The notes under the pieces: model-generated
Told to the model about the DNA's origin: nothing
The model's database searches: none
What the model saw: only the letters and a program-made list of their open reading frames with translations
Translations under genes and position numbers: made by a program
Assembly (NCBI GenBank): GCA_902800025.1
Contig: CADCDA010000008.1
Coordinates: forward strand, 1 to 64,000
Direction of reading: 5' to 3'
Source: an uncultured Erysipelotrichaceae bacterium
GTDB taxonomy: Bacteria; Bacillota_I; Bacilli_A; RFN20; CAG-826
DNA: 64,000 nucleotides
In this document: in pieces, positions 1 to 64,000 of the stretch
Position numbering within the stretch: the stretch's first letter is position 1
Layout of the letters: every line of letters starts with the position of its first letter

Positions 1-1338
1 ATAATGTCCCGGTTTAGTATCGTTAATCATTCTAATTTGAGAATCATCCAAGCAAAGTGCACTAAACTCACGCTCGTCACCAGTAATTGGAGCAAATTTT
101 GGATTATTTTCTTTTGCTTTAACGACAACATCTTCTTTTGGAACAATGTCAATCAAAGTTGCGTTTTCAGGAACAACCCTTTCTATAATCGAGCCATACA
201 TTTTTGAACCAATCGAAGTAAATGATGCTTTATCATATTCCTCAAAATTAGAAAACAATTCATTTCCATAAATATGACTAGAAAAGTTTTTGAACAAAAT
301 ATTTTTATTAGAAATTCTAATTTTATTCTTTTCTTCACTTGTCATCTTTGAAACGTCAACATTTTGATACACAAGCACAAAGCGTGTTGGATATTTTAGA
401 ATCTTGTAGGAATCATTTATAAAAACACACAAATTTTTAGACATTAAGAAATTTTTAGTATAATGATTCTTCAAAGAAGAATATTGATTATTTGACAGTG
501 GTTCAAACATTGTTGACGCCAACATGTCAGCAGTGAGTTCTTGATTCATCATCTTAAAAACCACAATTCCCTTATCTGGTACAATCAGTACACCGATTTC
601 TCCATCGCCTTCAGGATAAGCCTTAATTGTAGCAATACCATCACCGGTATATTTCTTTCTCAGGAATGTCATTAGTCTCTTAGCGTTTGTTGAATAGCAA
701 GTTTGATCCGAGTAATTTGAAGGGATTATTTTAAAAGCACTATTTATTTCTTCGTCAGATATTTCGTCTTCGCCAATAATATCTTCGATTACTTTGGTTA
801 AATGCATGTTTAAAATAGTCTCTTCACGACCAGTATTTTTGAATTTTACCAGACTCTTAAAAAAGCCTCTTCTATCAACAATAATACCTTCGCCAAATTG
901 CTCATTGTAAACAATGTCACCTTTAACAAATTCATTGCTTTGTGATTGGTTTTCAGGTTTTTTAGGAATATATACTTTCAAGAAAGACAACATAATAGGT
1001 CTTCGTTTCTTGCCGTCGGTAGGATTATCAAAATCTACTTCGACATAGTCGTGTCCATCATCCAGTGCAACAATAGTACCCATACCAAAGGTCTTGTGTT
1101 CAACTCGACAGCCTACTTTAATCTGAGAATCATTGTCTTTTGGTTTTGAAACTGGTTTTGGTTTTTCTTCAACTTTTATAAGGACCGATGCAATCATTAT
1201 CCTTCTGCGCTTATTTTCAAAAGGTAAATCAAAGTCAACTGTTGCTGTACCGCCTTCTTTATCAACGAAAACAACAGTTCCTAAACCAAACTTATTGTGC
1301 CTAACTCTTGTACCAACCCAAAGCTCTTCAATGCTCAT
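1..1338 (-). CDS. Partial SF1 helicase-like protein with UvrD-tail repeats
   Basis: The open frame starts at ATG 1338 and runs off the left edge (446 codons visible). The N-terminus holds three copies of the small Tudor-like module found at the C-terminus of PcrA/UvrD helicases: VGTRVRHNKFGLGTVV, VGCRVEHKTFGMGTIV and KGDIVYNEQFGEGIIV. A region resembling nuclease-related (NERD) domains follows, with GDGEIGVLIVPDKGIVVFKM. Near the edge, ALCLDDSQIRMIN resembles the Q motif that precedes Walker A in UvrD-family helicases, but the ATPase core lies outside the window. The start is 4 bp after the stop of the restriction gene, so it is probably co-transcribed with the R-M genes. Helicase assignment is inference. 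The repeats are clearly visible. Confidence 0.6.
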   Translation of the reverse strand, partial: MSIEELWVGTRVRHNKFGLGTVVFVDKEGGTATVDFDLPFENKRRRIMIASVLIKVEEKPKPVSKPKDNDSQIKVGCRVEHKTFGMGTIVALDDGHDYVEVDFDNPTDGKKRRPIMLSFLKVYIPKKPENQSQSNEFVKGDIVYNEQFGEGIIVDRRGFFKSLVKFKNTGREETILNMHLTKVIEDIIGEDEISDEEINSAFKIIPSNYSDQTCYSTNAKRLMTFLRKKYTGDGIATIKAYPEGDGEIGVLIVPDKGIVVFKMMNQELTADMLASTMFEPLSNNQYSSLKNHYTKNFLMSKNLCVFINDSYKILKYPTRFVLVYQNVDVSKMTSEEKNKIRISNKNILFKNFSSHIYGNELFSNFEEYDKASFTSIGSKMYGSIIERVVPENATLIDIVPKEDVVVKAKENNPKFAPITGDEREFSALCLDDSQIRMINDTKPGHY

Positions 1339-1342
1339 TTGT

Positions 1343-2242
1343 TTACTTACCAATTAAATGTTTTAAATATTCAGCACTATCAATCAATTTATTGATTGCT
1401 CCGTCTTCCAAGTCTTTCAAATTATACAAATTGTCAAGAACATCAAATGTTTCTTCTAAATTGTGTTTAGCGGAATTCCAACCAATGCCATCTGTAAACC
1501 AGACAAATTGGAAACCAGTAATATCTTTAGATTCTTCGGTTAAGGTTTTATAACTTCTGGCTGTTTCATTAAGCTTAGAGCCCCCACCACTATAGAAATT
1601 ACATTCACAGGCAAATACAGTTCCTAATGCTCCGACAAAAACAAAATCAAATCTCTTTTCAGCTTTACCATCATTACTTAGCCTAGATAAGTCTAAATGG
1701 AATCTCTTCTCAACTTCAGAAGCATACATTTCTTTGAAGTATGTCTTACCTTTAACTAAACCAGCCTTGATGAGATAGGATTCAACTAGGTCTTCCATGA
1801 CATGACCAGTTCTATTCTTTCTTCCATTAGTGTCCATTCCAACTTCAATGCCTAAAACATAATCAACTAGGTTATTGATAATATGGTTTTGGAGCAAATC
1901 AAAGAGACCGCTATTTCTCATAAAGAGAGTATATTGGTCAACTGTATAGTTCATCTTAACAAAGTTAAAGACATAACTTCCGTCGGCGTCTTGCACTTTA
2001 ATTTCAGCTTCACGTTTTGCTAATAAAATCGGAACAACGACCAAAACATTAGGATATTGCTTAACGATAGATTTGAATTCTTCTTCGATATTTTTGGAGC
2101 CAATAAGCGAATTCAAAATATTTAATTCAACTTTGACCTTTTGAACATTTTCATAGACCTTTTCAAAATCTGTATAGTAAGTCCATGTAGCAATGCTATC
2201 TTTCATAGTGGATAGCCATTGGTTGAAATCTCTATTTGCCAT
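1343..2242 (-). CDS. dpnB: DpnII-type restriction endonuclease (GATC)
   Basis: This 299-residue protein matches the DpnII/MjaIII type II endonuclease family, which cleaves unmethylated GATC. The N-terminal part has the family pattern (IATWTYYTDF, SLIGS, VVPILLAKRE). The nuclease core is visible as KRFDFVF followed by FACECNFYSGGGSKLNE; the acidic D...ExN-Y-GGSKLNE signature is typical of this family. The ATG at 2242 has a GGAGG-type ribosome site and overlaps the end of the upstream methyltransferase by 11 bp. With the two methyltransferases it makes a complete DpnII-like set. Length and motifs look intact, so it is probably active. Confidence 0.93.
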   Translation of the reverse strand: MANRDFNQWLSTMKDSIATWTYYTDFEKVYENVQKVKVELNILNSLIGSKNIEEEFKSIVKQYPNVLVVVPILLAKREAEIKVQDADGSYVFNFVKMNYTVDQYTLFMRNSGLFDLLQNHIINNLVDYVLGIEVGMDTNGRKNRTGHVMEDLVESYLIKAGLVKGKTYFKEMYASEVEKRFHLDLSRLSNDGKAEKRFDFVFVGALGTVFACECNFYSGGGSKLNETARSYKTLTEESKDITGFQFVWFTDGIGWNSAKHNLEETFDVLDNLYNLKDLEDGAINKLIDSAEYLKHLIGK

Positions 2243-3047
2243 CGCCCTTACCTCCTAAGTAACGCTTTTTGGTTAGTTCCAAATAATCTTTATCTATTTC
2301 AATCCCTATGTATTTTCTTCCTAATTGAGCTGCAACTATTCCCGTTGTTCCAGAACCATTAAAAGGATCTAGGATTAGGTCATTTTCTTTAGAAGCAGCA
2401 GTAATTAGTCTTTCTAATAGTTTAACAGGTTTTTGTGTTGGATGCTTACCATATTTCTTTTCGCTCTTTGGAGCGGTCGAAATGTCTAGTATTTCAGGCT
2501 CTTCAAACTCCCATACATCTTTCATTTGTTTACCACCATTTTCTTCTTTCATGGCTTCATAGTTGAAATAATGCTTGCCCTTCTTCTTTAGAGTTAGCTG
2601 TTTCCTGGCCCATATAACTGTTTCGGTTGAATGAGTAAAACAACGACATGCTAGGTTTGGAGCAGGATTTGTCTTTCTCCAGATTATATTGTTAATAATG
2701 GAATAGCCTTCTAGTTCGAGAGCCACACCTATCGCATAAACAGAATGAAGAGTAGATGAAATCATTATTGTTCCATTGTCCTTAAGGACTCCTCTACATA
2801 AAGATATCCATTTGCGATGATATTTAATTCTATCCTCAATGGTTTTAGAGTAATCCCACTCGCCCTTATTGACGGATACCTGTTTTCCGTTTTGACAGCT
2901 AATGCCACCACTAGAAAGAAAATAAGGCGGATCGGCAAAAATCATGTCAACTGACTTAGGTTCTAATTTCTTCAATATACGAAAAGAATCTCCCTTGAGG
3001 AGAGCGAAATCTTTATCTTTAAAAAAGATATCTCTTTTCGTTAACAT
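2232..3047 (-). CDS. dpnA: DpnA-like adenine methyltransferase
   Basis: This 271-residue site-specific DNA methyltransferase carries motif IV DPPY (FADPPYFLSSGG) near the N-terminus and motif I FNGSGTTG near the C-terminus (DPFNGSGTTGIVAAQLGRKY). That circularly permuted order is typical of the N6-adenine class to which the second DpnII-system methylase belongs. In DpnII systems this enzyme also methylates single-stranded DNA, which protects incoming transformed DNA; this is family knowledge, not visible here. It lies 1 bp after dpnM and overlaps dpnB by 11 bp, so the three genes form one operon. KHPTQKP before motif I is the usual hinge of this group. Confidence 0.92.
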   Translation of the reverse strand: MLTKRDIFFKDKDFALLKGDSFRILKKLEPKSVDMIFADPPYFLSSGGISCQNGKQVSVNKGEWDYSKTIEDRIKYHRKWISLCRGVLKDNGTIMISSTLHSVYAIGVALELEGYSIINNIIWRKTNPAPNLACRCFTHSTETVIWARKQLTLKKKGKHYFNYEAMKEENGGKQMKDVWEFEEPEILDISTAPKSEKKYGKHPTQKPVKLLERLITAASKENDLILDPFNGSGTTGIVAAQLGRKYIGIEIDKDYLELTKKRYLGGKGDGK

Positions 3048-3048
3048 A

Positions 3049-3882
3049 CTAATAATTGGTAATAATCACTTCTTCAACTTTTCCACGTCCATCGCCTTTA
3101 GAATTAATACTTCTTCTAGCATTGATAACGTGTATGTTGAAATCTTTATAGAGTTCTTGAACGCATTCAGTGTTGGCGTTACTAGCCATAACAAAGACTC
3201 CTCTATCAGAAAGTTCTTTAAAAACATCTCTTAGTCTGGCTTGCTCTTTTTTATCAAATCCACCAGTTGTATAAGAGGTGAATGATTGTTCTCCAACCAC
3301 ATCATATGGTGGGTCAAAATAAACAAAGTCACCGGCCTTAGCAGTTTTAACAGCTTCAGCAAAATCTTTATTTAAAATAACAGGTTTTCTCTTATGGAAG
3401 TACTTGTGTAAGGCTTGAATATTTTCTTCATCAAAGCACTTAATCTTTTCATATTTACCAGAAGGAACATTAAATTGCCCTTTTCCATTAACACGATATA
3501 AACCATTAAAACACGCTTTATTTAAATAAACGCATCTAGCAGCTTTCACATACATTGGAAGTTTTGCATAGGCGGTTTTCTTTTTGTCCATATCACGAAC
3601 TTGATAATAGTACTCTTCAGAGTGATTAACTTCGTGCTCTTTACAAACTTCATAGAATTTCTTGAAGAGTCTCTTGCTTCTTAAACATTTATACACATAG
3701 ATAAGTTCTTTGTTTGAGTCATTAATTGTTGCGTGAATTGGAGCAAGTTCTAGAAGAAGGGCGCCACCACCAACGAATGGTTCATAGTAATGTTTAAATT
3801 TCTTAGGCTTGTGCTCTAAAAGATGATTCATAATCTGACGTTTCCCGCCGGCCCATTTAACAAAAGGTGTTGCTTTGCTCAT
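3049..3882 (-). CDS. dpnM: Dam/DpnM-type GATC adenine methyltransferase
   Basis: This 277-residue D12-class N6-adenine methyltransferase has the N-terminal TPFVKWAGGKRQ, the SAM-binding YYEPFVGGGAL and the catalytic DPPYD (VYFDPPYD) in the order usual for Dam and M.DpnII. It modifies the A of GATC. The ATG at 3882 is preceded by AGGAG at good spacing. It is the first gene of the leftward dpnM-dpnA-dpnB operon; the partial helicase-like gene follows. No promoter was assigned with confidence in the upstream 300 bp. Nothing suggests truncation. Confidence 0.95.
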   Translation of the reverse strand: MSKATPFVKWAGGKRQIMNHLLEHKPKKFKHYYEPFVGGGALLLELAPIHATINDSNKELIYVYKCLRSKRLFKKFYEVCKEHEVNHSEEYYYQVRDMDKKKTAYAKLPMYVKAARCVYLNKACFNGLYRVNGKGQFNVPSGKYEKIKCFDEENIQALHKYFHKRKPVILNKDFAEAVKTAKAGDFVYFDPPYDVVGEQSFTSYTTGGFDKKEQARLRDVFKELSDRGVFVMASNANTECVQELYKDFNIHVINARRSINSKGDGRGKVEEVIITNY

Positions 3883-4210
3883 AATGACTCCTTTTTAAGA
3901 ACTATTGATCTTAAAAGAACTATATCATAATTACCTGGTGCTATCCATTAAAACTTATGAAGAATTATTTTTTTCAGAATCGATTTTGGTTTTTGAAAAA
4001 ATTGGCCTCGCGTATTTTTGAGGTAGGCCCACCGGTACTCTCAAATACTTTGTATTTGCAGACCGGGGGGGGAGTCATTTTGCTAGAGAACAAGGAACAA
4101 AAAGAACAAGATTTTCTATAAAGTTCTAAAACGTGCTTTTAATTATCTCTACTGAATTAATTTACGATTTTCGAACAGTTATATATTTCTTGTTCCGCTT
4201 GTTCCTGTTC
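3883..4210. other. Intergenic stretch with hairpins and GC-rich cos-like block
   Basis: No gene is seen in these 328 bp. Between about 4007 and 4076 the base composition changes sharply. The stretch holds GGCCTCGCG, CCTC...GAGG, GGCCCACCGGTAC, a perfect 7-bp hairpin (CAAATAC-TTT-GTATTTG), and then ACC followed by a run of eight G. This GC-rich island in an AT-rich genome beside phage-type replication and small-terminase genes could be a packaging (cos-like) site or an element boundary. That reading is inference. The 3' side toward 4210 is plain AT-rich sequence. Confidence 0.4.
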
Positions 4211-6568
4211 CTACTTTTTACGAATGAAGTATCGCTGTTTAGAATAAGGACCCATGACCTTAGTTTTACCAGATTTAACCCAGCCTGGTATCTGCGCCAT
4301 TATCATAGATATCGCGTTAGATTCTTTATTGTTGAAGTCGGCCTTGTCTTTATTGAAACACTCCACCCAAATCTCTATTGGACTAATCTCTTCACGTCGA
4401 TAGATGGCTGGACCAAATGTCACCTGAGGGTAATAGTTAGAATCAAACTCTTTATTAAAGTAGTATTGCCTATCCGCAATGGAACATTCATCCCAGTTAT
4501 CAGGAAGAAGCTCATCCAGATACTTCTCCACTATGCCAGTCCTATCGTCATGCTCCATAGCATTGTTTTGATAATCTGCCGCTATTTCTAAGAACTTCTC
4601 ATCAAGGAATAATGGTTCACCACTTACATAGTAATGTCTAGCTTCTGCCCATAATTGATCTTTGAATGTCTTATCGAACCTGAAATTAGGAATTGTGTTG
4701 GTTGAGTTAATCTTAATAACCCAGAATCTTCGGTTGCCAGTTAAGTCGCGAAGATAGCCTTGCTCCCCATTGACTGTAGCAAAGATAACGCACTTTCTTG
4801 GATGTCTTTCTACATGGTGACCATAAGAGGCACGGTACTTATCATCGGTTGAGGAAATAAAACCTTTCACTTTTTCGATGTCCGCTTTCTTCATGCCAGC
4901 GAGTTCTTGAATTTCAACAATCCAAAATCCCTGTAACTTTTCTCCTGCTTTCTTGTTGTCATCCATATCGGATAGTTGAAGCGAGTCTGAGAAGTATTCT
5001 GGGTCCACTAGCGATTTAATAATTGTGGACTTACCAACACCTTGTTTGCCATCTAAGACAATTATATTGTCAAATTTGATTCCTGGTTCATAGATGCGTG
5101 CTACTGCAGCGGCAAACCACTTTCTAGTTACCTCACGAGTGTAGTCGTTATCATCTGCATCAAGATATTTAATAAAGATGTTCTCTAATCGCTTAATGCC
5201 ATCCCACTTAGGTAAGCTATCTAAATATTCTTTAACGGGGTTGAACGCTCTATCTTCAGTTACCTTAGCAAAGGCGTTTTCAAAGTTCCTATCACTAAAG
5301 TCGCAATAATGACTGGCAACATAGATCTTAAGTTTAGATGTATCCGCATCTCTCCAAAACCTAGTAGATGTTGGCCTAAGCCATGGCACCTCTCCTCTTA
5401 CTTCAGCGGTATCAGCGAGGATATTAAATGCGATGCCTTTAAGCTTTTCATCATTTTCTAAGATGATAACAAGATTAGCAACTGTATTAGCGATATCGCC
5501 ATCATCATTTGTCGCAAGCTTCTTAGTCCAACTAAAATCAATTTCTTCATTACCAAAGTCTTCCTTAATCGATTTAATGTTTTCTTCAGCGATTAGATTC
5601 TTGACCTTTTCATCGTTTCTAGCGAAGTCCACCATCTTTTTAAAGGAAGGCTTATCATCGCCAAATAGATGAATTCGGACAAGATTAAAGGCGCTTAGAG
5701 TTTGCCCCACCGCTGGGTCATTAGCGTGATGAGAATAAAACAATTTATCATCATAATTAATCGCACCAGCAACACTACTTGAAGGAATATATTTATAGCG
5801 GTTACCACCAGCTTCTTCATAGATATCATTTAAGAAAACATCAATAGCTTCACTAATTGAATAGGCTCTATTGAAGACACCCACTATGCCATCCTTAGTT
5901 AATGGGTCAGCTTGTTTTCTTCCTGGTTTACCACTACTCACATGAGTCTCTTTTGCTTTTTTAGGAAGCGAAGTTAAATCATTCCAATTTGGGTATTTTG
6001 CTAAAAAAGAGTCAGGATTTAATAGGTTTTTCTCAACTTTTCGATAAATGTAATTACCATCGCTTGGTGTTGAAGGCCAGTACATTAATTGATTAGTTGT
6101 GAAGCTAACAGGATCTACTTGTTCGATACCTATTTCATCAGCAAGCAACCTAGATATTGCGACATATTCATCGCCTTCTACATCTCTGCTTAAAGGGATA
6201 ATTATTCTAAATCTAGGTGAGTCATCTCTATGCCCATGCGTGGAATAAAGGCAACTTGTGTATTGAAAGTTATCTTCATACCATTTTAAGAAGTTGGGAG
6301 TGGCATCATCCAAATCTAAAGTGACTAAGCTTCTATACTCCACATTGTTTTTAAGCCTTTGAGGAGTCTTAAGTTTGCCACCCACAAAACCACCATGATC
6401 TTTGGCTTCTTGTTTAGCATCTTTAACAAAGTGTTTATATTCCTCTACTGTTTCAGAGGTTCTAATTGTTTCACTTAATTTTTGGGAGAGTTGTTCCCAA
6501 GTGATTCTGGTATTCTTCCAGGTTTTGCTATTGGCCCTTTGTCCAACAGCGATTATAAAATCTCTCAT
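4211..6568 (-). CDS. VapE-type primase-helicase of a mobile element
   Basis: This 785-residue replication protein has two parts. The N-terminal part resembles primase-polymerase domains (LVTLDLDDA, then DSPRFRIIIPL and TTNQLMYWPSTP). The C-terminal part is a VapE/VirE ATPase with Walker A GKQGVGKST near residue 508, followed by FWIVEIQELAGMKKADIEKVK, DKYRASYGHH and a TGNRRFW motif. In phages and phage-inducible islands such proteins prime and unwind the element's own replication. The gene ends next to the GC-rich block and begins 5 bp after the small-terminase-like gene, so the two are translationally close. It looks full length. Confidence 0.88.
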   Translation of the reverse strand: MRDFIIAVGQRANSKTWKNTRITWEQLSQKLSETIRTSETVEEYKHFVKDAKQEAKDHGGFVGGKLKTPQRLKNNVEYRSLVTLDLDDATPNFLKWYEDNFQYTSCLYSTHGHRDDSPRFRIIIPLSRDVEGDEYVAISRLLADEIGIEQVDPVSFTTNQLMYWPSTPSDGNYIYRKVEKNLLNPDSFLAKYPNWNDLTSLPKKAKETHVSSGKPGRKQADPLTKDGIVGVFNRAYSISEAIDVFLNDIYEEAGGNRYKYIPSSSVAGAINYDDKLFYSHHANDPAVGQTLSAFNLVRIHLFGDDKPSFKKMVDFARNDEKVKNLIAEENIKSIKEDFGNEEIDFSWTKKLATNDDGDIANTVANLVIILENDEKLKGIAFNILADTAEVRGEVPWLRPTSTRFWRDADTSKLKIYVASHYCDFSDRNFENAFAKVTEDRAFNPVKEYLDSLPKWDGIKRLENIFIKYLDADDNDYTREVTRKWFAAAVARIYEPGIKFDNIIVLDGKQGVGKSTIIKSLVDPEYFSDSLQLSDMDDNKKAGEKLQGFWIVEIQELAGMKKADIEKVKGFISSTDDKYRASYGHHVERHPRKCVIFATVNGEQGYLRDLTGNRRFWVIKINSTNTIPNFRFDKTFKDQLWAEARHYYVSGEPLFLDEKFLEIAADYQNNAMEHDDRTGIVEKYLDELLPDNWDECSIADRQYYFNKEFDSNYYPQVTFGPAIYRREEISPIEIWVECFNKDKADFNNKESNAISMIMAQIPGWVKSGKTKVMGPYSKQRYFIRKK

Positions 6569-6573
6569 AGGAA

Positions 6574-7068
6574 TTAATCCTCCTTATCATCGTCTGCACC
6601 AATTGGAGTAGCATTAGCCCACTCCTCTGGTTCATTCTTTTTATCCATATATTCATACATGTATTTCTTAGGGTCGAAGTCTTTACCGAATTTCATCACG
6701 AGGATATATTTAATAGCTTCAAAATCAGGTGGATAGTATTTCTCATCCTCGGTGACTTTAGTTTCAGTACCACCAATAGGATTCTTTCTCATCGCTTTTG
6801 AAGTTGTCTTTTCTTTATATCCCACCGCTTTTCTTTTAAGAGCGGAGAATAGATCATTTAGTAATAAAGCTTCGCCTTCAGAAATAGCTTGTTGTATTTC
6901 AGGATGTTTATTTTTAAGTTGTGTAAATGTCTGCTCAGTTATACCTAAGTCGCGACACATCTCTTTTTGCGTGTAGAAAGTAGCTGAAGCCGCTTTGACA
7001 TAATCAAGCTTAGACTTTAGCACACCTGTCTTTTCCCACATTTGATATGTATCGAGTTTCTTAGCCAT
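6574..7068 (-). CDS. Small-terminase-like HTH protein
   Basis: This 164-residue protein has an N-terminal helix-turn-helix (YTQKEMCRDLGITEQTFTQLKN). The central region, LKRKAVGYKEKT followed by a YYPPDFEAIKYIL segment, resembles the conserved core of phBC6A51-type small terminase subunits (RAxGYxYEE... PPDxxAxxxxL). Small terminases recognise packaging sites; satellites often carry their own copy to redirect helper-phage packaging. No large terminase or capsid gene is present here, which fits a satellite. GGAGG lies just before ATG 7068 but is inside a hairpin. A phage transcription regulator is the main alternative. Confidence 0.6.
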   Translation of the reverse strand: MAKKLDTYQMWEKTGVLKSKLDYVKAASATFYTQKEMCRDLGITEQTFTQLKNKHPEIQQAISEGEALLLNDLFSALKRKAVGYKEKTTSKAMRKNPIGGTETKVTEDEKYYPPDFEAIKYILVMKFGKDFDPKKYMYEYMDKKNEPEEWANATPIGADDDKED

Positions 7069-7070
7069 AG

Positions 7071-7095
7071 CACCTCCACAAATAGAGAGAGGTGC
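7071..7095 (-). promoter_or_regulatory. Hairpin sequestering the ribosome site of the small-terminase-like gene
   Basis: GCACCTC (7089-7095 on the opposite strand) pairs perfectly over 7 bp with GAGGTGC (7071-7077). The GAGG of the Shine-Dalgarno sequence for ATG 7068 is inside the stem. This would restrain translation unless opened. The pairing is seen directly; regulation is inferred. Confidence 0.5.
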
Positions 7096-7139
7096 CTTAA
7101 TGGCAAAGTGGTTAAATATTTTAAAGCACCACTCTCCAA

Positions 7140-7161
7140 ATTAGATGATAAATCATCTAAT
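7140..7161. repeat. Perfect 10-bp inverted repeat
   Basis: ATTAGATGAT and ATCATCTAAT are perfect reverse complements separated by AA. No T-run follows on either strand, so an operator or RNA structure in the leader of the small-terminase-like gene is more likely than a terminator. Confidence 0.5.
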
Positions 7162-7189
7162 CTAGTTTTGAATAGGTGAAGGCAGTATG

Positions 7190-7468
7190 CTATTTATCTG
7201 GCGTGATAAATTCCACAAGCACTGGAGCACAATGTTTGAACCAGTTAATAGAGAGGACAGGCATGCTTTTGACATACTTGTGAAGGAAATAACTTGTAGC
7301 ACATCCATCGTGTGGACATTCCCTCTTTATGTATTCCGCAAAAGATATGAGAGCAGATCTAATATATAACTCTATCTCGGTTGTGCTTGATGTCACTTCT
7401 CCATATTTTTCTTTGTAGAATTTTCTCGCCAACTCTAAAGCATCTGTTGGTCTAACTAACATAATCAC
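7190..7468 (-). CDS. Small hypothetical protein of the element
   Basis: I do not recognise this 92-residue protein. It is mostly helical and soluble, with a CPHDGCATSYF segment whose two cysteines and histidines could bind metal. The frame starts at GTG 7468, overlapping the TGA of the upstream gene as GTGA, or at ATG 7462; a GGAGG lies upstream of both. The overlap with the neighbour and the shared direction suggest a real gene in the same operon. It sits between the small-terminase-like gene and the regulator region, a place where satellites carry small accessory genes. Confidence 0.6.
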   Translation of the reverse strand: MIMLVRPTDALELARKFYKEKYGEVTSSTTEIELYIRSALISFAEYIKRECPHDGCATSYFLHKYVKSMPVLSINWFKHCAPVLVEFITPDK

Positions 7469-7908
7469 TCATCCTCCTCATCAGACTTGAAACCTGTGTA
7501 GTCGTAATCGAAAATGACAGCGGATAAGAACTTGACCTCTCTATAGATATCAGTGTTTTTAAAAATTCCATCAAAGATATCGTCCGAGTGAGCATGACAG
7601 AACATCATAAATTTCATGCAACCCCAAAAGTACCAGCATAAAACATCTGGTTTTTTGCTTTGATTCTTAAGGACAAAATCAATCACATCAATTTTAAGAG
7701 GCATTATCACCTTCTTCTCTTCAAGATATTCGCCAAAGGCGAGTAATCCTTTTTTGATAGATTTGTTGCATAAAGAATCTTCGCTTTCTTCGGGGTCAGT
7801 TGCATGTTTTGCAAAGATTGTGGCTAAGTTTTTGTAAGGCAACGGTTCGCCTTTTTTTAATAACGCCTTTAGCCTTTTAACGTTATTCTTATTAATTTTA
7901 GTTTTCAT
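7465..7908 (-). CDS. Hypothetical protein of the element
   Basis: This 147-residue soluble protein has no family I recognise. It begins with a basic segment (KTKINKNNVKRLKALLKK) and ends acidic (KSDEEDE). No membrane segment or signal peptide is seen. The 4-bp overlap with the downstream 92-residue gene indicates translational coupling. Both lie between the XRE regulator and the small-terminase-like gene on the same strand, so they are probably expressed together as early genes of the element. Confidence 0.6.
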   Translation of the reverse strand: MKTKINKNNVKRLKALLKKGEPLPYKNLATIFAKHATDPEESEDSLCNKSIKKGLLAFGEYLEEKKVIMPLKIDVIDFVLKNQSKKPDVLCWYFWGCMKFMMFCHAHSDDIFDGIFKNTDIYREVKFLSAVIFDYDYTGFKSDEEDE

Positions 7909-8036
7909 ATTATTCCTCGTGCGGGATTGCCGCTTAATGAGAGCGAGCTCTATTAATTAAGAAGAACAATAAGAACGTCTCCACCTTAGCAAACAAAGAG
8001 TCCATCATTCTAGATAACCAATAGAGCGTAGCTCTA

Positions 8037-8291
8037 CTAGTCGTCATCACTATCCATCTTTAAGGATGCTTGATATTTTTCTTCCTCTTCCCAGATGACC
8101 TGAACAGGAATATTAAGAGCATATGCAAGCGAAACAATTGTTTTAAATTGAATTGCTTCACCAATAGCACCGTTCTCAATGCGATTGTAATGTTGGTGCG
8201 ATACTCCCATCTCAAGAGCAACGCGATACTGAGAAAATCCGAGCTTTTGTCTCGCATTAACTAAGTACATACGAATCGGATAATACTTCAT
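8037..8291 (-). CDS. XRE-family HTH regulator
   Basis: This 84-residue protein is a stand-alone helix-turn-helix of the XRE/Cro type. The segment ARQKLGFSQYRVALEMGVSHQHYNRIENG is the typical HTH, and IVSLAYALNIPVQVIW closes the five-helix domain. ATG 8291 has AAGGAG at proper spacing. It diverges from the larger repressor-like gene at 8602 across an operator-rich 310 bp, the classic layout of a phage or satellite switch. Its stop codon is inside a TAGAGC-GTA-GCTCTA hairpin (8022-8036). It is probably a Cro- or excisionase-like regulator. Confidence 0.8.
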   Translation of the reverse strand: MKYYPIRMYLVNARQKLGFSQYRVALEMGVSHQHYNRIENGAIGEAIQFKTIVSLAYALNIPVQVIWEEEEKYQASLKMDSDDD

Positions 8292-8601
8292 CTCGCTTCA
8301 CTCCTTTCTGGGATCTACCCAACATTTTTTAAACAGCATGAGCTCCTGCTGTCACCATTATTTTTATATAAGGAAAATTGCGTGTAAAACTATTTTTTGT
8401 GGTAAAAATTTAGCTCATTTTTTGTGGCGGTTTTTGTGGATATTTTAGGGGGTTATTATTTATCTTATTTATTTATAAATAAAGAAAAACACACCTTAAT
8501 TTAGGTATGCAAATTTTCTCATTTTTGTGGAGACACATTTTTTAGACTTTTGTGCACATTTATTTATTTTTTGTGTAAATTATTAAATAGGAGACGCACG
8601 T
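8292..8601. promoter_or_regulatory. Divergent regulatory region with repeated TTTTTGTGG boxes
   Basis: This 310-bp region between two divergent XRE-type genes has no ORF of note. It holds repeated plus-strand boxes: TTTTTTGTGG at 8393-8402 and 8418-8427, TTTTTGTGG at 8431-8439 and 8522-8530, TTTTGTGC at 8548-8555 (within palindrome TGTGCACA) and TTTTTTGTGT at 8567-8576. These look like operators for one or both regulators. An AT-only palindrome lies near 8467-8480. Confidence 0.5.
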
Positions 8602-9357
8602 ATGCCAAAAGTAAATGTTGAACCAGGACCATATCCAAAAATCAATTCATCAGTTAGGAAGAACTTCAAAGGAGTTGTCACATTAAAAGCTCAAGGCGAA
8701 GTCTATAAAGAAAGTCTTACTCAAGATGAACTTGCCGAACTATTAAATATTGATAGGTATGAACTTTCTTATTATGAAAATGGGCAAAAAGAGATTCCTG
8801 TCTCTTTACTTATACAAATGGCAAAAGTGTTAAATTGTTCCATTGACCTTCTGTTGGGTATGCCATTTGATTATGCCTATAACAAACAAAACAACAACTT
8901 GACCACCATTGCTCTTAGTCAGGTACAACGTGGTTTCTATAAATTAGACAATAGCCTTAAAGGGGTTATGAAGTTCGATGCCAAATTTGCTGATAGGCCA
9001 AATAACATTTGTGCTTATCTTCTTCAAAGCGACTCAAGCGTATTGGGATTATTGAAAGGCGATGCTGTTATCCTAGATAAAGACATAAGACACTATATCA
9101 ATAATTCAATGAATCAAAAATGCACATGTATGCTTTCTGGCGATTATATTGAAGAAGGAAAACATAGAGTTGCCACCGCTTTCTATTTCTCTGAAGTGGG
9201 TGTCGCAACCGATTTATACGGCAACAAGAAAAAGAGATCCTTCTACTACTACACCCACACAGGCGAATTAAAAATTGTCGGATGCCAAGTCATACAAAGA
9301 ATTTGTCACGCAGTTGTTATCCAATCTGTTAAATATCATTTGTTAGATGTTAAGTAG
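8602..9357 (+). CDS. XRE-type repressor with long C-terminal domain
   Basis: This 251-residue protein starts at ATG 8602 after AGGAGA. Residues about 35-90 form an XRE helix-turn-helix (LTQDELAELLNIDRYELSYYENGQ). The C-terminal part includes GDAVILDK and later beta-rich segments, reminiscent of LexA/S24-type regulatory domains, but I cannot identify the Ser-Lys dyad with confidence. It diverges from the 84-residue XRE gene and is followed by the recombinase operon on the same strand. It is probably the master repressor of the element. Confidence 0.75.
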   Translation: MPKVNVEPGPYPKINSSVRKNFKGVVTLKAQGEVYKESLTQDELAELLNIDRYELSYYENGQKEIPVSLLIQMAKVLNCSIDLLLGMPFDYAYNKQNNNLTTIALSQVQRGFYKLDNSLKGVMKFDAKFADRPNNICAYLLQSDSSVLGLLKGDAVILDKDIRHYINNSMNQKCTCMLSGDYIEEGKHRVATAFYFSEVGVATDLYGNKKKRSFYYYTHTGELKIVGCQVIQRICHAVVIQSVKYHLLDVK

Positions 9358-9418
9358 CGTATTGCTAACACCTATTATAAAAATCTCATTCTATTTAGAA
9401 TAAAAGCAGCAAACAAAG

Positions 9419-9464
9419 AGCCCCTCGTTTGAGGAGAACCTTCTCTATTTAGAGAGGGCTTTTT
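9419..9464 (+). terminator. Terminator-like hairpin after the repressor gene
   Basis: AGCCC and GGGCT bracket a 32-nt interval with further internal pairing (CCTC-GTTT-GAGG) and are followed by TTTTT. It ends just before the ATG of the next small gene, so it could reduce readthrough into the recombinase operon. Confidence 0.5.
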
Positions 9465-9465
9465 G

Positions 9466-9669
9466 ATGAATAAGACTATTAGCTACGAATTTGAAGTAGC
9501 GATTCTTGATAAGTTGTTAAAAGAAAACAAGATTACCCACGAAGAATGGTATGCCCTTTTAACTATGCTCCGTCAGAAGTATAACCTCCCTTGTATCAAT
9601 AATATCAATTATATTGATATTAAGTCAGCATTGAGGCAATATACACATGATGGAAAAGGAAGTAATTAA
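9466..9669 (+). CDS. Small SHOCT-like protein preceding the recombinases
   Basis: This 67-residue protein has a central DKLLKENKITHEEWYALLTMLRQKY segment that resembles SHOCT (short C-terminal) helices. Small proteins of this kind often precede tandem serine recombinases in Firmicutes elements. The start is ATG 9466 rather than the TTG three bases earlier. It overlaps the first recombinase gene by 23 bp in another frame, which suggests coupled translation. Its role, perhaps as a recombination directionality or accessory factor, is unknown. Confidence 0.65.
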   Translation: MNKTISYEFEVAILDKLLKENKITHEEWYALLTMLRQKYNLPCINNINYIDIKSALRQYTHDGKGSN

Positions 9670-11347
9670 AGTAGCGAGCCCCGCTCAATATATCGCCTCT
9701 ACTGGTTTAGATAATAAAAGAAAACGTGTAGCGGCATACGCACGAGTGTCTACTGATAGTGAGGATCAGATTCACTCTTTTAAAGCACAGATTGATGAAT
9801 ACACCACTAAGATAACCAGCAACCCTAACTGGGAATTTGTCGGCATGTATTCTGATGAAGGTATCTCAGGTACTTCTTTAAAGAAAAGAGATGGACTTAA
9901 CGCCTTATTAAAAGAAGCTAAGAAAGGTAATGTTGACCTTATTTTAGTGAAGTCTATTTCTAGACTAGGAAGAAATACGTTAGATATCCTCACCATTGTT
10001 AGAGAGCTAAGAGAAATTGGCGTGGAGATTAAATTTGAAAAAGAAAACCTTTCATCTCTAGATACCAGGACCGATATGGTTTTAACGTTCCACTCCTCTA
10101 TCGCTCAAGAAGAGGCTAAAAACATCTCTGATAATGTTAAATGGGGAATTAGAAAAAGGATGAGAGATGGTAACTGGAAAGTACCAACTGAGAAATTCCT
10201 TGGTTATACCAAAGATGAAAATGGGAACATGATCATTGATGAATCTCAAGCCGATATCGTTAGAGCCATCTTTAATCTTTATCTCGCTAATAAGTCAATA
10301 AAAGAAATCATCGCTTATTTAGAAGGTAACCACTACTTAACTGGTTCAGGAAAAGAAAAATGGAGCCGCCAAAACATCATGCAGATTCTCCAAAATGAGA
10401 AATATAGAGGCGACTTAATTCTCCAAAAGACTGTCGTTATTGATTATCTATCTCATGAATCAAGAAGCAATAAAGATGGAAAATACGCGGATATGTGGTT
10501 AGTTAAGAACCACCATCCCGCCATTATTTCTAGAGAAGCTTTTGATTTAGTACAAACTATCATTGAGTATAAAAAGAACGACAGATTCCTTAGACCTAAT
10601 ATTGGTGGCCCATTATCCACCAAGCTTTATTGTGGCTTATGTGGTAGACCACTATTTTATCAATCAAGGTGTGATGGAAAGAACATGTTCAGTTGCAATG
10701 TGTCTAGAAGAAATCTCCAAAGGAACAAATGCGAACTATCGCCAATTCAAGAAGAAGATATAAATACCATCTGTGTCCAAGCGATGAAAGCATATTATTC
10801 TAACGACTCTCTTTCTTCTAATCTTTTAGGTTGTCTTACATCTTTAGGTGAAACTTCCCATAAACAAGAAGAACTTAACAAAGTTAAAGAAGAGATAACC
10901 ACTACTGAAAATAGGCTTAAAGCCATCATTGAAGAAAAGATGGAAACTGACTCAGAAGAAGATGATGAAAGATTATCTAACAAATATAAAGAAACCAAGA
11001 AACATCTTAATGAATTAAAGGCTAAATTAGACACTTTATCCGGTGAAACATATCAATCCTTTATCTCTGAAGCTAGAAGCAAGGAAATCGCCTCTTTAAT
11101 AACAAATATGGATAACGATGAATGCTACTTAAAACTTATCGATGAAGTAATCGTTAATGAAGATAACTCTATCACCATAATCGATAATGCTGGTCACCAC
11201 GTTTCTAAAGAAAACATCAGTAAAAACATCAAAAAGATAAATAGCTTAGAAGAAGTCTTACATGGTTACTACACTTCTCCTATAACCACTAAAGTTTATA
11301 AATACAAAATTGTAAGATTGGAGGATTACCCATGGTTCAAGAAATAA
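9647..11347 (+). CDS. Large serine recombinase 1
   Basis: This 566-residue large serine recombinase has a resolvase catalytic domain with YARVSTDSEDQ (nucleophile Ser near residue 35), DEGISGTS and VKSISRLGRN. A recombinase domain comes next (LGYTKDENG... QNIMQILQNEKYRGD). Then follow a zinc ribbon with CGLCGRP and paired later cysteines, and a coiled coil near residues 400-470 rich in Glu and Lys. Such enzymes integrate and excise mobile DNA at att sites. It overlaps the next recombinase by 16 bp; paired recombinases may act together. Confidence 0.93.
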   Translation: MMEKEVIKVASPAQYIASTGLDNKRKRVAAYARVSTDSEDQIHSFKAQIDEYTTKITSNPNWEFVGMYSDEGISGTSLKKRDGLNALLKEAKKGNVDLILVKSISRLGRNTLDILTIVRELREIGVEIKFEKENLSSLDTRTDMVLTFHSSIAQEEAKNISDNVKWGIRKRMRDGNWKVPTEKFLGYTKDENGNMIIDESQADIVRAIFNLYLANKSIKEIIAYLEGNHYLTGSGKEKWSRQNIMQILQNEKYRGDLILQKTVVIDYLSHESRSNKDGKYADMWLVKNHHPAIISREAFDLVQTIIEYKKNDRFLRPNIGGPLSTKLYCGLCGRPLFYQSRCDGKNMFSCNVSRRNLQRNKCELSPIQEEDINTICVQAMKAYYSNDSLSSNLLGCLTSLGETSHKQEELNKVKEEITTTENRLKAIIEEKMETDSEEDDERLSNKYKETKKHLNELKAKLDTLSGETYQSFISEARSKEIASLITNMDNDECYLKLIDEVIVNEDNSITIIDNAGHHVSKENISKNIKKINSLEEVLHGYYTSPITTKVYKYKIVRLEDYPWFKK

Positions 11348-12984
11348 TTCAAATTAATAAAGCTACCCCAATAGGTAAAAGAAGAGTATGTGCTTATACC
11401 CGCGTTTCTTCTAAAAGTGAAGACCAGGAGAATTCTCTAGCTTACCAAATTGAAACCTATACCAAGATGATCATGACAAATCCTGCCTATGAGTTCTGCG
11501 GTGTTTTCGTTGATGATGGAGTAACTGGTACTTCTATTTACAAAAGAAAAGAATTCCAAAAGATGATAGATAAAGCCCTAAGTGGTCAAATTGATTTAAT
11601 CATCACTAAGTCCTTATCTAGATTTTCTAGAAACACTGAAGATGCGATTAATATCTTAAGAGTCCTTAGAAACAACAATGTTGAAGTCTATTTTGAAACG
11701 GAGAACATCTCCTCATTTAATATGGACAGCGAATTAGTCATTAACGTGTTAAGTGCTCATGCCGCGAATGAATCTAAAGTCATAAGTGACAACGTCAGGA
11801 TGAGCTACGCTAAAAACTTTAAAGATAAAAAAGCCTATTTCAACCCCGAACAGCTATATGGTTATCATCGCGGTAAAGACGGAAGTATTGTTATCGATGA
11901 AAAAGAAGCTGAGGCAATTAGACTAATCTATGACCTTTATTTAAAGGATTACACCAGGCAGGCTATTATTGATGAGCTAGATAGGAGAGGACTAAAACCT
12001 AGATTCACTAAGAAATGGACATTCCAGGCATTTAGAAAAATACTTCATAATGAGAAATACATGGGTGCCGCTTATCTTCAAAAAACATTTGTTAAAGGCG
12101 TAAGAGGAAAGCGACTTAAAAACGATGGAACATTGCCCACTATTCTAATCGAGAACAACCATCCCGCTATTGTAACTAAAGAAGTATGGCTGGCCGCTAA
12201 TGAAAAGCTCAAACAAAAAGCGATTCAATATCAAAGTCAGGTTCAGTACGATGAAAAACGAGAAGGTAAAATATGTTTCAATAAGAGTATTTATTCTGGT
12301 CTCTTCATGTGCGGAAAGTGTGGTAAAAACTATAATTTCAAAATAAACAATAGAGGTAAGGCATCGGAGTCTAGAATCTTCCACTGTGCATCTAATAGAG
12401 AAAGAAAGACTTGTGAGAATGATGACCTTCCTTTAGATGTTATCGATATCATTACTCTTAAGGTTGTAAACAAGATTATCACTAATAAAAAGAACTTCTT
12501 TGACTTGCTAGAGGAATCCTTCAATTCTAAAAATGACGTAGAGAAAAAGAAGAAAGAAATACAAGAATTGCAAGAAAAAATAGATGTTTTACAAGCAAAA
12601 TTCAAAAAGTACAAAGATATCGATGATGAGTTTTATCGCGAGGTCAACAAGGCTTATAAGGAAAAGCTAAAACCGCTATATCAAAAGAAAGTAGCTCTTG
12701 AGAATTCAATAAGTACGGCTACTAGTGTTAATGATTATCTTTACCAATTTAAAAAAGTCCTATCACCATACGATAGAACCATTTCTTCTTTAATTGACTT
12801 TCCACTTAACAAAGTATTTAGTAGGGTAATCATTCATGATAGAGATCACATCACTTTTGTCCTTGGAAAGGCTGGCGATATTTCCACCATCACTTCTATG
12901 GATGATGACATCCTAATTCAAACAGAACCATACCTAATTAGGAAAACAAAACACCTGCTGAAATACGGAATCTATATCAACTAG
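11332..12984 (+). CDS. Large serine recombinase 2
   Basis: This 550-residue paralog of the upstream gene has YTRVSSKSEDQ (nucleophile Ser near residue 26), DDGVTGTSIYKR and TKSLSRFSRN. The recombinase domain contains LYGYHRGKDG and RKILHNEKYMGAAYLQK. A zinc ribbon starts with CGKCGKNY and is followed by a coiled coil (VEKKKKEIQELQEKIDVLQA). It is the last gene before the predicted right end of the element. Its final codons and downstream terminator are duplicated near 17.6 kb, which is important for the history of the locus. Confidence 0.93.
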   Translation: MVQEIIQINKATPIGKRRVCAYTRVSSKSEDQENSLAYQIETYTKMIMTNPAYEFCGVFVDDGVTGTSIYKRKEFQKMIDKALSGQIDLIITKSLSRFSRNTEDAINILRVLRNNNVEVYFETENISSFNMDSELVINVLSAHAANESKVISDNVRMSYAKNFKDKKAYFNPEQLYGYHRGKDGSIVIDEKEAEAIRLIYDLYLKDYTRQAIIDELDRRGLKPRFTKKWTFQAFRKILHNEKYMGAAYLQKTFVKGVRGKRLKNDGTLPTILIENNHPAIVTKEVWLAANEKLKQKAIQYQSQVQYDEKREGKICFNKSIYSGLFMCGKCGKNYNFKINNRGKASESRIFHCASNRERKTCENDDLPLDVIDIITLKVVNKIITNKKNFFDLLEESFNSKNDVEKKKKEIQELQEKIDVLQAKFKKYKDIDDEFYREVNKAYKEKLKPLYQKKVALENSISTATSVNDYLYQFKKVLSPYDRTISSLIDFPLNKVFSRVIIHDRDHITFVLGKAGDISTITSMDDDILIQTEPYLIRKTKHLLKYGIYIN

Positions 12985-13083
12985 GGGATAAACAATATCC
13001 TCTTTTTTTATAAGAGAAAATTCGTGTACGGACAATTGGACCTTAAAACATATTAGGGTGCCGACAATTGGAGACACGATTGA
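12929..13083 (+). repeat. Element right end, copy 1 (recombinase 3' end plus att-like core)
   Basis: The first 82 bp (recombinase 3' end, stop and terminator) match 17568-17649 with about five mismatches. After a divergent interval, 22 bp starting CGACAATTGGAGACACGATT at 13062 are identical to 17669-17690. A partial copy, GGACAATTGGACC, lies at 13030-13042. The location after a serine recombinase suggests an attachment site. Confidence 0.7.
12983..13009 (+). terminator. Terminator of the recombinase operon
   Basis: AGGGGATA pairs with TATCCTCT (one G-U pair) around a five-base loop and is followed by a run of seven T. The stem starts inside the last codons/stop of recombinase 2. Confidence 0.8.
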
Positions 13084-13089
13084 AAAAAT

Positions 13090-13126
13090 CCCTGATTCAT
13101 TAAGTTGAAACAGGGTTTTTATTTTT
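13090..13126. terminator. Bidirectional terminator
   Basis: CCCTG (13090-13094) pairs with CAGGG (13111-13115), with A-rich sequence on the left and T-rich sequence on the right. It can serve the leftward symporter remnant and stop rightward readthrough from the element. Confidence 0.6.
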
Positions 13127-13134
13127 TAAGATGC

Positions 13135-13506
13135 TTAGCTTTCTGTTTTTTCTTCTTCTTGCTCTTTTATCTCATCCCAGAATGGATCGCCTTTTTCTAA
13201 TTCCGCAATTTGTTTACTTTTTTTTGTAAATTTCATAATAATATTGATTATTAATCTAGAGATTAAAGAGAATAGCACAACAAGCCATCCAGCCACTATT
13301 TCACTAATCAATGAATCAGAAACAATATTCGAATCGGATTTCAAATATGAACCATAAGCAATCATAACGCCGGCAACAACTGAAATGCTGAAGAAAGCTT
13401 GTCCCATGGCGTTAGTCCATAATCCAAAATCGGCAAGCGATTCCCATTTTGGAATAAATAACGCTCCTAAAGCATCATGAACGAAGAGAATTGTTTTATA
13501 AAACAA
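13135..13506 (-). pseudogene. Remnant of a sodium:neurotransmitter symporter (NSS/SNF)
   Basis: This 123-residue frame retains a diagnostic piece of NSS transporters: LFIPKW followed by WTNAMGQAFFSISVVAGVMIAYGSYLKSD, which matches the family's W-x-x-A-x-GQ-x-FFSLS...YGSY region. It then jumps directly to a final membrane helix and an acidic C-terminal tail. Full NSS proteins have about 450-500 residues and 11-12 helices; here the N-terminal half and several central helices are missing. The frame opens only with TTG and no ribosome site. I read it as a decayed gene with an N-terminal truncation and an internal deletion. Confidence 0.7.
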
Positions 13507-13564
13507 ATAGATTTTTCTAGCCTATCAAATTATAATGATAACTAATAAAACGAAGGTAAATTAT

Positions 13565-14377
13565 ATGCCAGAAGTTTGGAGTGAATTTTTTAGCGATGGA
13601 TTTTTCGGATATGGTGAAAAGGGAGATTTCCAATATTTTTCTTTTTGGCACTTCCTTCCAATATTGATCTTAATTGCTGGAATTATATTGACCTATATCT
13701 TTAGAGAAAAAATCGCGAATTCTAAGCACGAAAAAACATTTAGATTTATTCTTGGATGCACAATGCTTCTTGCGGAGTTCGGTTTTTTCTGGAGACTCCT
13801 ATATGTTGGACCAGGAACAAAAGATATCCACACGATGATGACTAAACTTCCGATTCAAGTTTGCGAATGGACATGCATCTTTGCGGTTTTAATGGTTTTA
13901 ATAGAAAGTAGGCACCTTTTCGACATTGATGTAACTATCTGTCTCACCCTTGGAATTGCTCCACTATTCTTACCTGCTGTTATTTTAGATTCAGGTCCAA
14001 GATATTTCCGTTATTATCAGTTCTGGCTTGAGCATATCATTCCTATTTATTCAGTATTTTATATGATGTTTGTTAAGGGTTTCCGTTATGACGTCAAAAA
14101 AATATATAAGCCAATAATCTTCTTGTCGATCCTTGCCGGATTATCAATGCTATCGAATTACTATATCCCAGAAGCGAATTACATGTATTTACAAGGCGAC
14201 ACTTTAGGCGAAGCTATTACAAGAATTATTCCTAGTAACCAATTTGCTAGATTTGGTGTATTCGCGGCAATTACCTTCTTATTATTTGGAATCGAATTCC
14301 TTGTCTTCTATTTGATTAGACGTTATAGAAAAAAGAAAGAAGATAAATCAGAAAAACCAATAGAAAATAATCAATGA
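13565..14377 (+). CDS. YwaF/TIGR02206-type integral membrane protein
   Basis: The protein has about 270 residues and seven or so hydrophobic helices. FWHFLPILILIAGI near the start, WRLLYVG, the LPIQVCEWTCIFAVLM segment and the WLEHIIPIYSVFYM helix match the YwaF (TIGR02206) family, whose function is unknown. I prefer ATG 13565, which has GAAGG eight bases upstream, over ATG 13535, which lies almost on the TATAAT box at 13530. The end overlaps the ATPase gene as ATGA, so the three genes from here to 17531 form an operon. Confidence 0.8.
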   Translation: MPEVWSEFFSDGFFGYGEKGDFQYFSFWHFLPILILIAGIILTYIFREKIANSKHEKTFRFILGCTMLLAEFGFFWRLLYVGPGTKDIHTMMTKLPIQVCEWTCIFAVLMVLIESRHLFDIDVTICLTLGIAPLFLPAVILDSGPRYFRYYQFWLEHIIPIYSVFYMMFVKGFRYDVKKIYKPIIFLSILAGLSMLSNYYIPEANYMYLQGDTLGEAITRIIPSNQFARFGVFAAITFLLFGIEFLVFYLIRRYRKKKEDKSEKPIENNQ

Positions 14378-15081
14378 TTATGGAAAATAATTTTTACGTT
14401 GAAATTAAAAATGTCACTAAAGTTTATGGTGAAGGCGAAGGACTCGCCTATGCTTTAAATGACATTTCTTTAAATATTAAAAAGGGCGAGTTTGTCACTA
14501 TCGTTGGAGAATCCGGATCTGGAAAAACAACGCTTTTAAATATCTTAGGGGCGATAGATTACCCAACAAAAGGCAAAGTGATTGTTAACGGAAAAGATAT
14601 CACTAAATTCAAAGAAAAAGAGTTAACTAATTATCGTAAAAATGATGTTGGCTTTGTTTATCAGTTCTTTAATTTAATTAACGATATCACCGCTTTGCAA
14701 AACGTAATGATTGTAACCGGTTATAAAAATAAAGAAAGAGCGCAAGAATTATTAGACAAAGTAAATCTACTAGATAAACAAGATAAGTTTCCACGACAAT
14801 TAAGTGGAGGGCAGCAGCAAAGAATCGCTATCGCTAGAGCTTTAAATAAAGAAGGGGATCTTCTCTTATTTGACGAACCTACTGGTGCTTTAGATGAAGC
14901 GTCTGGAATTAATATTTTAGAATTAATTAAAGAACTTCATAAAGAAGGTAAAACTGTGGTTTTAGTGACTCACACTAAAGAAATCGGGCTTATTTCTGAT
15001 CGAATCATCACAATGAAAGATGGAAAGATTATTTCTGATAAGGATAATAATCCAATACCTGTTAAAGAGGTCCACTGGTAA
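14374..15081 (+). CDS. MacB/LolD-type ABC transporter ATP-binding protein
   Basis: This 235-residue ATPase has Walker A GESGSGKTT, Q-loop YQFFNL, signature LSGGQQQRIAIARAL, Walker B LLLFDEPTGALD and the switch histidine in LVTHTKE. It belongs to the MacB/FtsE/BceA group that pairs with FtsX-type permeases, and the adjacent gene (TAATG overlap at 15081) encodes one. These systems usually export peptides or lipoproteins, or relieve envelope stress from antimicrobial peptides. The substrate cannot be read here. The start may be ATG 14374 or ATG 14380. Confidence 0.92.
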   Translation: MIMENNFYVEIKNVTKVYGEGEGLAYALNDISLNIKKGEFVTIVGESGSGKTTLLNILGAIDYPTKGKVIVNGKDITKFKEKELTNYRKNDVGFVYQFFNLINDITALQNVMIVTGYKNKERAQELLDKVNLLDKQDKFPRQLSGGQQQRIAIARALNKEGDLLLFDEPTGALDEASGINILELIKELHKEGKTVVLVTHTKEIGLISDRIITMKDGKIISDKDNNPIPVKEVHW

Positions 15082-17531
15082 TGATTAGATTATTACTACG
15101 TTCCTATATCAAACGCTTCATATCCGTTTTTCTTGCTTTGATCATTATAGGTGGGGTGTCCGCCGGAATATTTAATGCCTTTTTATCCGCTAAAGAGCAT
15201 TTAGTTCGCGACCCAAGTCGTTTTTTTAATGAATATGGCTATATTAACGAACAAGTCTCTCTCACTATAGATGAGCGAGAAGAATATATGGATCTATATG
15301 ATGTTGAAGGTGTTGCGTCCATTGATATGCGTTTGTCTTTTGATGTACATCTAGAGAAAGATGATGGCAGAACAATAAATAGTAGAATTGTGACTTATAG
15401 TGATCACAAAGATGAAATAATGAAACGTTATGTTGTTAGTGAACTACCACGAAAAGAGAACGAATATAATGTTGCCGTTTCTAATAAATACGCCCAAAAT
15501 AACGGCTTTAAAGTCGGCGATAATATAAAGTTAACTTTATATAGTTTTTCATATAGTTTTTATATCAATTCAATTGTTGATACAGTTGAAGGAGTCTATC
15601 CAGTTTTTAATCAATACGTTTGGAGCGATGATTATGATTTTGGCTACATCTATTTATTAGAAAGTGATTTAAACGCCATCTTTAAAGAATACGCACCAAA
15701 ATTATCGACTTTAATAAAAATTAATCCATCTTTAAAAGAATTCTTCGATAACCTTATTGCGTCCACTAATCTATCACCAATTGATTTAGATAATTTCGAT
15801 GATAATTTTGCAAGCAAAATTGTTAATGAATTAATCATCAAAAACGCTCCCGGATATAGCGAAGATGTTATAAAAGAAAGAATAGACGAATATTTCAATA
15901 ATAAGGGAATAGAACCACTAAACATTATTAAAGGCGAAGATACAGCCCCAAGGAAGTATATGACAAGCGTCGATCGTCAATTGGGAGTGCCTTTTATATT
16001 TCTACCCGTTTTCTTTTATGCTGTTACTATGATTTTAGTCGCCCTATTTATCGGGCAAATCATCCGACAGACCACAAGAAATATCGGCATTATGCTCTCT
16101 AATGGTGTTTCAAGAAAAGAAATCATATCTGTGCTATTAGCGTTTTCTTTATTAATAGCTATTATAGCGATTCTTATATCTATCCCGATTGGCTATGGCG
16201 TTTCTTCTTTAGTCACTCATTCGATGATAAAAACATATTACATCCCTATAATTAGTAGTTCCTTAAGTCTTCCTGTCGTTTTGATTAGTAGTTTTTCTTT
16301 ATTAACGCTTGTTGCTTTAGCCACTTTGCTTGCATCTATTTCTATTTTTAAAATCACTCCTAAAGACGCATCCATAAATAATGAATCAAATCGAAAATCA
16401 CTACCGCTTAAAATAGAAAAAAGAATACAAAGAATGCCGTTTATTGCTCAAAACGCTACTAATTCGATGTTACAAAATAAAAGGCGATTCTTCATATCCA
16501 CATTCTCTATATGTACTTCTTTGACCATGATTTTGATCTGTGGATTCTTCCAAATATCTAAAACCGAACTAATAAATCAAGGATGTAACAGAAGGATGAA
16601 TTATGATTGCCAAGTCTATCTGAATAATAACAACGATGAAGAGTTGATTAATTATATTAAAAACGAAGAATGTGTTAATAAATACCTAGATTGTTATTAT
16701 TCATATTTAGAAGTCAAAACGAAAAATGGTCAATCTCAGTTTTTAGAATGTTTAGCGTTCAATCCAAACGAAAATGATGGAATGATAAATATACCCGATA
16801 TAAGCGGCAATAATTATCTATCTTTACCAGAAGAAGGAATCATCATTCCTAAAAACTACGCTAAAGAGATGAATATCAATCAAGGAGACTATATCTACAT
16901 TAATAATGTAGAAGTTAAAGTTAGCGGAATATCAAACCAATATTTTCACGCAATTACATATTTATCAAAAACGCAGTTTGACGCTTTATCAGTTGACTAT
17001 GTTTCTTCTTTACTTATAAACACAAATGATGAAGTCAAGTTGTCTCAAGTATTAAGTAGCAAAACTAAACAATCACTATTAGTGTTTACTTCCTCATTAA
17101 GAAAAGAACTACATCGCATCTTTGATACATTAGATGTTTTCTTAATAATCATGATCGTGTTCTCTTTATCAATCACTTTAGTGATTTTGTTTGTGATGAA
17201 CAAAAACGCACTTATTGAGCAAATATATCAATTATCTCTATATCGTGCTATTGGATTTAAGATTAGTACTATCTCAAAGATATTTATTTTCCAACACCTC
17301 GTTCAATTTATAATTGCAACAATCATAGCTATTCCTTTAAGTGTTTTAAGTAGCAATATCCTTTTTAATCTCGCATCAAGCTTAAGACAGACTTACCCGT
17401 TTATATTTTCTTTCCCAATAGTCTTGCTCGCCTTGCTTTTCATTATTCTTGTCATCGCTCTATGTCATATATTTGCAATGTATAAAGTCAAAAGAATAGA
17501 TATCGCTAATAATTTAAGATCTTCAGAATAA
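15081..17531 (+). CDS. FtsX/MacB-type ABC transporter permease
   Basis: This 816-residue permease has an N-terminal helix (SVFLALIIIGGVSAGIF) and a large extracytoplasmic domain to about residue 300. A first FtsX block of three helices contains IGIMLSNGVSRKEI. A second extracytoplasmic domain follows, then a final FtsX block with YRAIGFKISTISKIF. Two FtsX domains with two outside loops are typical of the 800-residue class that works with MacB-like ATPases. It ends the three-gene operon. The following 36 bp lead into the decayed copy of the recombinase 3' end. Confidence 0.88.
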   Translation: MIRLLLRSYIKRFISVFLALIIIGGVSAGIFNAFLSAKEHLVRDPSRFFNEYGYINEQVSLTIDEREEYMDLYDVEGVASIDMRLSFDVHLEKDDGRTINSRIVTYSDHKDEIMKRYVVSELPRKENEYNVAVSNKYAQNNGFKVGDNIKLTLYSFSYSFYINSIVDTVEGVYPVFNQYVWSDDYDFGYIYLLESDLNAIFKEYAPKLSTLIKINPSLKEFFDNLIASTNLSPIDLDNFDDNFASKIVNELIIKNAPGYSEDVIKERIDEYFNNKGIEPLNIIKGEDTAPRKYMTSVDRQLGVPFIFLPVFFYAVTMILVALFIGQIIRQTTRNIGIMLSNGVSRKEIISVLLAFSLLIAIIAILISIPIGYGVSSLVTHSMIKTYYIPIISSSLSLPVVLISSFSLLTLVALATLLASISIFKITPKDASINNESNRKSLPLKIEKRIQRMPFIAQNATNSMLQNKRRFFISTFSICTSLTMILICGFFQISKTELINQGCNRRMNYDCQVYLNNNNDEELINYIKNEECVNKYLDCYYSYLEVKTKNGQSQFLECLAFNPNENDGMINIPDISGNNYLSLPEEGIIIPKNYAKEMNINQGDYIYINNVEVKVSGISNQYFHAITYLSKTQFDALSVDYVSSLLINTNDEVKLSQVLSSKTKQSLLVFTSSLRKELHRIFDTLDVFLIIMIVFSLSITLVILFVMNKNALIEQIYQLSLYRAIGFKISTISKIFIFQHLVQFIIATIIAIPLSVLSSNILFNLASSLRQTYPFIFSFPIVLLALLFIILVIALCHIFAMYKVKRIDIANNLRSSE

Positions 17532-17567
17532 CTGTTTCTAACTTTTTATTTTCTAATTAATCGCAAT

Positions 17568-17690
17568 CATACCTAATCAGGAAGAAAAAACACCTTCTGA
17601 AATATGGAATCTATATCAACTAGGGGATAAACAATATCCTCTTTTTTTATTTTAATGCGTATGTGTATCGACAATTGGAGACACGATTGA
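17568..17690 (+). repeat. Relic element end, copy 2
   Basis: 17568-17649 copies the final codons, stop and terminator hairpin of serine recombinase 2 with about five mismatches, but no upstream recombinase gene is attached. 17669-17690 repeats the 22-bp att-like core found at 13062-13083. Relative to copy 1, the spacing between the two parts is 32 bp shorter. It reads as the scar of a second, related element. Confidence 0.7.
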
Positions 17691-17698
17691 TTGTCAAG

Positions 17699-17727
17699 AC
17701 ACGTACGAAAAAGTACGTGTTTTTTTG
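17699..17727 (+). terminator. Rightward terminator
   Basis: ACACGTAC and GTACGTGT form a perfect 8-bp stem around GAAAAA, followed by a seven-T run. Confidence 0.85.
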
Positions 17728-17746
17728 TTTTTAAAATAATAAAAAC

Positions 17747-17773
17747 CCCATATAAAACTGTACGGGGTGTGTT
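17747..17773 (-). terminator. Terminator of the glycosyltransferase gene
   Basis: On the minus strand CCCCGTA pairs with TATGGGG (one G-U pair) and is followed by TTTTTATT. It lies about 20 bp after the stop codon of the glycosyltransferase. Confidence 0.8.
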
Positions 17774-17793
17774 AGTAGATGTCGTTATAAATC

Positions 17794-19128
17794 TTAATTA
17801 TGTGCTTTTTCTCCGTGAGGAATCTTTCTCCATCTCAAATTCTTAATAAATAACGAAACTACATCAAGAGGGACTTGTATCAATAAGAATAGAGGAAATG
17901 TAATAAACGCTGAGATCATTGGTAACACTGCCTGTCCCTTGTATTTGCCTCTAGAGGCAATTAAAGTCATAGTCGCAGTTAAATATGATCCTAAGAATAA
18001 CCACGCTATTGTTTTAGCGATTCCAAATAAAGCACCAGTATTAAATGACATGAATAAGTTTTCAAACCAATTCTTATTCACATCCCAGAACAAGAATGCC
18101 TCTTCTAAAGAAATACCTGCTAAAGGAGAGAACAATAATAGGACATATTGTAAAACAAAGGTAAAGAAGAATAATAAAGGAATAAAGGAATTAAATGTCA
18201 TCGCAATAAAGATTGAGATTTTGTTCTTCTTTTCCTTGCTGAATAAAGCTTTAAAGAATTTACCAAAATATTTTCTACTTGTAAGGTTTTGTCCTTTTGA
18301 CCATCTTAAGCGTTGGAACCACATAGTTTTAAAATTGAGAGGTTGCTCATCGTAAAATATAGCATCATCACAATAATGGATTATTTCTCCATTAAGAACT
18401 TTGTCCGCGCTAAATTCAATATCTTCAGTAATGCTGGTGTAGTTCCATCCATCTTCTAATAATCTAATTGGAATAACAAATCCACATCCAGTAACTCGAC
18501 ATGCAACGTTGAAGCATTCTCTTCCGATATAAGATAATAAACAAGCTGCAGCAAAATAATAGCTATATAAAGCAGGCATTGTTCCATCGTTAATGTTTAA
18601 AGCGTGACGGAAAGTAGTCACGACAGAGTCTTTCTTGTGATAAACAAAGGCATCGTTAAGCTTTTCAAAATAATTTTTACTAACAACGTTATCGGCATTT
18701 AAGACGATAAAACCGTCATATTTATGAATGTTAATTTGTTTAAAAGCATATTGATACGCTAAGCCTAGTGTACGCGCGTTAACATCATTATATACAATTA
18801 CGTTAGCGCCTAAAGAAGAAGCGATATCTGCAGTTTTGTCTTTGCAATTATGAGCAATGATATAAATATCTAATTTATCTTGAGGATAGTCGGCTTCTCT
18901 AATGCTATTAATTAATCTAGCGATAACGTTCTCTTCGTCTTTCGCGGAAACTAATATTCCATATCGGCATTCTTCGTTAGCTTTTGGGAATCTTTTTTTA
19001 TGAATAATTCCAGCAACTGCAAAGAAAACGAAATGGAAAAGATAAATGCTTAAACAAGCACTGATCACAAAGAAGATAATGTTAATAATAGAAACGTAAT
19101 TGATAATCATATTTATACGATACACCAT
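17794..19128 (-). CDS. Membrane GT2 glycosyltransferase
   Basis: This 444-residue processive-type family 2 glycosyltransferase starts with an N-terminal helix. The catalytic domain has ILVSAKDEENVI, the acidic LNADNVV (DxD-like), SITEDIEF (the TED catalytic motif) and QRLRWSKG (the Q-x-x-RW motif). Three or more C-terminal helices follow. This is the pattern of cellulose/hyaluronan-synthase-like enzymes, so it may polymerise or transfer sugars to an envelope glycan; the substrate is unknown. No Shine-Dalgarno is seen at ATG 19128 or ATG 19110, so the start is uncertain. An 11-bp-spaced direct repeat lies just upstream. Confidence 0.88.
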   Translation of the reverse strand: MVYRINMIINYVSIINIIFFVISACLSIYLFHFVFFAVAGIIHKKRFPKANEECRYGILVSAKDEENVIARLINSIREADYPQDKLDIYIIAHNCKDKTADIASSLGANVIVYNDVNARTLGLAYQYAFKQINIHKYDGFIVLNADNVVSKNYFEKLNDAFVYHKKDSVVTTFRHALNINDGTMPALYSYYFAAACLLSYIGRECFNVACRVTGCGFVIPIRLLEDGWNYTSITEDIEFSADKVLNGEIIHYCDDAIFYDEQPLNFKTMWFQRLRWSKGQNLTSRKYFGKFFKALFSKEKKNKISIFIAMTFNSFIPLLFFFTFVLQYVLLLFSPLAGISLEEAFLFWDVNKNWFENLFMSFNTGALFGIAKTIAWLFLGSYLTATMTLIASRGKYKGQAVLPMISAFITFPLFLLIQVPLDVVSLFIKNLRWRKIPHGEKAHN

Positions 19129-19150
19129 AAAATGTCACAAATGTGTCACA
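19112..19150 (-). promoter_or_regulatory. Direct-repeat operator with overlapping promoter
   Basis: On the minus strand TGTGACA repeats occur at 19150-19144 and 19139-19133, exactly 11 bp apart. The second overlaps a -35-like TTGTGA (19140-19135). After a 17-bp spacer comes TATAAA (19117-19112). The -10 is so close to ATG 19110 that this may be an operator, or the true start may lie further in. Confidence 0.55.
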
Positions 19151-19255
19151 AGGTTTGGCTTTAGATAAAAAATGAGCAAATCTTATTAATCATCTTCTTT
19201 TCTATAGTCAATCAATATCACACATTTTTTTATATTGTGATAGAATATGCTATGC

Positions 19256-20185
19256 ATGAAAAAAGAAAAAAGAATCGCTAACGCTCGTGAAATTAACAAA
19301 ATGCGCTGCATTGTTGGTTTGGTGATTTGTTCAATCGTCATTTTTTTGACGCTCTTTTCTTTAACTTTAAATATCACCAATTTCTATAACGACGTTACCC
19401 CTGAATCGGGAATGGGTACATTAAGAATGTACACTACTCTTTCAAATATCCTTGCTACCCTTGCTGCTTCTATTTGCATTCCTTTCCAAATTGATGGATT
19501 AAGAAAAAACAAATATAAGCTTCCAAGATGGGTAGTTGAAGTAATGTTTGTGGGCACTGTTGGAGTTTTTCTTACTTTCTTAGTCGCTGTCTCATTCATC
19601 TCTATAACAAACGGATTCTATTATGCGATGTTTTTCCATTCAAACATTTTTATGCATACTCTTAATCCGATTTTCATCACACTTTTATTTACAGTCGCTG
19701 TCTCTGATTGGAAAATTAAATTTAATCGCGCTTTTTTCACAATCATTCCAACATTTATATACGCTTTCATTTATTTCATAATGGTCTGCGTTGTTAAGAG
19801 TTGGAGAGATCATTATCAAATTGTTAATGTCATGCCTTGGCCAATAACTTTCATTTTGATTATGCTAATCGCTTTTTCTATTTCACTATTGCTGATGTTT
19901 TTACATAACTCAACAAATAAAGTGGTTAATAAAAACATTGAGAGATATTACAAAGAATCTCCTGATTATGAATTTGAAAAGATTACTTACGCAATTGAAA
20001 AACTCGCTAAAGAAGAATCGAAATATTATTCAGAAGGCGACGATATCTATATTCCAGTCGATATCATCAAGTTATTATCTGAGAGATATAAAACATCTAC
20101 TTTGCCGCTTGATATTCAATACGATATTTATTTAGAAAGTTACTTAATCAACATCCATAAGAAAAAAGAAAAACGAACAGAATAA
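19256..20185 (+). CDS. Pr6Pr-like integral membrane protein
   Basis: The protein has about 309 residues. Six hydrophobic segments lie between about residue 20 and residue 215, followed by a soluble C-terminal tail of about 90 residues. The RMYTTLSNILATLAASI segment and the late tryptophan/proline-rich helix (VMPWPITFILIMLIAF) resemble Pr6Pr-type membrane proteins, whose function is unknown. I chose ATG 19256 (MKKEKR) over the upstream GTG/ATG forms. A TAGAAT-like box lies about 10 bp before it with no ribosome site, consistent with a leaderless start. Confidence 0.6.
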   Translation: MKKEKRIANAREINKMRCIVGLVICSIVIFLTLFSLTLNITNFYNDVTPESGMGTLRMYTTLSNILATLAASICIPFQIDGLRKNKYKLPRWVVEVMFVGTVGVFLTFLVAVSFISITNGFYYAMFFHSNIFMHTLNPIFITLLFTVAVSDWKIKFNRAFFTIIPTFIYAFIYFIMVCVVKSWRDHYQIVNVMPWPITFILIMLIAFSISLLLMFLHNSTNKVVNKNIERYYKESPDYEFEKITYAIEKLAKEESKYYSEGDDIYIPVDIIKLLSERYKTSTLPLDIQYDIYLESYLINIHKKKEKRTE

Positions 20186-20197
20186 TGTTCTTTTTTT
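20175..20197 (+). terminator. Terminator overlapping the stop of the membrane protein gene
   Basis: GAACA and TGTTC form a short stem around GAATAA, followed by seven T. The stop codon TAA is in the loop. Confidence 0.65.
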
Positions 20198-20261
20198 AAT
20201 TACAATTAAGCTCTTTTATTTAAAATAAAGATGCTCTTAACGATAAGTAATCCAAGTCCAC

Positions 20262-20960
20262 TTATTTCTTGTTTTTTGATATTGTCTCTAATAAAACCAT
20301 ATAACTCTTATAAAGCATCTCCTTCATATGATTGATATATGATTCATATTCATACTCTTTCATCTTGTAATAGAAGCCTGATGCTTTTCTAATTTCTAAC
20401 GTCGTCTTAGAAGAATAGATTCCAGTAACAAAAGCATCAAGAGGAAGATATAAAGCGTATTCTAATCCAAATTTCATGAGTAGGAATTCTAATAAGATAT
20501 TTGATATCCTTCCATTGCCGTTTTTAAATGGATGAATGCACAAGAATTGAAGGGTAAATTTAAATACATCATCAAAGTCTTCTTTGCTTGGATTATTTAG
20601 ATGGGAAAAGTTTTTGCAGAGCTCTTCCATTTCCGAAGGGGTTTTGTCTTTAGAGGCAGTGACATAAAACTTATCACCCGTATAAACTTGAATATTTTCT
20701 TTTTTAAAAGAAGCATTCTCATCGTTAGTAAGAATTGCGTAAAGCTTAATAATATTCTTTGTATTAATTTCTAAGTCTTTATTTTCTCTTAAAAAAGATA
20801 ACACTCGAACTTCGTTGCTATTTTTAAGATCGCCATAATTCTCTCCTCGAATAAAAGAAGTGTGAGTTAATGTAAAAAGCAAAGATAAATATTGTCCATC
20901 TTTAAAATATGACGGGAAGTTTTTCTTAACTTCTCGATCAAGATTTAAAAAATAATCCAA
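20262..20960 (-). CDS. Fic-domain protein with altered inhibitory motif
   Basis: This 232-residue protein has the Fic catalytic motif HPFKNGNGR with the following helix ISNILLEFL. Fic enzymes usually transfer AMP from ATP to a protein hydroxyl. Class II Fic proteins carry an N-terminal (S/T)xxxE(G/N) autoinhibitory motif. Here the corresponding place reads TSFIRGEN, with Arg where the Glu is expected, so autoinhibition may be lost or different. The flap region (FYVTAS) is present. The gene starts 1 bp after the end of rtcB, so it is translated from the same mRNA. The target is unknown. Confidence 0.9.
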   Translation of the reverse strand: MDYFLNLDREVKKNFPSYFKDGQYLSLLFTLTHTSFIRGENYGDLKNSNEVRVLSFLRENKDLEINTKNIIKLYAILTNDENASFKKENIQVYTGDKFYVTASKDKTPSEMEELCKNFSHLNNPSKEDFDDVFKFTLQFLCIHPFKNGNGRISNILLEFLLMKFGLEYALYLPLDAFVTGIYSSKTTLEIRKASGFYYKMKEYEYESYINHMKEMLYKSYMVLLETISKNKK

Positions 20961-20961
20961 A

Positions 20962-22080
20962 CTATAGTTTTCTATCTTCCGTTCCTCGATATGAATAAAT
21001 TGGTTTAATGATATCAGTTACTTCCACTGTATCTGTAATTGCTTTTAAAATGGTGTCCATATTTCTATAAGCATAAGAAATCTCATCGATATTAGATTTG
21101 CTTAAAGATGTCGTATAGACATGTTTCATGCTTTCTTGATATTCTTCGAATGAGTATGATTCTCTAGCTTTTTTTCTCGTTAACACTCTTCCTCCACCAT
21201 GAGGAGCGCTATTATTCCAGTCTATGTTTCCTTTACCAATTCCTAAAATTGATCCTTCTCTTGCGTTAATGGAAATCACTACTTTCTCTCCTTTTAACGC
21301 TGAAATTGCACCGTGACGAACAATATGGTCTTTTTTAGAAGTAAAGTGATGACAGCTATCAATATGTTCTTTTTCGACCCATCCCATCTTATTTAAGATG
21401 AAATCAGTCATATACTTTCGATTATATTCGCAAAGTTCAACAAAAAACTCAACGTCATGAAGATAATCGTCTTTATCATTTCCATTTAATATGAGTTCAA
21501 AAGGAGAACAATCATCTAAACTCTTTCCAATATTAGATGCTGCTTTATTTTTATAATAGTTAATCATTACTCTTGAATAATGCTCAAGACCATTATGAAC
21601 AACTAAGAATAAGTCTCCTTTTTCATTTTCATCCAATTCAATAAAGTGGTTACCCCCGCCAAGAGTGCCTAATAAATTAGGCCACCTTACAAATTGTTTA
21701 ATATCTGAATAACATTTTAATTTTGAAAAATCATATGGGTAAGCTGGTTCAAAATATGCTTGATGATCTCCAGCAGGGATTTCATGACACACTTTATCTA
21801 ACTTAACAAAGTCGATATCTTCCTTTTTGATATTGATTTTGGTCGCTCTTATTCCGCACCCTGCATCTTTTTCCATACATAAAATGATTGAGTTTCCTAG
21901 TTCCATTGTAAAACCAGTAACACTACCATTTCGATTTGTATGAGCGTCAGGCATGATGCACACTTTTTGATTTCTAATCAAAGGATTATCGCATATTGCT
22001 TGGATATCATTAAAAGTGCATTCATCAATGTCATCGGCATAGCAAAAAGCGTTTGTAGCTTTCCCCTTTATCAATATCAT
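20962..22080 (-). CDS. rtcB: RtcB-type RNA ligase
   Basis: This 372-residue RtcB family protein has PDAHTNRNGSVTG at the N-terminus, KDAGCGIRA with the metal-binding cysteine, GTLGGGNHFIE, VVHNG, and APHGGGRVLTRKKA containing the guanylylated histidine. RtcB joins RNA with 2',3'-cyclic phosphate or 3'-phosphate ends to 5'-OH ends using GTP and Mn. The length fits the short bacterial RtcB2-like forms. It sits between a double-glycine-type peptide gene (16 bp upstream) and a Fic gene (1 bp downstream), and opposite a reverse transcriptase gene. The neighbourhood suggests RNA repair linked to defence or stress, by inference. Confidence 0.92.
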   Translation of the reverse strand: MILIKGKATNAFCYADDIDECTFNDIQAICDNPLIRNQKVCIMPDAHTNRNGSVTGFTMELGNSIILCMEKDAGCGIRATKINIKKEDIDFVKLDKVCHEIPAGDHQAYFEPAYPYDFSKLKCYSDIKQFVRWPNLLGTLGGGNHFIELDENEKGDLFLVVHNGLEHYSRVMINYYKNKAASNIGKSLDDCSPFELILNGNDKDDYLHDVEFFVELCEYNRKYMTDFILNKMGWVEKEHIDSCHHFTSKKDHIVRHGAISALKGEKVVISINAREGSILGIGKGNIDWNNSAPHGGGRVLTRKKARESYSFEEYQESMKHVYTTSLSKSNIDEISYAYRNMDTILKAITDTVEVTDIIKPIYSYRGTEDRKL

Positions 22081-22096
22081 AAAAATATTTAGTTAA

Positions 22097-22336
22097 TTAT
22101 TTAGATCCGACGTATGGATTGTTAGTTCCACCACAGCCACCGGAAACAGCTTTGAGTTGCTCTTGTGTGAGTTCGACTTCGCCTTCTCTGATTTGTTCAT
22201 AAATCATCTCAGCGCCTCTGTCAGAAATTTCAAAGCCTTTACCATCGAGGTATTCTTTAACTTCCTCAACGGATTCAGATTCTCTCATTCCTTCGAGTAA
22301 TTCAGGGGTTAAATCTTTGATTTGTAATCTTGCCAT
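22097..22336 (-). CDS. Nif11-like leader peptide with Gly-Gly site and 12-residue core
   Basis: This 79-residue peptide has an acidic helical Nif11-like leader (about 67 residues) ending in ELTQEQLKAVSGG, the double-glycine type site cleaved by C39 peptidases. The remaining core is CGGTNNPYVGSK. ATG 22336 has AAGGAGG at good spacing. No modification enzyme is adjacent; the only C39 exporter in the window is at 38597-40765. The peptide is the first gene of a peptide-rtcB-fic operon with a long structured leader. A secreted signal or toxin is possible. A Nif11-like regulator that is never processed is the alternative. Confidence 0.75.
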   Translation of the reverse strand: MARLQIKDLTPELLEGMRESESVEEVKEYLDGKGFEISDRGAEMIYEQIREGEVELTQEQLKAVSGGCGGTNNPYVGSK

Positions 22337-22360
22337 AAATTCGGCCTCCTTATACAGAAT

Positions 22361-22486
22361 GAAGAGAAAACGATAATGAGGTAATATAAGTGAGACTCGC
22401 GATAGCCTGCTTTATCTAGATGTTATCTATAAAGCGAGAATCACTTACTGGATACAGGCATACATATTAAATGTATTTTCCTCTTC
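22361..22486. ncRNA. Structured, pseudoknot-capable RNA between the RT gene and the peptide operon
   Basis: The outer strands GAAGAG-AAAA (22361-22370) and TTTTCCTCTTC (22476-22486) pair with one bulge. Inside, TAAGTGA (22387-22393) pairs with TCACTTA (22441-22447) and CTCGC (22396-22400) with GCGAG (22434-22438), capped by TTTAT-CT-AGAT-GTT-ATCT-ATAAA. GCCTG (22405-22409) can pair with CAGGC (22455-22459) as a pseudoknot. ATACAT-ATTAA-ATGTAT forms a further hairpin. A TATAAT box on the minus strand (22500-22495) would make it the 5' leader of the peptide operon. A retron-like separate RNA from the plus strand is the alternative. Confidence 0.6.
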
Positions 22487-22560
22487 TGGTTACATTATAA
22501 TCTATTTTTAAAAAATCACGCAATAGAGGAAACAAATACTGACTTAAAATCTTTATTAGA

Positions 22561-22589
22561 TTTAATCAGTGTATTTATTCGTGTATAAT
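22561..22589 (+). promoter_or_regulatory. Promoter of the PLD-reverse transcriptase gene
   Basis: TATAAT at 22584-22589 has a weak TTTAAT 17 bp upstream and lies 9 bp before ATG 22599. The mRNA would start at or next to the start codon, with no ribosome site. Confidence 0.5.
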
Positions 22590-22598
22590 AATTTGTTG

Positions 22599-24785
22599 AT
22601 GAATAAACTTGTATTTCCCGAAGTTCCTCTTCACTATCACTTAAAGAACGCCATTCTTTCAACTTTCGATTTGGATGAAAACCTTTTAGTTAGTTCAATT
22701 AAAGAAGAAGACTATCAAAAATATCTCATCATTAGAGGGGATGGAGATTACGTTTCTTTAAACGAAGAACACCCAATTAAAAACAGAATTGTAAAAGTTT
22801 TTTTCGAACTTACAAAAAGAGTAATCGAAAACAATAAATTACAATCAGTCAAATACCATCACCCAAAGATTTGGCTTTTTATCTATGAAAATGACCATCA
22901 CGAAGAAATAGCAAAGTTAGTTATTCAAAGTGAAAACATTTATCCTTATGATTCTAAAGAAATCGCCATTAATTTTTCTGGTAATAAAGTCAAAGAAGAA
23001 CAAATTAAAAATAAACCACTATTAGATTATTATGATTCATTAATGCCGTTTTTAAATAAAGAGCAAAAAGAGTTCGTCTCTTCAATCGCTAAAAAACTAG
23101 GGTATTTCAATTTTCAATTAGAAGATTATGAAGCAGACGATTTTGAAATCATCGCACCATGCTGTAAAGATATTTCATTATTCAATAATGAATATGATGA
23201 CATTTTAGTAATCACGCCTTTTATAAATGTTGGTCCTATCAAAAAGCTATTAGCGAATAAAAAAGAAGGTAGAAAATGCGTCGTTCTTTCTCGACCGTCA
23301 ATCATTGAATCGCTCATTATAAGTGACGTTAATAATGTTAGTTTTATTTCTTCAGATATCAGTGATAAATTCATTCACTCTAAAATCTATTTGGTAAGAA
23401 AAGGAAATAATTGGGACTTATACGCTGGATCGATGAATTTATCTGATTATTCAATTGAAAAAAATATCGAAGCAATGGTCCATCTTAAAAATGTTAAGGG
23501 AATAGACACTATTGAATCTTTCCTTTCACGCTTTTTAGGAATAAACGAAGAAGAAATCAATAACTATCTTAATCAGTATTCTAATGAATACAAAAATGAA
23601 AAATATAGTCCCGTATTTCTTGGCGCTTTAAAAATCAATACGAGAATTAATTATCTTAAAAAACAAGTCTCTAATAAAAAACATGATGAAGATTATATTC
23701 ATCGAATCACTTCTTATTTATTGTCATATAAATCTACTATTGATTTAATCGAGCTTATCGAAAACAAAAAAGAAGTAATCCCGGTTAGAAAAGAAATAGT
23801 CAAAAATGGAAAGAAACGCTATATTTATTGTTTTCCATTTGAAATCAATGTCACTTTAGGATTAATAAATTATTCGCTTCACCAATACGATTATTTGTTC
23901 TCTAAAAATGTTTGTTTACATATCGCTGATCGAAGTGCGACAAGCGCCTTTATCAAACTACATGAAACTAAAAAACTTAATGAATATTACTTTTTCAAAA
24001 CCGACATCCACGATTTCGATCCATCGATAAATAAAGAGATCCTCGTCGATAAAATCGACACACTTTTGAATTTCGATAAATCGTTATCTAATTTCCTAAA
24101 ATTAATTATCAACGAGAAAAGATACTATAAAGAAAACGATAATGAAGTTTACGAAGATAATGTAATGCATCAAACCGGCATCCCACTCGCAGGCTTCTTT
24201 GAAAACGTTTATTTATATGATTTTGATTTCGTCTTTGATAAAGCGCCTTTATATATCAGGTGTGGAGATGATGTATTAATCGCCTCAAAAAATCAAAAGG
24301 AAATTGAATCATATAAAGATATCATCATAAAGATGATTAAAGAACGTAAATTAGAACTTAACGAATCTAAAACAAAAGTGTTTAAGCCAGGAGAAAAGCT
24401 AAACTATCTAGGCTGGGAAATCAATAATGGAGAAATCGATTTTTCTGAAGAATCTCTTAAAAAGATTGAAGAGACTATCAAAGCTAAGACAAAAGTTTTA
24501 CTAATCATGTATGGAAAGAAAAAGATTCCAAATGTGTTAAGGCTTCCTACTGTTATAAAATATGTTAATTATTTCCAAAAGACAGACTTCTTTGTTGATA
24601 GTTTTAAAGTCATTACAACCACTAACGGTTTAAAAAGAATTGACTCCAAAATAATGGATTTAATTAGAACTGTCATAAGCGGCAAAACCGGCAATTCAAA
24701 ATACAAAATAAAATATAAGCCAATCCAAGCCTTTGGCTATAAGAGTTTGGTTAATCAATATTACGAATTTATTTCTAGGAAATAA
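22599..24785 (+). CDS. PLD-reverse transcriptase fusion protein
   Basis: The protein has 728 residues. An N-terminal region of unknown fold (1-190) is followed by a phospholipase-D-like domain with HSK (His260, Lys262) and GSMNLS. The reverse transcriptase spans about 400-660: motif A is KTDIHDFDPSI, the GIPLAGFFEN segment matches the GxPxG motif, LNYLGWEI is the later palm/thumb motif, and the catalytic box is CGDD (555-558) instead of the usual YxDD. A basic C-terminal thumb follows. It faces the peptide-rtcB-fic operon across a structured RNA. Retron VTG-type signatures were not found. A defence RT of the unknown/Abi groups is my best guess. Confidence 0.85.
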   Translation: MNKLVFPEVPLHYHLKNAILSTFDLDENLLVSSIKEEDYQKYLIIRGDGDYVSLNEEHPIKNRIVKVFFELTKRVIENNKLQSVKYHHPKIWLFIYENDHHEEIAKLVIQSENIYPYDSKEIAINFSGNKVKEEQIKNKPLLDYYDSLMPFLNKEQKEFVSSIAKKLGYFNFQLEDYEADDFEIIAPCCKDISLFNNEYDDILVITPFINVGPIKKLLANKKEGRKCVVLSRPSIIESLIISDVNNVSFISSDISDKFIHSKIYLVRKGNNWDLYAGSMNLSDYSIEKNIEAMVHLKNVKGIDTIESFLSRFLGINEEEINNYLNQYSNEYKNEKYSPVFLGALKINTRINYLKKQVSNKKHDEDYIHRITSYLLSYKSTIDLIELIENKKEVIPVRKEIVKNGKKRYIYCFPFEINVTLGLINYSLHQYDYLFSKNVCLHIADRSATSAFIKLHETKKLNEYYFFKTDIHDFDPSINKEILVDKIDTLLNFDKSLSNFLKLIINEKRYYKENDNEVYEDNVMHQTGIPLAGFFENVYLYDFDFVFDKAPLYIRCGDDVLIASKNQKEIESYKDIIIKMIKERKLELNESKTKVFKPGEKLNYLGWEINNGEIDFSEESLKKIEETIKAKTKVLLIMYGKKKIPNVLRLPTVIKYVNYFQKTDFFVDSFKVITTTNGLKRIDSKIMDLIRTVISGKTGNSKYKIKYKPIQAFGYKSLVNQYYEFISRK

Positions 24786-24790
24786 AAAAC

Positions 24791-24818
24791 CTCTTATCAC
24801 AAAATAAGAGGATTTATT
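24791..24818. terminator. Bidirectional terminator between convergent genes
   Basis: CCTCTTAT and ATAAGAGG form a perfect 8-bp stem, with an A-run on the left and T-rich sequence on the right. It separates the convergent RT and phosphatase genes. Confidence 0.85.
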
Positions 24819-26990
24819 TTATAATTCGATTTTAATGTGGCTATGCCCGTTTTTATAAGAATACTTCGCGGACTTCGATAACGTCTCAACCAGTGTGACG
24901 CCAAAGCCACCTTCTTCGATATCATGAGAGAAGTCATTTAAATACTTCTCCTTTTTATTTGTAAATGGATCATAATCATGTCCATTACAAATAATTTCTA
25001 TATAGATATTGTTATCTTTAACTTTATAGTTAACGTCGATAATAAGATCTTCTCTTTCTTCATAAGAAATTAAGTTGTTAAGCAGTTCGTCTAAGATAAT
25101 ACCTACTTTAGATTTTCTTTCGCTATCGACATATCCAAATGCTTTTTCAAAAGCGTCTACTGCTTCTTCGATAATCGAAGGATCTTTCTTGTCAAATGAT
25201 AAAGATAAGGAATTAGAGTTAAATCTCGCAATTAGCATTGTCACATCATCGAATGCTTCTTTATCTCCAACAAAGTCCGCTAATTCGTTTCTCATCGTTA
25301 AGAGATATTCATCTAGACTATGACCGATTGAATTGGTTAGAGTGGATTCAATTCTTTCATAAGTAAATTCTTCTTCGTTATCGTTAATAGATTCATTTAA
25401 TCCATCGGTAAACATAAAGATGATATCGCCTTTATGGAATTTATGTTTCTCTTCGTGATATTCCATATCTCCAACGCCACCTAAGACAAAGTTAGAAGCG
25501 CCGTCAAGTTTAATAACTTTGTTATTAGAAATGATATACGGCTTTTCGTGTCCAGCGTTGACATATCTAATCTCTTCATTTTTAAAGTCGATAACTCCAA
25601 TAAATGAAGTGACAAAAAGGCTTTCATAATTATTTTCAAATAATGTGTCATTTGCTTCTTTAACCGCCACCGATAAATCGACACCACTAAGAAGTTTTGA
25701 TTTGATTAGTTCCTTACTCTTCATCATAAATAATGAAGCAGGAATGCCTTTACCAGAAACATCAGAGATGATAACCGCCATTTCATTATCGCTAATATTG
25801 AAGTAGTCATAGAAATCTCCACCGACTTCTTTGGCAGGCTTAATAAAAGCACGAACTGAAACTTGTTCATTATCAAACATTGCTTTTGGTAAAGCGTCTA
25901 ATTGAATCTTGCTTGCAACTTCGAGTTCAGCGTTAATCTTTTCTTTTTCTCGAGCGTCTAACTTGATAATATCAACATAGTTGATAATCTGTTGCTCCAT
26001 CACTTCAAATGAATCTCCTAACGACTTCATTTCATCATGAGATCTGATATTAAAATGAATCGCTTCAATTGGCTTATTTTGTTCTAATTGAGAGGAGATA
26101 TCTAACGCTGCTTTATTGAGTTTATTAATATTTTTAACAAACATTAAATATGATAAGATCGCATAAACAAGAATAACCGCTAAGCTAGCAAGAGATAAAA
26201 CTAGTATCTCATTATCAAGTGTACCCCTATTTTTTGCGTATACTCGACTAGTCTCATAATCGATAAATGCGTATCCAATAACTTCTTCAATTCCAGATTC
26301 GTTATCGCGAATCTCAATAAATCGATGCTCTTCTCCATCTAAATGGAATCCTTTAATGTTTTCATTACCGATATCATAGATATAATCACTAGTTGCTATA
26401 TCATAATGACTTCCTGGGCAATGATAAAACTTTCCGGTTTGTTTATAACTGTTATGTCTTGTGTCACATACATAAATAAGACGATTCTCGTTAGTTGGAT
26501 CCTTAATTGCGTAATAAGATATTTGATCTGCATACGCGGAGACATAAAGTAATAATTGATTAATGGTTGTATATGGGTTGTAGAAGTTAGTTAAATAGTG
26601 TTCGTTCATATACATTCCATAAGGATAGAAGTTAAAAAACGCAGCTGAAAAAACCTTTTCATATTCTTCAAAACTATTAAAGTCCTTTAGTTCAGCGTTT
26701 CTAACTGTTTCTGCTACTATATCTGTTCCTGAATAGGTGTCTAAAACATATTCTCTGATGGTCTTAAAAGCACTAGTGGCTTGAGAACTTGTCGCACTAT
26801 TTGGGTCGAAATAATCATATGCGTATTGCATCGATTCATTCGCATTATCATCCATATCCTTAAGGCTACGATTAATCATGTTGTTATAGCTAACAACAAT
26901 CGCCACTGTACTCGCAACAAAAGCAGTGACCATTCCAAGAAGGATCACTTTTAAAAGTATAGGGAAACGTAAACGTTTCTTTTCTTTCAT
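24819..26990 (-). CDS. SpoIIE-type PP2C phosphatase with HAMP and ATPase domains
   Basis: This 723-residue membrane phosphatase has a helix at residues 12-32, an extracellular sensor region to about 255, a second helix (LASLAVILVYAILSYLMFV) and a HAMP-like linker. Then comes a SpoIIE/RsbU phosphatase domain with AKEVGGDFYDYF, ISDVSGKGIPASLFM, NAGHEKPY, FMFTDGLNE and DDVTMLIARF. A C-terminal HATPase_c domain (LDELLNNLISY, GGFGVTLVE) resembles RsbW-type kinases. Such phosphatases dephosphorylate STAS antagonists. The STAS gene is 12 bp upstream and a MATE-RsbW fusion precedes it, so these form a partner-switching cascade at the end of the NRPS gene cluster. Confidence 0.9.
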   Translation of the reverse strand: MKEKKRLRFPILLKVILLGMVTAFVASTVAIVVSYNNMINRSLKDMDDNANESMQYAYDYFDPNSATSSQATSAFKTIREYVLDTYSGTDIVAETVRNAELKDFNSFEEYEKVFSAAFFNFYPYGMYMNEHYLTNFYNPYTTINQLLLYVSAYADQISYYAIKDPTNENRLIYVCDTRHNSYKQTGKFYHCPGSHYDIATSDYIYDIGNENIKGFHLDGEEHRFIEIRDNESGIEEVIGYAFIDYETSRVYAKNRGTLDNEILVLSLASLAVILVYAILSYLMFVKNINKLNKAALDISSQLEQNKPIEAIHFNIRSHDEMKSLGDSFEVMEQQIINYVDIIKLDAREKEKINAELEVASKIQLDALPKAMFDNEQVSVRAFIKPAKEVGGDFYDYFNISDNEMAVIISDVSGKGIPASLFMMKSKELIKSKLLSGVDLSVAVKEANDTLFENNYESLFVTSFIGVIDFKNEEIRYVNAGHEKPYIISNNKVIKLDGASNFVLGGVGDMEYHEEKHKFHKGDIIFMFTDGLNESINDNEEEFTYERIESTLTNSIGHSLDEYLLTMRNELADFVGDKEAFDDVTMLIARFNSNSLSLSFDKKDPSIIEEAVDAFEKAFGYVDSERKSKVGIILDELLNNLISYEEREDLIIDVNYKVKDNNIYIEIICNGHDYDPFTNKKEKYLNDFSHDIEEGGFGVTLVETLSKSAKYSYKNGHSHIKIEL

Positions 26991-27002
26991 TTTTATTCCT
27001 TA

Positions 27003-27299
27003 CTATTTGACTGTGAGAACATTGTTAAATCCAGTAACCTTAAAGACTTCTTGGCAAACTGGGTTGAGATTATGAATCTCTAATTCTTTGTTTTGACTAG
27101 CTAAATTTTTCTTAAGAGCTAATAAAGCACGTAATCCAGCAGAAGAAATATATTCAAGTTCTTTCATATCGATAATTACTTTCGCTTCTTTGATTTCTTC
27201 TTTTGCTAAAGCGTCAGTAAATTCAACAGAAGTAACTGTGTCTAATCTTCCTTGCAAGGAGATGACTAAATCTGCTCCGTGATTAATTGAAATTTCCAT
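27003..27299 (-). CDS. STAS-domain anti-anti-sigma-like protein
   Basis: This 98-residue single STAS domain resembles SpoIIAA/RsbV. VIIDMKELEYISSAGLRALL holds the conserved serine region that partner kinases phosphorylate. I start it at ATG 27299, with GGAG upstream, 4 bp after the MATE stop. In partner switching this protein would be phosphorylated by an RsbW-like ATPase domain (such as the one fused to the MATE protein) and dephosphorylated by the SpoIIE-like phosphatase next door. No sigma factor gene is in the window. Confidence 0.9.
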   Translation of the reverse strand: MEISINHGADLVISLQGRLDTVTSVEFTDALAKEEIKEAKVIIDMKELEYISSAGLRALLALKKNLASQNKELEIHNLNPVCQEVFKVTGFNNVLTVK

Positions 27300-27303
27300 A
27301 AAT

Positions 27304-29052
27304 TTATGCTCCTTTATTAAATTTGATTTCAAACACTGTATTATTTAAGTTTAACACACGCATGTACGATATTTTATCAGTAAGTCCCATAATGAGTTTA
27401 ATTCCACTTGTGGAATAATTCTCGCTTTCATCAAACTCATATTTAGTTGGATCAAATGGAACTCCATCATCTCTTATTCTTAATAATAACGTATCATCGG
27501 TGACTTTAAGATTAACATCAATATAATTGTGCTTCTCTTTTTTATAACCATATTCGACGATATTGTCCACCATTTCTTCGCAAGCTAAGCCAACAATCTG
27601 GCTCTCTCTATTTGGAATATTATGGTCTTTTGCAAACTCGATGATTTGTTCTGAGACAGCAGAAGCGTTTTTCATTTCGTTATCAAGAGAAACATCAAAC
27701 GATTCATAATCGAGCTTCTCAACCATGTAAATGCCTTTGTAATTCTTCTTTTTGTTATAGAAAATGAGGAAGATATAAACAATAATGACTGTCGCTACTT
27801 CATTAGCAGCACTTGCAATACAATATCCTAATAATCCATGAGTGTGTAAAAGCACCAAAGTGAGAGGCAAAACAATTACCGATTCTCTTAATATAACAGT
27901 GAGAATCGAAGGGACATTCTTATCAATCGTTGGATAATAATTCGTTGAGAATTTATTGATCTCATATGGTAAGAAGGAGATGAGATAGACCCAAAGAATC
28001 ATATTGAGATATGTTGAATCTCCAGTTTCGGTATAACCGAAAATCGCACAGTAAGCATTCGGGAAGATTAAAATGAATAGTGAAATCAAGACTGTCACTA
28101 TTAATGTTAACCAATAGATTTTCCTCGCCACTGATTTAAGCGAATAATAATCTTTTTCTCCATAGAAAATTCCACATAGATTTGGAATGATGTTTAAGAT
28201 TCCTCCGCATAGTAAATCAAAAAGGAACACCATGTTAGAAATAAGTCCGTATAACACTAAGTCATATGAAGATAAAAGTTTTCCAATAAAGATATTAGCG
28301 ACTAACATCTGAATTGCGGTTAATAATAAATTAAGTGTCGTAGTTGCGGAAGCTTTAAAGACATTCTTTCCACCACAACCTTTAATTTTAAAGGTTAGAG
28401 TTAACATTCTCTTTTTATTAATAAAATAGAAGATAACAGCAATACAGCCAACTAAATATCCTGCTCCAGTTGATAAAGCCGCTCCATACATTCCCATATT
28501 GAATACTTTAATGAATAAAACTTCTAAGCCAACTTTTGCAATATTAGAAATGATATAGAAGATTGATGATAAACGAGGATTATTATCAACCGCCATAAAT
28601 GAACCAATTAATAAAGCAAATGTAATAATTGGATCAGTGAGAAGATACATATAGACGTATGGATAAGAGTATTCCAAAGATGCTTCTCCAAATAAAGCTG
28701 CTAAAGGTCTAGAAGCAAAGAAAGAAATAAGAGCAAAGACAATTGAAATTGACATTCCAACAATCATTGAGAAAGAAAATGCTTTTTTCGCGCCAACAAT
28801 ATCTCTTTTTCCTAAAAGATTAGCAACAACAATCGCTCCACCAACACCAATAGCAAAGCCTGGAATTTGAACGATATATAAAATTGGCAAAACTAAGGAT
28901 GATGCACTAAGAGCGTCGTTACCGATGAAATTACCAACCAAAATACCATCAACAAGTGAACCAAATTGCATAGCAAAAATCATCAAAATTGATGGAATGA
29001 GGTACATGATAAACTTACGATTAATAAGTTTCGAATTTCTTTCTAAACTCAT
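27304..29052 (-). CDS. MATE transporter fused to an RsbW-like ATPase domain
   Basis: The protein has 582 residues. Residues 1 to about 430 form a MATE-family efflux transporter with about 12 helices (LIPSILMIFAMQFGSLVDGI, GVGGAIVVANLLGKR). Residues about 445-582 form a HATPase_c_2 domain like RsbW/SpoIIAB, with VGLACEEMVDNIVEYGY, IRDDGVPFDP and SGIKLIMGLTDKI. The start ATG overlaps the NRPS stop as ATGA, so export of the NRPS product is the likely task. The fused kinase-like domain suggests transport or signalling is controlled by the adjacent STAS and phosphatase. Fusion is seen directly; the regulatory link is inferred. Confidence 0.9.
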   Translation of the reverse strand: MSLERNSKLINRKFIMYLIPSILMIFAMQFGSLVDGILVGNFIGNDALSASSLVLPILYIVQIPGFAIGVGGAIVVANLLGKRDIVGAKKAFSFSMIVGMSISIVFALISFFASRPLAALFGEASLEYSYPYVYMYLLTDPIITFALLIGSFMAVDNNPRLSSIFYIISNIAKVGLEVLFIKVFNMGMYGAALSTGAGYLVGCIAVIFYFINKKRMLTLTFKIKGCGGKNVFKASATTTLNLLLTAIQMLVANIFIGKLLSSYDLVLYGLISNMVFLFDLLCGGILNIIPNLCGIFYGEKDYYSLKSVARKIYWLTLIVTVLISLFILIFPNAYCAIFGYTETGDSTYLNMILWVYLISFLPYEINKFSTNYYPTIDKNVPSILTVILRESVIVLPLTLVLLHTHGLLGYCIASAANEVATVIIVYIFLIFYNKKKNYKGIYMVEKLDYESFDVSLDNEMKNASAVSEQIIEFAKDHNIPNRESQIVGLACEEMVDNIVEYGYKKEKHNYIDVNLKVTDDTLLLRIRDDGVPFDPTKYEFDESENYSTSGIKLIMGLTDKISYMRVLNLNNTVFEIKFNKGA

Positions 29053-32000
29053 ATATCAGTCCTCTCAAAGAAACCAAGTGTTTCTAGCGATTCGATCGCA
29101 TTTCTTAAATAGTGATAGTCAGTAATTGGCCACTTATATCCTAAATGATATAAAGACTTATTAGTGAATTCGTTATCAGACAAGATGAAGGAGTGAGTGT
29201 GCATATCACTTGATGAATAGGAAATAAGAGAAGAAACGAGCATGCTCTTAGAATCATCCATCATCATTTCTTTCATCGATTCAAGGAACTCGGCGTCACT
29301 CACAACTTTGATATCAAATCCGAGTTCATTAAGGACATAAATAATATCACCCATTTCCACCATATGAGAGTTCGCTGAATGGAAAATAGTGAACTTCTTT
29401 GGGGTTTTAGCGAGTAAAATGATAGTTTTTGCAACTTCATCAATTGGTGAGAAGTCAACAGTGATATCCATCGAATTAACTGGGAATTTATGTAAAACTG
29501 CATATCCTTTTAAATCACGCATAAAGCCGTTGGTAATCGAGTTAGCTTGGAATTCACCATCGCTATTTCTTCCCATTAAGTTACCAACTCTAATGACCTT
29601 GGCGTCAACGCCTTCTTCGGAAGCTTCAAGAATTGCTTTTTCAGCGTTAAACTTCGAATGGACATATTTATTAGAGACATCTTGACCAAAGTCGAGCATG
29701 TTCTCTTTCATCCTAAAGGATGGTTCAAATTTATTATCGATATTTTCTCCAGCAACAGATAAAGTGGAAATTTGTACAATACGACACTTCTTTTCTCTAG
29801 CGATTTCAATTAAATTCTTCACACCACCAACATTAACTCTTTCAATAATATCGTCATTAGCGAAGTGTTTAACAATCGCTGCTGAGTTGATGATTGTGTC
29901 AAATTCATACGCTTTGAGTTTATCTTTTAAGGTTTCATCAGTGACATCGCCGTCCACCACTTTGACATATTTTTCAATTTCTTCAGTTAGTGGAGAATCA
30001 AAGTAATAAGCAAGTAAACCTAATAGTCTATCTTTAGCGTCAAGTTTACCTCCTCTAATAAGAGCGACAACATTAATTTCTTGTCTTAATAATTCTCTTA
30101 AAATGTGAATTCCTAAGAAGCCAGTTCCGCCAGTAAGAAGAACACTCTTAATCTCGTGATCCTCAATGATATCGTTAACTTCAGCAACGACGTTATGGGC
30201 TAACGCTGGACTTTCCGTATGAGTTTCTTCGTGAACTTCACTAGTTTCGGCTGGTTCGCCATTAATCTCTTTAATGTGTTTTTCTAAATCTAAGATTGTT
30301 GGATAATCAAAGACATCTCCATAAGCGATAGGAAGATTAGCGTTTAACGCTAACATCGCAACTTTTGAAACACTTAAACTCGTTCCTCCCATCTCAAAGA
30401 AGTCATCATCAACACCGACTTTATCAGTGCCTAATGCTTTCTTAAAGATTTCAAGGAGTTGCTTTTCTAATTCATTAGATGCTTCTTTAATTTCTTTAGA
30501 AGTAACTTCAATTTTTGGTTCTGGAAGGGCTTTCTTATCAACCTTTCCATTTGGAGTTAATGGAATCTTTTCAAGTTGCATCATCACTTTTGGAATCATA
30601 TAAGGAGTTAGGGATTTAGCCATATGAGCGGTTAAATCATCCTTATCAATTTCTTTAGAAGCGACAAAGTAAGCCGCTAAATAATCTCCATCTGTTGGAT
30701 TAGTTTTAACTAAGATGACACTTCGAGAAATATTTGGATAAGAGTTCAATACTTTCTCGATTTCATCGAGTTCCACTCTTAAGCCTCTTAATTTAACTTG
30801 GTTATCAAGTCGACCAAAGAATTCGATATTGCCATCGTTATTAAGTCGAGCTAAATCTCCAGTACGATATGCTCTATCACCAAAGACTTCGATAAATGAT
30901 TCTTTAGTTTTTTCAGGTAAGCCATAATATCCTAAGCCAACTGAATCACCAGCGATAGTTAAATCACCAATCGCGTTAGTTGGTAAGACATGACCTGCTT
31001 TATCTAAAATGTACACTTTGGTGTTACCAACTGGTTTACCAATCGTCATATATTCATCAACGACTGTTGAATAAGTACATGTAATTGTTGTTTCAGTTGG
31101 GCCATAACCATTATTGATTATCGCATTAACACCGAGTTTTCTTAATCTATTACATAATTCAATTGGAACGTTTTCTGCACCCATATCAAGAACTTTAAAG
31201 TTCTTTAAGGCTTCAACAAAGGCGTCAATATCAATAAAGTTAGAGACAAATGAAGGAGTCATAAACATGATATTGACTTTATTCTTTTTAAGAGTGTTCG
31301 CTAATAAGAGAGGATTTTCAATCTCTTCTTCGCTAGCGATAACTGCAGTATAGCCATGAGTTAAAGTAACAAACTCTTCTTGCAAAGAAGCATCGAATGA
31401 GAACGAAGCAAATGAACAGCCAACACAACTTTCACCGATATCACGATATTCTTTAGTGGCTAAGTTAGCTCCATCACTCACATAGTTGATGAGGTTGTGA
31501 TGAGAAATCATTACACCTTTTGGCTTTCCAGTAGATCCAGAGGTATAAATCATATATGCGAGAGAATCTAATGGAATCTTTCTATCTGGGTTATTATCTT
31601 TCTTCGAAAGAAGGATGTCTTCAATCGCGAAAGGAATAATTCCAGTCTTTTTCACTAAGTCTTGTTTTTCTTTTAAAATCTCTTTTGTTGAGATGATGTA
31701 TTTACTACCAGAATTAGTGATAATATATTCCACACGATCATCTGGATATTTTGGATCGATTGGTACAAACGCTCCACCTGATTTAACAATACCTTGTCTA
31801 ACAACATAGGCTTCGGCAATTCTAGGCATAAACATCACTACTGTTTGTCCGATTTCAACGCCTTTATCAATTAAAGTATGCGCAACTTTATTAGCGGCTT
31901 TATTGAATTCGTCATAAGTATATTGTCTATTACATCCAATAACTGCGACTTTATCTTTATTTTTAATAGCTTGTCTTTCCACTAGCACATTAGCGGTTAC

Positions 32001-35000
32001 TTGTTCTAAATCGACGTGAGTGGAATTTGTTTCATCGTATTTCTTTTTATCTTCCTTAGAAAGAAGTTCAATTTCAGAAATAGTTTTCTTAGTGATAAGC
32101 TCATTTAACACCATCTCAAACAAACGATTGAATGACTCGATTGTGAAGATGTTATAAAGCGCTTTATCCCATTCATAATGAGCGCGATATTTACCGTTTT
32201 CTAAGAAGATGTCTAAACCGAAATCACTCTTTGGAGTATCGCTTTCAAGTAGCACTGAAGATACTTTATATCCACCGATGTTATCAAAGACGAAATCATC
32301 TCCTTGATAAGCAAAGATAATATCTGCGGAGATATCGTAATCGTTAGCGATATCACCAAATGAATATAAATCATTTTCTTCTAAACCACTGAGAAGTTCT
32401 TTAGTCTCACTAAGTTTAGAAATAATCTGATCATTTTCTTGGTATTTGATAAACACTGGTAAAGTCTTAACTAACATTGAAACAGTGTTTATCATCTTTG
32501 ATGATTTTCTACCGTTATAGATCGTTGTGTATAGCGATTCATTCTTATATAAGAATTTAGATAGAGTGAAAGCAAAAGCGAAATTAAATAACGCATTATT
32601 TGTTAATTTGTTACTATCAACAAACTTCTTAACTTTTTCATTATCAAGTCCTAGTGAATAATCAACCGATTGAAGTTTAGATTCTTTTTCAACTTTCAAA
32701 TCTTTCTTTAAAACATATTCACCATCAACATCTTTTAAAACACCTTGATAGAATGATTTGGCTTTTTCTAATTTATCAGTCTTTAAGTCATTTCTTTCTT
32801 TTAAAGCGATTTCAAATCCAGTGTATGTTTCTTTAGAAACATCTTCGCCAGAATACGCTTTGTTGAGATCATTTAATATAATCGCTTCAGATGTTCCATC
32901 ACAAACAATATGATGGAAATCTAAGAAGAGATAATTTTCTTTTCCTTCATAGATTTCAATTCGATATAAACTATCGCCTAAAATAGAGAATGGTCTAACT
33001 AGCTTAGAAATATCGATTTCTTCTTTTTTGATTGTGACCACTGAAGGGGTTTCTTTTCTTGAAGCAACAATTTCTCCATCTTTATTCATCGATAGAATTG
33101 TCTTCAAATATGGATGAGCGTCGATAACTTTAATGAGTGCATCCTTTAATTTATTCAAATCGAGTTTTTTATCCAGCTTGAATAAATATGGAATGTTGTA
33201 ATTCGTGGAATTAACTTTAGAAACGCATTCAACAAAGATACCTTCTTGGGTTTTACTAAGTGGATATTCTTCTAATAATTCAAAAGTTTCATCATCTTGT
33301 TTATTAGAGAGGAACTTCGCTAAAGCTTCAATGGTTGGATTATCTTTCAAATCTCCATTTTCAACTGTCTTTCCGTATTTCTTTGATAAGAGGATAACAA
33401 GTCTAATTGAAGAAATTGAAGTTAAACCAACATCAAAGATGTTATTAGTGACGCCGAATTGGTCATGGCCAATAACTTCTTTTAATAAATCAAAGATAAT
33501 CTTTTCGTCTTCATTACGAGGAGCGACAACTTCTTCTTGTTGAATTTCTGGCATTGGTAAGGCTCTCTTATTAACCTTTTGGTTTTGGTTAAGAGGAATC
33601 TTATCAATTTGCATTGTGTAGGCAGGGACCATATAAGGCGGCTTCTTGCTTCTAATGAATTCGTTGAGTTCTTCAACGTTAATCTTTTCATCACTTACTA
33701 CGTAAGCAACGATAAACTTCACTCCACTTGGATCAGTGAAATCTTTGACTGTCGCATCTTTGATTTTTGAGAATTCACGGATTACTTTTTCAACTTCAGA
33801 AAGCTCAATTCTAAAGCCTCTAATCTTTACTTGTCCGTCTTTACGTCCGATAAAATCAACTTTTCCATCTGGAAGAAGTCTAACAATATCGCCGGTTTTA
33901 TATAATCTTTGATACTTTTCATCTTTAGTGAACCAGTTAGTTAAGAAAGCTTCACTATTTTCTTTTTCTCTATTTAAATAGCCTCTTGCTACTTGTGGTC
34001 CAGAAATATAAAGTTCACCACTAACTAGAGTTGGTAATCTCTTTTTATTCTTATCTAGAACATAAATCTTGTAATCAGATAAGGACTCACCAATAGGAAC
34101 TCTCGCGTATAATTTGTCCACCAATTGACGAGTGCAGAATACCGTACCTTCGGTAGGACCATAGAAATTATAGAATTTAAATCCTTTTGGTGGTTCGATT
34201 GGAACGAGTTTTTCTCCACCAACCCCAAAGACTTTAAGTGATTTTGGATGAATTTCACTAGCGAATTGACGACCAACCTGAGTAGTAATGAAACTATGAG
34301 TAATTTCTTTTTCATCAAAGTACTCACCTAATTCAATTAAATTGAGTCTCATTTCATCTGGAATGACATAGACACATCCTCCACTAGTGAGAGTTGGATA
34401 TAAGTCCATCATATCGGCATCAAAGCCATAGGAAGCATAAGCGCTAACTCTACTCTTTGAATCAAGTTTAAATTCATTACGATAATATCTTGTAAAAGCA
34501 AAGATATTGCCGTGTTCTAACATAACTCCTTTTGGTAAACCGGTTGAACCAGAAGTATAAAGCATAATGAACATATCTTTTGGTTCTGGTTTATTTTTAA
34601 TAGGAGTGTCATCTTTAAATGATAATAACGAACTGACTAACACTTCTTTTCCATGGAAGTCATCAATAAGTCCTTCTAAATCATCATCTCTAATTAAAAC
34701 AATCGCCCCGGAGTCCTTAACCATGAAAGAAAGCCTCTCTTTTGGATAAGAAGGATCTAGAGGTTGATATGCCGCTCCTGTCTTAATGACTGCTAAAGAG
34801 GCCAATACAATGTATTCTGATTTATTGATTAAAATCGAAACAACCTTTTCTTTTTTGGCGCCAAGTTTAATTAACTCATTAGCGATTCTTGTTGTGATTT
34901 CATCAACTTGTTTATAAGTGTATTCTCTATCCTTAAAAACAACCGCTAAGTTATTTGGATATTTTTTAGCCGTTTCTAAGAAGTCATCTAAAATTGTGCG

Positions 35001-36269
35001 ATTATCTTCTAGATAAGGTGCATCAATAACGTTAAATGATTCAAGTAACTCTTCTTCTTTTTTATTGACGAGATTGATATCGTCTAAATTCTTTTTGACT
35101 GTAAATTCTTTTAGAATAATCTCAAAGAGAGTAATGAGTTGTTCCATCGTTTCTTCGTTATATAAATCGGAACGATATTCTAACCAGATGACATAGTCAT
35201 CGTTTAATCGATGGAGTTCAATTGAGAGTTTTTCTTTGCCATCTTTTCTAAGTAGAGGAGTAACTTCAATTTCTTTTCCATTTAATACTCCTTTATAGAA
35301 ATAATCACCTTGATATGCGAATAAAATACTCGCGGATAGTCCAAAGTCTTTGCTTAACATCGAGAATGGATAATCTAAATGTTTAACACTTTCAACATTC
35401 TCTTTATTTACTTGGATTAATAAATCTTTAATAGACCCGCCTTCAAAATGAGTGAAGAATGGGAATGTTTTAACATAACTACCAAAGCTCTTTTTTACCC
35501 CTTCACTTCTTGCGTTATTAACGGTTAGGAACAAAGCGTTCTCATCCATGTTAAACTTCGCTAGTAAATAACTAAAAGCTGCTAGGAAGAACGAAGATGT
35601 TTTAATCTTTAAAGGTTTTGTGATTGATTTAACATCTTTATCACTAATAGAAATTTTTCTTCTGATATTTTGATATGAAACTTTTTCTTCAAGCTTGTCT
35701 TCCACTATTGTTGAATCTGTTTCAACATCACCGACTAATTTTTCAAAATAGTCTTTCGATGATTGATATTCTTTTTTAGCGAGAGATTCGCTTTCTTTTA
35801 AAGCATAGTCATTCGCGGTTTCTTTTTCATTTTGGAGTTCTTTTCCTTCTAACGCGAGGAAGAAGTCGTCGATAAAGAGTTTTAATGATGTACCATCCAT
35901 TAAGATATGATGGAAATCAAAATAGAAAACAAAATTATCTTTTACTTTGTAAAGTTTGAATCTATATAGATGATGATCGAGAAGTTCGTACGGCAAAGAT
36001 TTTATCTTTAGTTCTTTGACTTCTTCACACTCAAGCTTAATCTCTTCTTTTTCAATTCTTTTAACAATCATTCCTTCTTCATTAGTGGATAACACTGTAA
36101 AAAGGTATGGATGAGCATCAAGCACTTTCTTAAGAGCGGTCTCAACTTGCTTTAAAGAAACATCTTTTCCAAGATTGACCGTATTAGCGAGATTATAAGC
36201 ATCTCCGCTTTCCAAAGAAGAAAGATATAAGCCTTCTTCACTCTTACTTAGTGGATAATAATTACTCAT
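29049..36269 (-). CDS. Two-module NRPS with terminal reductase (C-A-T-C-A-T-R)
   Basis: The protein has 2406 residues from ATG 36269, which has GGAGG eight bases upstream. Domain order is condensation (FHHILMDG near residue 120), adenylation (LYTSGSTGLPKGVM, YGPTEGT, YKTGD), carrier (GLTSISS), condensation (FHHIVCDG), adenylation (IYTSGSTGKPKGVM, YGPTETT, YRTGD), carrier (GGTSLS) and NAD(P)H thioester reductase (GGTGFLG, YVHSKFNAE). By-eye specificity pockets are about DAMFGGFVF and DAQFDGGIT; I do not assign substrates. Such enzymes release dipeptide aldehydes that often cyclise to pyrazinones; gut Firmicute examples inhibit proteases. The leading C domain may accept an acyl starter. No phosphopantetheinyl transferase is in the window. 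Confidence 0.95.
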   Translation of the reverse strand: MSNYYPLSKSEEGLYLSSLESGDAYNLANTVNLGKDVSLKQVETALKKVLDAHPYLFTVLSTNEEGMIVKRIEKEEIKLECEEVKELKIKSLPYELLDHHLYRFKLYKVKDNFVFYFDFHHILMDGTSLKLFIDDFFLALEGKELQNEKETANDYALKESESLAKKEYQSSKDYFEKLVGDVETDSTIVEDKLEEKVSYQNIRRKISISDKDVKSITKPLKIKTSSFFLAAFSYLLAKFNMDENALFLTVNNARSEGVKKSFGSYVKTFPFFTHFEGGSIKDLLIQVNKENVESVKHLDYPFSMLSKDFGLSASILFAYQGDYFYKGVLNGKEIEVTPLLRKDGKEKLSIELHRLNDDYVIWLEYRSDLYNEETMEQLITLFEIILKEFTVKKNLDDINLVNKKEEELLESFNVIDAPYLEDNRTILDDFLETAKKYPNNLAVVFKDREYTYKQVDEITTRIANELIKLGAKKEKVVSILINKSEYIVLASLAVIKTGAAYQPLDPSYPKERLSFMVKDSGAIVLIRDDDLEGLIDDFHGKEVLVSSLLSFKDDTPIKNKPEPKDMFIMLYTSGSTGLPKGVMLEHGNIFAFTRYYRNEFKLDSKSRVSAYASYGFDADMMDLYPTLTSGGCVYVIPDEMRLNLIELGEYFDEKEITHSFITTQVGRQFASEIHPKSLKVFGVGGEKLVPIEPPKGFKFYNFYGPTEGTVFCTRQLVDKLYARVPIGESLSDYKIYVLDKNKKRLPTLVSGELYISGPQVARGYLNREKENSEAFLTNWFTKDEKYQRLYKTGDIVRLLPDGKVDFIGRKDGQVKIRGFRIELSEVEKVIREFSKIKDATVKDFTDPSGVKFIVAYVVSDEKINVEELNEFIRSKKPPYMVPAYTMQIDKIPLNQNQKVNKRALPMPEIQQEEVVAPRNEDEKIIFDLLKEVIGHDQFGVTNNIFDVGLTSISSIRLVILLSKKYGKTVENGDLKDNPTIEALAKFLSNKQDDETFELLEEYPLSKTQEGIFVECVSKVNSTNYNIPYLFKLDKKLDLNKLKDALIKVIDAHPYLKTILSMNKDGEIVASRKETPSVVTIKKEEIDISKLVRPFSILGDSLYRIEIYEGKENYLFLDFHHIVCDGTSEAIILNDLNKAYSGEDVSKETYTGFEIALKERNDLKTDKLEKAKSFYQGVLKDVDGEYVLKKDLKVEKESKLQSVDYSLGLDNEKVKKFVDSNKLTNNALFNFAFAFTLSKFLYKNESLYTTIYNGRKSSKMINTVSMLVKTLPVFIKYQENDQIISKLSETKELLSGLEENDLYSFGDIANDYDISADIIFAYQGDDFVFDNIGGYKVSSVLLESDTPKSDFGLDIFLENGKYRAHYEWDKALYNIFTIESFNRLFEMVLNELITKKTISEIELLSKEDKKKYDETNSTHVDLEQVTANVLVERQAIKNKDKVAVIGCNRQYTYDEFNKAANKVAHTLIDKGVEIGQTVVMFMPRIAEAYVVRQGIVKSGGAFVPIDPKYPDDRVEYIITNSGSKYIISTKEILKEKQDLVKKTGIIPFAIEDILLSKKDNNPDRKIPLDSLAYMIYTSGSTGKPKGVMISHHNLINYVSDGANLATKEYRDIGESCVGCSFASFSFDASLQEEFVTLTHGYTAVIASEEEIENPLLLANTLKKNKVNIMFMTPSFVSNFIDIDAFVEALKNFKVLDMGAENVPIELCNRLRKLGVNAIINNGYGPTETTITCTYSTVVDEYMTIGKPVGNTKVYILDKAGHVLPTNAIGDLTIAGDSVGLGYYGLPEKTKESFIEVFGDRAYRTGDLARLNNDGNIEFFGRLDNQVKLRGLRVELDEIEKVLNSYPNISRSVILVKTNPTDGDYLAAYFVASKEIDKDDLTAHMAKSLTPYMIPKVMMQLEKIPLTPNGKVDKKALPEPKIEVTSKEIKEASNELEKQLLEIFKKALGTDKVGVDDDFFEMGGTSLSVSKVAMLALNANLPIAYGDVFDYPTILDLEKHIKEINGEPAETSEVHEETHTESPALAHNVVAEVNDIIEDHEIKSVLLTGGTGFLGIHILRELLRQEINVVALIRGGKLDAKDRLLGLLAYYFDSPLTEEIEKYVKVVDGDVTDETLKDKLKAYEFDTIINSAAIVKHFANDDIIERVNVGGVKNLIEIAREKKCRIVQISTLSVAGENIDNKFEPSFRMKENMLDFGQDVSNKYVHSKFNAEKAILEASEEGVDAKVIRVGNLMGRNSDGEFQANSITNGFMRDLKGYAVLHKFPVNSMDITVDFSPIDEVAKTIILLAKTPKKFTIFHSANSHMVEMGDIIYVLNELGFDIKVVSDAEFLESMKEMMMDDSKSMLVSSLISYSSSDMHTHSFILSDNEFTNKSLYHLGYKWPITDYHYLRNAIESLETLGFFERTDI

Positions 36270-36351
36270 AGGAATTTCCTCCAAAAAAAGATTAGTAAAA
36301 AAGTCGTTAAATATTATTCAATGACAACACTAATCAAATTCATTTGCTTAC

Positions 36352-36379
36352 ATTATATCCCATTTATTTGTTAAAACAA
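36352..36379 (-). promoter_or_regulatory. Promoter of the NRPS operon
   Basis: On the minus strand TTGTTT (36379-36374) and TATAAT (36357-36352) are separated by 16 bp and lie about 80 bp before ATG 36269. This separates NRPS expression from the exporter genes upstream. Confidence 0.55.
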
Positions 36380-36438
36380 AAGACGACATATAAAAAATAT
36401 AATGTGAAAAATTAAAAAAGTGGCACAATAATATTTTT

Positions 36439-38592
36439 TTATTCAACTTTTTGTCGTTCAATTAATTCTTTGAATCTACCATTTAAGCCAATTAGCTCGT
36501 CATAAGTTCCTTCTTCAACGATTTTTCCTTCTTCCATATAAAGAATTCGATCGCAATGCCTAATCGTTGATAATCTATGAGCAATAACAATTCTCGTGCA
36601 TTTTAATTGACTTATCGAATCAGAAATACTCTTTTGAGTTTTATTGTCTAATGCACTTGTTGCTTCATCAAAAATTAATATTTTTGGTTTATTCACTATT
36701 GCTCGAGCAATCATGATTCTTTGCTTTTGTCCACCAGAAATACCACCTTGGCCTTCAGAAATAACAGTTCTCATTTTCATCGGCATCCTTTTGATATCAT
36801 CGGCAATACCAGCAATTTCAGCCGCTCTCCAGGCATCTTCTTCTTTTAATTCAGGAGCGGTAATTAAGATGTTAGACATAATATCAGCGTGGAATGTTCC
36901 GCCATTTTGAGTAACGGAGCCAATTTGGCTTCTTAAAGATTGAAGATTTAAGGAATTGATATCTTTGTCGTCATAATAAATATGACCATCGCTCACTTTT
37001 TCAAAGCCGAGTAGTAATCTCACTAAAGTGGTTTTGCCACATCCCGTTTTTCCAACGATTCCGACATATTCGCCCTCTTTAATATTCATGCTGATATCAT
37101 CCAGAATCATTCTCGTATCATCATATTTAAATGAGACATGATCAAGTTTAATATCACCACTAAGACTTTCCACTCTTTCTTTATCTAAACTATCTTCAGC
37201 TTCTTCTTCTAAAATTGGCTTAGCCATATCTAAAGCTGGTCTAAACTTAGATAAAACTGTTGAAATTTGTACTGCAGCGTTAGTCGCCATCGTTAAGGAA
37301 GCAAATGAAGTTGTAAAAGCAACAAATGAACTAGTGTCGACGTTATTTCTGGCTGCTAAATAATAAATTGTTATTTCTCCAATCAAAGAAAGAGCAATCG
37401 ATATAGCAGGAGATAGCCTTATGATTAAAGGTGGGTGATATAAAAGTTCACTACTTCTAGAATAATCTTTGGCCCACATCGCAAACGCTCTTTTTTCAGC
37501 GCCAGCAAGTCTAATTTTTTGTATGCCACTAATAATTGCATATGATGATCCACTTTCTTTAGTGGACAAGAGCATTTGCTTACGAGATACTTTAATTTGT
37601 ATCAAAGATACAACAATCGAGAATAATGCAGTGATTACTAAGATTAATACGACAGGTAAAACTAGCGTTGGAGTAAACTGAACAATTTGAGTCATAAACG
37701 CTAAAGACATCACTGTAGATAAAAGCGTTAGGAAAACACCATTAAAGATTAATGAAGCAATTGAAGTAACACTATTATATCGAGCAACAAGTTCACCAGT
37801 TGTGTACTTTTTAAAGAATGAAGGTGGCAAGGACAATATTCTCATCATCGTTGACGCTTGCATTGTCTTTTCAATTTTTATCGCCACACGAGCGTTCATA
37901 AATGCCTGAGTGGATTTAATCAAAATATACGCAATTCCCGCGCTTATGACGTAAATCGCCACCATCCAATATAAATTTAAGTCTTTATTAATAACAACTT
38001 CTCCTGTTAATCTCTTCATGAGATAAGGAAGAAGCATTCCTATCCCAACTGCCACCATTGAGAATAAAGTCACCCAGACTAAATCAATCGCACGAATAGA
38101 TTTTCTAAAGTATTTGAAATATTCTTTGAACGTTAATTGATGAGCAGGAAGTTCCCTATAAAAAGCATAAGCTTCTGTTTTTAGTTTCCTCGCCATAAGA
38201 ACAGTACCGATTACTTTTTTACCCGTTGAATAGGAAATGTAATAGTAATGTCTTTGCCCCATAGGAATTAAAAGTATTGGAACATTTGTATCTTTAGTGA
38301 ACACAAGTAATGGCTCTCGATATTCCAAAAACCAAGTATTCTTAAGTTCAATTTTTCTTAAAAGCAATCCACTATTATTTGATAAGTAACTAATCTTGTC
38401 TTTCAAAGAATTCACATGATTAGGGAAATCAACTGTGTTCATTTTGAAATATTTCATTAATTGAGAGACGATAAAATCTTCCCTTGATGGTTTATCACTT
38501 ATTTTCACTCCAGCAAGGTCGAGGAAAGAACGCTTAAAAGCGTTTTGGTTATTCTCTTTTCTCCTTTTGATCCTCTCGTTAAACTTCGCCAT
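36439..38592 (-). CDS. NHLM-type ABC transporter, permease/ATP-binding
   Basis: The protein has 717 residues. An N-terminal domain of about 150 residues lacks C39 peptidase motifs. Six membrane helices follow between about 165 and 430. The ATPase domain has GKTGCGKTTLVRL, ISGGQKQRIMIARAI, ILIFDEATSALD and IAHRLST. This layout fits the second ABC protein of NHLM/NHLP bacteriocin export systems (TIGR03797-like). It begins 4 bp after the C39 ABC protein; the two probably act as a pair. The next gene, the NRPS, has its own promoter. Confidence 0.85.
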   Translation of the reverse strand: MAKFNERIKRRKENNQNAFKRSFLDLAGVKISDKPSREDFIVSQLMKYFKMNTVDFPNHVNSLKDKISYLSNNSGLLLRKIELKNTWFLEYREPLLVFTKDTNVPILLIPMGQRHYYYISYSTGKKVIGTVLMARKLKTEAYAFYRELPAHQLTFKEYFKYFRKSIRAIDLVWVTLFSMVAVGIGMLLPYLMKRLTGEVVINKDLNLYWMVAIYVISAGIAYILIKSTQAFMNARVAIKIEKTMQASTMMRILSLPPSFFKKYTTGELVARYNSVTSIASLIFNGVFLTLLSTVMSLAFMTQIVQFTPTLVLPVVLILVITALFSIVVSLIQIKVSRKQMLLSTKESGSSYAIISGIQKIRLAGAEKRAFAMWAKDYSRSSELLYHPPLIIRLSPAISIALSLIGEITIYYLAARNNVDTSSFVAFTTSFASLTMATNAAVQISTVLSKFRPALDMAKPILEEEAEDSLDKERVESLSGDIKLDHVSFKYDDTRMILDDISMNIKEGEYVGIVGKTGCGKTTLVRLLLGFEKVSDGHIYYDDKDINSLNLQSLRSQIGSVTQNGGTFHADIMSNILITAPELKEEDAWRAAEIAGIADDIKRMPMKMRTVISEGQGGISGGQKQRIMIARAIVNKPKILIFDEATSALDNKTQKSISDSISQLKCTRIVIAHRLSTIRHCDRILYMEEGKIVEEGTYDELIGLNGRFKELIERQKVE

Positions 38593-38596
38593 ATCC

Positions 38597-40765
38597 CTAA
38601 TCGTTTGTAATCAAATCATAGTAATAACCACGACGTTTCATTAATTCATCGTGTTTACCTTGTTCAATTATTTTTCCTTCATCTAAAACCACGATTAAAT
38701 CAGCGTCTCTAATCGTGGACAATCTATGGGCCACCATAATTGTGGTTATTCCTCTATTTTTAATCGCTTCAACAACTTCAAATTCCGTCGTTGCATCTAA
38801 CGCACTTGTCGCTTCATCCAAGATAATAATGCTCGGATTACCTGCAAGAGCGCGAGCGATTTCAAGTCTTTGTCTTTCTCCTCCAGAAAGATTTTTTCCT
38901 CCTTCGGTGATTTTTGAATAATATCCTTCTGGTTTTTTAAGAATAATATCTTCAATTTGAGCGTCTTTTGCAGCGCGCATCGCTTCTTCATCAGTAATCG
39001 TTTCATCCCACATTTTGATATTGTTCATAATCGTATCAGCGAATAAAACGATATCTTGATCGACTGCCGCAACTGAACTAACAAAGACTTCATGATCAAT
39101 TTCAGTGATTTTTTTATTGTCGTAAAGAATATCTCCACTCCATTCAGAATATAAGCCTGATATGAGTTTTGAGATTGTGGATTTACCGCTTCCAGTTCCT
39201 CCGACAATAGCGACAACTTCTCCTTTTTTAATCGTTAAAGAGAAATCGCTTATAATAGGGGCATCTAATTTATTATATCCAAAGGATATATTTTTGATTT
39301 CGATGTCACCATTTAGTTGTGTATATTCATCATTATTTATTTCACGATCAATATTTGGATCGATTGGATATTCCATAACATCATCCACTCTTTCCATTTG
39401 GGTTCTCATCTCTTGAAGAGTTTGTCCACTATTGATCATTAATTGAGCAGGTGACATTAAAGCTCCTAAGAAACCTTGGAACGCTAAAATAGAGCCAACT
39501 GTGAATTGACCGATGATTGTAAAATAAACACCAACGATTAAAACGCCATAATTAACTAATAACGCCAAAAATGAAGGGACAAGTCCAAAGAACTGGCCAA
39601 TTCTAGCAAGTTTAAGTTTTTGGTTTGTCGCGCTTTCTTGCACTTCGTTCCAAGAATAGAAATAATTCTTTTCTGCTCCACTAGATTTGATTGTTTCAAT
39701 CATTTCAAAACCTTTGGAGGTCATACCAGCAAGTTTAGCGTTATCTCGAGCTTGAACACGAGCGATATTAACTTTATATTCGCTGACAAAACGCGTCACA
39801 ATCGCGTTAATAATAATCGTGATTATTCCTAATGCAGTTAGCGACAAACTCTTAGCGAACATCACCGCTAAATAGAAAACAAGCATAATCACATTAAAGA
39901 AGATTGGAGCAAAAACATTAACTAATGTTTCTGCAATAGTCGCATTTTCATTTTTCCTTTGTTGAATATCACCAGTCATTCTTTGAGCGAAGAATTCAAT
40001 CGGCATTCTTAAAATCTTCCACATAAAGTTCGAACTACCGACTAATGCGAGTTTGCCATTAATTTTATATCTATAAATCGCTTCGATAAATTTAACGATT
40101 ATTTGTAAAGCTGCAATAATTGAAGTAACGATAACAAATGGCCTCAACCATTCAGGGTTTTTCCCATCTAATAAGTTATCGACAAACATTTGTCTTACAA
40201 CAGGGTTAATAATTCCAATCACATAAAATACGATTGTTGTAAGCGCAAAGAAAGCCACTAAAGATGAGGCTCCAACTAAACGTTTTCTAGCAAATTGAAG
40301 CATGCTCTTTCTTTTTCCACTAGGAACGAAGTCTTCACCTGGAATAATTTCAAGTAAGATTCCAGAATAGTTTTTTTCAAAAATATCCATCGGCACTTTT
40401 AATATGCCTTTTGATGGATCGTTTATAATCGCTTTTTTCCCTCTAAAGCCACAAAGAACAACAAAGTGAGCGGTTTCCCAGTGAATGATGCAAGGGAATT
40501 TCGCTCTTTCTCTTACTTTTTTTGCTCTAATTAGGAGGCCTCTAGTTTTAAAACCGTAGTTATTCGCTGCTGCTAAAATGTTACCAGCGTTACTACCATC
40601 ACGAGAAACACCACAGTCGACTCGAATTTGTTCTAGAGGAACCCATTTATCATAATAGGCCATGACCATAGCTAAAGAAGCCGCCCCACATTCAAGAGCT
40701 TCTAATTGCATCACAATTGGTACTTTTGCGACACCTCTAGTTTTTGGTTCCTTAATTTTTTTCAT
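38597..40765 (-). CDS. C39 peptidase-containing ABC exporter (NHLM type)
   Basis: This 722-residue transporter has an N-terminal C39 protease domain: catalytic Cys26 in LEALECGAASLAM, the histidine in HFVVLCGF and the aspartate in INDPSKG. Five to six membrane helices follow. The ATPase has GGTGSGKSTISKL, LSGGERQRLEIARAL, IIILDEATSALD and VAHRLST. These exporters cut leader peptides after a double glycine and secrete the core. Likely substrates are the zinc-ribbon peptide at 42727-42981 and perhaps the CGGTNNPYVGSK peptide at 22097-22336. It matches the TIGR03796-like partner of NHLM systems. Confidence 0.93.
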   Translation of the reverse strand: MKKIKEPKTRGVAKVPIVMQLEALECGAASLAMVMAYYDKWVPLEQIRVDCGVSRDGSNAGNILAAANNYGFKTRGLLIRAKKVRERAKFPCIIHWETAHFVVLCGFRGKKAIINDPSKGILKVPMDIFEKNYSGILLEIIPGEDFVPSGKRKSMLQFARKRLVGASSLVAFFALTTIVFYVIGIINPVVRQMFVDNLLDGKNPEWLRPFVIVTSIIAALQIIVKFIEAIYRYKINGKLALVGSSNFMWKILRMPIEFFAQRMTGDIQQRKNENATIAETLVNVFAPIFFNVIMLVFYLAVMFAKSLSLTALGIITIIINAIVTRFVSEYKVNIARVQARDNAKLAGMTSKGFEMIETIKSSGAEKNYFYSWNEVQESATNQKLKLARIGQFFGLVPSFLALLVNYGVLIVGVYFTIIGQFTVGSILAFQGFLGALMSPAQLMINSGQTLQEMRTQMERVDDVMEYPIDPNIDREINNDEYTQLNGDIEIKNISFGYNKLDAPIISDFSLTIKKGEVVAIVGGTGSGKSTISKLISGLYSEWSGDILYDNKKITEIDHEVFVSSVAAVDQDIVLFADTIMNNIKMWDETITDEEAMRAAKDAQIEDIILKKPEGYYSKITEGGKNLSGGERQRLEIARALAGNPSIIILDEATSALDATTEFEVVEAIKNRGITTIMVAHRLSTIRDADLIVVLDEGKIIEQGKHDELMKRRGYYYDLITND

Positions 40766-40767
40766 GG

Positions 40768-41160
40768 CTATCTAGTTGAGAAATAATCAATTGGTCTCAT
40801 TTCTTTTAGGATGATTAAATAATCATAATCGCCATCCGCTAAAGTGAAAGCAGAAACAATAGGATTACCGTCATCTTTAATTTCTAAAATCTCTCCTTCT
40901 AGTGAAGAGATATATACTTTTTGTCCAACTTTAAGTTCAGACTTTCTATTACTATCAATTACTAAAGTAACTTGGTTACTACTAATATGAGCGATCCCAG
41001 TTAATTTATATGTAATTTTCGCTAGAATTGACCAAACAAAAAATCCAGCCAGGGCTAAAATAACCGATGCCAAAACTATCCATGTAACTGGTTTAGTTGA
41101 CACTAAATTTGAATTTAGTTCGTCTGGACTAGATATTTCGTTTCTTAGTCTTCTTCCCAT
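40768..41160 (-). CDS. Minimal HlyD-like adaptor of the peptide exporter
   Basis: The protein has 130 residues: a short basic N-terminus, one membrane helix (TWIVLASVILALAGFFVWSI), then about 80 residues of beta-rich sequence (LKVGQKVYISSLEGEIL, typical of membrane-fusion barrel/lipoyl halves). NHLM secretion proteins (TIGR03794-like) are normally about 250-300 residues with a coiled-coil hairpin, which is absent here. It lies 2 bp before the C39 exporter gene, supporting a role as its adaptor. The reduction looks natural rather than broken, since the frame is clean. Confidence 0.7.
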   Translation of the reverse strand: MGRRLRNEISSPDELNSNLVSTKPVTWIVLASVILALAGFFVWSILAKITYKLTGIAHISSNQVTLVIDSNRKSELKVGQKVYISSLEGEILEIKDDGNPIVSAFTLADGDYDYLIILKEMRPIDYFSTR

Positions 41161-41216
41161 AAAAAACTATTCTTGATCGACTATTTCAATCACGTTTTTA
41201 TGATGTAATAAAATTT

Positions 41217-42626
41217 TTATTCTTTGATGATAATATCTAATGGGTTTTCTAAAGCCCATTTTGAAAGCGCTGCAGTTGTCTTTTCATACCATCCGTTTTC
41301 AAAGAAATAACATTTAGTAATATCTTCGTGATAATAATTAAATCTTTCTTTGGAATATAAAAGGCCTAAAGCAGGACATCCGCCTGTGCACGCTTTATAG
41401 TATTTACATGATGAACATTTATCGTTATTAACGATTTGTTGGAATAATGTTGCTGTAGCAAGATTGAGATAATCACTTTCAGTGATAATCTTTTTAAGAG
41501 GAGTTTTACGAACATTGCCTAAGCTAATGCCTCTTTCAATAAGCCATCCAGACATTTGTAAACATGGAACAGCTTCACCACTACTTGAAATAGCGATCAT
41601 TCCTCTATTGCCTTTACACATAGGAATACGAATATTGAAATCCTTTTCATTGCATGAAATGGTGGATAAAGAATATGCTTTGGCTGATGGATATAGTCTT
41701 AAGAATTGCCAAATATCCACTACCATATTAATTCCAGAATCAATGTATTCTTTAGAAAACTCCAACATCTTTTCAAAGAAATCAGGGAGTGATAAAGAAG
41801 TTTGAGGAGAATTCTTTTCCCATCTTGGAGCTTCGGTGGTTCTAATAATGCGCATCTCACTTACACCTAAAGATTCTAATAATCTTGCGGTGTCCATCAT
41901 GGAATTGAGGTTCTTTAAGTGAACTTGTGTTTGAGCTTTAACTCTAAAACCATTCTTGACGCAAAGTTTGATTGCTTCAATCGTCTTTTCTTCGGCTTTT
42001 GGATTTTGTCTTATCCAGTTATGATATCCAACTCCATCATATGAAATCTTAATAAGTGGATGACATCTAAGTCTTTTGAATTCATCCAAAATTTCTTGTG
42101 TAATTAGAAATCCATTCGTATTTAATTCAAATATTTCCATATCTCTTGCATAGATTGCTCTGACGATATCCATGAAGCGAGGATGGAACATTGGTTCACC
42201 ACCAGTGATGGTGAAGGTATGAATACCGACATCACGAGCTTCATCTAAAAGATGGAGTAACTCTTGATAGTCCCATTCAGTATTTAATGGAGCATTATCT
42301 GCGGCATTAAAACAGTGCAAACAGTTGAGATTACATCTACCAGTAATCATCAAATTCATTCTTGGGAAATAGTAGTTATCATATTCCTTGAACTTTGACC
42401 ATTCTGATAATTCATCCCCTTTGTTACACTTCTCAATAAATCCTCTCTTTAAAAAATCTTCAACAAAAGGTCCATCTTGAATATCATGATGTCCATCGCA
42501 CATTAAAAGGAATTCAAACTCTTCTTTGCTGATCCCGATAGCGTGATCAACACCTCTAAGATAAATGGCACGATCAACGTATTTCCATTTTCTTAAAGCA
42601 ACATTTTTATTCAACTTATAATACAT
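41217..42626 (-). CDS. Radical SAM/SPASM peptide maturase
   Basis: The protein has 469 residues. The first 70 residues resemble a PqqD-like peptide-recognition domain. The radical SAM cluster motif is CNLNCLHC (Cys98, 102, 105). C-terminal SPASM cysteines include CKGNRG, PCLQM, CSSCKYYKACTGGCP and the last at DITKCYFF. Such enzymes install thioether or other crosslinks, or epimerise residues, in ribosomal peptides. The nearest candidate substrate is the Gly-Gly leader peptide with a cysteine-rich core 100 bp upstream. A TATAAT box eight bases before ATG suggests a leaderless mRNA separate from that peptide gene, which ends in a terminator. Confidence 0.92.
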   Translation of the reverse strand: MYYKLNKNVALRKWKYVDRAIYLRGVDHAIGISKEEFEFLLMCDGHHDIQDGPFVEDFLKRGFIEKCNKGDELSEWSKFKEYDNYYFPRMNLMITGRCNLNCLHCFNAADNAPLNTEWDYQELLHLLDEARDVGIHTFTITGGEPMFHPRFMDIVRAIYARDMEIFELNTNGFLITQEILDEFKRLRCHPLIKISYDGVGYHNWIRQNPKAEEKTIEAIKLCVKNGFRVKAQTQVHLKNLNSMMDTARLLESLGVSEMRIIRTTEAPRWEKNSPQTSLSLPDFFEKMLEFSKEYIDSGINMVVDIWQFLRLYPSAKAYSLSTISCNEKDFNIRIPMCKGNRGMIAISSSGEAVPCLQMSGWLIERGISLGNVRKTPLKKIITESDYLNLATATLFQQIVNNDKCSSCKYYKACTGGCPALGLLYSKERFNYYHEDITKCYFFENGWYEKTTAALSKWALENPLDIIIKE

Positions 42627-42634
42627 ATACGTAT

Positions 42635-42640
42635 ATTATA
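42635..42640 (-). promoter_or_regulatory. -10 box of the radical SAM operon
   Basis: TATAAT on the minus strand with only eight bases before ATG 42626 and no ribosome site. Confidence 0.5.
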
Positions 42641-42692
42641 TATGACGCGGGCGATTTTGTATAGTTTATTTCTAGTTTACAAGAAATAAAAA

Positions 42693-42711
42693 AGCCCACT
42701 ATTAGCGGGCT
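42693..42711 (-). terminator. Terminator of the zinc-ribbon peptide gene
   Basis: On the minus strand AGCCC and GGGCT plus inner CT/AG pairs form a hairpin followed by TTTTTTATT. Confidence 0.8.
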
Positions 42712-42726
42712 ATCGAATTCAACAGC

Positions 42727-42981
42727 TTATTTCTTTTTTTGGAATGATTGGTAGCAATCAACACATAAGTATGATGTTCCCTTTGTCGGGGAGTAAAATG
42801 GAATGATGTTTGTGGAACCACAGTGAGGGCAGACCTTTGTTTTTTCGTCATCATCACCACCGGTAATTGAACTTAGTTGCTCATCTGTAAGTTCAAAACC
42901 TTGATCGGGTAAACCAAAAAGGTCAGTGTCTCCACTTTTATCCTTTTCAATTTTCTCTTTAATTAACTCTTCTCTACTCAT
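42727..42981 (-). CDS. Double-glycine leader peptide with zinc-ribbon-like core
   Basis: The peptide has 84 residues from ATG 42981, preceded by GGAG eight bases upstream. The acidic leader ends in FELTDEQLSSITGG at residue 42. The core starts DDDEKTK and has CPHC and CVDC pairs 20 residues apart, the spacing of a treble-clef/zinc-ribbon, then a lysine tail. It lies between the two-component system and the radical SAM gene, so it is the probable precursor for this maturase and the C39 exporter. An intact zinc ribbon would compete with thioether formation by the cysteines, so the final structure is open. Confidence 0.75.
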   Translation of the reverse strand: MSREELIKEKIEKDKSGDTDLFGLPDQGFELTDEQLSSITGGDDDEKTKVCPHCGSTNIIPFYSPTKGTSYLCVDCYQSFQKKK

Positions 42982-43041
42982 ACTTTGCTCCTCTATTAAG
43001 AGCGTGCTTTCCATGATTCGCTCATAGTATAAAATACAAAC

Positions 43042-43059
43042 TGTCACACATGTGCCACA
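43042..43059 (-). promoter_or_regulatory. Direct-repeat operator upstream of the zinc-ribbon peptide
   Basis: On the minus strand TGTGGCA (43059-43053) and TGTGACA (43048-43042) are 11 bp apart, about 60 bp before ATG 42981. A TATACT box is at 43031-43026. The pattern matches the sites before the glycosyltransferase and the S41 lipoprotein pair. Confidence 0.6.
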
Positions 43060-43085
43060 CAAGAAGAAAAAATAAGCAAAAAAAT

Positions 43086-43107
43086 AAAAACACTTGTTAT
43101 ACAAGTG
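43086..43107 (-). terminator. Terminator of the response regulator gene
   Basis: CACTTG and CAAGTG form a perfect 6-bp stem followed on the minus strand by TTTTTATTTTTTT. Confidence 0.8.
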
Positions 43108-43134
43108 CCTTTAAGAAAAAATTTTTTTATTATT

Positions 43135-43893
43135 TTATTCATCCTCAAAAATTGGCCATGAATATTGCATCATATATTCACCACGATACATCCTAATTGC
43201 ATCAGGATTATTGTTCTTATATTCATAGGCATCACAGTCAACTTTTGTCACATCGATAAAGCACTCGTTGTGTCTTTTAATGAACACATCGCCAGCGCCT
43301 ACATCCTTAAGTGTTTTTTGAATATCACTTACGAGGTTTCTTAAGTAAGATTTATGATCTTCTTCCCACAAAACAGCGTTGAGTTCGTTAATGTTGATTG
43401 CAGATCCTTCTCTATCGACAAGATAAGCGAATAATTCTTTTGATTTACTATAAGTAAACTTAACTGGTTCTCCGTTAGCGAACACTTCAAAATTCCCAAA
43501 GCATTTGATTTGTAATTGCTTAGTTGGAGTTAACTCAACTGGATATCTTAAACCATTAATCTCTTCATAGACTTTTTCTTCGTTTACTGGCTTTGTAACA
43601 AAACCGGAAGCACGCATTTTCATCGCGTCTAAAGCAAACCTATCATAAGCAGTAACAAAGATAATATTTATTTGAGGATTGATGCTCTTAAGAGCCTTCG
43701 CTAATTGAATACCATTGAGTTTAGGCATTTCAATATCTAAGAAAGCGATGTGAATAGTTTCTTTTTTGTTTTCTTCTAAAGCAGTAAGAGGATTTGTATA
43801 TGAAACAATCTCTGCGCTAGGCAAAACATATTTAACCGAGGCTTCAAGTCTCGCTAATTGAAGTTTTTCATCATCGACTAATAAGATTTTCAT
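43135..43893 (-). CDS. Response regulator with SARP/OmpR-like output domain
   Basis: The protein has about 252 residues from ATG 43893. The receiver domain has VDDEK, the phosphoacceptor Asp53 in AFLDIEMPKLNG, a conserved Thr (FVTAYD) and Lys (VTKPVN). The output domain (about 125-250) begins LQIKCFGNFEVFANGEPV and continues with SKSKELFAYLVDREG, the signature of SARP-like winged helices related to OmpR/PhoB. Such domains bind direct repeats spaced 10-11 bp. The 11-bp direct repeats just downstream (43042-43059) fit. It follows the histidine kinase gene by 7 bp. Confidence 0.92.
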   Translation of the reverse strand: MKILLVDDEKLQLARLEASVKYVLPSAEIVSYTNPLTALEENKKETIHIAFLDIEMPKLNGIQLAKALKSINPQINIIFVTAYDRFALDAMKMRASGFVTKPVNEEKVYEEINGLRYPVELTPTKQLQIKCFGNFEVFANGEPVKFTYSKSKELFAYLVDREGSAININELNAVLWEEDHKSYLRNLVSDIQKTLKDVGAGDVFIKRHNECFIDVTKVDCDAYEYKNNNPDAIRMYRGEYMMQYSWPIFEDE

Positions 43894-43900
43894 ATGCACT

Positions 43901-45163
43901 CTACTTATTAAATGTTACAACCATCGTTGTACCTTTATCAATAACACTATAAATATTTAACTCTCCGTTGCACATCGAAGAGAGACGATATTTAACATTA
44001 TTTAGCCCAATATGATTGTTGTCAGTTGGGTCTAAATTATTCAAGTCAAATCCCACTCCATCATCTTCAATTTCTACATAATACGCTTTTTCATCTTCGT
44101 AGGTTTTAATTGAAATAGTACCACCTTCAAGTTTTTGTAAAATCCCATGTTTAACAGCGTTTTCCACTAATGGTTGAATGGATAATGGAGGAACTAAAAA
44201 GTCCACTACTTTGATATCATAGTTAACAGATAATCTTTCATCAAATCTCATCTTTTCTAATGAAAGATAGGTTTCAATGTGTCTTAATTCTTCCTTAAAA
44301 TTAATCAATCCAGTTTTAGTCAAAGAAGATAAGTTTGCCCTTAAATATTCAGTAAATTCATCAAGCGCTTTTTGAGCTTTATCAGGATCAATTTTGATAA
44401 GTGTAGAAATTGAGGCAAGGGTGTTATAAATAAAATGAGGTTGAATTTGAGACATCATTAATTTAATCTCAGCTTCTTTACTTCTTTTAGCCTCATTAGC
44501 GAGTTCAACATTTTTTCTAACGTTAACAAATAAAAACAAAATCTCAATCGAAATAACAATTGATAGATACGCAATTGCATAACCTGGAAGAAGATTTTGT
44601 AACACGATTGCAACTAGAGGTAATAAGCAATAAAAAGAGAACGCTATTTTTTGAGTTAAATTAAGTTTCCTGTTAAGAACAGTGATGATGAAAACAACGG
44701 CAAGAGCGACGAATTGATATCCTTGTGATAGGAACATCAATTTTGCTCTTGTATAAACACCATTAACTGAATAGAAGAACATGTGGTTAAAGATATTAAC
44801 AATATCTAAAACAATAAAGATCGCTAATAGTCCCAAGATTACTATCGTTGTTATATCTTTAATTTTCTCGTTAATTGTGACAAACGATATCGCATAGAAG
44901 AACAATAAAAGCACTTCCATGTTATTCATGACATAAAATATTGAATAGAAACAAATAATTAAATTGTCGCTTGTGTAATTAGCTTTCACCAAAGTGAATG
45001 ATAAATATGTCGCAAAGTGAACTGCGGTGAAGACAATGAAAATAAGAAGATTTTTTTCATCTTTTCTTTTGTTCTTCTTCAAAATCAAATCAACCGTGTG
45101 TATTAAAAGCAGCAATATTCCAATAATACATACTGCTGCATTAAAAGCACTTTTTGAATCCAT
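43901..45163 (-). CDS. LytS-like membrane sensor histidine kinase
   Basis: The protein has about 420 residues from ATG 45163. Seven or so membrane helices fill residues 1-210 and are followed by a His_kinase (PF06580) domain with the phosphoacceptor in QIQPHFIYNTLASI, then LEKMRFDERL, PLSIQPLVENAVKHGI and a HATPase_c with DDGVGFD and GIGLNN-like HIGLNNVKYRL. It forms a two-component pair with the downstream response regulator. I prefer ATG 45163 because a TAGAAT box lies seven bases upstream; ORF codons before it overlap that box. The signal is unknown, but peptides from the adjacent system are plausible. Confidence 0.9.
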   Translation of the reverse strand: MDSKSAFNAAVCIIGILLLLIHTVDLILKKNKRKDEKNLLIFIVFTAVHFATYLSFTLVKANYTSDNLIICFYSIFYVMNNMEVLLLFFYAISFVTINEKIKDITTIVILGLLAIFIVLDIVNIFNHMFFYSVNGVYTRAKLMFLSQGYQFVALAVVFIITVLNRKLNLTQKIAFSFYCLLPLVAIVLQNLLPGYAIAYLSIVISIEILFLFVNVRKNVELANEAKRSKEAEIKLMMSQIQPHFIYNTLASISTLIKIDPDKAQKALDEFTEYLRANLSSLTKTGLINFKEELRHIETYLSLEKMRFDERLSVNYDIKVVDFLVPPLSIQPLVENAVKHGILQKLEGGTISIKTYEDEKAYYVEIEDDGVGFDLNNLDPTDNNHIGLNNVKYRLSSMCNGELNIYSVIDKGTTMVVTFNK

Positions 45164-45254
45164 ATAGAATATTCTATATATAAACACTTCTTTTTACAAT
45201 TTATCTTTGTTCTATATTTTAGTTATTTTTGTTTAAACAAAGATTGGATAAATA

Positions 45255-45279
45255 AAAACGCCCACTACTTGGACGCTTA
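45255..45279 (-). terminator. Terminator of the acyltransferase gene
   Basis: On the minus strand GCGTCC pairs with GGGCGT (with G-U pairs) just after the stop codon and is followed by TTTTTATTT. Confidence 0.55.
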
Positions 45280-46128
45280 GAACAATGAGTTCTTCTCTTC
45301 AACATGATATTTTGGTAGAGACTCTCTGACTTTTTCATTGGTGGCTTCATCAAGGCCCAAAAGATTCATCATTTCAATTCGAGAGCGATTCATTAAATCA
45401 CTAATTCTCTCCCTAACATCTAATGAAGTATTAGGCATTAATGGCTCTCCAATAATTAAAGTAGCGTTTGGATGTTTTTTAAAAATTTTATAAATAAAGT
45501 TGTTTGGACGGTATTTGACTACCATTGGAAGTATTGGCATTTCTTCTTCAACCGCTAATTTAAAGACTCCGTTTCTAAACTGTCTAATAGCTGGATAAAA
45601 AGCCCAACAAGCAGCTTCAGGAAAAACATGTAGCCATTTGCCTTCTTTAACAACTTCTCTCATTGCTTCATAAGCATAATTCATTCCTTTATAGGAATAA
45701 GTTGGTAAAACAATTCCACCCGCATGACGATAGAAGTCACCGCTTTTACCTTCGGCTCCTTCTTGCCACATCGGGAATTCCGCAAAATGGAAAAAGCGAC
45801 TTGTCATAACAAATAAAACATCCCATTCTGTCGTATGATTACAAATTGTAATCATTCCTTTCTTTCCTGCTATGCGTTTATATTTACGAATGTTCCCTTT
45901 TCCTCTGATTCGTAAAAGATAACGAACATAACACGCTGGTTTAACAATCAAAAGGATAACAACTCTAAATAAGAATTGAATGAACTTGTTTTTTGGATCT
46001 TTTAAACGATAAGGAAAATTCTCGTCATAGACATAGTCATGAACCTTTTCGTTTTTTATCATATGCACAAAATCCTTATCTGGATATTTCAAAGAAGGAT
46101 CATGGATGTATACATTTGGCTCGCTCAT
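45277..46128 (-). CDS. PlsC-type lysophospholipid acyltransferase
   Basis: This 283-residue acyltransferase has the catalytic NHTTEWD (HX4D) motif, a later FPEAACW block and a final PMVVKY region, as in 1-acylglycerol-3-phosphate acyltransferases. A hydrophobic segment (FLFRVVILLIVKPACYVRYLL) before the motif likely anchors it to the membrane. A TAAAAT box about 11 bp before ATG without a ribosome site suggests a leaderless mRNA. It appears to be a single-gene unit. Whether it is the main PlsC or a specialised acyltransferase cannot be told. Confidence 0.85.
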   Translation of the reverse strand: MSEPNVYIHDPSLKYPDKDFVHMIKNEKVHDYVYDENFPYRLKDPKNKFIQFLFRVVILLIVKPACYVRYLLRIRGKGNIRKYKRIAGKKGMITICNHTTEWDVLFVMTSRFFHFAEFPMWQEGAEGKSGDFYRHAGGIVLPTYSYKGMNYAYEAMREVVKEGKWLHVFPEAACWAFYPAIRQFRNGVFKLAVEEEMPILPMVVKYRPNNFIYKIFKKHPNATLIIGEPLMPNTSLDVRERISDLMNRSRIEMMNLLGLDEATNEKVRESLPKYHVEEKNSLF

Positions 46129-46173
46129 ATTTTGCTATTTTATCATTTCCACTATAAAACGAACAACAATCGA

Positions 46174-48210
46174 TTATGCTTTTGTAATCGTATATGAGAA
46201 GGAGCGATTTGTTGGGTGAATCATAAATTTGATTGAATCACCAATAGACACTCCTTTTATAACTATACTAGCAAGAAAGTGTTCATCGTCCGTCTCATTA
46301 GAATGAATTAAAACATGGTCATTTGTGCTTAAAATACCAAAGTAACCTGAGGCCCAATCGCCAGCAATTCCTTTTCGGAAATTAAACGAAATTTCATTTT
46401 CACTCATAAATCCACCTTCGCAAAGTTTAACGTCAAATTCTATTTCATAAGAACCCGGGTTACTAACTGACGGCTTAAGCATAAATTCACTTGCTTCGCT
46501 AATATCTGAATAGTAGTTTCCATATAAGTTATTAAAATCACCAGCAAGGTAATAATTCTCAAAATCTATATCAAGAGGTGAATCGATATCAAATCCTTCT
46601 TGTTCTGGTGGAACAGGTGGCTCCTCTTGTTTATTTAAACTTGCTAATTTCTTAGCGATATAACTTGAGAAGGAGATGTTATCTTCTCCACCGTTAATAT
46701 CGAATGTTTCATTTTTATAAGTTTCTTTTGCAATGTTAAAGAATCTAGTAAATGTGTCATTTTTCACCCAACTAGATTTTGAAATAAGTTCAATATATTG
46801 CTTATATGTATCTAAACATCCATTACTGCTACTAGAAAGGATAGTTTTGTTAAATAATGGGTTTCTTATATTGTTTCCAGATACATCTTTATTACTTAGA
46901 GGTGTTAAATTTTCATTAGAAGAAAAGGTAATTCCCTTTTCCCAAGTATGACCAATTCCAAAACATCGATCATTATCAATTGGCACGACAATCATCTTTC
47001 CATCGGTGCGTCTAAAATACATCATGTAATTGTTATAGTTATATCTAAAACTATCTGGGTTTCCTAAATAGAAACCAACAGCTTCTTCAATACCGAGATA
47101 ATCCATATCTACTTTTTGTGCGATTTGAGAATATGTTCCATTATTTAATGTACCCACCATCTCTTTAAAAAGAGTGTCATCATAATTTGAATCGGTATTT
47201 GTCTTTCTTTCATAAGTTGGGTAAACCATTCCATAAATATCAGTTTTTACTCCAACGCGATTACGCTGGATAGATTCAAGAGTTAAATCTCCTCCACCAT
47301 TATAAGAATAGCCATCTCCAGCTCCATATGTTGTTTTGTAATAATCACCATATTTCTTTTTGTTAACTCCATATGTTCCAGACTTCTCTTCATCCCAGTT
47401 AGTAATATTGATATATATTTCATTTTCCGAGAATGATCTTTTAATAATCGATTTTGAAGTTTGCTCATACATAAAGCATAGTCCAAAATCAGTTACTTCA
47501 CTTCCTACTTTAATTTTTAAAGTAGATAGTCCAACTGATTGAACGATAATGCCAGCGCTTTTATACATATAGCTTCCATAGATTTCTTTGATATGGGTTA
47601 TATCAGAATTACGATTCCATTTAAAATCCAATCCACTCAACCCTAAAAATTCACGATCTTTATACTCTTCGTTTCCGTGAGCGGTAATAAAGTCACTACT
47701 ATACATCTCTGTATCAGTAAATGTTTCGTCAAAAGAAATCTTATAGTGATTATGAGGATTTAGTTTTCCTTCTTTAAAAATTTCTTCTCTAGAAGTATTG
47801 CCTTTTTGTCTTATACCAACATTTTCAAATTCCCAGGTAAATACATTATCCCCATTAGTGAGATTAAGAGTGAATTTCTTCGCTAAATGGTAGATTTCTG
47901 ACTTATGTCCGTATCTTTTATCATTTTCGATCTTGTCTAACTCTTCTTTATCGGCCTCAATTAAAACTTCAACTTTGTTGTTGAGATTGAATAGATCTTT
48001 ATAAGTAACTTCTTCTTTAGTCGCTCTTATTTCATATCCATAATATGGTTCGTATAGTGTTCCCTTTTTAATTGGCTCAGTATCAGTTGGATCTTGTGGG
48101 TCAGTCGGATCGGTTGGATTCTGAGGAATAACACTGCCAGAATTTAACGAACATCCGGTAGATAAAGACGCAAGGAAGATAAGCGATAAAAGCAAACGAT
48201 TCATTTTCAT
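46174..48210 (-). CDS. CotH-family lipoprotein
   Basis: This 678-residue protein has a lipoprotein signal (SLIFLASLSTGC, Cys20). A Thr/Pro/Asp-rich linker (PTDPTDPQDPTDTEP) follows. A CotH-like domain at about 70-520 has GIRQKGNTSR, LDFKWN, EIYGSYMYKSAGI and the acidic PIDNDRCFG. CotH proteins are atypical secreted protein kinases, and the DND segment matches their metal-binding region. A C-terminal beta-rich domain comes after a second Pro-rich linker. This form is surface-anchored rather than spore-coat. The start has a weak AAGAGAG ribosome site. Confidence 0.8.
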   Translation of the reverse strand: MKMNRLLLSLIFLASLSTGCSLNSGSVIPQNPTDPTDPQDPTDTEPIKKGTLYEPYYGYEIRATKEEVTYKDLFNLNNKVEVLIEADKEELDKIENDKRYGHKSEIYHLAKKFTLNLTNGDNVFTWEFENVGIRQKGNTSREEIFKEGKLNPHNHYKISFDETFTDTEMYSSDFITAHGNEEYKDREFLGLSGLDFKWNRNSDITHIKEIYGSYMYKSAGIIVQSVGLSTLKIKVGSEVTDFGLCFMYEQTSKSIIKRSFSENEIYINITNWDEEKSGTYGVNKKKYGDYYKTTYGAGDGYSYNGGGDLTLESIQRNRVGVKTDIYGMVYPTYERKTNTDSNYDDTLFKEMVGTLNNGTYSQIAQKVDMDYLGIEEAVGFYLGNPDSFRYNYNNYMMYFRRTDGKMIVVPIDNDRCFGIGHTWEKGITFSSNENLTPLSNKDVSGNNIRNPLFNKTILSSSSNGCLDTYKQYIELISKSSWVKNDTFTRFFNIAKETYKNETFDINGGEDNISFSSYIAKKLASLNKQEEPPVPPEQEGFDIDSPLDIDFENYYLAGDFNNLYGNYYSDISEASEFMLKPSVSNPGSYEIEFDVKLCEGGFMSENEISFNFRKGIAGDWASGYFGILSTNDHVLIHSNETDDEHFLASIVIKGVSIGDSIKFMIHPTNRSFSYTITKA

Positions 48211-48279
48211 AAAAGTTTCTCTCTTTGACTATATTTTATCTTAATAAAAGTTTAAATAATATGATAAGATTACCATAAC

Positions 48280-49359
48280 ATGAAAAAAGAACTAAGTTTG
48301 CTATTACTTCTCCCTTTATTTGTTGGGTGTGCCTCGACAAATGGAACAGCTCCATCTTCACAAAATGGATATTTTAAACAGTTTGAAGAACAAGTCGAAG
48401 TAGCGGAAAGAGAATACACTTTTATCGAGTTATACGATGGGAGTTTAAATAGGTTTCAGGTCAGCTTTATTTACGACCTTCATTTTGGTTATTCCTTAAG
48501 AATTGCTGAATATGATTTATTCGATTGGTATCACGCACCAAATGAAGGAGTATTTGCTAATGACTATGAAAGTATTACTTTTGAATTTAGTGATCTATCA
48601 TCAAGCGATTTATTTAAAAGGGGTGAATACACTCTTTATCATTCACTTGTGAATGGGAATGATTCGTTTAAATTAAAAGCGGTTGATAAAGAATATCCTT
48701 TAACCACCGCTAAAAAAGATGCTCCAGTTCATATAAACGGAAATCTTGTTGGGACATTTCTTTATGAAGATAAGTTTTCAATCACTTCACAAGTGTCAAC
48801 TAAAGAAGAGGGATTGAAGTCCACCATTTCGTTAACTGAAGGAGACAAAGAATTCACGACATCAAATCTCGTATTTAATGATGCCTCTGTTTCATTTACC
48901 ACAACAGGTAGTCAAGATGGAGAATATATAAAAGACGGGGGTTCTTACACGTTTTCCTATAACGAGAATAACGAAACTTGGAAACTCGTCAGTGGTAGCA
49001 ACGAATATAATCTAACAAAGAAGGATGAAGAAAAACCAACTAAAGAAGGCTACTTCTATAACAATTTAGTTAAGATATCAAACGCACATGTTGTTATTGA
49101 TATTCTTAATGAGCTCGGAGAAGAAAGAAGACAAGTATTACTATCCGAACTAGATCCAGGAGGAAAGGCTAACTTTGCCGCTTTCTTACTAATTAGTAAT
49201 AATGGAGAATCATTAGTGAATGAACAATCGTTATCAGGTAAACTCATCTTCACAAGTGATGCCTCAATTGAATTAAGGCATTCAACAATAAATAACGTAG
49301 ATAAATTTGAATTATATCGTAATAATCAGCTCCTATATGATGATTTAGTTATTGCATAA
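48280..49359 (+). CDS. Lipoprotein of unknown function
   Basis: This 359-residue protein has a clear lipoprotein signal (MKKELSLLLLLPLFVGC, Cys17), then a Ser/Asn linker and a beta-rich body without a family I recognise. Similar segments recur (GEYTLYHSLVNGNDSFKLKA, GSYTFSYNENNETWKLVSG, LRHSTINNVDKFELYRNN), suggesting three related beta units ending in 'x-x-x-W/F-KL'. It diverges from the CotH-like gene. A TAAGAT/TATGAT box lies just upstream of ATG with no ribosome site. Probably a surface binding or structural protein. Confidence 0.7.
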   Translation: MKKELSLLLLLPLFVGCASTNGTAPSSQNGYFKQFEEQVEVAEREYTFIELYDGSLNRFQVSFIYDLHFGYSLRIAEYDLFDWYHAPNEGVFANDYESITFEFSDLSSSDLFKRGEYTLYHSLVNGNDSFKLKAVDKEYPLTTAKKDAPVHINGNLVGTFLYEDKFSITSQVSTKEEGLKSTISLTEGDKEFTTSNLVFNDASVSFTTTGSQDGEYIKDGGSYTFSYNENNETWKLVSGSNEYNLTKKDEEKPTKEGYFYNNLVKISNAHVVIDILNELGEERRQVLLSELDPGGKANFAAFLLISNNGESLVNEQSLSGKLIFTSDASIELRHSTINNVDKFELYRNNQLLYDDLVIA

Positions 49360-49370
49360 AGAAAACAAAA

Positions 49371-49394
49371 ACAGCAGAATTCCTGCTGTTTTTA
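49371..49394. terminator. Bidirectional terminator
   Basis: ACAGCAG and CTGCTGT form a 7-bp stem, with AAAA on the left and TTTT on the right, between convergent genes. Confidence 0.85.
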
Positions 49395-49407
49395 ATTGAT
49401 TAATCAA

Positions 49408-50154
49408 TTAACGATGGTCGTTAAGAATATTAATACTAATCGCTCCAGTTTCTTGTTCGAGCTTAGAAATGAATTCCGCGGCTCTTGATTCACCATTATG
49501 GAATTGAACTTGGAAGAAGAATTGAATAACATTATTCGCTCCTTCTGCGCTGACGAGTTCACTTGATAATGGATGAACATTACAATCAAATTCTCTAGAG
49601 ACTTCTAATACTTTAGATAAGACTGGTTTATCGCTTGAGGCGGTGAGAACAAGTAATAAGTTTTTCTTGTTGATTTTGAATTCCAATCTTCTAAAGATTG
49701 TTAAGACGATTCCGACAACTGTTGTTGCGATAACAGCGATAATGAAGTTGAATGAGCCACAAGCAATACCGATAGCCATGACAATCCAAATCGTTCCTGC
49801 GGTTGTTAATCCTTTAACACCACTATTACGTTGGAAAATCGCACCAGCGCCTAAGAAACCAACACCAGTGATAATTTGAGCGGCTAAACGAGCAACGTCT
49901 CTCTTTTCACCAAATAAAGCTGGGAAACCATAAATTGAAATAATCATGATGATGCAAGAACCAACACCGACTAAGAGGTGGGTTCTTAAACCAGCACTTC
50001 TTCCTCTCCATTCTCTTTCGATGCCGATAACGCCGCAAAGAACAACAGACAAGAAAATAGCAATTAAAACAAGAACGAGGTTACCGACTGGCCAACCATC
50101 AACTTGCCAGTTATTTAAAAGTTCTGCTAATTTTTGATCAAAGGTAGTAAGCAT
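49408..50154 (-). CDS. MgtC/SapB family membrane protein
   Basis: This 248-residue protein has four helices in the first 150 residues and a C-terminal ACT-like soluble domain. Family signatures include GVIGIEREWRGRSAGLRTH, GVGFLGAGAIF and GLTTAGTIWIV. MgtC-type proteins are linked to magnesium limitation and control of membrane energetics; those without a virulence context have unclear roles. AAGGAG precedes ATG at normal spacing. The gene is monocistronic. Confidence 0.92.
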   Translation of the reverse strand: MLTTFDQKLAELLNNWQVDGWPVGNLVLVLIAIFLSVVLCGVIGIEREWRGRSAGLRTHLLVGVGSCIIMIISIYGFPALFGEKRDVARLAAQIITGVGFLGAGAIFQRNSGVKGLTTAGTIWIVMAIGIACGSFNFIIAVIATTVVGIVLTIFRRLEFKINKKNLLLVLTASSDKPVLSKVLEVSREFDCNVHPLSSELVSAEGANNVIQFFFQVQFHNGESRAAEFISKLEQETGAISINILNDHR

Positions 50155-50204
50155 TTTATCACTCCTTCTAATTATTATAATAATTTACTGCAATAAATTA
50201 AAGA

Positions 50205-50597
50205 CTATTCATCCTCACTGTCATTATTTGCAGCCACTATTCCAAGGATACCGCCTATTAAATAGAAGAGGTTAAAACTGAAAATACCGGAGAGAAGAAT
50301 AATGATATGAGGTGTAGTATTTCCTGTTTTTTTGATTAATGAATGTCTAGCGTATATAACAACTCCAATTAAAGCAAGATGAACAGCTAATTCAACACCA
50401 ATGACAATAAGAGCGATTAAAAGCGCTTCTCTAACATATTCAACTGTATGCTGTGTGTCCGTAGCAATACTTTCAAGGATAGATTGTGGGACGCTATAAG
50501 CAACCGCAAATATCACAACTAAAACAGCTAAAATGATTGACGCAATGATATTGAATACAAATCCAATTGAATAGAGCAATTTTGATCCACTTTTCAT
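50205..50597 (-). CDS. Small four-helix membrane protein
   Basis: This 130-residue protein has hydrophobic helices at about 10-32, 60-82 and 95-120, an unhydrophobic loop and an acidic tail (NNDSEDE). It resembles small DUF4064-like membrane proteins, but I cannot name the family with confidence. It is the third gene of an operon with the GNAT and ASCH genes (2 bp gaps). Confidence 0.6.
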   Translation of the reverse strand: MKSGSKLLYSIGFVFNIIASIILAVLVVIFAVAYSVPQSILESIATDTQHTVEYVREALLIALIVIGVELAVHLALIGVVIYARHSLIKKTGNTTPHIIILLSGIFSFNLFYLIGGILGIVAANNDSEDE

Positions 50598-50599
50598 TT

Positions 50600-50944
50600 T
50601 TATTTCTCCTTTATGATGTTAATCTCAATCGCAATAACACCAAACTTTTTGATATTTTCATCAGTGTAAAACTGATTCATATCATGATAATCTGCTTCAT
50701 CGTCTTTATGATATCCTAATCTATTTTTAGGATAAGCAGCGTAGAGCTCTTTAAATGTTTTAAAACGATGTAAGCCAACTACTTCAACTAAAACAGTCTT
50801 TTGAGTGACATTATTAATAAATATAATTTGATCACCGATAGAAAGTTTCTTTCTCTCTTCAGTTAGAAGTCTCATTTCAACGTCTTTTCTTCCGGTGACA
50901 ATTCCATTGAATGGAACTGGGTTAAGATGCATTTCAAATAGCAT
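50600..50944 (-). CDS. ASCH-domain protein
   Basis: This 114-residue protein has the ASCH fold signature: PFNGIVTGRKDVEMRL, then KLSIGDQIIFIN and VEVVGLHRFKTFKELY. ASCH domains bind RNA or modified nucleosides, and some hydrolyse N4-acetylcytidine. It is the middle gene of a three-gene operon and starts 2 bp after the GNAT gene. The proximity to an acetyltransferase-like gene could be meaningful, but no direct link can be shown. Confidence 0.85.
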   Translation of the reverse strand: MLFEMHLNPVPFNGIVTGRKDVEMRLLTEERKKLSIGDQIIFINNVTQKTVLVEVVGLHRFKTFKELYAAYPKNRLGYHKDDEADYHDMNQFYTDENIKKFGVIAIEINIIKEK

Positions 50945-50946
50945 AA

Positions 50947-52080
50947 TTAAAAGTACTTCCTATAAGTTTGTCTCTTACAACGTAATGTTTTTCCCATGAA
51001 CTGCCATGTGTTAAGCATTTTAAGGTTTGTAGTAAGAGTTGGATCAAGGAAAATATCATCAAGTTTATCTTCCTTAGCGTTTTTAATAAACTTCGTCGCA
51101 ATTAAAGCGTGCACACCACTATTACGATAATCTGGATCAACGCCAATAAGAGCGAGTTCCACCTTTCTTGGATTTCTTTTTGCTTTCAAAATCCCTGGAA
51201 TCGCTAAATATAAATTACCTCTAGCTTTTCTAATCGCGTCTCCAACATATGGTAAACCAACACCAAAGGCAACAACATCATCATCTTTATTAACAATAAG
51301 AGAAAAATATTTTTGATTTAATAAAGTCGCAAAAGTATTAAGAATCGACTTTTTTTGTCGATCATCAAAAGGAATGAAGTTATCGAGTTCAGCATAGCTT
51401 CTGTTATAACATTTAAAGAATTTTTCTGCATAAAGCTTCACGCATTTAGCGGGTTTAAATTTATCAGCAACATCTGCATAGCCACGATTTTTAAGCATTT
51501 CTGCAATCTTTGGGAATCTCGGGTCAGTGTCATATGGATCTAAACGATTTTCAACCCATTCGCTTTCCTTTTCATATCCTTCAAGTTTTGCAAAATGTTC
51601 CGCGTAATATGGATACGAATATGCAGTCGCGTAAGATGAGAATTCATCATAACCAAAAGTTAATAACCCTTCTCTATCCGCATCATCAAATCCCCATGGT
51701 CCTTGAATGAATTCAAGGCCTTTAGATTTTCCATATTCAATAACTGCGTTTAGAAGTGCCTTAGTCACTTCGATATCATCAATCATATCGATACGAGAAA
51801 ATCTAATTGCTTTCTCATTGTTTTTACCATTTGAATCATGGGCGATAATACCGGCAATTCTTCCTGCTAGTTTGCCATCTTTATACGCTAAGAAGCATTT
51901 AATTTCACTATTACCTAGCGATAAATTTTTCTTTTTATTTGTAATAGTCATCTCATCTTGAGATAAAGATGGGACATATAATTTTGAATCTTTATATAAA
52001 TCCAAAGGAAACTTGACGAATTGCTTCATTTGTTTCCTATTTTTTACTTCTACTATTTCTATCATATTCTTTCCAATCAT
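50947..52080 (-). CDS. GNAT-like acetyltransferase (YghO-like)
   Basis: The protein has 372-377 residues. It matches the large GNAT-related YghO type: KQFVKFPLDLYKDSKLYVP near the start, FLAYKDGKLAGRIAGI, GPWGFDDADREGLL, and a C-terminal region VELALIGVDPDYRNSGVHALIATKFI typical of acetyl-CoA binding. The start may be ATG 52080, or ATG 52065 with GGAAAG five bases upstream. It leads an operon with ASCH and membrane protein genes. Substrate unknown. Confidence 0.8.
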   Translation of the reverse strand: MIGKNMIEIVEVKNRKQMKQFVKFPLDLYKDSKLYVPSLSQDEMTITNKKKNLSLGNSEIKCFLAYKDGKLAGRIAGIIAHDSNGKNNEKAIRFSRIDMIDDIEVTKALLNAVIEYGKSKGLEFIQGPWGFDDADREGLLTFGYDEFSSYATAYSYPYYAEHFAKLEGYEKESEWVENRLDPYDTDPRFPKIAEMLKNRGYADVADKFKPAKCVKLYAEKFFKCYNRSYAELDNFIPFDDRQKKSILNTFATLLNQKYFSLIVNKDDDVVAFGVGLPYVGDAIRKARGNLYLAIPGILKAKRNPRKVELALIGVDPDYRNSGVHALIATKFIKNAKEDKLDDIFLDPTLTTNLKMLNTWQFMGKTLRCKRQTYRKYF

Positions 52081-52123
52081 TCCGCAATATAATACTCTAA
52101 CTTTTCTAAAAAGAAAATAGACG

Positions 52124-52960
52124 CTATTTATCCATTTCTTTTAATGCGATAGGAAAATATATTCTCCACGCTTTTTCATTATGTTCTTGCGACATATCAC
52201 ACAAATACTTAACTTGGTCATTTGTATATCCGTTTTTTAAAAAATATACGTATGTTTCTTTTGTTCTTTTGATAAACCATGATTCAAAGCCAACTCCACC
52301 AACATAAAAATATTGCCTTGGGAGATTTAAATTGAAGTTTCTATCCAAATACTTCTTATAAGAATCAATCCTAAATAAGAAAAAGGCTGGAGAAAAATTC
52401 AAGCAATATTTAATCTTTTCTGGATAAGTTAAACCGAGATGAAACGCCATTAATCCACCCGCAGAAGATCCACCAATTCCGGTGTGTTCTTTATCCGATA
52501 ACGTGTAGAAAGTCTTATCAATGTCTGGTTTCACCGTTTCAAAAATGAACTTTCCAAGTAAAGAAGCATATCCAGCGTTAGGTAATTTAGTCACTTTACG
52601 TGGAACGAGTTCTTCAGGAATCATTTCTAACATTCTGTCATCACCATCAAATGGAGCGTCTACACCAACGACGATATATCCTTCGCTTTCACCATTACGA
52701 ATCATTTCTTCAATTATTTCATCTATTCCCCATTCACCAACAAACGAAGTATAGTCATCAAAAAGATTCTTTCCATCTAGCATATATAGAACTTTGAATC
52801 TCTTATCTGGATTATCAAAATCATATGTGGAAGGAATATAGACTCTTATTAGTCTTTCTTTTGATGGATTCTTTGTTTCAAAATGAAAAGTTTTTGTGAA
52901 CACTCTTGCGCCTTCACAAATTGTATTAGGGGTCTTTTCCCAAAGTTTGTATCCGTTCAT
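52124..52960 (-). CDS. Esterase of the alpha/beta-hydrolase fold
   Basis: This 278-residue cytoplasmic esterase resembles the Fes/IroE or esterase-D type. It has VLYMLDGKNLFDD, the nucleophile motif GGSSAGGLMAFH (Ser in G-x-S-x-G), and a late histidine in SQEHNEKAW. No signal peptide. TATAAT lies about nine bases before ATG 52960 with no ribosome site, a clear example of the apparent leaderless arrangement. Substrate could be an acyl ester on sugar or siderophore; not decidable. Confidence 0.85.
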   Translation of the reverse strand: MNGYKLWEKTPNTICEGARVFTKTFHFETKNPSKERLIRVYIPSTYDFDNPDKRFKVLYMLDGKNLFDDYTSFVGEWGIDEIIEEMIRNGESEGYIVVGVDAPFDGDDRMLEMIPEELVPRKVTKLPNAGYASLLGKFIFETVKPDIDKTFYTLSDKEHTGIGGSSAGGLMAFHLGLTYPEKIKYCLNFSPAFFLFRIDSYKKYLDRNFNLNLPRQYFYVGGVGFESWFIKRTKETYVYFLKNGYTNDQVKYLCDMSQEHNEKAWRIYFPIALKEMDK

Positions 52961-52991
52961 CTTCTATATTATAGAACAATTCATAAGCATA

Positions 52992-53014
52992 ATAAAAGGG
53001 GCATTCAATGCCCC
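52992..53014 (-). terminator. Terminator of the starch-binding protein gene
   Basis: GGGGCAT and ATGCCCC form a perfect 7-bp stem with TCA/TGA loop, followed on the minus strand by TTTTATTATG. Confidence 0.85.
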
Positions 53015-53034
53015 TAAATCTAATTACCTAACAA

Positions 53035-54198
53035 TTAGTTTTCTTTTCTTTTACGAATGATTAACACTGAGCCAACAGCAATAACAATAAGTGTGACAGA
53101 AATAATAACGATAACTGTGCTTGTTGTAATTGTGTTACTCATATTATTAACTAAGAGGACGTTTGGATTTTTGTCAGACACTAATCTTGTTAATTCGGCA
53201 ATCACTTGTTCACCTGTGAAATTAGCTTTGCTTTCTTTGGAGCTATCAGCCCAAGTGTAGAAAGTCGTTTTATTAAACTGTTGTTGGCAAGTATTTTCTG
53301 TGAATGAAGGATCATTATACTTGTCTAAAATAGCTTGAGCTTCTGATCTCTTTAGTGTGCAAATTGAAGCATCGTTTTTGAACAACTCGGCAACTTCCAT
53401 AACAAGAGCCGCGCCTTTTCCTGCATCCGCATCGCCAACATTTCCATTGTTCCAATAGTAACTTCCAGCCACTAATGGTTGTTTGCCGGATTCAGAACCA
53501 GCATTATTATTAATAATAATCCTTGTGTTTGCTAAATTGATATATGGAACTTCAATATAACCAATTCCACCTAATGCATCACCGTTTTGATAATGGAAAT
53601 CAACACCATCTGTAACAACAGCGATTTCTTTTCCTGGCCAATTACCGAATGGTTTAATGGTCTTGTCGTCTTTGCCTTCTGTCACTTCGTCATAAGCATA
53701 AACATATGTATGTTCCCAGGTTTTTACTTGAACATAAACACCAGCTTTACTAACAGTTGGTTCTTCCGCAAACTCAATATAAATCTTTGAATCCGCAGAA
53801 GTAACAAAGATGTTATATGATGCTGTTAATTTACATTTGATATTAATGTTTCCTTCTCCATCATATCCGTGAACAAAATATCCAGCAGCACCGCCACCAC
53901 CAACTTTTGAATAATCGAGTGTTCCAGCCCAACCATTTGTTGGCCTAATTAAGAACTCTTGATCGGCTTCGATAGGAAAGTCTGTGATAAACGCAGCGTT
54001 TTCTGGCTTTTCACTGTCATAATACATAAATTCAGGAGAGGTCGACCAACTAGTCATGGTTCCAACAATATTATAAGTATCCAGTTTAGCTGGTTCGGCA
54101 CCAACTCTTTTAACAGGCGCTTCTTTTAATCCTGCGGCTAACCCAACTGCAGCAAAGCCTGCTAAAAGCACTGATGCAAAAATGTTTCTGATTTTCAT
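53035..54198 (-). CDS. Secreted starch-binding-like surface protein with C-terminal anchor
   Basis: The protein has 387 residues from ATG 54198, which has AGGAG upstream. A signal peptide (IFASVLLAGFAAVGLAAG) is followed by a beta domain with IVGTMTSW that resembles SusE/pullulanase-type carbohydrate modules. Next is a CBM26-like module (VYAYDEVTEG... NWPGKEIAV), then a helical region with two cysteines. The C-terminal helix plus RKRKEN anchors it; there is no LPXTG. It probably binds starch or related glucans at the surface. A GH13 enzyme is encoded about 4.4 kb away. Confidence 0.75.
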   Translation of the reverse strand: MKIRNIFASVLLAGFAAVGLAAGLKEAPVKRVGAEPAKLDTYNIVGTMTSWSTSPEFMYYDSEKPENAAFITDFPIEADQEFLIRPTNGWAGTLDYSKVGGGGAAGYFVHGYDGEGNINIKCKLTASYNIFVTSADSKIYIEFAEEPTVSKAGVYVQVKTWEHTYVYAYDEVTEGKDDKTIKPFGNWPGKEIAVVTDGVDFHYQNGDALGGIGYIEVPYINLANTRIIINNNAGSESGKQPLVAGSYYWNNGNVGDADAGKGAALVMEVAELFKNDASICTLKRSEAQAILDKYNDPSFTENTCQQQFNKTTFYTWADSSKESKANFTGEQVIAELTRLVSDKNPNVLLVNNMSNTITTSTVIVIISVTLIVIAVGSVLIIRKRKEN

Positions 54199-54380
54199 AT
54201 AAAAATCTCCTATAAATATATCTACTCCTAACAATATAGGAGCCGCCAAAAGCCCTACAAACGAGAGACTTACAGCATACAACAAAAACGCATAATTATA
54301 GTTATAGACGTTCTAGGTTGATACTTTATTTTAAAATTGTTTAGGAAATAAGTAAACATTTATATTGTTTATAAAATAAA

Positions 54381-54402
54381 ACACGCATCAATCTGTGCGT
54401 GT
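54381..54402 (-). terminator. Terminator of the tRNA unit
   Basis: ACACGCA and TGCGTGT form a perfect 7-bp stem followed on the minus strand by TTTATTTT. Confidence 0.75.
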
Positions 54403-54413
54403 AATACTCATGT

Positions 54414-54504
54414 TGGCGGAGATTTAGGGATTTGAACCCTAGCGGGGCTTGCACCCCCTATCGGTTTTCAAGACCGACCCCTTCAACCACTTGGGTAAAT
54501 CTCC
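54414..54504 (-). tRNA. tRNA-Ser (anticodon TGA)
   Basis: The 7-bp acceptor stem GGAGATT/AATCTCC has an encoded CCA. The anticodon arm is CGGT-CTTGAAA-ACCG with anticodon TGA. A long variable arm (GGGG...CCCC) marks class II tRNA-Ser. The T arm AGGG-TTCAAAT-CCCT is normal. It follows the tRNA-CAU gene by 4 bp. Confidence 0.95.
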
Positions 54505-54508
54505 ATAT

Positions 54509-54583
54509 TGGTGGACCCAGTAGATCCCGACACTACAACAACTCCGTTATGAGCGGAGGGCTCTTCCTTTGAGCTATGGGTCC
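54509..54583 (-). tRNA. tRNA with CAT anticodon (Met or Ile2), abnormal T arm
   Basis: The acceptor GGACCCA/TGGGTCC, D arm GCTC/GAGC, anticodon arm CTCCG-CTCATAA-CGGAG and encoded CCA are all good. The T arm reads GTAGT-GTCGGGA-TCTAC. The universal G53-C61 pair is a T-T mismatch, T54 is G and A58 is G. It could be a divergent functional tRNA-Met/Ile2 or a decaying copy. A TATAAT box lies about 15 bp upstream. Confidence 0.75.
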
Positions 54584-54644
54584 GAACTCAAAGCAACAAT
54601 GATTATAACAAAACCTATAAAAATTAAAAGTATTTTTATTATCT

Positions 54645-55520
54645 TTAGAAAGCAAACCACTCAATTACACTAGCGATATATCCAAAGAATACAGAACTAG
54701 CAAAACATATTAAGAGGATGATGAGAGTATCTTTTATAGTTGATTTATTTTTTAATAACACCATCATACCAATGCCAGCGTTAATTAATAATCCAGACAA
54801 TAATGCTCCAAATGGAAGAGCGTTACTTATGTAAAGCTCAGAAATAAGAACACTACTAACACAGTTAGGAATCAAGCCAATAATCGAAGTAAATAATGGA
54901 GTTAAGTAACGATTAGAAATCATGAAGTTAATAAATGTTTCTTCTCCGACCGAGGCAATAATTAAGCCAAGTGCAGTGTTAATGACAAATACAAACAAGA
55001 ATATTTGCAGTGAGTGAATTAATGGATGAATTAAGTGCTTATGCAGTTTAACTTTGCCATGATGGTGATGATGAGGTTCACAAGTGACATCTTTTAATTC
55101 TTCGGTAGTATCAACCACTACTTGTTTCTTATTAATTAAGTCAATAACAAAGCCAATAACAAAGCCAATTAAAAATTTAGAAGCGATAAGTGGGAGCACC
55201 ATAATGGTTTTTGGTCCAGGATGAGTAAGTAAAACAATTAAAGCTTCGTCACTACAGCTAAGAAAGACCGCCGCTAATGTACCCATTGAAATATATTTTT
55301 GGATGTATAGATCAGCAGCTAGAACACTTGTTCCACATTGTGGAATAATGCCAAAGAGCGATCCAAACAAAGGAGCAATCTTATGATTCTTCGTTAAGAA
55401 ATTTGATAGTTTATCTTCGATGAAAGATAGCAAGACATGGAACGCAAAAACAAACGCTAAAACAAGCGCGCTATCTTTAAGAGCATCTAATAAAACTCCG
55501 CTAGCAATTTCCCATGTCAT
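54645..55520 (-). CDS. ArsP2-type heavy-metal exporter-like permease
   Basis: This 291-residue protein has about eight to ten helices in two related halves. Each half has a G-x-I-P-x-C motif (GSLFGIIPQCGTSVLAADLYI and IIGLIPNCVSSVLISELYI), and FLSCSDEALIVLL follows the first. This matches the ArsP_2 (PF11449) putative heavy-metal exporter group, sometimes annotated as a manganese transporter. A central cytoplasmic loop carries CEPHHHHHGKVKLHKH, a likely metal-binding site. Transport and substrate are inferred from family. Confidence 0.82.
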   Translation of the reverse strand: MTWEIASGVLLDALKDSALVLAFVFAFHVLLSFIEDKLSNFLTKNHKIAPLFGSLFGIIPQCGTSVLAADLYIQKYISMGTLAAVFLSCSDEALIVLLTHPGPKTIMVLPLIASKFLIGFVIGFVIDLINKKQVVVDTTEELKDVTCEPHHHHHGKVKLHKHLIHPLIHSLQIFLFVFVINTALGLIIASVGEETFINFMISNRYLTPLFTSIIGLIPNCVSSVLISELYISNALPFGALLSGLLINAGIGMMVLLKNKSTIKDTLIILLICFASSVFFGYIASVIEWFAF

Positions 55521-55623
55521 ACGACATATATTTTATTAGTTTTTGTATTCTTGTAAAGAATAATTTTTTCTTCTCTGCATTTAATTTTTTTGAGATAATT
55601 TTCTTATAAGAGAGGTTTTACAT

Positions 55624-55938
55624 ATGAAAACAATAGGCAACATTTTGTGGCTTATATTAGGAGGATTCTTTGGCGCTATCGAAGCTTTCTTAGAAGGAGT
55701 ACTCCTATGCATTACCATCATTTTTATTCCAGTCGGACTCCAAATGTTCAAGATCCCAAGTGGATTTAAAACAGTTATCAACGTCATTTGGTGTATTACT
55801 GGTGGAATCATCCACTTCCTAGTATACGGATTAGTGGGAGTTATCTTTTGTATTACCATTATTGGTATTCCATTTGGAAAGCAATATTTCAAACTCGCAA
55901 GATTTATTCTCACTCCACTTGGACACGATTTCCAATAA
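55624..55938 (+). CDS. YccF-domain membrane protein
   Basis: This 104-residue protein has two YccF repeats: IGNILWLILGGFFGAIEAFL with ITIIFIPVGLQMFKI, and INVIWCITGGIIHFLVYGL with ITIIGIPFGKQYFKLA, ending TPLGHDF. Function of YccF is unknown. ATG 55624 has GAGAGG upstream. Ends before a bidirectional terminator. Confidence 0.92.
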   Translation: MKTIGNILWLILGGFFGAIEAFLEGVLLCITIIFIPVGLQMFKIPSGFKTVINVIWCITGGIIHFLVYGLVGVIFCITIIGIPFGKQYFKLARFILTPLGHDFQ

Positions 55939-55951
55939 TATAAATAGAAAA

Positions 55952-55985
55952 GAGGGCGTTTCTTATATCGTTTGCCCTCTTTTTA
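55952..55985. terminator. Bidirectional terminator
   Basis: GAGGGC and GCCCTC form a perfect stem, with AAAA on the left and TTTTT on the right, between convergent genes. Confidence 0.85.
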
Positions 55986-56603
55986 TATGCTTTCTTTAAG
56001 ATCTTTAATCTTTTTCTTCCATTCTTTTTTGAAGTCTTCAAATCGTAATGTTTGCAATTCTTTAAACTCTTTTAGTTTGGTGGCTAAGTGCACTGAATAA
56101 GAAAAGTCCACGATCATCATTCCAACGACTCCGCCGATGAAATAGGTATAGATCAAATTTTCACTAATCCAATCTACTGCGCTGACAAAAAATGGATTTG
56201 CTAAAAAATAATATAAAGAACCAACCGCGAGCCAAATTAATGAGAAAGTTGGGCAAATAATACCCATGATATTTCCTTTTCTATTAGAATAATCCCATAA
56301 TTTAACTCCTAAGCCCTTAATGAATATTAGGCCAGCGATAAATTCCACCAAAGTCATCCCAACGCCAATAATAAGGATTCTAACGATAATATCCCAAACT
56401 TGAGATGTGATACCTAATGGGATATTACTAACCGCATATAAAACAACTACTCCACTTCCATAAATAGGAAGATATGGTCCAGTAAGAAAACCGGGGTTCA
56501 CCCACTTCTTCTGAGAGACAAATCTTCTAAAAAATAGTTCGATAACCCAACCCACCAAAGAGCCAGCAACAAAAAGAGTAGAGATGATAACTAAATATTT
56601 CAT
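55983..56603 (-). CDS. CmpB-type putative ABC transporter permease
   Basis: This 206-residue membrane protein has five or six helices. GWVIELFFRRF, NPGFLTGPYLPIYGSG, LVEFIAG, LWDYSNRKGNIMG and IICPTFSLIWLAVGS are the conserved features of the CmpB (PF06541) family, annotated as putative ABC permease; actual function unknown. A Lys-rich C-terminal tail (KKEWKKKIKDLK) is cytoplasmic. TATAAT about 12 bp upstream of ATG and no ribosome site again suggest leaderless expression. Confidence 0.88.
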   Translation of the reverse strand: MKYLVIISTLFVAGSLVGWVIELFFRRFVSQKKWVNPGFLTGPYLPIYGSGVVVLYAVSNIPLGITSQVWDIIVRILIIGVGMTLVEFIAGLIFIKGLGVKLWDYSNRKGNIMGIICPTFSLIWLAVGSLYYFLANPFFVSAVDWISENLIYTYFIGGVVGMMIVDFSYSVHLATKLKEFKELQTLRFEDFKKEWKKKIKDLKESI

Positions 56604-56692
56604 ACATTCACTATTATAAACCCCTTTTATTAAATAAAAATCTCTTTTATCAAATTGTGTTTTTAGGTTTTATTTAGTATACTAAATTTGTT

Positions 56693-58060
56693 ATGAGCGA
56701 ATCGAACAAAACAAAAAAGAGCAGAATACGCACATCCACACTCATTGTCTTAGTAATCACTTCTTTTATTGTAATTACAACCGCGACAATGGGTTCTGTT
56801 TTAACAGTCCAATCAGTCCGTTCAATGAAACGTATGGTGGAAAACAAAACCATTGAAATGGCCACCACTGCTGCTTCGCTTCTTGATGCCCAGTCATTAA
56901 AAGATATGAAAGCGACTGATGTCGACACCCCAGAATACCAAGCTGTTCATGATATTTTAAATTCATTTAAAATTTCTAACGAAGGAACTAGCGGCGAATT
57001 AGCGTTTATTTATTTGTGCAAAGAAATCGCACCTGATAGTTTTATTTTCACAATTGATCCATCCGAAGATCCTGCTGAATGGGGAGAAGTCTTAGAATGG
57101 ACAAGAGCTTTAGACTCCGCTTCAAAAGGTATTCCTTCATTCGATCAGGAGCCTTACACCGATCGATGGGGTACTTTCTATAGTGCATACGCTCCTGTGC
57201 TTGATGAACATAATGACGTAGTTATGATTGTCGGAATTGATGTGTGGGCTTCTTGGTATAAAGAATCCATATGGTCGAACTCTCGTTCCATTATTATCAT
57301 CAGCGCCGTCGCTACTGCTACTGGAATTCTCCTTGGTGTTCTTATTACAATCCGATTAAGAAGAAAGCTTAATAGCTTATCTAATGAGTTCAGTAATTTA
57401 GAAAATGATGTTCATAATCTTTTAAGCGAAATTAAAGAACCAATGGAAAACGATATAGTGAATTCTCAAGACACAAATGGAGATGTTTATACTAAAGACC
57501 AATTGATTCAATTAAGAAATCAGATTCAAAACACTCAAAAAGAAATCAAAGAATTTATCATTTACACGAAAAAACAAGCATATATCGACGCTCTTTCACG
57601 TATCGGTAATCGTGCTGCGTATCATGAAAGATTAAAACAAATCACATTAGATTCTCAACTCGCTGTTATTGTTTTCGATATTAATGGTCTTAAGTGTATT
57701 AACGATATTTATGGTCACGAATATGGCGATAAAGCAATTATTGGAGCGGCCTCAATTTGTAAGAGCATCTTTGATGTCGACAATATTTATCGTATCGGTG
57801 GAGATGAGTTCGTGGTCGTATTAACTGACAAGCCAAAAGAAGAAGTTTTGAAGTTATATGATTCCTTTGGTCAAACTGCAATCGCATACAACCAAAAAGA
57901 AGCACTACCATTTGATTTATATATCTCTAGAGGCATCGCTTTCTTTGATAGAAAAGTCGATAGAACTTACACTGATGTCTTTAATCGGGCAGATGAAGAG
58001 ATGTACAAACGCAAAAAAGAGTTCCATAAGAACAACCCGAACTTCAATAAACGACATTAA
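56693..58060 (+). CDS. Membrane diguanylate cyclase (GGDEF)
   Basis: This 455-residue protein has a helix at about 17-40, an extracellular sensor domain to about 195, a second helix (IIIISAVATATGILLGVLI), a coiled linker and a C-terminal GGDEF domain. The active site is YRIGGDEFVVV, preceded by FDINGLKCINDIYGHEYGD. The position of the inhibitory RxxD site has FDVD, so product inhibition through that site is probably absent. No EAL domain. A TATACT box lies shortly before ATG. It implies cyclic di-GMP signalling in this organism. Confidence 0.92.
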   Translation: MSESNKTKKSRIRTSTLIVLVITSFIVITTATMGSVLTVQSVRSMKRMVENKTIEMATTAASLLDAQSLKDMKATDVDTPEYQAVHDILNSFKISNEGTSGELAFIYLCKEIAPDSFIFTIDPSEDPAEWGEVLEWTRALDSASKGIPSFDQEPYTDRWGTFYSAYAPVLDEHNDVVMIVGIDVWASWYKESIWSNSRSIIIISAVATATGILLGVLITIRLRRKLNSLSNEFSNLENDVHNLLSEIKEPMENDIVNSQDTNGDVYTKDQLIQLRNQIQNTQKEIKEFIIYTKKQAYIDALSRIGNRAAYHERLKQITLDSQLAVIVFDINGLKCINDIYGHEYGDKAIIGAASICKSIFDVDNIYRIGGDEFVVVLTDKPKEEVLKLYDSFGQTAIAYNQKEALPFDLYISRGIAFFDRKVDRTYTDVFNRADEEMYKRKKEFHKNNPNFNKRH

Positions 58061-58061
58061 T

Positions 58062-58550
58062 TTATTTTCTTTCCTCAGGTTTAAGTTTCGCCATATTGAT
58101 GTGGCAATAACCCTGAGGATTTTTATTTAGATAATCTTGATGATATTCTTCAGCAAGATAAAATTTCTTTAAAGGTAATACTTCAATCTTATAATCATTT
58201 TCTAAGTGATCATTAAAATAATCTCTGATTATCTTTTCTTCATTATTGTCTAAATAATAGACGCCTGTACGATATTGAATTCCTTCATCTTCGCCTTGTT
58301 TATTTATTGAATAAGGATCGATAACCCTTAATAAGTATCCTAAAAGTGTTTCTAGAGAAATAATACTTTCATCATATGTGATTTCAACGGTTTCTGAAGC
58401 ATCGTCTTTATGTGACTTTAAATCTTCATAATGTGGGTTTTCAAGCGTTCCATTCGCATAGCCAACTTTAGTATTAACAACTCCTTTAGCGAGTGAGAAG
58501 AACTTTTCAACTCCCCAGAAACATCCACCTGCAAAATAAATCGTTTTCAT
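58062..58550 (-). CDS. msrA: Peptide methionine sulfoxide reductase MsrA
   Basis: This 162-residue protein has the MsrA active site AGGCFWGVEKFF (Cys10), then VGYANG, HYEDLKSHKDDASETVEITYD and the later YRTGVYYLD. It reduces the S form of methionine sulfoxide in proteins or free methionine. Length is normal for a minimal cytoplasmic MsrA. It converges with the diguanylate cyclase gene, with stops 2 bp apart. Confidence 0.95.
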   Translation of the reverse strand: MKTIYFAGGCFWGVEKFFSLAKGVVNTKVGYANGTLENPHYEDLKSHKDDASETVEITYDESIISLETLLGYLLRVIDPYSINKQGEDEGIQYRTGVYYLDNNEEKIIRDYFNDHLENDYKIEVLPLKKFYLAEEYHQDYLNKNPQGYCHINMAKLKPEERK

Positions 58551-58641
58551 ATCTCTATTATTTCATTAAATGTAGCAAACAAAAAGTAGATTGCTTGTTA
58601 ATATATTTGATTTCATTTACTATTTAAGTGAGGAAACACAT

Positions 58642-59766
58642 ATGTTAGGAAACGAAATCATTTACCAGATCTTCCCAAGAAATCATTCAAAGGAAGGGAC
58701 TTTCAAGGCTATTGAAAAAGATTTACCTCGCATCCAAGAATTAGGGGTGGATGTCATTTATCTAATGCCAATCCATGAAATTGGAGTCATCAATAAGAAA
58801 GGAACTTATGGCTCACCATATGCGATTAAAGATTATTTCTCAATCAGTAAAGATTTAGGCACTAAAGAAGATTTTATTGATTTAGTTAACGCTACCCATA
58901 AGTTAGGAATGAAGCTCATCATAGATATGGTTTTTAATCATACTTCTCCAGATAATGTCTTAGTGGAAAGTCATCCAGAATTTTATATCTATAAAAACGG
59001 AAAACTCGGTAATCGAGTTGGTGAGTGGAGTGATGTCGTCGATTTAGATACCTCTAGAGAAGACACTCAAAATTATTTCCTCGAAGTATTAAAATATTGG
59101 GTTTCTTTAGGCGTAAACGGATTTAGATTCGATGTTGCTAGTATGATTCCACTATCATTCTTTAAAAAAGCGAGAGAGGCTTTAGGAAAAGATATCATAT
59201 TCATTGGAGAATCAATCGATTTTGATTTTGCTAACTATTTAAAAGATCAGGGTGAATGTACTACCCCAGATCAAGAAATGTTCCCAACTTTTGATTCATT
59301 ATATAACTATTCTTGGTTTAATCATTTTGAAAGATTCATCAAAGGTGTTGAAGACTTATCTTCATTAGTGGACGCTTTGAATAAAGATGAAGAATCTCTT
59401 GCAGATAAAGGCTTAAGAGTGAACTGCATCGAAAATCATGATCGAGAAAGAATAGCGGGTATCGCTAATAGACAAATGTATGAACTCATCAGTTTCTATT
59501 CATATATTAGAGGTCAATTATTCATCTATGCTGGACAAGAATATGGTATCGAACATCGCCCTGACCTCTTTGAAAAAGATCCAATCAACTGGATCAAAAA
59601 TGATACATATTTAGATATGTATAAAAAGGCTATTGAAGAAAAGAAAAAGCAAAAAAATAATTACAAAATCAAACAAAGATTTGCTAAACTCAATAGCACT
59701 ACGATTGAAGTTGCCAAATACTTAAATCGACAAGTTATCGATAAAAACCAATTTAAATTATTATAG
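58642..59766 (+). CDS. GH13 alpha-amylase-family enzyme
   Basis: The protein has 374 residues from ATG 58642, preceded by GAGGAAACA. TIM-barrel regions are visible: DVIYLMPIHEIG, DMVFNHTS, GFRFDVAS (nucleophile near Asp164), FIGES (acid/base near Glu190) and CIENHDRER (third acid). No signal peptide, so it acts inside the cell, probably on short maltooligosaccharides or related glucosides. It is shorter than most GH13 enzymes and seems to lack the usual C-terminal beta domain beyond a brief tail. A direct partner gene is not visible. Confidence 0.92.
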   Translation: MLGNEIIYQIFPRNHSKEGTFKAIEKDLPRIQELGVDVIYLMPIHEIGVINKKGTYGSPYAIKDYFSISKDLGTKEDFIDLVNATHKLGMKLIIDMVFNHTSPDNVLVESHPEFYIYKNGKLGNRVGEWSDVVDLDTSREDTQNYFLEVLKYWVSLGVNGFRFDVASMIPLSFFKKAREALGKDIIFIGESIDFDFANYLKDQGECTTPDQEMFPTFDSLYNYSWFNHFERFIKGVEDLSSLVDALNKDEESLADKGLRVNCIENHDRERIAGIANRQMYELISFYSYIRGQLFIYAGQEYGIEHRPDLFEKDPINWIKNDTYLDMYKKAIEEKKKQKNNYKIKQRFAKLNSTTIEVAKYLNRQVIDKNQFKLL

Positions 59767-59790
59767 AGAACTTCGGTTCTCTTTTTTTTA
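59765..59790 (+). terminator. Terminator of the GH13 gene
   Basis: AGAGAAC-TTCG-GTTCTCT followed by a T run. A classic UUCG tetraloop hairpin overlapping the stop codon. Confidence 0.9.
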
Positions 59791-59797
59791 TATAGAA

Positions 59798-61873
59798 TTA
59801 GTTCAATTTATTTAATAGTTCGTTTAGTTTAATATGGTTATACCAATCACTACGTGGAATAGAAATATCTGGAGTGACACCATAATCATTATGGATATAT
59901 TCATCACCTTGTTTCATTAATGAAACGTTTTCACTTGATGAACAATAAATAAATCCACTTGAATTAGAAATTTGAGAAATGGAGCAACTTCCGCCAGCGC
60001 TTCTTTCTCCAATAATTGTCGCTATTCCACTATCTTTACATATTGAAGGGAAATGGTTTCCGCAAGAAAAACTTGCTCCACTAGTCAAAACAAAGAACTT
60101 ATATTTGCCTTTAAACGTATCGGTATTAGATCCATAAATTCCGTCTTGATCTAAATCAGTCTTATAGTGATATTGAACAACCGAATCATTTAATAATCGA
60201 CCACAAGTGATACATGGATCGTCAGTTAAATATGAAATCAAATAAGCAAGTGTTGCGGTTAATCCACCAGTGTTACAGCTTAAATCAATAACAACATTTT
60301 TCACGTTTTGATCTTTTTCAATCATATTAAATGCGGAAGCAAAAAACGCCATTGTGTTATCTTCAACATAATCACTTGGATTCGTATTTAGATATTCTTT
60401 ATATCCTTTTAGGTCAATCACTTTATTATTGTTTCTAGCAAACCTAAATTTATCAAACGCAATAAAGGCAGTTTTATCGACAATATCTACTCCAACATCT
60501 AATTTCGCTTTCTTTCTTTCATCTCTAAGTTCTGAAGCTAAAGAAGTAGTCGCGTCGTATCTTTTTCCTGAAAACGAAGTAGTATGGTGATTCGAATTTG
60601 CATATGTTGGTAAATTATAAATTGAAGTCACCCCAATCGAAGTGTGGCAATCATCAATTCCTTGAAGGAGGAATTTTGACATTGCTTCATCATATTTAGA
60701 AGCATCTAAAGAAAGAAGGTCTTCTTTATATTCTTTGTCTTTGATAAAAGTATCAAAATCTTTAACTTCTGTATTTATAGTGGTTCCATATAATTCATAC
60801 ATCGCAAAGCGTAATTCTTGATAAGTAAAATCTGCAACTTCTTGGCTGCGATTCTTTTTTAAAAACCATGTTTCATCCATATGAATTGTGAGTTTATAGA
60901 TATCACTAATGGCTTTGCTTTCATCATCTTCTTTATCCATGACAGAAAAATATCTTAAATAAAGAAGATTGTTAGCTTTTTCATATTTAACTTTTTTATA
61001 GACATCTTCTTCAATAAGTTTTCCATCTTTGTCATAAGAATCGATGAATCCTCCACCGTTTTTTAAAGAGAAAATTATTTTTTGCCCGCTGGCTTTAATT
61101 TCAGTTTCAAAATGGTATTCTTCATCTCCAACAGGAGTTTTATTTTCAAATAAAGCAGTTCCTAGTTTTCCACCACTCAAATCTAATAAGAAATTGCCTT
61201 TAGAAGAATAGCAATACTGGACTAAAGGATTTTCTCCAGTTAATGCATCGACATCAAAATAATCTTTTCCGTTATAAATAACAGTCTCATTTCCGAACTC
61301 AAAGAATAATGAGTTTAAAAGTGAAAATGGAGCGTAATATTTTCCTTTTTCATAAACGATATCAAAGTTATATTTCTTGCAGTCATAAGTTCTTTCTTTT
61401 CCATAGGAAAGATAATGACTTAACGGACTTCCCTTAGTGAATCTTTCAAAGTCATTCGCTCGATAAATGTCATAAGGAAGCATATAGTTGACGCATTTCT
61501 TTTCGTTAAAGAAATACATAACATCTTTCGAAGTTGTTACTAAATCCTTTTCGGCGTCAAACATAAATGAACCAAATGGGTTACTTGAAACGATAAACTT
61601 GCCATCTTCAATCACATAATCTTTTTTGCTTTTAATTGAAGTAGTAGGAAAAGAGTCACAGTATTCATCTAAACTGACATAAGGGATTTCTCCAAAATAT
61701 TTATGATGATAAGTCTTTAAAGGGCAAGATCCTTTTTCATCTAATGAGTCAATATATAATCTAGAAGAATCTAAATATAGTGAAATAACTTCTTCTTTAC
61801 TTGTGGTAGGATTACATCCTAATACAGAAGAAACAATAAATAATAAAGGAACTACTCTATAGATTTTTTGCAT
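59798..61873 (-). CDS. S41-like peptidase lipoprotein 2
   Basis: This 691-residue protein has a lipoprotein signal (VVPLLFIVSSVLGC, Cys20), then a long N-terminal region and a C-terminal domain like tail-specific (S41) proteases: VVIDLSCNTGGL, FFVLTSGASFSCGNHFPS with the likely nucleophile Ser, and IGERSAGGSCS. No PDZ domain is obvious. It is a paralog of the adjacent upstream gene (3 bp gap) and shares its operon. Both probably act at the cell surface on peptides or proteins. Catalytic activity is inferred from motifs. Confidence 0.8.
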   Translation of the reverse strand: MQKIYRVVPLLFIVSSVLGCNPTTSKEEVISLYLDSSRLYIDSLDEKGSCPLKTYHHKYFGEIPYVSLDEYCDSFPTTSIKSKKDYVIEDGKFIVSSNPFGSFMFDAEKDLVTTSKDVMYFFNEKKCVNYMLPYDIYRANDFERFTKGSPLSHYLSYGKERTYDCKKYNFDIVYEKGKYYAPFSLLNSLFFEFGNETVIYNGKDYFDVDALTGENPLVQYCYSSKGNFLLDLSGGKLGTALFENKTPVGDEEYHFETEIKASGQKIIFSLKNGGGFIDSYDKDGKLIEEDVYKKVKYEKANNLLYLRYFSVMDKEDDESKAISDIYKLTIHMDETWFLKKNRSQEVADFTYQELRFAMYELYGTTINTEVKDFDTFIKDKEYKEDLLSLDASKYDEAMSKFLLQGIDDCHTSIGVTSIYNLPTYANSNHHTTSFSGKRYDATTSLASELRDERKKAKLDVGVDIVDKTAFIAFDKFRFARNNNKVIDLKGYKEYLNTNPSDYVEDNTMAFFASAFNMIEKDQNVKNVVIDLSCNTGGLTATLAYLISYLTDDPCITCGRLLNDSVVQYHYKTDLDQDGIYGSNTDTFKGKYKFFVLTSGASFSCGNHFPSICKDSGIATIIGERSAGGSCSISQISNSSGFIYCSSSENVSLMKQGDEYIHNDYGVTPDISIPRSDWYNHIKLNELLNKLN

Positions 61874-61876
61874 AAA

Positions 61877-63730
61877 CTATCTAAGCACTTTTGCTACTTC
61901 GTTGACGTCATAGAAATTACCGCTATAGGAAATATCTGGAGCGGCGCCTACTTCATAACCGCTGAAGTATTTATTTTCAGTGTCATAATAGCCTAAATGG
62001 AAATTAGATGAATAAGTTAAGAAGGAATTATAAGGTAATTGGCTACCTCCAACAATACATTCTCCTCCGCCACTTTTTGATCCAACTGTTAATGCTAAAC
62101 CAAGATCTTTTGCGTATGCTGGGAAAGCATTTCCACATGAGAATGAATAAGATGAAGTTAAGATATAGAATTTGAAGTCATTACCAAAGGTAACATCTTT
62201 TTCATCGATTTTGCCATCTAAATCAACATCGACTTTGCTTTCCATCTTTCCAATTGCATTATTTTCTCCACTTCTAAAATAAATTGTAGAGGAGTTATTT
62301 TTGCTTAATAAGCAAAGCAGTTTGCAAAGTTGTCCGACATAGCCACCACCATTAAGAGTGTCATCGATAACAACCTTTTCAACTCCGCCTTTGGCTTTAA
62401 TCTCTTTTAAGTTTTTCAAAAAATATCGATATGTGTCTTGATTTTCAATTTCGCTTGGTGTTCCTTCACTTGGATCATAATTCACACCTGCAAATTCATC
62501 AAAACTGAAGTAAGCGACTTTGCCATCGCTACTATATCTAATATCCTTATCAGTTTTGTCTTCTAATTTAAGTTGAGCATCTCTTCTTTCTTTAAGAATT
62601 CTTTGTAATGAAGTTCTATCATTATTTAATGTTTGGGAATAAGAAATTCCTAATCCAGTTCCTTCATCAGCACAGCTAGAACCAGTAAATCCAGTATGAC
62701 CATCGTTTAAAATACTCACTGCGTAGGAATACGCTTTCGCTCTTTTTCCACCATCAGGATTAGTCATATCTTCTGCATATTTAGTGTTATTTAAAAATGC
62801 TGCCATAGATTTATAACCAATCGTTTCTCCTAATCCATAGAAGTTATCCATTGCATAGTAGAAAGCATCTTTGGAATAAGAAGCAAGATATAAAGGCAGC
62901 CTTACTTTTTTAACTTGTTGGGCGCCTTCTCCTTCATATTCTCCAAATTTTTCTTTATATAAATCGCCAGCGAAGCCAACAACAGTTCTATAAACATCGG
63001 CCCCTTCTTTGTTTTTCAGTTCTAGTCCAACGTCGTTATATTGTTTAACATCTCCGACTTCATAAATACTATTAAGTCCACCGAGATACCAGAACGAACG
63101 TCCAGTTTCTTTAGAAATATGTAAATCTAACAAAGAGAGTGGGAAATAATTATGTTCCTTATATGCAAAAGTTTTAAAGTTGGTGTTTTCCCAGCTATAG
63201 ACAAAGTCTAAATCTTTTCCAATAAAATAATCTTCACTTGATTGAATAAATTCGGTAACAGAGTTTTTTAATCCATGAAGTGGTTTCATCTCACCTTCAA
63301 TTGACCCTGAACTTCTTGTAACTTTCTTAGTTGTGCGATCAAATTTAATTGATATCAATTGTTTATCGCCTTTTTTCACAATAAAAGTTGAAGATGCCTC
63401 TTCTTCACTAACTTCTGCAACAGTGCCGTCTTTAAAATCTTTTGATAATAAAGAAGCATAAGTTCCTAAAGTTAAATATGGTAATTCGTCTTCATCATTT
63501 AAATAGCAGAAGTCGAATTGAGTTGCGCTTTTATAGTCGCTCCATTTTCCTGTGAAGGTCAACTCACGAGGATCTTCAGATAAATATGGGCAATATGAAA
63601 TATTGTATTGATCAATTTTTACTTCATGTACATCCAATTTTTCTCCTGGATCACTCGGTGTGTTTGGTGTTGTACATCCTGTCAATAAACCAGCGATGGC
63701 TATCGCTAATACAAAGTTAGTTTTTTTCAT
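61877..63730 (-). CDS. S41-like peptidase lipoprotein 1
   Basis: This 617-residue lipoprotein has the signal LAIAIAGLLTGC (Cys19). It shares the architecture of the downstream paralog. The C-terminal domain has VAYFSFDEF, VVIDDTLNGGGYVG, FYILTSSYSFSCGNAFPAYAKD (likely nucleophile Ser) and VGSKSGGGECIVGG. An Asp-rich DVDLDGKIDEKD segment resembles a calcium-binding loop inserted in the domain; the paralog has DLDQDGIYGSN at the same place. ATG 63730 has GAGGAG upstream. The promoter overlaps the 11-bp-spaced direct repeat seen before two other genes. Confidence 0.8.
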   Translation of the reverse strand: MKKTNFVLAIAIAGLLTGCTTPNTPSDPGEKLDVHEVKIDQYNISYCPYLSEDPRELTFTGKWSDYKSATQFDFCYLNDEDELPYLTLGTYASLLSKDFKDGTVAEVSEEEASSTFIVKKGDKQLISIKFDRTTKKVTRSSGSIEGEMKPLHGLKNSVTEFIQSSEDYFIGKDLDFVYSWENTNFKTFAYKEHNYFPLSLLDLHISKETGRSFWYLGGLNSIYEVGDVKQYNDVGLELKNKEGADVYRTVVGFAGDLYKEKFGEYEGEGAQQVKKVRLPLYLASYSKDAFYYAMDNFYGLGETIGYKSMAAFLNNTKYAEDMTNPDGGKRAKAYSYAVSILNDGHTGFTGSSCADEGTGLGISYSQTLNNDRTSLQRILKERRDAQLKLEDKTDKDIRYSSDGKVAYFSFDEFAGVNYDPSEGTPSEIENQDTYRYFLKNLKEIKAKGGVEKVVIDDTLNGGGYVGQLCKLLCLLSKNNSSTIYFRSGENNAIGKMESKVDVDLDGKIDEKDVTFGNDFKFYILTSSYSFSCGNAFPAYAKDLGLALTVGSKSGGGECIVGGSQLPYNSFLTYSSNFHLGYYDTENKYFSGYEVGAAPDISYSGNFYDVNEVAKVLR

Positions 63731-63746
63731 AGATTCTATCTCCTCA

Positions 63747-63785
63747 ATTTTATGATATCACTTATAGTGTCACAAAAGTGTCACT
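63747..63785 (-). promoter_or_regulatory. Promoter with direct-repeat operator, S41 operon
   Basis: On the minus strand AGTGACA (63785-63779) and TGTGACA (63774-63768) are 11 bp apart. The second overlaps a -35-like TTGTGA (63775-63770), and TAAAAT (63752-63747) lies after a 17-bp spacer. Same geometry as the site at 19112-19150. Confidence 0.6.
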
Positions 63786-63846
63786 ATATAAAAAGATGTG
63801 CTAATCTCTTTTTATTCTTGATACATTACACATCTTTAAAGTTTAC

Positions 63847-64000
63847 TTATATTTGCTTGATTATTTTAGCGGGGTTACCACCCACAACGACATTATCAGG
63901 AACGTCTTTTGTTACCACCGCTCCAGCGCCGACAACACTATTTTCTCCAATTGTTACTCCTGGACAAATAATCGCACCGATACATATCCAAGCGTTCTTT
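63847..64000 (-). CDS. C-terminal end of a hexapeptide-repeat acetyltransferase
   Basis: Only the last 50 residues are inside the window; the gene continues past the right edge. [20 protein letters not shown] followed by [20 protein letters not shown], then NPAKIIKQI, is the left-handed beta-helix and terminal loop of maltose/galactoside O-acetyltransferase-like enzymes. These use acetyl-CoA to modify sugars. The acceptor cannot be determined. Confidence 0.9.

What the first reader, a model, noticed from the sequence alone, without database searches (positions are those of the whole stretch)
22361..22486. Pseudoknot-capable structured RNA with enclosing stem between RT and peptide operon
Four helices including an outer bulged stem, a 7+5 bp stem with 2x2 internal loop, a capped AT stem and a GCCTG/CAGGC pseudoknot fit within 126 nt. 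The minus-strand TATAAT places it as the leader of the peptide-rtcB-fic mRNA, ending just before the ribosome site. The outer stem and position beside an RT also resemble the a1/a2 layout of retron RNAs. It matches no riboswitch I know.
Basis: partly seen in the sequence, partly recalled or inferred. Interest (0 to 1): 0.75.

Follow-up and report, generated by a model that had tools for sequence, protein, structure and literature searches.

The report
Reverse transcriptase's companion RNA, relocated
The 126-base element is a genuine, evolutionarily conserved pseudoknotted RNA, most likely the companion RNA (cofactor and probable template) of the neighbouring reverse transcriptase, in a previously undescribed gut-bacterial gene cluster that also encodes an RNA ligase, a Fic enzyme and a small leader-type peptide.

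Summary
In detail: window 22361-22486, minus strand, is a structured RNA. An outer stem P1 encloses hairpin P2, a two-part stem P3 carrying hairpins P4 and P5, and a pseudoknot between GCCUGU and the P5 loop. A hand-made model from four loci recovered a fifth blind (E 2.9e-7), exactly between the peptide and reverse transcriptase (RT) genes. Across five copies 32 of 40 pairs show compensatory changes; across ten related RNAs so do 5 of 7 pseudoknot columns.

It is not a retron RNA and probably not a riboswitch. The adjacent RT is a phospholipase-D-like domain fused to a UG26-type RT. Ordinary stand-alone UG26 RTs carry, directly upstream and on their own strand, an RNA of the same architecture that Rfam knows as RT-5 (RF03026, function unknown). 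The window RNA is a divergent RT-5-like RNA that Rfam misses; here it has become the leader of a Nif11-like peptide-RtcB-Fic operon. The whole cassette recurs in rumen Bacilli and a Butyrivibrio.

Most likely mechanism: the RNA scaffolds and templates the UG26 RT, like DRT9 and DRT10. Templating, priming and phage defence are inferred; the predicted template repeat is only weakly supported. Secondary translational control of the peptide is possible.

The parts
22361..22486 (-). RT-5-like structured RNA of the PLD-UG26 reverse transcriptase (whole element)
   Evidence: fold z -3.5; covariance model and covariation; only in the five order genomes with the PLD-RT
22477..22486 (-). P1 5' strand GAAGAGGAAA (outer stem)
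   Evidence: pairs with 22361-22370; 100% of P1 cells paired over 10 copies
22361..22370 (-). P1 3' strand UUUUCUCUUC; can alternatively pair with the peptide's Shine-Dalgarno region
22460..22476 (-). P2 hairpin AUACAU-UUAAU-AUGUAU
   Evidence: 5 of 6 columns with double changes over 10 copies
22453..22459 (-). pseudoknot 5' strand GCCUGUA
   Evidence: pairs with 22405-22411; 5 of 7 columns with compensatory double changes over 10 copies
22434..22448 (-). P3 5' side: GUAAGUGA, 2-base internal loop, CUCGC
22386..22400 (-). P3 3' side: GCGAG, 2-base internal loop, UCACUUAU
22417..22429 (-). P4 hairpin UAGAU-AAC-AUCUA
   Evidence: present in the PLD-type copies, all 6 columns with double changes; not evident in the canonical RT-5 RNAs
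22401..22416 (-). P5 hairpin GAUA-[AAGCAGGC]-UAUC; the 8-base loop carries the pseudoknot 3' strand (22405-22411)
   Evidence: 8-base loop in all 10 copies; 97.5% paired; same hairpin in the RF03026 consensus
22371..22385 (-). unpaired loop AUUACCUCAUUAUCG between P3 and P1: candidate RT template (repeat AUUA-CCUC-AUUA)
   Evidence: CUCAU.A..CG conserved in the four loci of the model; template role inferred; repeat statistics weak
22494..22499 (-). TATAAT -10 box, 7 bases before P1; paired with TTGCGT at 18-base spacing
   Evidence: a comparable hexamer lies 0-11 bases before P1 in the other copies; not listed by the stricter scan
22345..22351 (-). Shine-Dalgarno AAGGAGG of the peptide gene
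   Evidence: sequence
22097..22336 (-). 79-aa Nif11-like leader-type peptide, GG-C motif near the C terminus
   Evidence: TIGR03798 at E 0.0047, below cut-off; conserved in all six PLD-type loci
20962..22080 (-). RtcB-family RNA ligase, 372 aa
   Evidence: PF01139 3e-32; 44-53% identical in the other cassettes
20262..20984 (-). Fic protein with HPFxNGNGR motif
   Evidence: PF02661 7e-12; homologues in L014, L015, L016
22599..24785 (+). PLD-like domain fused to UG26-type reverse transcriptase (divergent from the RNA)
   Evidence: RT_UG26 1e-71, ZacB 5e-33; PLD half TDP1/PLD-like

Best explanation
The element is the non-coding RNA partner of a UG26-type reverse transcriptase: a divergent RT-5-like RNA. 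In ordinary UG26 loci this RNA lies directly upstream of the RT on the same strand. In the window's variant, where the RT is fused to a PLD-like domain, the RNA sits on the opposite strand as the 5' end of the peptide-RtcB-Fic transcript. The RT is inferred to bind the P1/P2/pseudoknot scaffold and copy the unpaired loop between P3 and P1, with P3 as the template boundary, as DRT9 and DRT10 do with their ncRNAs. The cDNA or ribonucleoprotein would then act with or control the PLD domain, peptide, RtcB and Fic, probably in phage defence. Shown: structure, strand preference, pseudoknot, co-occurrence, relation to RT-5 RNAs. Inferred: RT binding, templating, priming, defence. The confidence given is for the identity as the RT's RNA partner; I put templating at about 0.6.
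For: A model of four PLD-type RNAs found a fifth blind, next to the peptide and a PLD-RT fragment. Among 279 genomes of the order the RNA occurs in exactly the five that have the PLD-RT. The RT domain's best family is UG26 (1e-71; next RT family UG17 = DRT10, 9e-21). Stand-alone UG26 RTs, with no peptide or RtcB, have an upstream RNA of the same order P1-P2-PK-P3-P5 (8-base loop), four of four tested over the RF03026 RT-5 cut-off. Ten-copy covariation supports P1, P2, P3, P5 and the pseudoknot, each above all 1000 shuffles. The model built only from PLD-type RNAs, run on the canonical loci, places 3 of its 6 weak hits on the RT-5 position and strand, one of them the top hit. DRT10's 137-nt ncRNA likewise lies upstream of an accessory gene and its template follows a stem-loop (PMC12632851).
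Against: RF03026 does not match the window RNA even at E 10, and the extra 3' hairpin of RT-5 is missing. In L016 the RNA lies before the peptide, not beside the RT. The A-B-A' template repeat is only weakly supported (p 0.16 anywhere, 0.013 anchored, post hoc). The P1 3' strand can sequester the peptide's ribosome site, which also fits a cis role. Only six PLD-type copies; alignments partly hand-made.
Confidence: 0.8

Rival explanations
1. A purely cis-acting translational switch (riboswitch-like or protein-sensing leader) of the peptide gene: P1 formed leaves the ribosome site open, P1 opened lets its 3' strand cover the ribosome site.
For: The RNA lies just before the peptide's ribosome site in all six PLD-type loci, even where the RT is elsewhere (L016). 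With P1 blocked, the Shine-Dalgarno becomes sequestered in W, L125 and L016; in L014, L012 and L015 the competing pairing already wins. The P1 3' strand is the best or joint-best complement of the ribosome site in 5 of 6 loci.
Against: The same architecture precedes UG26 RT genes that have no such peptide. The PLD-type RNA was never seen without the RT. The P1 3' strand is pyrimidine-rich in RT-5 RNAs too, so complementarity to a ribosome site may be incidental; the window copy itself ranks only 30th of 122.
Confidence: 0.12
2. Both at once (an extension of the best explanation, not exclusive of it): an RT-bound ncRNA that also gates translation of the peptide, so that RT binding or reverse transcription switches the peptide on or off.
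For: Combines; P1 cannot form while its 3' strand pairs with the ribosome site.
Against: No direct evidence that RT binding affects translation; more assumptions than needed.
Confidence: 0.3
3. A retron msr-msd with a1/a2 ends on the plus strand.
For: Outer inverted repeat beside an RT, and the plus strand also folds (z -2.95).
Against: Best RT match is UG26 by about 60 orders of magnitude over RT_II-A, which I read by its name as a retron-type model. The RNA strand is opposite to the RT, G-U pairs favour the minus strand, and the relatives are RT-5 RNAs.
Confidence: 0.02
4. A self-cleaving ribozyme whose ends RtcB joins (circularised leader).
For: RtcB is in every complete cassette; pseudoknotted RNA with a conserved single-stranded stretch.
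Against: Canonical RT-5 copies lie in loci where no RtcB was seen; no Rfam ribozyme match.
Confidence: 0.03

Closest known systems
RT-5 RNA (Rfam RF03026)
   Same: Order of helices P3, P5 with 8-base loop UUGCAGGC, and 5' GCCUGC able to pair with it; beside UG26 RTs; an outer P1, a P2 and the pseudoknot, absent from the Rfam structure line shown, are in both.
   Different: Window RNA is not matched by the model, has P4 and no hairpin P6, has the conserved CUCAU.A..CG loop, lies on the strand opposite the RT and before a peptide gene.
DRT10 (UG17 RT + SLATT + ncRNA)
   Same: ncRNA of similar length (137 versus 126 nt) upstream of an accessory gene, central stem with smaller stem-loops, unpaired region after a stem-loop; UG17 is the second-best RT family (PMC12632851).
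   Different: RT is UG26-type and PLD-fused; no SLATT; accessory genes are peptide, RtcB and Fic; tandem-repeat template only weakly supported.
DRT9 and DRT2 ncRNAs
   Same: Class 2 UG RTs with a structured adjacent ncRNA that serves as template; DRT2's is pseudoknotted (PMC12039810, PMC12483538, PMC12489045).
   Different: 188 nt with six stem-loops in DRT9; upstream of the RT by my recollection; no PLD, RtcB or Fic reported in the passages read; different template sequences.
TDP1 (tyrosyl-DNA phosphodiesterase) fold
   Same: The PLD half of the RT protein aligns best to TDP1 structures (Z 13.4-14.8, rmsd 4.0-5.0 A over 261-286 residues) and has two HxK...GSxN-like motifs.
   Different: Only 12-16% identity; model pLDDT 63; other PLD folds score Z about 12.

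Membership tests
RT-5 RNA (RF03026) | score at or above the gathering cut-off of the covariance model | tested here: not met
   no match of the window RNA up to E 10; four stand-alone UG26 loci do pass
RT-5 RNA (RF03026) | P3 plus P5 with 8-base loop complementary to upstream GCCUGC | tested here: met
RT-5 RNA (RF03026) | additional 3' hairpin (P6) after P3 | tested here: not met
   22371-22385 is unpaired in the fold; P6 present in L010, L011, L127, L129
RT-5 RNA (RF03026) | located beside a UG26-type RT gene | tested here: met
   RT_UG26 1e-71; divergent rather than co-directional
UG26 reverse transcriptase | best match to the RT_UG26 profile, with conserved catalytic aspartates | tested here: met
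   weaker than stand-alone members (1e-71 versus 1e-135 to 1e-159), so a divergent branch
DRT10 | UG17 RT and SLATT protein | tested here: not met
   RT_UG17 only second (9e-21); no SLATT among the cassette genes scanned with Pfam
DRT10 | A-B-A' repeat in the template loop | tested here: inconclusive
   AUUA-CCUC-AUUA in the window; p 0.16 anywhere, 0.013 anchored over six loci
DRT systems (anti-phage) | RT- and ncRNA-dependent phage resistance | not testable with these tools
   needs plaque assays
retron | retron-type RT with msr-msd on the RT strand | tested here: not met
   RT is UG26-type; RNA on the opposite strand
riboswitch | ligand-responsive cis control of the downstream gene | not testable with these tools
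   anti-Shine-Dalgarno potential seen; ligand unknown
TDP1-like phosphodiesterase | PLD fold with paired HxK...N motifs | tested here: inconclusive
   fold matches at Z 13.4-14.8 on a model of pLDDT 63; motifs visible; activity not tested

The most novel reading that the evidence does not exclude
A self-contained DNA-writing system: the RT copies the RNA's P3-P1 loop into protein-linked (possibly repetitive) cDNA, and its fused TDP1-like PLD domain cuts the cDNA from its protein primer, while the Nif11-like peptide, RtcB and Fic handle or respond to the product. That would be an RT that both makes and resolves its own protein-DNA adduct, a combination I do not know from any described DRT.
Probability: 0.2. 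Interest if true: 0.9.

Novelty: new variant of a known kind. Interest (0 to 1): 0.72.

Why it matters
It gives the function-unknown RT-5 RNA family a concrete partner, the UG26 reverse transcriptases, adds an outer stem, a second hairpin and a pseudoknot to its structure, and shows a divergent branch that Rfam misses. It also defines a recurrent cassette (PLD-RT, RNA, leader-type peptide, RtcB, Fic) for which I found no description in the papers searched, and makes the question of what UG26 RTs synthesise directly testable.

Tried and rejected
Rfam on the window found only tRNAs; permissive Rfam on the cassette copies found nothing relevant. DNA similarity in 96 relatives gave only the window itself and a 26-base chance match. 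Viral contigs have no relative of the PLD-RT; RtcB relatives there were too generic to use. Phage and plasmid collections have no full-length relative of the PLD-RT and none of the stand-alone UG26 RT. The covariance model does not detect the Butyrivibrio copy (4.8 bits), so its membership rests on architecture. Low-identity genome-contig hits (L017-L041) proved to be a different PLD-helicase cassette. The riboswitch view was my leading idea until the same architecture turned up before peptide-less UG26 RTs. The A-B-A' template repeat looked striking by eye but is weak statistically. The AlphaFold model of the PLD-RT is of low confidence (pLDDT 63), so RT-side fold matches are not interpreted. 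The original UG/Abi classification paper and the paper I remember as the RT-5 source were not held.

Full report
WHAT IS THERE. The minus strand of window 22361-22486 folds as a 126-nt RNA (z -3.5 against shuffles). Its parts, 5' to 3', are P1 (10 bp, closing the element), hairpin P2, a single strand GCCUGUA, stem P3 (8 bp, 2x2 internal loop, 5 bp), hairpin P4, hairpin P5 with the 8-base loop AAGCAGGC, the second side of P3, an unpaired loop AUUACCUCAUUAUCG, and the second side of P1. The P5 loop pairs with GCCUGU as a pseudoknot. A TATAAT box lies 7 bases before P1 in the window and a comparable hexamer 0-11 bases before it in the other copies, so the transcript probably starts at P1; the stricter scan did not list this promoter. 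Rfam 15 does not recognise the RNA.

THE LOCUS. Upstream of the RNA, divergent, is a PLD-like domain fused to a reverse transcriptase (738 aa ORF; RT_UG26 1e-71, then UG17 9e-21; PLD half like ZacB 5e-33). Downstream, co-directional, are a 79-aa peptide with weak Nif11-leader similarity, an RtcB-family ligase and a Fic protein. RT, peptide and RtcB recur together in L012, L014, L015 (rumen and abomasum Bacilli), in G131 split over two contigs (L125 and L007), and in Butyrivibrio AE2015 (L016), where PLD and RT are separate adjacent genes; Fic is present in L014, L015 and L016.

CONSERVATION. A structural alignment of four copies (A8, made by hand with N padding) has 94.9% of cells paired and 30 of 47 pairs with double changes, against 34-47% paired when partners are slid. 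The model built from it found, among 279 genomes of the order, exactly the five that carry the PLD-RT. Four of these were in the model; the fifth, G131, was not (E 2.9e-7), and its hit lies between the peptide-RtcB genes and the N-terminal half of the RT. Over five copies, 32 of 40 pairs show double changes and the covariation score is 0.873 against 0.312 in shuffles; RNAalifold recovers nearly the same structure from the alignment by itself, but that alignment had been fitted to the model. The Butyrivibrio copy is not recognised by the model but has the same order of parts, including a 10-bp P1 and a 7-bp pseudoknot with different bases; the descriptor finds it and no shuffle in 1000. L125 fails the descriptor because of one C-A pair in the pseudoknot. 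In L016 the RNA lies between rtcB and the peptide gene, not beside the RT.

WHOSE RNA IS IT. In the same order and class there are stand-alone UG26 RTs, about 400 aa, without PLD domain (L009, L011, L010, L127/L128, L129; RT_UG26 1e-135 for L011 and 4e-159 for L010). Directly upstream and on their strand is an RNA with the same order of P1, P2, pseudoknot strand, P3 and P5 with an 8-base loop, plus one more hairpin P6. Rfam identifies four of these as RT-5, RF03026 (52-83 bits, cut-off 45.7). The RT-5 consensus has GCCUGCG and a P5 loop UUGCAGGC, which are complementary; the structure line of the model shows neither this pseudoknot nor P1 nor P2. Over six PLD-type and four RT-5 copies (placed by hand in the register of the helices), P1, P2, P3b and P5 are 97.5-100% paired; the pseudoknot is 94.3% paired with double changes in 5 of 7 columns (GC/AU, CG/UA, UA/CG, GC/AU and others); no shuffle reaches the observed values. 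The PLD-type model, run on the canonical loci without filters, gives six weak hits, three of them on the RT-5 position and strand. G-U outnumber A-C cells 16 to 1 on the strands given (6 to 1 in the PLD-type alone, p 0.06). In 156 genomes of the family the only RT-5 match is in G169, which has a stand-alone UG26 RT. I conclude that the window RNA is the RT-associated RNA of a UG26-type RT, a divergent relative of RT-5, and not a member of RF03026 as that model defines it.

HOW IT MAY WORK. By analogy with class 2 UG RTs, whose ncRNAs serve as scaffold and template (DRT2, DRT9, DRT10; PMC12039810, PMC12483538, PMC12489045, PMC12632851), I propose that the RT binds this RNA and copies the unpaired loop after P3. 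DRT10 is the nearest parallel: a 137-nt ncRNA upstream of the accessory gene, the template after a stem-loop, and an A-B-A' repeat that resets the template. The window loop reads AUUA-CCUC-AUUA, and L014 and L012 differ by a coordinated C/U change in both halves of the repeat; but over six loci the repeat is not better than chance anywhere in the loop (p 0.16) and only modestly so when anchored at its start (p 0.013, post hoc). It is therefore a prediction, not a finding. The PLD half aligns best with tyrosyl-DNA phosphodiesterase 1 (Z 13.4-14.8 against about 12 for phospholipases D) on a model of low confidence (pLDDT 63). Since DRT9 and DRT10 are protein-primed, release of the cDNA from its primer is an attractive but untested role. 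A conserved Tyr-rich C terminus (GY-SLV--YY) is present; which residue primes, if any, is unknown.

A SECOND ROLE. P1's 3' strand is the best or joint-best complement of the peptide's ribosome site in five of six leaders, the window being the exception, and blocking P1 hides the ribosome site in W, L125 and L016. RT-5 RNAs have a pyrimidine-rich P1 3' strand as well, so this may be incidental, but RT binding could in principle gate the peptide.

LIMITS. Six PLD-type copies only; hand-aligned helices; no expression data; function of UG26 RTs unreported in the papers I could search, and the classification paper was not held.

Noticed in passing
L010 2711-2840 (-), L011 1289-1418, L127 1205-1331, L129 1355-1485: RT-5 RNAs (RF03026) carry an outer stem, a second hairpin and a pseudoknot that the structure line of the Rfam model does not show; their neighbours are stand-alone UG26 RTs.
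   Followed up: yes
window 22599-23640 (+): N-terminal PLD half of the RT protein is structurally closest to tyrosyl-DNA phosphodiesterase 1.
   Followed up: partly
L017-L041: Relatives of this PLD domain (ZacB-like) in Lachnospiraceae and other Clostridia; in the eight loci inspected they lie next to a roughly 1000-aa helicase-like gene and, in seven, a roughly 400-aa gene: a separate conserved cassette.
   Followed up: partly
L016 4416-5801 (-): A radical-SAM/SPASM-like gene (by eye) lies beside the Butyrivibrio cassette, reminiscent of RiPP maturation; not seen in the listed genes of the window or L014 cassettes.
   Followed up: no
window 22097-22336 (-): The Nif11-like peptides end in a variable stretch after GG(x)C, as RiPP precursors do, but no dedicated transporter or C39 peptidase gene was noticed nearby.
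   Followed up: no
L010 746-1477 (-), L011 530-1264 (+): Stand-alone UG26 RTs in two genera both sit beside an alpha/beta-hydrolase-like gene (by eye).
   Followed up: no
window 29049-36284 (-): A 2411-aa NRPS-like protein with a reductase-like C terminus next to a MATE-type transporter; a SpoIIE-type phosphatase lies nearby (names by eye except SpoIIE).
   Followed up: no
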